Source: Deltaproteobacteria bacterium (GTDB lineage Bacteria > JAUYMQ01). Taken from it: DNA of 12,064 nt. The notes beneath the pieces are model-generated. The model had not been told where the DNA came from, ran no database searches, and saw nothing but the letters and a program-made list of their open reading frames with translations. Location of the stretch: the NCBI GenBank assembly GCA_030698575.1, contig JAUYMQ010000280.1, forward strand, positions 1 to 12,064, in the 5' to 3' direction. Shown here one piece after another: positions 1 through 12,064 of the stretch (positions within the stretch are counted from its first letter, which is position 1; every line of letters starts with the position of its first letter). The position numbers and the translations under genes are program-made.

Positions 1-95
1 GCGAAGATAACCACTGGAACGATCAGGGGAACGAGGTGGCCGGGGCTGCCATTGCCGAGTTCCTCCTGGCCCGGCAGCTCATTCGCTCGCCTCAT
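1..95 (-). CDS. Possible start of a further operon gene, truncated by window edge
   Basis: An open frame starts at an ATG at 95-93, overlaps the end of the acyltransferase gene by 17 bases and stays open to the left edge, giving 31 codons. The visible product begins MRRANELPGQ and ends in a hydrophobic stretch, LVPLIVPVVIF, that could be the start of a first membrane helix. The other two minus-strand frames hit stops or lack a start here. The ribosome site is poor: only AAGG directly against the ATG. The tight overlap matches the spacing of the rest of the operon, so a downstream gene starting here is plausible. No family can be recognised from so little, and the true start could lie beyond the edge. 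Confidence 0.35.
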   Translation of the reverse strand, partial: MRRANELPGQEELGNGSPGHLVPLIVPVVIF

Positions 96-762
96 CCTTG
101 AGGGGGCCCAGGGACACCCACTTCCCGAGTTTCTCGTCGTACCGGCGGACTGGTCGGGCGGGGTTTCCCACGACCACCGTGAAGGGCGCGACCTCGCCGC
201 GGACGACCGCATTCGCGCCGACCACGACGTGCCGGCCCAGAGTGGCGCCGGCCAGGATGGCAGCCCCGTCTCCGATCCAGCAGGAATCGCCGATAACCAC
301 GGGGCGCGGGACCGTCAGCGGCTGGTCCCGCGGCGCGGTGGTCGTGTCCTCGAATCCGTGGTCGTGATCGGCGATGAGAATCCGCTCGCCCATGAGCACC
401 CTCACTCCGATCTCGATGCGGCCCTTGGCGGTGATGTGGCAGTAGCGTCCGATCTGGGTCCCGTCGCCGATGCGGAGCACAGGCTGCTGCGGCGGCGCCA
501 CGCTGCCCAGCGCGGCCGCGTACATCGCCGTCGCCTGAAGCAGGCAGCCGGACCGCACGTGCGTGCCCGTGCCGAAGTGGATGTTCTCGGCTCCCTCGAT
601 GTCGCACCAGGGCGAAATGGAGCTTCCCCGCCCGAAGGATCCAAGATCCTTGGCGGAGTAGAGCGTGTACAACGCGGTGAAGATCCGCCGGAGCAGGGCG
701 GGCAGTCCCGACCGATCGATCGCCTGGCCGATCCGGAAAGCGATTCGTCGCCCCCTGCTCAC
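79..762 (-). CDS. Left-handed beta-helix (hexapeptide-repeat) acyltransferase, WbbJ/WcaF/maltose O-acetyltransferase-like
   Basis: The 227-residue product resembles the LbH O-acetyltransferases that move acetyl from acetyl-CoA to sugar hydroxyls in surface polysaccharides. Imperfect hexapeptide repeats run from about residue 55 to 200 (for example IGDGTQIGRYCHI and IGDSCWIGDGAAI). The loop ADHDHGF (131-137) carries the likely catalytic histidine (H133 or H135), and the typical exit VVGNPARPVRR lies near 197-207. A basic N-terminal part of about 45 residues precedes the helix. There is no PglD-like Rossmann domain before the repeats, which argues for an O-acyltransferase rather than a sugar-nucleotide N-acetyltransferase. 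The start is GTG at 762, in a GTGA overlap with the upstream stop, with GGAGG six bases before it. It could O-acetylate the nonulosonate or the polymer; replacing the missing PseH is possible but less likely. The acceptor cannot be read from sequence. Confidence 0.85.
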   Translation of the reverse strand: MSRGRRIAFRIGQAIDRSGLPALLRRIFTALYTLYSAKDLGSFGRGSSISPWCDIEGAENIHFGTGTHVRSGCLLQATAMYAAALGSVAPPQQPVLRIGDGTQIGRYCHITAKGRIEIGVRVLMGERILIADHDHGFEDTTTAPRDQPLTVPRPVVIGDSCWIGDGAAILAGATLGRHVVVGANAVVRGEVAPFTVVVGNPARPVRRYDEKLGKWVSLGPLKDEASE

Positions 763-2228
763 CGGGCACCTCCCGCCGCCAGCGTCTTTATCAGCTCGCG
801 GACGCGTTCGCCGCTCTTTCCGTCGGCGGCGAAGAGATTGTCACTGATGAATCGCGCGCGCAGCTCGCGGCGCTCGGTCCCGATCTCTCCCGGGTCAAGT
901 TCGCGCCGCAAGGCCGCGACCAGCTCCGCCGCGCTTCTGGCGCTCACCGCCGCGCCTTCCCGGGCGTAGGGGAGGGGGTTTTCCTCGCCGAAGGCCTCGA
1001 GGCTCACCACCGGCCGCTCGAGCATCATCGCCTCGAGCCCCACGCTCGAGTGAAACGTGAGAACGGCGTCGGCGGCTGCCAGGAGATCGTACAGATCGAC
1101 CTCCCCGTGCCGGACGACCGCGGCGTTGTCACTCCAGGCGATGAGCGCCCGGTAGGGCGCCGCGTCCTCGGACGGATGGAGCTTCACGATCAGCACCGCC
1201 TGTTCTCCCCAGGACCGCAGCCCGTCCCGCGCGACGCCGACCATCGCCGCGTTGCGGGCGAAGGTGATCGGGTTCGTGGCCAGCACTATCCAGCGGGCCG
1301 CGGGATTTATGCGAAGCTGCGTCGCGATCGTTTCACGCGGAATCGGCTTCCGGTTCACGATCGCGTCGAGTCGCGGCGCGCCGGTCACCTCGATCTTCTC
1401 GGCCGGCACGCCCCGGGCCTGGAGCCAGCGCGCGCTCGCGTCGCCCCAGGCGGCGAATTTCGTCGAAACGACCGGCGTGTAGCCCATGTCTCCCACCATC
1501 ATGCCGTGCTGGAGCGTGAGCGATGGGATGCCGCGCCGGTTCGCCTCCAGTGTTGCACACCTTCCCCAGAAGCTCGTGTCGGAGGCCGTGACGAGCATCG
1601 TCGCGGGATGGGCGTCGAAAAGCCGGTGAAGCCCCAGGCTGGCGGCGGCCGTGCGGATCGCGGCTCGCATGAGCCAGGCGCGGAACGAATGCCTCTGAAA
1701 GACCCGGTGGGCTCCCTGGCGCCTCGCGCGCCGCTGGGCTCGCCAGATGGCCTTCCCTGCGCCGCGGAGGGACGCGCCCTCGGTCCTCGGCAGGAAATCC
1801 CGGATGTCGATCCAGGAGTGCCCCGTCTTCCCCGACAGGGTCTCGGGGTAGGGCGTAGCCGCCCTTGCTTCCGCGGAGTCGAATTGCTCGAGGACGTGCC
1901 TGAGCGTCTCGCGGGTCGAAGGGTTCGCTCCCTCGAAGAGGAAGAGCAGCCTCGGGTCCTCCGGAACGGGGGGCGGTGGCTCGGGGCGGCTCCCGCCCAG
2001 CCGATATCGAAGGTAGACCGCGTGCCCCACGAGCGTCTGCCAGGCCCGTTCCGCCAGGCGCGGCGAGGCGAAAGCCTGTTCCGTCTGAAGGGCCACGTAT
2101 ACGCTTAGCCGGTTGGTCCCGGCCAGATCGTCTCCCTCGATCTCTATCCCCCCGAAGATCGTCTCGAACTGGTCGACCGCGCGGTCGAGCTCCCCGAGCA
2201 CATCGTCGGGACGGCTGCCGTCGGTCAT
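759..2228 (-). CDS. GT-B-like surface carbohydrate transferase; candidate nonulosonate glycosyltransferase
   Basis: This 489-residue protein has no signal peptide or clear membrane segment and is best described as a GT-B-fold capsule-biosynthesis-like protein. The N-terminal 200 residues are poorly conserved and basic near 163-183. The C-terminal half holds the readable motifs: ASDTSFWG (215-222), LTLQHGMMVGD (237-247), VTGAPRLDAI (281-290), VKLHPSED (348-355) and LTFHSSVGLEAMM (390-402). HP at 351-352 followed by HSS at 393-395 recalls the HP and serine motifs of bacterial sialyltransferase and capsule polymerase families (GT38, GT52, GT80). CDP-glycerol glycerophosphotransferase-like proteins share a similar C-terminal arrangement, so assignment by motif alone is not decisive. 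Its ATG overlaps the pseG stop as ATGA. Placement after the CMP-sugar genes makes a CMP-nonulosonate transferase the most natural role, by inference. Confidence 0.65.
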   Translation of the reverse strand: MTDGSRPDDVLGELDRAVDQFETIFGGIEIEGDDLAGTNRLSVYVALQTEQAFASPRLAERAWQTLVGHAVYLRYRLGGSRPEPPPPVPEDPRLLFLFEGANPSTRETLRHVLEQFDSAEARAATPYPETLSGKTGHSWIDIRDFLPRTEGASLRGAGKAIWRAQRRARRQGAHRVFQRHSFRAWLMRAAIRTAAASLGLHRLFDAHPATMLVTASDTSFWGRCATLEANRRGIPSLTLQHGMMVGDMGYTPVVSTKFAAWGDASARWLQARGVPAEKIEVTGAPRLDAIVNRKPIPRETIATQLRINPAARWIVLATNPITFARNAAMVGVARDGLRSWGEQAVLIVKLHPSEDAAPYRALIAWSDNAAVVRHGEVDLYDLLAAADAVLTFHSSVGLEAMMLERPVVSLEAFGEENPLPYAREGAAVSARSAAELVAALRRELDPGEIGTERRELRARFISDNLFAADGKSGERVRELIKTLAAGGAR

Positions 2229-3289
2229 GCGGAGGCTCTCCCATGCGTCCCCGCCATGCGGGCGGCCGCCGCGTCGAGAACCCGTTCCCTTCCCCGGCCG
2301 TCGAACAGCGCCATGCCCTGATCGGCCATTGCGCGGCGGCGTTCGCCGTCCGCGAGGAGCGCGCCGAGTGCGCCGGCGACATCCGCCCCGTCGGGCGCCC
2401 CGAGGCAGAGGGCCACGCCCGCTCTGTCCAGCGCCTCGGCCGCGTCCTTCTGCGTCTCCGAGAGCACGAGCAGCAGCGCCGGCACGCCGAGGCGCGCCAT
2501 CTCGTAGGCGGTCGAGCCGCCCGCCGAGATCGCGAGATCAGCCGTGGCGAATACCTCGGCTGTCTCCGGCAAATCCACTTTGATCCCCACCTTGTGGGAC
2601 GACCCCCGCGCCGCTTCTTCGAGCGACTCGAGATGGCCGTAGGCGCCGCCGACGACGATTGTCACGCGCAGCGCCGGCGTGATTCCCTCGAGGCTCCGAA
2701 GAACCTGCTCGGTTACGTTCGCCGGATCGCCGGCCCCCAGCGAGACAACGACGTGTTCCGCGCGATCGGGTTGCGTCCGCCGCTGGAGGTCGGGACGGAG
2801 GAAGGCGTCGCGAAAGAAGAAGTAATCCGGGCCAAGAAGAAGCTGTGTGTCGCGCGAAACCCTGTAGGCGAGGCGCTCGGCGCCCAGGTTCCCGTTCACG
2901 ACGATATGGGAGGCGTAGGTGATGCGGGGCAGATCGTTCAGGCTCATCACGAGCGGCCCCGCGTCGCGCGCGCCGCTGATCCAGGAGGTGTCGAGGCTGT
3001 TGTGGTCGGTCACCAGCATTGCCTCCGAGAGCGGTTGCCCCTCCTGGCGGCGCTTCATCGCCTCGAGCGTCGCCATGAGATCGGCGGCGCTCCCGGACCC
3101 GTCCGGCAGCAGCGAAACGTCCTCGCCCAGGGCGTCGAGCTTCGCCCTCCCCGAGCCGTCGCCCGCGTGGGTCAGGAAGCGGGGCCGGAGGCCGCGCCGC
3201 CTGGCCTCCTGGGCGAGCGCGTGGCAGCGCGTGAGATGCCCGAATCCGATTTCGGCGCCACCATCCGCCCTGATGTAGAGGTTCGTCAC
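2225..3289 (-). CDS. pseG: UDP-2,4-diacetamido-2,4,6-trideoxy-beta-L-altropyranose hydrolase (PseG type)
   Basis: PseG removes UDP from the pathway intermediate to release the free six-carbon sugar that PseI then uses; it is a cytosolic GT-B-fold enzyme related to MurG. The N terminus has the family signature IRADGGAEIGFGHLTRC (residues 6-22), with the expected catalytic histidine at H18. Other hallmarks are VTDHNSLD (93-100), LLGPDYFFFRDAF (151-163), SLGAGDPAN (183-191), SAGGSTAYEMARLGVP (255-270) and SETQKDAAEAL (277-287). Length is 354 residues with the GTG start at 3289. The longer ATG frame from 3361 would overlap the upstream gene by 47 bases and add a 24-residue basic tail unlike the family, while the GTG has GGGGAG 11 bases upstream. 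Asn97 replaces the tyrosine of the usual DHY motif, possibly altering the substrate pocket. It overlaps the next gene by ATGA. Confidence 0.88.
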   Translation of the reverse strand: MTNLYIRADGGAEIGFGHLTRCHALAQEARRRGLRPRFLTHAGDGSGRAKLDALGEDVSLLPDGSGSAADLMATLEAMKRRQEGQPLSEAMLVTDHNSLDTSWISGARDAGPLVMSLNDLPRITYASHIVVNGNLGAERLAYRVSRDTQLLLGPDYFFFRDAFLRPDLQRRTQPDRAEHVVVSLGAGDPANVTEQVLRSLEGITPALRVTIVVGGAYGHLESLEEAARGSSHKVGIKVDLPETAEVFATADLAISAGGSTAYEMARLGVPALLLVLSETQKDAAEALDRAGVALCLGAPDGADVAGALGALLADGERRRAMADQGMALFDGRGRERVLDAAAARMAGTHGRASA

Positions 3290-3314
3290 GATCAGCGCGT
3301 CTCCCCGCCGGGGT

Positions 3315-4124
3315 TCACCGGCCTTCCGTCCGCTTTCCCCTGGCCGCCAGAACGCGCGCATCCAGCTCCTGGGCGTAGAGATTTCCCCGCTTCTGCTGCA
3401 CCCCGGCGTTCAGCGCCACGATCTCGGGATGAGCTTCCAGGAAGCGCAGCGCCTCGCGCAGGACCACCGGCTTCCCTTCACGGTAGAGCGCTTCGTAGAT
3501 CGCCTTCAGCACCTCGTAGTCGGCGGGTTCGTCGAGGGTGAGGCGGAACTCGGGCCGGTAAAGCGATGCGTCCATGCCGCCGCCCGCGTCGCCGCCCACG
3601 CCAAATGCTTCGATGTGGAACTCCTCGGGGTGCTCCTTGATCGGGACCGTGATCAACTCGCCCTGGTAACGCGTGTGGACCAGCTCGAGGGCCCGGCGGC
3701 TGATGACTTCCACGAGCACGCCGACGGAGAGGACCGCGGGTACGTACGTGAAGTCGGCCCCCGTGGCGCGGTGGTGGGCGATCATCCGGGAAGCGAGGGG
3801 CATGTCGAACAGCGGGCAGTCAGCAGTCACCCGGACGACACTTTCGGCGCCGGATTTTCGGGCGATGGTCACGTGCCGTTCGAGCACGTCCTCGGGGTCG
3901 CCGGCGTAGGCCTCGATGCCGAGCGACCGGGCCAGCGCGACGAGCGGGACGTTGTTCTCCTCACTCGACGTGCCGAGCCAGACGGCGTCGATGCCGTCGA
4001 CGTGGCGCAGCCGCTCCACCATGTGGGCGGTGACCGGCTTCCCGGCGAGATCCATCATGACCTTGCCGGGAAGGCGCTCCGATCCCATGCGGGCTGTGAT
4101 CACGGCGACGAGGGGCCCGGCCAT
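3315..4124 (-). CDS. SpsF-type cytidylyltransferase, probable CMP-nonulosonate synthetase
   Basis: The 269-residue product belongs to the SpsF-type nucleotidyltransferases (COG1861 group), a GT-A-like Rossmann fold. The nucleotide-binding loop is ITARMGSERLPGKVM (residues 9-23), followed by LGTSSEENNVPL (50-61), the acidic metal-site motif VVRVTADCPLFD (about 96-107) and RLTLDEPADYEVL near 197. It should join CMP from CTP to the nine-carbon sugar before transfer. The standard PseF/NeuA enzymes start with a different loop (PARGGSKRIPRKN-like), so this is a functional analogue rather than a textbook PseF. In Bacillus sps operons SpsF accompanies the NeuB-like SpsE, as here. The ATG at 4124 directly abuts the TAG of the preceding gene, with GGAGG 11 bases upstream. 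The exact sugar is not determined by the sequence. Confidence 0.8.
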   Translation of the reverse strand: MAGPLVAVITARMGSERLPGKVMMDLAGKPVTAHMVERLRHVDGIDAVWLGTSSEENNVPLVALARSLGIEAYAGDPEDVLERHVTIARKSGAESVVRVTADCPLFDMPLASRMIAHHRATGADFTYVPAVLSVGVLVEVISRRALELVHTRYQGELITVPIKEHPEEFHIEAFGVGGDAGGGMDASLYRPEFRLTLDEPADYEVLKAIYEALYREGKPVVLREALRFLEAHPEIVALNAGVQQKRGNLYAQELDARVLAARGKRTEGR

Positions 4125-5135
4125 CTAGGCGAGATCCTCCGGTCCAATGGGTTCGTTTCGGTGAACGGCGCGGCGGAGGCGCTTTCCGAGCAGTCGCTCG
4201 GCCTCCAGGGGGCCTATGCCGAGCGGGACACGGCGCTTGAAGTCCACGTGCTCCAGCGTGAGCAGTGTCCCTTCGGCGAGATCCTCGCGCGCCACCAGCG
4301 TCTTGCGCGTGCTTTCGCGCCAGGCGAGTTCTTTCGCCGTGGGCCTGCGGATCGCCTCGCCGAGCGAGACCTCGGCGTTGCGGATGTCCTCGACCATCTT
4401 CTTGAACTCGCCGGGCTCCAGGGCCGACACCCAGTCGTATCGCTTGGCCGCGCGGTCGGTGGTGAAATGTTTCTCGATGGCCATGGACCCGGCGCCCACG
4501 CTCGCCAGCGCCGCTACACTGTCCGTCGTGTGGTCATTGAAACCCACGGGGCGGTCGAAGATCTCCTGGTAGCTCCGGATCACGCGCAGATGCATGTCGG
4601 CGTAGTGGGAGGGGTGATCCTGGAAGCCGTGGAGCAGCACGATCTGATCGTTGCCCGCCGCGGTGATGCGCTCGATCGCGAACTCGATTTCGCCGAGCGT
4701 CGTCATGCCCGTGTGCAGGAGCAACGGGACGCCGGTCCGGGCTGCATGCTCGAGCAGGTAGGGGTTCACCAGGTCGCCGGCGTGGAGCCGGAAAAAAGGG
4801 GTTCCGATGGCGACCTGCAGGTCGACGCTCGGAGGGTCGAGCACGTCAACGCAGAACGAGATGCCGTTGTCCGAGGCGCAGAATCGGAGATCCTTCCACT
4901 CCTGCTTGGTGAAGCGCAGCTTCTGGTAGACCCCGTACCACTCGTAATCCGGGACAGCGAAGGCGTCGGCGTCCATGCACTGGAACTTCACGGCGTCCGC
5001 ACCGGTGGCCGCCGCGGCACGCACCATCTCCATGGCGATGGCGTGATCGCCGGCGTGGTTGTTGGCCCCCTCGGCGATGATGTAAACGGGCTCGCCGGGG
5101 CCGACGCGCTTTCCGTCCAGCACAACGGGCTTCAC
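4125..5135 (-). CDS. Divergent NeuB/SpsE-family protein with altered PEP site
   Basis: The 336-residue protein has a NeuB-type TIM barrel (about 15-265) followed by a SAF/antifreeze-like domain (about 277-336). Classical members condense PEP with a six-carbon sugar to make a nonulosonate. Retained features are IIAEGANNHAG (19-29), DAVKFQ (47-52) and the metal-binding histidines H202 in GFNDHT and H223 in EKHFT. Compared with the PseI next door, several positions are changed: the TPFD threonine is Asp97, the YKI lysine is Arg116, the following serine is Ala119, the STGM serine is His141, and the HC..SYP motif reads HGFQDHP (169-175). The GPDH segment reads KRYDW (231-235), keeping the aspartate. 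Activity or substrate may therefore differ. The GTG start at 5135 has GAGGAG eight bases upstream. It follows pseI after a 42-base gap and abuts the cytidylyltransferase. Confidence 0.85.
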   Translation of the reverse strand: MKPVVLDGKRVGPGEPVYIIAEGANNHAGDHAIAMEMVRAAAATGADAVKFQCMDADAFAVPDYEWYGVYQKLRFTKQEWKDLRFCASDNGISFCVDVLDPPSVDLQVAIGTPFFRLHAGDLVNPYLLEHAARTGVPLLLHTGMTTLGEIEFAIERITAAGNDQIVLLHGFQDHPSHYADMHLRVIRSYQEIFDRPVGFNDHTTDSVAALASVGAGSMAIEKHFTTDRAAKRYDWVSALEPGEFKKMVEDIRNAEVSLGEAIRRPTAKELAWRESTRKTLVAREDLAEGTLLTLEHVDFKRRVPLGIGPLEAERLLGKRLRRAVHRNEPIGPEDLA

Positions 5136-5162
5136 TTGGCGCTCTCCTCTCCTGCGCTGGCC

Positions 5163-5177
5163 GGGCGCGCGGCGCCC
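5163..5177 (-). repeat. GC hairpin between the two synthase genes
   Basis: Directly after the pseI stop codon, in the widest gap inside the operon (42 bases), the minus strand reads GGGCGC-CGC-GCGCCC: a perfect six-base-pair all-GC stem with a three-base loop. No run of T follows, so it is not a convincing intrinsic terminator. It could stabilise or set a processing point for the upstream mRNA segment, or be chance in GC-rich DNA. Confidence 0.45.
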
Positions 5178-6233
5178 TCAGGCGATCTTGTCCCAGGTGA
5201 GCGGATCCTGGGACCGGATGTCCACCGCCGCGCGCCTGCCGACAACCCGATCGAGGAAGCGCGGCTCGAGGCCCGTCCCGGGCCGGAGGATGGCCAGCAT
5301 GTCCTCGCGGATGAGGGCGCCGGCGGGAATGTCCGTGGCGGCGAAGATCGAGCGCCGACCCATCACGAAGCTCCCCTCCTCGGAGGGGAGCCGGTGCTTC
5401 ACGGGACTCCCGAGCGCTTCCTCGCACTCGCGGACGCCCTGCACCAGCGCCTTGAGCTCGTCCGGCTCGATGGAGAAGGGGTGATCGGGCCCCGGCATGT
5501 CCCGGCCCAGCGTGAAGTGTTTTTCGATCATGTTTCCGCCGAGGGCGGCGGTCACCACGGCGGCGGTGATTCCGTTCGAGTGATCGCTGTAGCCCACCGG
5601 GACGCCGAAGGCGCGCTTCATCGCCGGGATGGCGCGCAGGTTCAGCTCCGTGAACGCGGCCGGGTAGCTTGCGGCGCAGTGAAACAGGGCGACCTCCTTG
5701 CAACCCCCGGCTTCGGCTGCCTCGAGCGCCGGCTCGATGTCAGCCAGGTTCGCCATCCCCGTCGAGATGAGAAGGGGTTTTCCGGTGGCCGCCGCATGAC
5801 GGATGAGCGGAAGGTGCCACAACTCGTAGGAGGCGATCTTGTAGGCCGCCAGATCGAGCTTCTCGAGATCGTCCACCGCCTCCTCGTCGAAGGGCGTGCA
5901 GAGGAAGATGAGCCCTTTCTCCTCGCTGTAGGCCTTGAGATCCCCCAGCCATTCCGCGGGGAGCTCCATCTGCTTGTAGACCTCGTGCATGCTCCCTGAC
6001 TCGGGGAACATCTTCTCGATATAGGGGTGCTTTTCGCGCATGCGCGCGACGATCTTGTCCGCGGTGAAAGCCTGGAACTTGACCGCGTCGGCGCTTGCCG
6101 CGGCGGCGGCGTCGATGAGGCCCAGGGCCGTCTTCATGTCGCGGTTGTGGTTCGACGACGCCTCGGCGATGACGAAGAAGGGATGGCCGTCGCCAATCGT
6201 CCTGGGGCCCGCCTTTACTTCGGGACGGAGCAA
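5178..6233 (-). CDS. pseI: Pseudaminic acid synthase (PseI type)
   Basis: PseI condenses PEP with 2,4-diacetamido-2,4,6-trideoxy-L-altrose to form pseudaminic acid. The barrel shows FFVIAEASSNHN (residues 19-30), DAVKFQAF (49-56), FLCTPFD (110-116), AYKIAS (130-135), LLISTGMA (154-161), FHCAASYPA (184-192), GYSDHSNG (214-221) and EKHFTLGRDMPGPDHPFS (237-254). H218 and H239 are the expected metal ligands. A SAF domain closes the protein (about 292-351, with LRPGTGLEPRFLD). The start chosen is TTG at 6233, giving 351 residues, close to known PseI lengths. AGGAGG lies nine bases upstream, and the TTG comes four bases after the carbamoyltransferase stop. An ATG at 6350 would add 39 Ser/Arg-rich residues lying inside the carbamoyltransferase gene. 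All usual active-site positions look intact, so this is the likelier working synthase of the pair. Confidence 0.9.
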   Translation of the reverse strand: MLRPEVKAGPRTIGDGHPFFVIAEASSNHNRDMKTALGLIDAAAAASADAVKFQAFTADKIVARMREKHPYIEKMFPESGSMHEVYKQMELPAEWLGDLKAYSEEKGLIFLCTPFDEEAVDDLEKLDLAAYKIASYELWHLPLIRHAAATGKPLLISTGMANLADIEPALEAAEAGGCKEVALFHCAASYPAAFTELNLRAIPAMKRAFGVPVGYSDHSNGITAAVVTAALGGNMIEKHFTLGRDMPGPDHPFSIEPDELKALVQGVRECEEALGSPVKHRLPSEEGSFVMGRRSIFAATDIPAGALIREDMLAILRPGTGLEPRFLDRVVGRRAAVDIRSQDPLTWDKIA

Positions 6234-6237
6234 GGGC

Positions 6238-7935
6238 CTAGCCCTCCTCTCCGACGAGCCAGTTGCCGATCGCCAGGCAGTCGACGTTTTCCTTCTGGAA
6301 GGACTGCACGGCGTCCTCGGGGGAACAGACGATCGGCTCCTCGTGGTCATTGAAGGAGGTGTTGATGATGGCGGAACGGCCCGTCTTCTGATGGAAGGCC
6401 TTGATGAGATCGTGATACTCGGGGTTCTGCTCGCGAGGGACCACCTGCGGCCGCGCCGTGCCGTCGACGTGAACGGTGGCAGGGGCGCTTTCCTTGAACT
6501 CAGGCGTGCAGTCGTAGCAGATCGTCATGAAGTGGCTGGCGATGTGATCCGGCCGCCAACCCACGAAGCTCCGCGCCGCCAGCGCGGGGATCGTGGCCGG
6601 CGCGAAGGGCATGAACTCGGTGCGGTGGAGCCGCTTGTTGAGCCAGTCGTTGACGGTTTTATCGGCCGGGTGGACGAGGATGCTGCGCGCGCCCCGCGCG
6701 CGCGGACCCCACTCCATCCGCCCCTGGAACCAGCCGACGACCTTTCCCCGGGCGAGGAGATCCGCCGTTTCGGCCACCTTGTCCCTGAAGGGACGGTAGG
6801 TGAGGTTGTAGGCGTCGAGAACCTTCTTGATCTCCTCGTCGCTGAAAGACGGACCGAGATAGACGTCCGCGATGGGGCGCTGGATCCGGTTGCCCGTCTC
6901 GGACAGAAAGTTGAGCGTGGCGCCGACCGAGAGCCCGCCGTCGCCCATGTTCGGATAGACGAACACGTTGTCGACGCCCTCGAGGGCGAGAATTCGCTGG
7001 TTGAGTTTCACGTTTCCGAAGAGCCCGCCGGCGAGACAGATGTTCTCGACGGGCGCGCCCGCGTCCGCCTGCTCCTTCAGGAATCGCCGGATGTAGGCGA
7101 GCATCACGTCCTCGAGGTGCTGCTGGCAGGCGGCGGCGATGTCCTCCTTCGAGAACCCGGAAAGCGCCTCCTTGAGCGCGGGAGGCGGGTCGGTGAAGAA
7201 GGGCTTGTACATCCGGCCGATCTTCGCGTAGATGTTCCCGTCCGTGAAATCGATCATCTCCCGCATCACATGGATGGCTTTCGACGGGTCGCCGTAGGCC
7301 GCGAGCCCGGTGACCTTCCCCTCGTGACGGACGGGGCGCATGCCGAGGATGAAGGTGATCGTCGAGTAGTAGAAGCCGAGGCTGTCGAAACTCGACCGCC
7401 AGTCCAGCTCGGTGATCTTCTCCCCCTCGCCGAGGTGCACCGTCGCGCTCCGGAAATCCCCCCGCGCGTCGGCGGTGAAGCAGAGCGCCCGGTCGAAGGG
7501 GCTCGTTAGAAACGCCGTGGCCGCGTGAGAGAGGTGGTGATCGTAGACGCGGAGTTTCGAGGTCCACCCCTGTTCGGCGGCCACGCGCGCCATCTCGTCC
7601 TTGCGTACCTGATCGCGCTCCAACTCCACCCGCACCCTGGTTTCGACCAGTTCCGCGCAGTCCGGTTGTTCCTGCACGGCGCGGATCATGCGCTTGCTCA
7701 ACGGGCCGAGGAGTTTGTGCTCGTCGAACTCGCGCCCCCAGCCGTAGGCCACCGCGTCGACCTCCGAGGCCTTCAGGCCGCCCATCGAAAGGACGTACTC
7801 GATGGCCCGCCAGGGGAAGGCGTCGTCCTGCTTTCTGCGGCTGAATCGCTCCTCGTTGGCGGCCGCCACGGTTTTTCCGTCGATGGTGAGCGAGGCGCCG
7901 CTTTCGAAGGCGTTCGAGAGGCCGAGCACGATCAT
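6238..7935 (-). CDS. O-/N-carbamoyltransferase, NodU/CmcH/TobZ family
   Basis: These enzymes make carbamoyl-adenylate from carbamoyl phosphate and ATP and pass the carbamoyl group to a sugar or antibiotic hydroxyl. The 565-residue product starts MIVLGLSNAF, as family members do. It keeps VYDHHLSHAATAF (130-142), with probable metal ligands H133 and H137, then HEGKVTGLAAYGD (204-216), AGGLFGNVKLN (302-312) and NMGDGGLSVGA (329-339, candidate metal aspartate D332). EWGPRARGARSIL (408-420) and INTSFNDHEEPIV (524-536) follow in the C-terminal domain. The usual form of the former is FGPRALGNRSIL, so Arg414 and Ala416 are departures. ATG at 7935 is preferred: AAGGA is six bases upstream and it overlaps the methyltransferase stop as ATGA. 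An ATG at 7941 would add two residues but has no spacing for the ribosome site. The likely acceptor is a pathway sugar or finished nonulosonate, by context only. Confidence 0.9.
   Translation of the reverse strand: MIVLGLSNAFESGASLTIDGKTVAAANEERFSRRKQDDAFPWRAIEYVLSMGGLKASEVDAVAYGWGREFDEHKLLGPLSKRMIRAVQEQPDCAELVETRVRVELERDQVRKDEMARVAAEQGWTSKLRVYDHHLSHAATAFLTSPFDRALCFTADARGDFRSATVHLGEGEKITELDWRSSFDSLGFYYSTITFILGMRPVRHEGKVTGLAAYGDPSKAIHVMREMIDFTDGNIYAKIGRMYKPFFTDPPPALKEALSGFSKEDIAAACQQHLEDVMLAYIRRFLKEQADAGAPVENICLAGGLFGNVKLNQRILALEGVDNVFVYPNMGDGGLSVGATLNFLSETGNRIQRPIADVYLGPSFSDEEIKKVLDAYNLTYRPFRDKVAETADLLARGKVVGWFQGRMEWGPRARGARSILVHPADKTVNDWLNKRLHRTEFMPFAPATIPALAARSFVGWRPDHIASHFMTICYDCTPEFKESAPATVHVDGTARPQVVPREQNPEYHDLIKAFHQKTGRSAIINTSFNDHEEPIVCSPEDAVQSFQKENVDCLAIGNWLVGEEG
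6243..6248 (-). promoter_or_regulatory. Ribosome binding site deciding the TTG start of pseI
   Basis: The minus strand carries a full AGGAGG nine bases before TTG at 6233, overlapping the last codons of the carbamoyltransferase gene. Its strength and spacing favour the TTG over the upstream in-frame ATG at 6350. Confidence 0.7.
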
Positions 7936-8621
7936 GGACATTCCTTCGTCACGAGTGCGATGAGACGTTCGCGCCGGTTCTCGTCGTCCAGGCGGACATC
8001 CCCGGGCAAGAGACCCATCCGCAGTAGCCGCTCTTCGAGGACCGGCAGGTCGCCGAAGGTGACGGCCGAGCGGACGGTAAAGCCGGCGGCGGCCAGGGTG
8101 GCCGTGAGATCGTCGAGATCATAGTAGCGCAACACTGTCGTATCGCGCCGGTAGGGAATGAGGCCTTTCTCGTTGAAGACACGATAGACCTCGATGTATC
8201 GCCTGTTGGGCGTGGTCACGACCATGGCGCCTCCCGCGGCCAGAACGCGGGAGGCTTCGGCAAGAACCTGGTCCGGTTCGGCAACGTGGCCGATCGCGTG
8301 GGTGATCACCAGCCCTTCGAAAACGCCGTCGCGGAACGCCAGGTGGTGAGCGTCCAGATTCATGAAGCCCCCGCCCACCTCGCGCAGCGCAATCTGGATT
8401 CCCTTCGGTGAGTAATCGGCGCCGAAGGCGGCGTAGCCGGCTTCGCGCAGCGCGGCGACGTTCAGCCCCGGCCCGCAGGCCAGATCCAGCACGCGGCCCC
8501 GCACGCCCGCCTCCTGCAGCAGCCGGATGACCTCGCGGATCTCCGACCGTCCCTTCTCCGAGACGTTGAAGGGCATGATTCGGCCGGTGTAGTAGTCCTC
8601 GTCCGGAATCTCGAGCCTCAT
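7932..8621 (-). CDS. Class I SAM-dependent methyltransferase
   Basis: The 229-residue protein is a Rossmann-fold methyltransferase of the UbiE/UbiG-like (Methyltransf_11/25) type. Motif I is VLDLACGPGLN (44-54), the acidic end of strand beta-2 is GADYSPKGI, and the later motifs read LVITHAIGHVAEPDQVLAEASRVL (not all shown in sequence order of contacts) and GGAMVVTTPNRR. No membrane segment or extra domain is seen. Its ATG at 8621 overlaps the pseC stop as ATGA, and its own TGA overlaps the carbamoyltransferase start as ATGA, so translation of the three is probably coupled. Methylation of a hydroxyl or amino group on the pathway sugar is the reasonable inference from position; the family acts on many small molecules and the sequence does not name the acceptor. 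Confidence 0.82.
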   Translation of the reverse strand: MRLEIPDEDYYTGRIMPFNVSEKGRSEIREVIRLLQEAGVRGRVLDLACGPGLNVAALREAGYAAFGADYSPKGIQIALREVGGGFMNLDAHHLAFRDGVFEGLVITHAIGHVAEPDQVLAEASRVLAAGGAMVVTTPNRRYIEVYRVFNEKGLIPYRRDTTVLRYYDLDDLTATLAAAGFTVRSAVTFGDLPVLEERLLRMGLLPGDVRLDDENRRERLIALVTKECP

Positions 8622-9799
8622 GCCCGCGCCTCTTCCACGACCTCGCCGACGATGGCGATGACGTCCTCGACGTCCGTGTCGTTCATTCGCGGGAAGAGCG
8701 GGAGCGAGATCTCGGCCGCGTAGTAGGCCTCCGCACGGGGGAACTCCCCCGGCGCATGCCCGAAGTGCTTCCGGTAATAGGGGTGGAGCGGGATGGGAAT
8801 GTAGTGAACCTGCACGCCGAGCCCGCGCTCCCGGAGCGCCTTGAAGATCGCCCCGCGCGAGGAACTGAGCCGATCCAATCGGAGCCTCAGCGGGAAGATG
8901 TGCCAGGCCGGCTCGGCGCCGGGCCTCGAGGCCGGGACAGTGAGCGCGTCGCTCTTGTTGAAGGCCTCCCGGTAGCGATCAACGATGGCGCGGCGCCGCG
9001 CCACGAACGCATCCAGCTTGCGAAGCTGGCTGAGCCCGAGCGCGCACTGAAGATCGGTGATCCGGTAGTTGTATCCCAGCTCGATCATTTCGTAGTACCA
9101 GGGCCCCCGCTCGATGTCGCCGTGGAGGAATTCTCCCGCCTCGCGCGTGATGCCGTGGGTGCGGAAGAGCCGGAGACGGTGCGCCAGCGCTTCGTCGTCC
9201 GTGGTGACGGCGCCGCCTTCACCGGTGGTGATGGTTTTCACGGGGTGGAACGAGAAGGTCGTAAGATCGGCCAGCGCGCCCACCGGCCGCCCCCCAAGGC
9301 GTGCCCCGAGCGAATGGGCGGCGTCTTCGATGATGAGGATGCCGCGCTCGCGGGCGATCTCGCGCAGCGCCTCGAGATCAGCGGGGTGGCCGGCGTAATC
9401 GACGGGGAGCAACGCCCGGGTGCGCGGCGAAAGTGCCCGGCGCGCGGCTTCGGGATCCAGGTTTCCGGTGTCGGCGCTGACGTCGGCGAAGACCGGCCGC
9501 CCTCCCTGATAGAGGACGGCGTTCGCGCCGGCGACGAAGGAGAGGGGACTTGTCACGACCTCGGCGCCGGGACCGACGCCGGCGGCGTAAACCGCTCCGT
9601 GAAGGGCCGCGGTTCCGCTCGAGAAGGCCACCGCGAAGCGCGCGCCGACCGCGCGACAAAGATTGTTTTCGAAAAGATCGATAGCCGGGCCCTGGGTTAT
9701 CCAGTCCCCGCGGAGGATCTCGAGAACGCTCTGGACGTCCTCTTCGTCGAGCCACTGCCGCCCGTAGGGGAGGGGAGAGCTGCTGCGATCCCTGGGCAT
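8618..9799 (-). CDS. pseC: UDP-4-amino-4,6-dideoxy-N-acetyl-beta-L-altrosamine transaminase (PseC type)
   Basis: PseC is a cytosolic PLP enzyme of the DegT/DnrJ/EryC1 family that aminates C4 of the PseB product using glutamate. The 393-residue sequence begins its family block with PYGRQWLDEEDV (11-22) and GDWITQGP (31-38). SSGTAALH (60-67) contacts the cofactor phosphate. EDAAHSLGA (158-166) supplies D159 for the pyridine nitrogen. SFHPVKTITTGEGG (183-196) holds the Schiff-base lysine K188. GYNYRITDLQCALG follows near 248 and VHYIPIPLHPYYRK near 332, both typical of PseC. The ATG at 9799 comes one base after the pseB stop, with GAAGGG just upstream. Related aminotransferases for other 4-amino sugars exist; the adjoining PseB-type dehydratase favours the altrosamine pathway. 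Confidence 0.92.
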   Translation of the reverse strand: MPRDRSSSPLPYGRQWLDEEDVQSVLEILRGDWITQGPAIDLFENNLCRAVGARFAVAFSSGTAALHGAVYAAGVGPGAEVVTSPLSFVAGANAVLYQGGRPVFADVSADTGNLDPEAARRALSPRTRALLPVDYAGHPADLEALREIARERGILIIEDAAHSLGARLGGRPVGALADLTTFSFHPVKTITTGEGGAVTTDDEALAHRLRLFRTHGITREAGEFLHGDIERGPWYYEMIELGYNYRITDLQCALGLSQLRKLDAFVARRRAIVDRYREAFNKSDALTVPASRPGAEPAWHIFPLRLRLDRLSSSRGAIFKALRERGLGVQVHYIPIPLHPYYRKHFGHAPGEFPRAEAYYAAEISLPLFPRMNDTDVEDVIAIVGEVVEEARA

Positions 9800-9800
9800 G

Positions 9801-10778
9801 TCACCCTTCGCCTATCATGCGGCGGAGCTCCTCGACGGTGAGCCACTGTGTGTTGTTGTCGCTCGAATAGCGGAATCCGTCGGGCAGGGTCTTGCCTCCC
9901 TCCCACTTCTCTCGTTTCCACCAGGGGTGCTCGGGCTCGATCACGAAGAATTTGTCGAAGCGGAGCGCGTGGCGGGCCTCGTCCTCGGTGACCATGACCT
10001 CATGCAGTTTTTCGCCGGGGCGAATCCCGATCTCCTTGATCTCGCAGTCGGGCGCCATGGCGCGGGCCAGGTCGGTGACCTTCATGCTGGGGATCACGGG
10101 GATGAAGATCTCGCCGCCGTGAAGGAGATCGACGGCATCGAGCACGAGCTGCACGGCCTCGTCGAGGGTGATCCAGAAGCGCGTCATGCGGGGATCGGTG
10201 ATGGTCAGCACGCCCGAGGGGCGCTGCTCGCGGAAGAGCGGAATGACAGAGCCCCGGCTCCCGACGACGTTGCCGTACCGCACGCAACTCAGCCGGGTGT
10301 TTCGCCCGCCGGTGTAGGCGTTCCCCTGGATGACTATCTTCTCGGCGCAGAGCTTGGTCGCCCCGTAGAGGTTCACGGGGTTCACGGCCTTGTCCGTGGA
10401 GAGAGCAACGACCCGCTCCACCCCGCAGTCGATGGCGGCGTCGATGAGGTTCTGGGCCCCGAGAATGTTCGTCTTGACGGCCTCGAAGGGGTTGTACTCG
10501 CAGGCGGGGATCTGCTTCAGGGCCGCCGCGTGCACCACCACATCGACCCCCTGCATGGCCCGGTAGACCCGCTCGCGGTCGCGGACGTCGCCGAGCAGGA
10601 AGCGGAGGCGGGGGTCCTGGATCTCCGAGCGCATCTCGCTCTGCTTCAACTCGTCCCGCGACAAGACGCGAAGGGCCCTGAAATCGTGATCCCGGACCAG
10701 CCGGCAGGTGAAGGCACGGCCGAAGGAACCCGTGCCGCCCGTGAGGAGAATGACCTTGTCCTTGAAACGCGTCTGCAC
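9801..10778 (-). CDS. pseB: UDP-N-acetylglucosamine 4,6-dehydratase (C5-inverting, PseB/FlaA1 type)
   Basis: First pathway enzyme: an NADP-dependent short-chain dehydrogenase that converts UDP-GlcNAc to UDP-2-acetamido-2,6-dideoxy-beta-L-arabino-hexos-4-ulose. With the GTG start the product is 325 residues, near the length of H. pylori FlaA1. The nucleotide loop is LLTGGTGSFG (11-20). SRDELKQSEM (40-49) and HAAALKQIPACE (83-94) are PseB hallmarks, and LSTDKAVNPVNLYGATK (126-142) holds D129, K130, Y138 and K142 of the active site. GTG at 10778 has AGGGGG five bases upstream. An in-frame ATG at 10841 lies within the predicted -35 element and would add 21 unrelated residues, so it is rejected. 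It heads the operon and is followed one base later by pseC. Confidence 0.93.
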   Translation of the reverse strand: MQTRFKDKVILLTGGTGSFGRAFTCRLVRDHDFRALRVLSRDELKQSEMRSEIQDPRLRFLLGDVRDRERVYRAMQGVDVVVHAAALKQIPACEYNPFEAVKTNILGAQNLIDAAIDCGVERVVALSTDKAVNPVNLYGATKLCAEKIVIQGNAYTGGRNTRLSCVRYGNVVGSRGSVIPLFREQRPSGVLTITDPRMTRFWITLDEAVQLVLDAVDLLHGGEIFIPVIPSMKVTDLARAMAPDCEIKEIGIRPGEKLHEVMVTEDEARHALRFDKFFVIEPEHPWWKREKWEGGKTLPDGFRYSSDNNTQWLTVEELRRMIGEG

Positions 10779-10783
10779 CGTGA

Positions 10784-10789
10784 CCCCCT
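10784..10789 (-). promoter_or_regulatory. Ribosome binding site for the GTG start of pseB
   Basis: AGGGGG on the minus strand sits five bases before GTG at 10778. It is the only purine-rich site near a start codon ahead of the conserved TGGTGSFG loop, and it decides the start together with the promoter position. Confidence 0.6.
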
Positions 10790-10812
10790 GCGAGGCGTGA
10801 ACAGAATTGGCG

Positions 10813-10841
10813 ATTTTATCTGTATTTTTGCTACGTTGCAA
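10813..10841 (-). promoter_or_regulatory. Sigma70-like promoter for the nonulosonate operon
   Basis: In an A/T-rich island within very GC-rich DNA, the minus strand has TTGCAA (10841-10836) and TAAAAT (10818-10813) separated by exactly 17 bases. These match the -35 and -10 consensus at four and five of six positions. Transcription would begin near 10806, leaving a leader of about 28 bases before the pseB GTG. No second promoter of similar quality was noticed between the genes downstream. Confidence 0.6.
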
Positions 10842-10875
10842 TCAATCGGCCGCTCCGGCGGGCCTTCCCTCGGCT

Positions 10876-10903
10876 CGGCCAGGGCTTGGCCGGCCCCTGG
10901 CCG
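10876..10903. repeat. Inverted repeat between the divergent genes
   Basis: CGGCCAGGG (10876-10884) and CCCTGGCCG (10895-10903) form nine-base arms around a ten-base spacer. It lies about 35 bases upstream of the pseB -35 element. No T-run follows on either strand, so a terminator is unlikely. It could be an operator for one or both genes, but a chance palindrome in GC-rich DNA cannot be excluded. Confidence 0.35.
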
Positions 10904-11076
10904 GCTCCAGGTCCGGAAACGCGGCCGGCATGATAGATTTCGGCACCCTGTGGGGCTCCCTTGAGGGGGGTATACAACCGCGGCGGCATCCTGTACACCG
11001 TGGCTCGTTCAAGCTTGGCTCTCGCCGGCCGGGCCTGGCGCTCGACGGAAGGACCCCGGTTCCCGAAAGGCGGTGA

Positions 11077-12064
11077 ATGAAGCGCAAGCGCAGCGGGTTC
11101 CGGGTGCTCATCGCCTTCGGCACCCGGCCGGAAGCCATCAAGCTGGCGCCCGTGGTCGCCGCCCTGAAGGCGGCCTCGCCGCGAATTGAAACCCGCGTAG
11201 TCGTCACGGCGCAGCACCGCGAGATGCTCGACCAGGTTCTCTCCCTCCACGGCATTGTCCCCGATCATGATCTCGACGTCATGCGACCCCGCCAGACACT
11301 CACGCAGATCACCCACCGCGCGCTCGAGCGTGTCGGCCGACTTCTCGATGACGATCCGCCGGATCTCGTCCTCGTTCAGGGCGACACGACCACCAGTTTC
11401 ACCGTTGCGCTCGCGGCCTTCTACCGGCGCGTCGCGGTGGGTCACGTCGAAGCGGGCCTCCGCACCTACGACAAGTTCCAGCCCTTTCCGGAGGAGATGA
11501 ACCGCGTCCTCACCTCGCACCTCGCCGACTGGCACTACGCGCCCACACGCCGAGCGCGGGAGGCGCTGCTCCGCGAGGGAATCCCCGCCTCGCGCGTTCT
11601 CGTCACGGGGAACACCGTCATTGACGCCGTGCTCGCGGTCGCCGCGAAGCCGCTCTCCCGATCGCCGGTTCCAGGCTGGCGTCCCGCGCCGGACCGCCGT
11701 CTGATCCTGGTCACTGCGCACCGACGCGAGAACCTGGGCGAGCCGCTGCGCGAGATCTGCGGCGCCATTCTCGATCTGGTGGATCGTTACGAGGATGTCG
11801 AGGTCATCTACCCGCTGCACCTGAACCCGGCGGTGCGGGAGGTGGTGCGCCCGCTTCTCGGGCGAAAGGAGCGCGTGCGCCTCGTCCCTCCACTCGACTA
11901 CCACCCGTTCGTGTCGCTCATGGCGCACTCGACGCTCATTCTCACCGACTCCGGCGGAATTCAGGAAGAGGCCCCCTCGCTCGGAAAGCCCGTGCTGGTT
12001 CTCCGCCACGTGACGGAGCGGCCCGAGGCGGTGGAGGCGGGCACGGTGAAGGTGGTCGGGCCCG
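11077..12064 (+). CDS. wecB: UDP-N-acetylglucosamine 2-epimerase, non-hydrolysing (WecB/MnaA type), 3' end outside window
   Basis: WecB interconverts UDP-GlcNAc and UDP-ManNAc in the cytosol, feeding ManNAc-containing surface polymers. The frame starts at ATG 11077 (AAAGGCGG just upstream) and is still open at the edge after 329 codons; family members run about 370-380, so roughly 45 residues are missing. Hallmarks are IAFGTRPEAIKLAP (12-25), VVVTAQHREMLDQ, LVQGDTTTSF (99-108, catalytic-type D103), VGHVEAGLRT (121-130, E125), FPEEMNR (137-143, E139), VTAHRREN (212-219, H215) and LTDSGGIQEEAPSLGKPVL (289-307). The GTRPEAIK start distinguishes it from the hydrolysing NeuC. It diverges from the nonulosonate operon. 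UDP-ManNAc is not an intermediate of the PseB-C-G-I route, so it probably serves another sugar of the same glycan. Confidence 0.93.
   Translation, partial: MKRKRSGFRVLIAFGTRPEAIKLAPVVAALKAASPRIETRVVVTAQHREMLDQVLSLHGIVPDHDLDVMRPRQTLTQITHRALERVGRLLDDDPPDLVLVQGDTTTSFTVALAAFYRRVAVGHVEAGLRTYDKFQPFPEEMNRVLTSHLADWHYAPTRRAREALLREGIPASRVLVTGNTVIDAVLAVAAKPLSRSPVPGWRPAPDRRLILVTAHRRENLGEPLREICGAILDLVDRYEDVEVIYPLHLNPAVREVVRPLLGRKERVRLVPPLDYHPFVSLMAHSTLILTDSGGIQEEAPSLGKPVLVLRHVTERPEAVEAGTVKVVGP

Follow-up and report, generated by a model that had tools for sequence, protein, structure and literature searches.

Nonulosonates cap many bacterial surface glycans, and the operon described here raises the question of which sugar is made when a methyltransferase and a carbamoyltransferase are encoded in the midst of genes for pseudaminic acid (Pse) biosynthesis. 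The stretch of DNA analyzed, hereafter the window (12,064 bases), is an entire contig of a 4.13-Mb assembly that consists of 653 pieces and is 91.6% complete. Its source lineage is barely sampled, and the operon was examined in one assembly of this phylum. As detailed below, the operon encodes a methyltransferase and a carbamoyltransferase as well as an additional, atypical version of the key synthase, and it probably leads to a decorated sugar that we did not find described.

Organization of the Operon

Ten open reading frames on the minus strand run from position 10778 to position 79 with short gaps or overlaps and form one compact operon in the order pseB, pseC, methyltransferase, carbamoyltransferase, synthase 1, NeuB2, cytidylyltransferase, pseG, GT-B-like protein, and hexapeptide acyltransferase (Table 1). 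Their third-position GC content of 0.82-0.90 lends support to all ten being coding. Profile scores and junctions confirmed the original observation that genes for PseB, PseC, PseI (here a PseI/SpsE-type synthase), PseG, and a CMP-transferase-type enzyme are packed into one tight operon. Placement of a methyltransferase and a carbamoyltransferase between pseC and pseI was likewise borne out by gene order and by the domains found (PF13489 and PF02543 plus PF16861, respectively). The earlier gene list was correct for the genes named but had overlooked a second NeuB-family gene at 5135-4125, here termed NeuB2.

Table 1. Genes of the operon and their positions in the window
Gene or product	Position	Strand	Evidence and remarks
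pseB, UDP-GlcNAc 4,6-dehydratase (inverting)	9801..10778	-	GTG start at 10778; TIGR03589 490.5 bits (cut-off 407.75); PF02719
pseC, PLP aminotransferase	8618..9799	-	TIGR03588 471.3 bits (cut-off 423.5)
Class I SAM-dependent methyltransferase	7932..8621	-	PF13489 1.6e-19, PF08241; ATGA overlap with pseC
NodU/TobZ-family carbamoyltransferase, Kae1-like and YrdC-like halves	6238..7941	-	likely start at second Met, 7935; PF02543 1.9e-40, PF16861 1.2e-59
Synthase 1, PseI/SpsE-type NeuB	5178..6233	-	TTG start; TIGR03586, TIGR03569, and SpsE 1vli matches
NeuB2, divergent NeuB-SAF protein	4125..5135	-	PF03102 3.7e-53 and SAF PF08666; altered PEP side of active site
SpsF/KdsB-type cytidylyltransferase, in place of PseF	3315..4124	-	PF02348 7.4e-18; KdsB/cytidylyltransferase structures
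pseG, UDP-6-deoxy-AltdiNAc hydrolase	2225..3289	-	likely GTG start at 3289; TIGR03590 178.9 bits (cut-off 153.55)
Surface carbohydrate biosynthesis/GT-B-like protein, possible nonulosonate glycosyltransferase	759..2228	-	TIGR04396 66.5 bits and NF046086 66.4 bits, both below cut-off; PF04464 8.4e-11
Left-handed beta-helix (hexapeptide) acyltransferase, WbbJ-like	79..762	-	NF007240 97.4 bits, below cut-off of 243; PF00132

The stop codon of pseB (TGA) is separated by 1 nucleotide from the ATG of pseC. ATGA overlaps had been noted as coupling the inserted genes to their neighbors. Such an overlap joins pseC to the methyltransferase gene, and another joins the latter to the carbamoyltransferase gene if the second Met is the start (10 nucleotides overlap if it is the first), but none is present before pseI, where TAG is followed by 4 nucleotides and a TTG start with AGGAGG upstream. 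The stop codon of NeuB2 (TAG) directly adjoins the ATG of the cytidylyltransferase gene. Mis-binning of the contig is unlikely because its tetranucleotide composition matches that of three further contigs of the same assembly (r = 0.97-0.98).

The Pseudaminic Acid Backbone

In profile searches, PseB, PseC, and PseG each exceeded the NCBI curated cut-offs. Synthase 1 reached 336.8 bits with the PseI model TIGR03586 (cut-off 340.25) and 350.0 bits with the NeuB_NnaB model TIGR03569 (cut-off 399.65); the SpsE structure 1vli matched it at 4.1e-70, and the catalytic positions listed for the family were intact in the alignment. In the phylogenetic tree it fell into a set of six rows with the synthases of loci L142-L145 and L112 (SH-aLRT 95), its sister being NeuB from pseB-(pseC)-spsF-pseG-neuB loci. 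L144 carries pseB, pseC, spsF, pseG, and neuB together, whereas pseC was undetected by this search in L142 (pseB, spsF, pseG, neuB), as were pseC and spsF in L143 (pseB, pseG, neuB). No relatives of either synthase were found in the viral contigs searched. With the PseF model the cytidylyltransferase scored 24.2 bits against a cut-off of 205.7, so that it does not qualify as PseF. In a Vibrio Pse cluster, an SpsF-like domain replaces NeuA (PMC7371886). L144 and, in part, L142 and L143 carry the same backbone, so that a Pse backbone activated by an SpsF-type enzyme is of an existing kind; the loci of the closest synthases have the arrangement pseB(-pseC)-spsF-pseG-neuB, and the backbone is thus already known. 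The curated models and its occurrence in other genomes also sustain the earlier assignment of the operon to the pseudaminate type.

Among the ten open reading frames, curated and Pfam profiles revealed no PseH-type GNAT, and the top-scoring PseH candidate encoded outside the operon stayed below the cut-off (75.3 versus 93.1 bits); its family gives matches in most control genomes too. This result, and the position of the carbamoyltransferase gene after pseC and the methyltransferase gene, would agree with N-carbamoylation of the 4-amino group made by PseC, such that the carbamoyltransferase replaces PseH and a ureido-nonulosonate results. We consider such a reaction very improbable, as the relatives with solved structures are the O-carbamoyltransferase TobZ and antibiotic carbamoyltransferases, and the hexapeptide acyltransferase at the end of the operon could carry out N-acylation. 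Judged from its sequence, the latter may take the place of PseH or be an O-acetyltransferase.

The Inserted Methyltransferase and Carbamoyltransferase

The carbamoyltransferase aligned over its full length with TobZ/GdmN structures and retained the motifs HHxxHAA, DxRGD, and GDGGxSxGA. Carbam_trans_N and Carbam_trans_C domains together with the HHxxH and Asp metal motifs assign it to the NodU/TobZ family. In a quick tree it paired with L123 (96) within a group of 20-21 rows that was separate from TobZ, from the two other full-length copies of the genome, and from L032 and L091. No characterized member of this clade occurred among the sequences compared. The sampled relatives within the clade adjoin genes for radical SAM proteins, a sugar epimerase, WecG, MreBC, and patatin, not Pse genes. 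Because the closest relatives do not adjoin nonulosonate genes, membership of this family carries no substrate information, and gene order is the sole basis on which the two inserted enzymes are suggested to act on the nonulosonate.

These varied surroundings, some of them glycan-related but none a nonulosonate locus, also bear on the idea that the methyltransferase and the carbamoyltransferase decorate some sugar other than the nonulosonate in the surface glycan, in which case the operon would simply be the gene cluster of one glycan. Further copies in the same genome lie by a sugar transferase gene (C569), by genes for a MurJ-type flippase and a glycosyltransferase (C388), and by methyltransferase and GDSL genes (C351), and a carbamoyl group documented for a surface glycan sits on an LPS core heptose (PMC8005017). 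We nevertheless hold modification of another sugar to be rather unlikely, for the modifier genes overlap pseC and lie within the biosynthetic part of the operon, between pseC and the synthase gene, whereas the transferase genes follow downstream. Methyltransferase, GDSL, and carbamoyltransferase genes also stand together on contig 351, which implies that the pairing of methyltransferase and carbamoyltransferase recurs in this gene family.

To find the same gene order elsewhere, the positions of carbamoyltransferase and synthase homologues were compared by eye in 386 genomes and in 39 genomes of another phylum (about 420 in total); about 150 matches were listed for each of the two proteins in the 386-genome sample. 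Among the matches listed, no second case of a carbamoyltransferase gene within 10 kb of a NeuB gene was encountered in the 386 plus 39 genomes, let alone a tight insertion, and homologues of both on one contig were separated by at least tens of kilobases. With no other such pair among the matches listed, conserved linkage gives no support for a joint function. Nor was a carbamoyltransferase gene found beside L142-L144. A looser case is L032 from Nealsonbacteria, with genes for carbamoyltransferase, methyltransferase, GDSL, pseB, pseC, a HisF-type protein, GNAT, and neuB. It was rejected as the same operon, as its carbamoyltransferase falls into a different clade and the gene for it is not interspersed among the pse genes.

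A Divergent Second NeuB Protein

NeuB2 is the most surprising part of the operon. It shares 31% identity with synthase 1 and at most 36-38% with any full-length homologue seen. PF03102, PF08666, and best Foldseek matches to NeuB, SpsE, and PseI show a TIM barrel with an SAF domain. The AF2 model (pLDDT 77) has the NeuB fold, with 1vli, 1xuu, and 8h2c as best matches; as it was built on an alignment of four sequences, it was read for fold, and side-chain geometry was set aside.

NeuB2 deviates at six of 24 near-invariant columns, the most among 49 sequences (the next sequence deviates at three). The changes are K129R, S132A, S154H, Y186H, S213N, and A225S in NmeNeuB numbering; five of them map to the active site or its immediate surroundings, and several of these to the PEP site. 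Position 110 is Asp, and relative to synthase 1 about 20 residues are missing from the loop after the Lys53 strand. Hence, the conserved PEP-side residues T/S110, K129, S132, S154, and S213 are not kept but read D110, R129, A132, H154, and N213. Thr110, Lys129, Tyr186, and Ser213 are among the ligand-contacting residues (PMC6795526). Equivalents of Glu25, Lys53, Gln55, His215, Glu234, His236, Asp247, and Arg314 are retained in the alignment, including the metal ligands His215 and His236; in the known enzyme, Arg314 extends into the partner subunit (PMC6795526).

This retention and the fold would be compatible with an ordinary, fast-evolving synthase that forms a second nonulosonate from PEP, so that the operon feeds two products, and exchanges of Lys for Arg and of Ser for Asn can be conservative. 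We rate this explanation, which concerns NeuB2 apart from the modifiers, as possible but somewhat short of an even chance. The number and location of the changes speak against it, positions 110, 129, 131, and 132 lie around PEP in an area conserved in Neu, Leg, and Pse enzymes (PMC7371886), and the operon has one cytidylyltransferase gene for two products. An intact frame of 336 amino acids with a third-position GC content of 0.87 led us to reject a pseudogene. The residue pattern would fit a re-purposed paralogue or a partner subunit better than decay. As a retained, re-purposed paralogue, NeuB2 might pair with synthase 1 in the domain-swapped dimer without being catalytic itself, or it might be a synthase whose substrates have changed. 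A paralogue of this kind, with its PEP side rebuilt, would serve to test to what extent the NeuB fold can be put to other uses.

Proposed Pathway and Product

By homology, PseB and PseC would convert UDP-GlcNAc to UDP-4-amino-4,6-dideoxy-AltNAc, PseG would remove UDP, synthase 1 would join the resulting free sugar to PEP in a condensation, and activation of the product with CTP would fall to the SpsF-type enzyme. With PseH lacking, acylation may be the task of the hexapeptide acyltransferase or of an enzyme whose gene lies elsewhere. The methyltransferase and the carbamoyltransferase might act on free hydroxyls of the nonulosonate (O4 and O8 in Pse), so that an O-methylated and/or O-carbamoylated Pse would result.

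The GT-B-like protein is proposed to transfer the product to a surface polysaccharide or glycoprotein, not to flagellin. One of its two sub-threshold models, NF046086, represents the BFO_1060 family of glycosyltransferases, and a Glyphos_transf protein adjoins NulO genes in L091. Sequence searches yielded no relative with a solved structure, and the AF2 model (pLDDT 42.7) was too poor for use. An acceptor role of flagellin is unlikely: the flagellin N-domain had no match in the assembly, which is 91.6% complete.

From the gene order, the most likely product is a surface-glycan pseudaminate that carries O-carbamoyl and/or O-methyl groups. The overall reading, that a CMP-activated pseudaminic-type nonulosonate is further decorated by the modifiers of the operon and passed to a surface glycan, with NeuB2 as a re-purposed paralogue, appears to us slightly more probable than its negation. 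We counted in its favor the scores of PseB, PseC, and PseG, the grouping of synthase 1 with the Pse-backbone loci L142-L144, the insertion of the modifier genes between pseC and the synthase gene with overlapping or 4-nucleotide junctions and coding-like composition, the intact carbamoyltransferase motifs, the lack of a flagellin N-domain match, the carbamoyltransferase, methyltransferase, and GDSL genes beside pseB and pseC in L032, and the precedents of methyltransferases in Pse clusters (PMC13317340) and of WapO (PMC8005017). Counted against it were that modifier substrates were deduced from gene order alone, that relatives in the carbamoyltransferase clade do not lie beside Pse genes, that the matches listed held no other carbamoyltransferase/NeuB pair within 10 kb, and that one assembly of this phylum could be drawn on. 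Carbamoylated pseudaminate combined with a NeuB2 that lacks standard PEP condensation, as a non-catalytic heterodimer partner of synthase 1 or with a non-PEP donor, is improbable; if true, the operon may yield an acidic sugar of a new class.

Relation to Known Systems

The operon resembles the pathway PseB-PseC-PseH-PseG-PseI-PseF in its PseB, PseC, and PseG, all above curated cut-offs, and in its PseI/SpsE-type synthase, but differs by an SpsF/KdsB-type enzyme for PseF, the lack of PseH in the operon, and the added methyltransferase, carbamoyltransferase, and second NeuB. With L144 (in part L142 and L143) and the cluster of Vibrio B9-25K2 (PMC7371886) it shares an SpsF-type activation domain and a Pse-type synthase by pseB, pseC, and pseG, whereas a carbamoyltransferase was not found beside L142-L144 and is not mentioned for the Vibrio cluster. 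In Clostridium butyricum, methyltransferase genes occur among those for CMP-Pse biosynthesis, as in the window; they serve flagellin, and no carbamoyltransferase is mentioned (PMC13317340). TobZ/GdmN have the domain pair and motifs in common with the window enzyme, which falls in a separate clade from TobZ. WapO of Pseudomonas acts on LPS core heptose, an example of a carbamoylated surface sugar (PMC8005017); it is likened here by role.

Of the predicted carbamoylated and/or methylated nonulosonate, the pseudaminate-type operon is upheld, the methyl part is not new, and the target sugar is suggested by gene order. Methylation in Pse loci is already described. In the open-licence literature searched, no paper joined nonulosonates or pseudaminic acid with carbamoyltransferases, and no counterpart was found of NeuB2 or of a carbamoyltransferase within a Pse operon. 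Carbamoylated Pse, if true, would be a decoration not found described. Both this point and NeuB2 lend themselves to direct testing, as soluble enzymes are predicted and the pathway can be reconstituted.

Outside the operon, an open reading frame on the plus strand starts at 11077 and runs off the contig; by eye, its sequence was named a putative WecB-type UDP-GlcNAc 2-epimerase.

Variant NeuB proteins and related loci

The original prediction left unmentioned a second NeuB-family protein of the operon, NeuB2, in which near-invariant PEP-side residues are altered. Asp214 is replaced by Gly in a NeuB subgroup comprising the proteins of the compared loci L162, L163, and L170 and that at 834-1625 of L116, and the Arg314 position is occupied by Gly or Cys in NeuB of L162, L163, and L170. 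L116 is a single nonulosonate cluster with two NeuB-family genes.

In an independent case, the Nealsonbacteria locus L032, a carbamoyltransferase gene and Pse genes are also neighbours, in a looser arrangement. L032 shares the triad of GDSL, methyltransferase, and carbamoyltransferase genes with L105.

Features in the window and in the compared loci
Feature	Location	Positions	Strand	Remarks
NeuB2	window	4125-5135	minus	second NeuB-family protein
Putative WecB-type UDP-GlcNAc 2-epimerase-like ORF	window, outside operon	11077-12063	plus	divergent orientation; truncated by contig end
Triad	L105 (contig 351, same genome)	1982-6223		adjoining genes
Nonulosonate cluster	L116 (Azospirillum thermophilum plasmid)	780-13038		LegB, LegC, methyltransferase, surface carbohydrate biosynthesis protein, two NeuB-family genes
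Carbamoyltransferase locus	L032	9992-20589		carbamoyltransferase, methyltransferase, GDSL, pseB, pseC, HisF-type gene, GNAT, neuB

Follow-up and report, generated by a model that had tools for sequence, protein, structure and literature searches.

The type of a nonulosonic acid cluster (sialic, legionaminic or pseudaminic) is assigned largely from its NeuB homologue. In this barrel family the active site lies at the C-terminal ends of the strands, and NeuB is a domain-swapped dimer in which the SAF domain reaches into the active site of the partner subunit. Residues are numbered here on Neisseria meningitidis NeuB (Nme; 1XUU sequence), in whose structure Ser154 presumably touches the PEP phosphate. 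PEP is surrounded by positions 110, 129, 131, 132, 182 and 184 (PMC7371886), and a published list of ligand contacts includes Thr110, Lys129, Asn184, Tyr186 and Ser213 (PMC6795526). In N. meningitidis KDO8P synthase (KDO8PS), the phosphate on the PEP side is bound by Lys133 and Arg163 (PMC6650799), and a constant offset of five would make Lys133 the counterpart of Lys138 in E. coli KdsA.

The window, a stretch of 12,064 nucleotides, is a single contig from a genome of 4.13 Mb. That genome yielded no NeuB genes beyond the two described here, and a search of it for 16S rRNA gave nothing. The window represents a pseudaminic-acid type cluster whose genes lie on the minus strand: PseG (2225-3361), PseC aminotransferase (8618-9799) and PseB dehydratase (9801-10841) all score above their NCBIfam cut-offs. 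The canonical PseI/NeuB paralogue (5178-6233), which has a normal pocket and probably starts at a TTG at 6233, falls narrowly under the TIGR03586 cut-off (336.8 vs. 340.25 bits). The longest PseI frame (5178-6350) overlaps the carbamoyltransferase gene by more than 100 bases, and the TTG at 6233, just past the stop of that gene, is the likelier start. The cluster also contains a NodU/CmcH-type carbamoyltransferase (6238-7941), a SAM-dependent methyltransferase (7932-8621), a surface-polysaccharide glycosyltransferase-like protein (759-2228) and a WbbJ-like hexapeptide acetyltransferase (79-762). The window (1-12064) yielded neither a PseH-type acetyltransferase nor a NeuA/PseF-type CTP transferase.

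The second NeuB gene, referred to here as the NeuB variant, occupies positions 4125-5135 and encodes 336 aa on the minus strand. Its reading frame is intact from a GTG start at 5135 to 4125, with AGGAGAGGAG, taken as the ribosome-binding site, just 5' of the start, and its GC content by codon position (0.69/0.42/0.87) is similar to that of the neighboring genes. The sequence-only reading had described a barrel and a SAF domain, and both are recovered by Pfam above the gathering scores (NeuB, 180.9 vs. 22.1 bits; SAF, 33.7 vs. 21 bits). The variant stays well below the equivalog cut-offs for PseI (TIGR03586, 190.5 vs. 340.25 bits) and NeuB (TIGR03569, 229.5 vs. 399.65 bits), and far under that for DAH7P synthase (DAH7PS; TIGR01361, 27.7 vs. 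267.75 bits). Because it shares only 31% identity with the neighboring PseI, a recent copy of that gene appears unlikely.

All of the metal, acid and lysine residues are retained in the NeuB variant. Glu22, Lys50, Gln52, Asp201, His202, Glu221, His223, Asp234 and Arg301 stand for Nme Glu25, Lys53, Gln55, Asp214, His215, Glu234, His236, Asp247 and the cross-subunit Arg314; the alignment thus bears out the earlier assignment of Lys50, His202, His223 and Asp234. By codon count, as for the other residue coordinates given here, the metal ligands His202 and His223 are encoded at 4530-4532 and 4467-4469. The standard pocket residues Thr/Ser110, Lys129, Ser132, Ser154, Tyr186 and Ser213 are missing, and their places are taken by Asp97 (4845-4847), Arg116 (4788-4790), Ala119, His141 (4713-4715), His174 and Asn200. 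Among the 121 other NeuB-family rows compared, which were found by similarity to the variant and so form no unbiased census, Lys129, Ser132 and Tyr186 each occur in every row, Ser213 in 120, Ser154 in 118 and Thr or Ser at position 110 in 117. Ser132 is not universally invariant, being replaced by Gly in one group of phage NeuBs from a later, phage-rich sample. Two NeuB genes lying about 2-4 kb apart, one copy with Gly132, were observed on viral contigs L181, L182, L186, L189 and L208, and a second NeuB-like frame on viral contig L173 (8400-9398) has strongly degenerate active-site columns.

Most of these substitutions had been proposed by eye in the sequence-only reading, and the alignment places all six of its pairs (Asp97, Arg116, Ala119, His141 and His174 at positions 110, 129, 132, 154 and 186, and Trp235 at position 248) in the columns claimed. 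Trp235 carries little weight, because position 248 varies across the family (75 His, 13 Ala, 12 Gln, 11 Ser, 5 Ile and 2 Trp). That list had left out the change of Ser213 to Asn, those of Asn184 to Gln, Cys182 to Gly and Gly131 to His, and a shortening of the loop around Nme 60-75; Phe112 is also changed, to Leu. As a result of several of these changes, the family motif H-C-x-x-x-Y (Nme 181-186) reads HGFQDH in the variant (residues 169-174; 4614-4631). The replacements cluster on positions that line PEP, in agreement with the earlier suggestion that the gene is more than a simple duplicate.

An AlphaFold2 model of the NeuB variant (mean pLDDT 94.4, pTM 0.86) places the altered residues at, or close to, the C-terminal ends of the barrel strands. 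Its top structural matches by Foldseek and VIA-align are NeuB, the Leptospira synthase 6NCS, SpsE and PseI (Z 35-40), followed by DAH7PS and KDO8PS (Z 25-29). At the sequence level, the variant gives weak DAH7PS family matches, of which the PseI of the window has none. When 125 NeuB rows were scored with a DAH7PS profile, it also came first, although the margin is small (50.4 bits, with the next row at 46.1) and the profile was built from sequences initially retrieved through their similarity to the variant. In the alignment, Asp97 shares a column with E. coli KdsA Asp95 and the Glu of the DAH7PS TEV motif, and His141 shares one with KdsA Lys138. Judged from this sequence alignment, the pocket may partly resemble those of KDO8PS and DAH7PS. 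As His141 falls in the column of the lysine, it may act as a stand-in for the KDO8PS residue that holds the PEP phosphate, in which case PEP binding may have been rebuilt and not lost.

Three relatives share part of this altered pocket with the NeuB variant, namely Asp or Glu at position 110, Gly at 182 and Gln at 184 (the D/E110-GxQ signature); two are from Pseudomonadota and one is from a phage contig. L167/L170 (L170:8532-9554), from a Pseudomonadota sample, has the motif HGFQ with Glu at 110, Thr at 132, Ala at 154 and Ala at 213. When it was used as a query, L219/L224 (L224:6539-8299) was found, a fusion protein of 586 aa that joins its NeuB part to a CTP transferase; this one has GVQ and Asp at 110, and its PEP residues are otherwise mostly kept. 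The phage member (L190:1507-2262) has GEQ with Glu at 110 and is flanked by a radical SAM gene on one side and an SpsF-type gene on the other. These three genes (radical SAM, variant NeuB and SpsF-type CTP transferase) make up a phage cassette at L190:632-2909, and a canonical NeuB is also present on that contig at 5998-6948. Like the window, the clusters of L170 and L224 each contain a separate canonical NeuB as well; in these two, other genes separate it from the variant gene. A canonical NeuB near the NeuB-SpsF fusion (L224:9420-11813, G481) is fused behind an amine-oxidoreductase/GLF-like domain in a protein of 797 aa.

A group with conserved replacements had been proposed as a check for a separate lineage, and it was found in part. 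Asp or Glu at 110 and the GxQ motif recur in other genomes and on the phage contig, whereas Arg116, Ala119, His141, His174 and Asn200 of the NeuB variant are not conserved in these relatives, and most of its replacements outside the signature are private. Closer relatives did not emerge: a scan of genome contigs gave 17 matches, none of them above about 35% identity and each with a canonical pocket; class and phylum searches for a close homologue returned only the genome of origin; and the plasmid and phage matches examined had canonical pockets only. Taking the two bacterial relatives as queries against plasmids and phages gave no closer match, and viral scans for TGM-72-HGFQ and for HGFQxFPT/HGFQxYPT returned no NeuB. 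No description of a D/E110-GxQ subgroup was found in the literature searched.

The phylogeny is compatible with such a subgroup. In a careful tree of 46 rows with the pocket columns masked, L167 and L219 group together (bootstrap 99, SH-aLRT 92) and the NeuB variant joins them (bootstrap 97, SH-aLRT 81). The AU test rejects a placement of the variant inside that of PseI and its subclade (p-AU 0.028). Pairing it with PseI costs 30 log units in the best such tree and is not rejected (p-AU 0.106), and in a larger, quick tree (85 rows) the same constraint was no worse and even scored better; a clade of the variant with its relatives is thus likely but not proven. One further candidate member was set aside. 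L099/L146:14955-15971 (G209) joined the variant in the unmasked tree, with a long-branch warning, and falls outside the group of the variant, L167 and L219 once the pocket is masked. It is an odd-pocket NeuB in its own right, with Lys53 changed to Thr, Thr110 to Asn and Arg314 to Leu, and it sits after a PIG-L deacetylase gene in a cluster that also has a canonical NeuB.

An SpsF-type CTP transferase lies near all four signature members. In the window it is a protein of 269 aa (3315-4124) whose start codon follows directly on the stop of the NeuB variant. Adjacency to SpsF was considered as a specific marker of the subgroup and was weakened by clusters with a canonical NeuB. The neighbor alone is unspecific, since many of the sampled loci have an SpsF-type gene at a distance of up to about 8 kb from a canonical NeuB and since spsF of B. 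subtilis belongs to a pathway with the canonical SpsE (PMC7439481). The fusion in L224 is a stronger link. The single SpsF-type enzyme of the window may serve both NeuB proteins.

The reading that we favor, at a confidence that stands evenly balanced, is that the NeuB variant is an active synthase that still uses PEP, bound in a rebuilt pocket, and that it belongs to a small and sparsely sampled subgroup marked by D/E110-GxQ. It would be a metal-dependent enzyme with the NeuB fold that makes a 2-keto-3-deoxy sugar acid by condensing PEP with an aldose, with PEP held by another set of residues (Asp97, Arg116, His141, Gln172, His174 and Asn200). Its acceptor would differ from that of PseI, and the adjacent SpsF-type CTP transferase would probably activate the product, which would then be built into a surface glycan. 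Several points weigh against this. The pocket is only partly a family trait and its private replacements could reflect drift; an acidic residue close to the PEP phosphate is not obviously favorable; and the SpsF-type neighbor may serve PseI instead, given how often such genes lie near canonical NeuB.

The replaced residues are those that line PEP, while the metal and general acid/base residues stay, and this pattern could also be read as a change of donor, or of reaction, with an aldolase or lyase step on the same barrel. Asp at 110 and the loss of Ser132, Ser154 and Ser213 would remove contacts found across the family, presumably including the one made by Ser154. Such a change nevertheless seems unlikely, as Lys53 is retained, Arg116 preserves the charge of Lys129, and the potentially cationic His141 sits where KDO8PS has its PEP-phosphate lysine; L219, moreover, keeps Lys129, Ser132, Ser154 and Ser213, which fits PEP at least in that relative. 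The earlier suggestion of a non-catalytic or regulatory partner, forming a heterodimer with PseI, has the tandem arrangement in one gene run on its side, together with the retained SAF domain and Arg301 (Nme Arg314). Degenerate partners may also exist elsewhere: in a Flavobacteriaceae MAG, L154:5462-6478 has lost His236 (Pro), Gln55 (Glu) and Arg314 (Val) and stands in tandem with a canonical NeuB (L154:4421-5425), making it, from its residues, a probable candidate for a non-catalytic partner. For the variant itself this role is disfavored and we rate it as improbable. Its metal and catalytic residues are all present, the variant and canonical genes are not adjacent in L170 and L224, and the variant of L224 is fused to a CTP transferase. 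Because the catalytic set is kept and a relative carries this fusion, an active enzyme is preferred over a silent partner.

The probability is similarly low that the variant is an ordinary Pse/Leg/Neu-type synthase whose pocket has drifted and whose product is of the same kind. The NeuB fold, the closest structures (NeuB, 6NCS and PseI) and the survival of the PseI pairing in the AU test would fit, but the variant departs at positions that do not vary across 121 homologues drawn from many phyla, and an apparently functional PseI already adjoins the gene. A long branch and several private changes could also mark a decaying duplicate on its way to a pseudogene. This we find very hard to credit, considering the full-length frame, the ribosome-binding site, the GC content by codon position, the complete set of catalytic residues and the intact SAF domain.

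The most far-reaching reading makes the D/E110-GxQ subgroup a separate enzyme class with a new donor-acceptor pair, an undescribed 2-keto-3-deoxy sugar acid as product and a dedicated, sometimes fused, SpsF-type CTP transferase to activate it, operating beside ordinary nonulosonic pathways in bacteria and phages. We hold this reading to be tentative and rather unlikely. Present models would misannotate a subgroup whose donor pocket is rebuilt and which lies next to an ordinary synthase, and such a subgroup may point to acidic sugars that have so far gone undescribed. The ordinary PseI next to the variant offers a natural control for finding the pocket residues that determine the use of donor and acceptor.

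Compared with its signature relatives, the NeuB variant shares 26-31% identity with those of L170 and L224, both of which retain Lys129; L219/L224 also retains Ser132, Ser154 and Ser213, which the variant has lost. With PseI, NeuB, LegI and SpsE (PF03102 plus SAF) it has in common the barrel and SAF architecture, the metal histidines and the equivalents of Glu25, Lys53, Gln55, Glu234, Asp247 and Arg314, and it differs from them in lacking Thr110, Lys129, Ser132, Ser154, Tyr186 and Ser213 and in its shorter 60-75 loop. The DAH7P and KDO8P synthases are like it in the barrel, the acidic residue at 110 and the metal His, Glu and Asp positions, and the column of KdsA Lys138 holds His141 in the variant. 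Unlike these enzymes, the variant has the NeuB-type KFQ region, a two-His metal site and a SAF domain.
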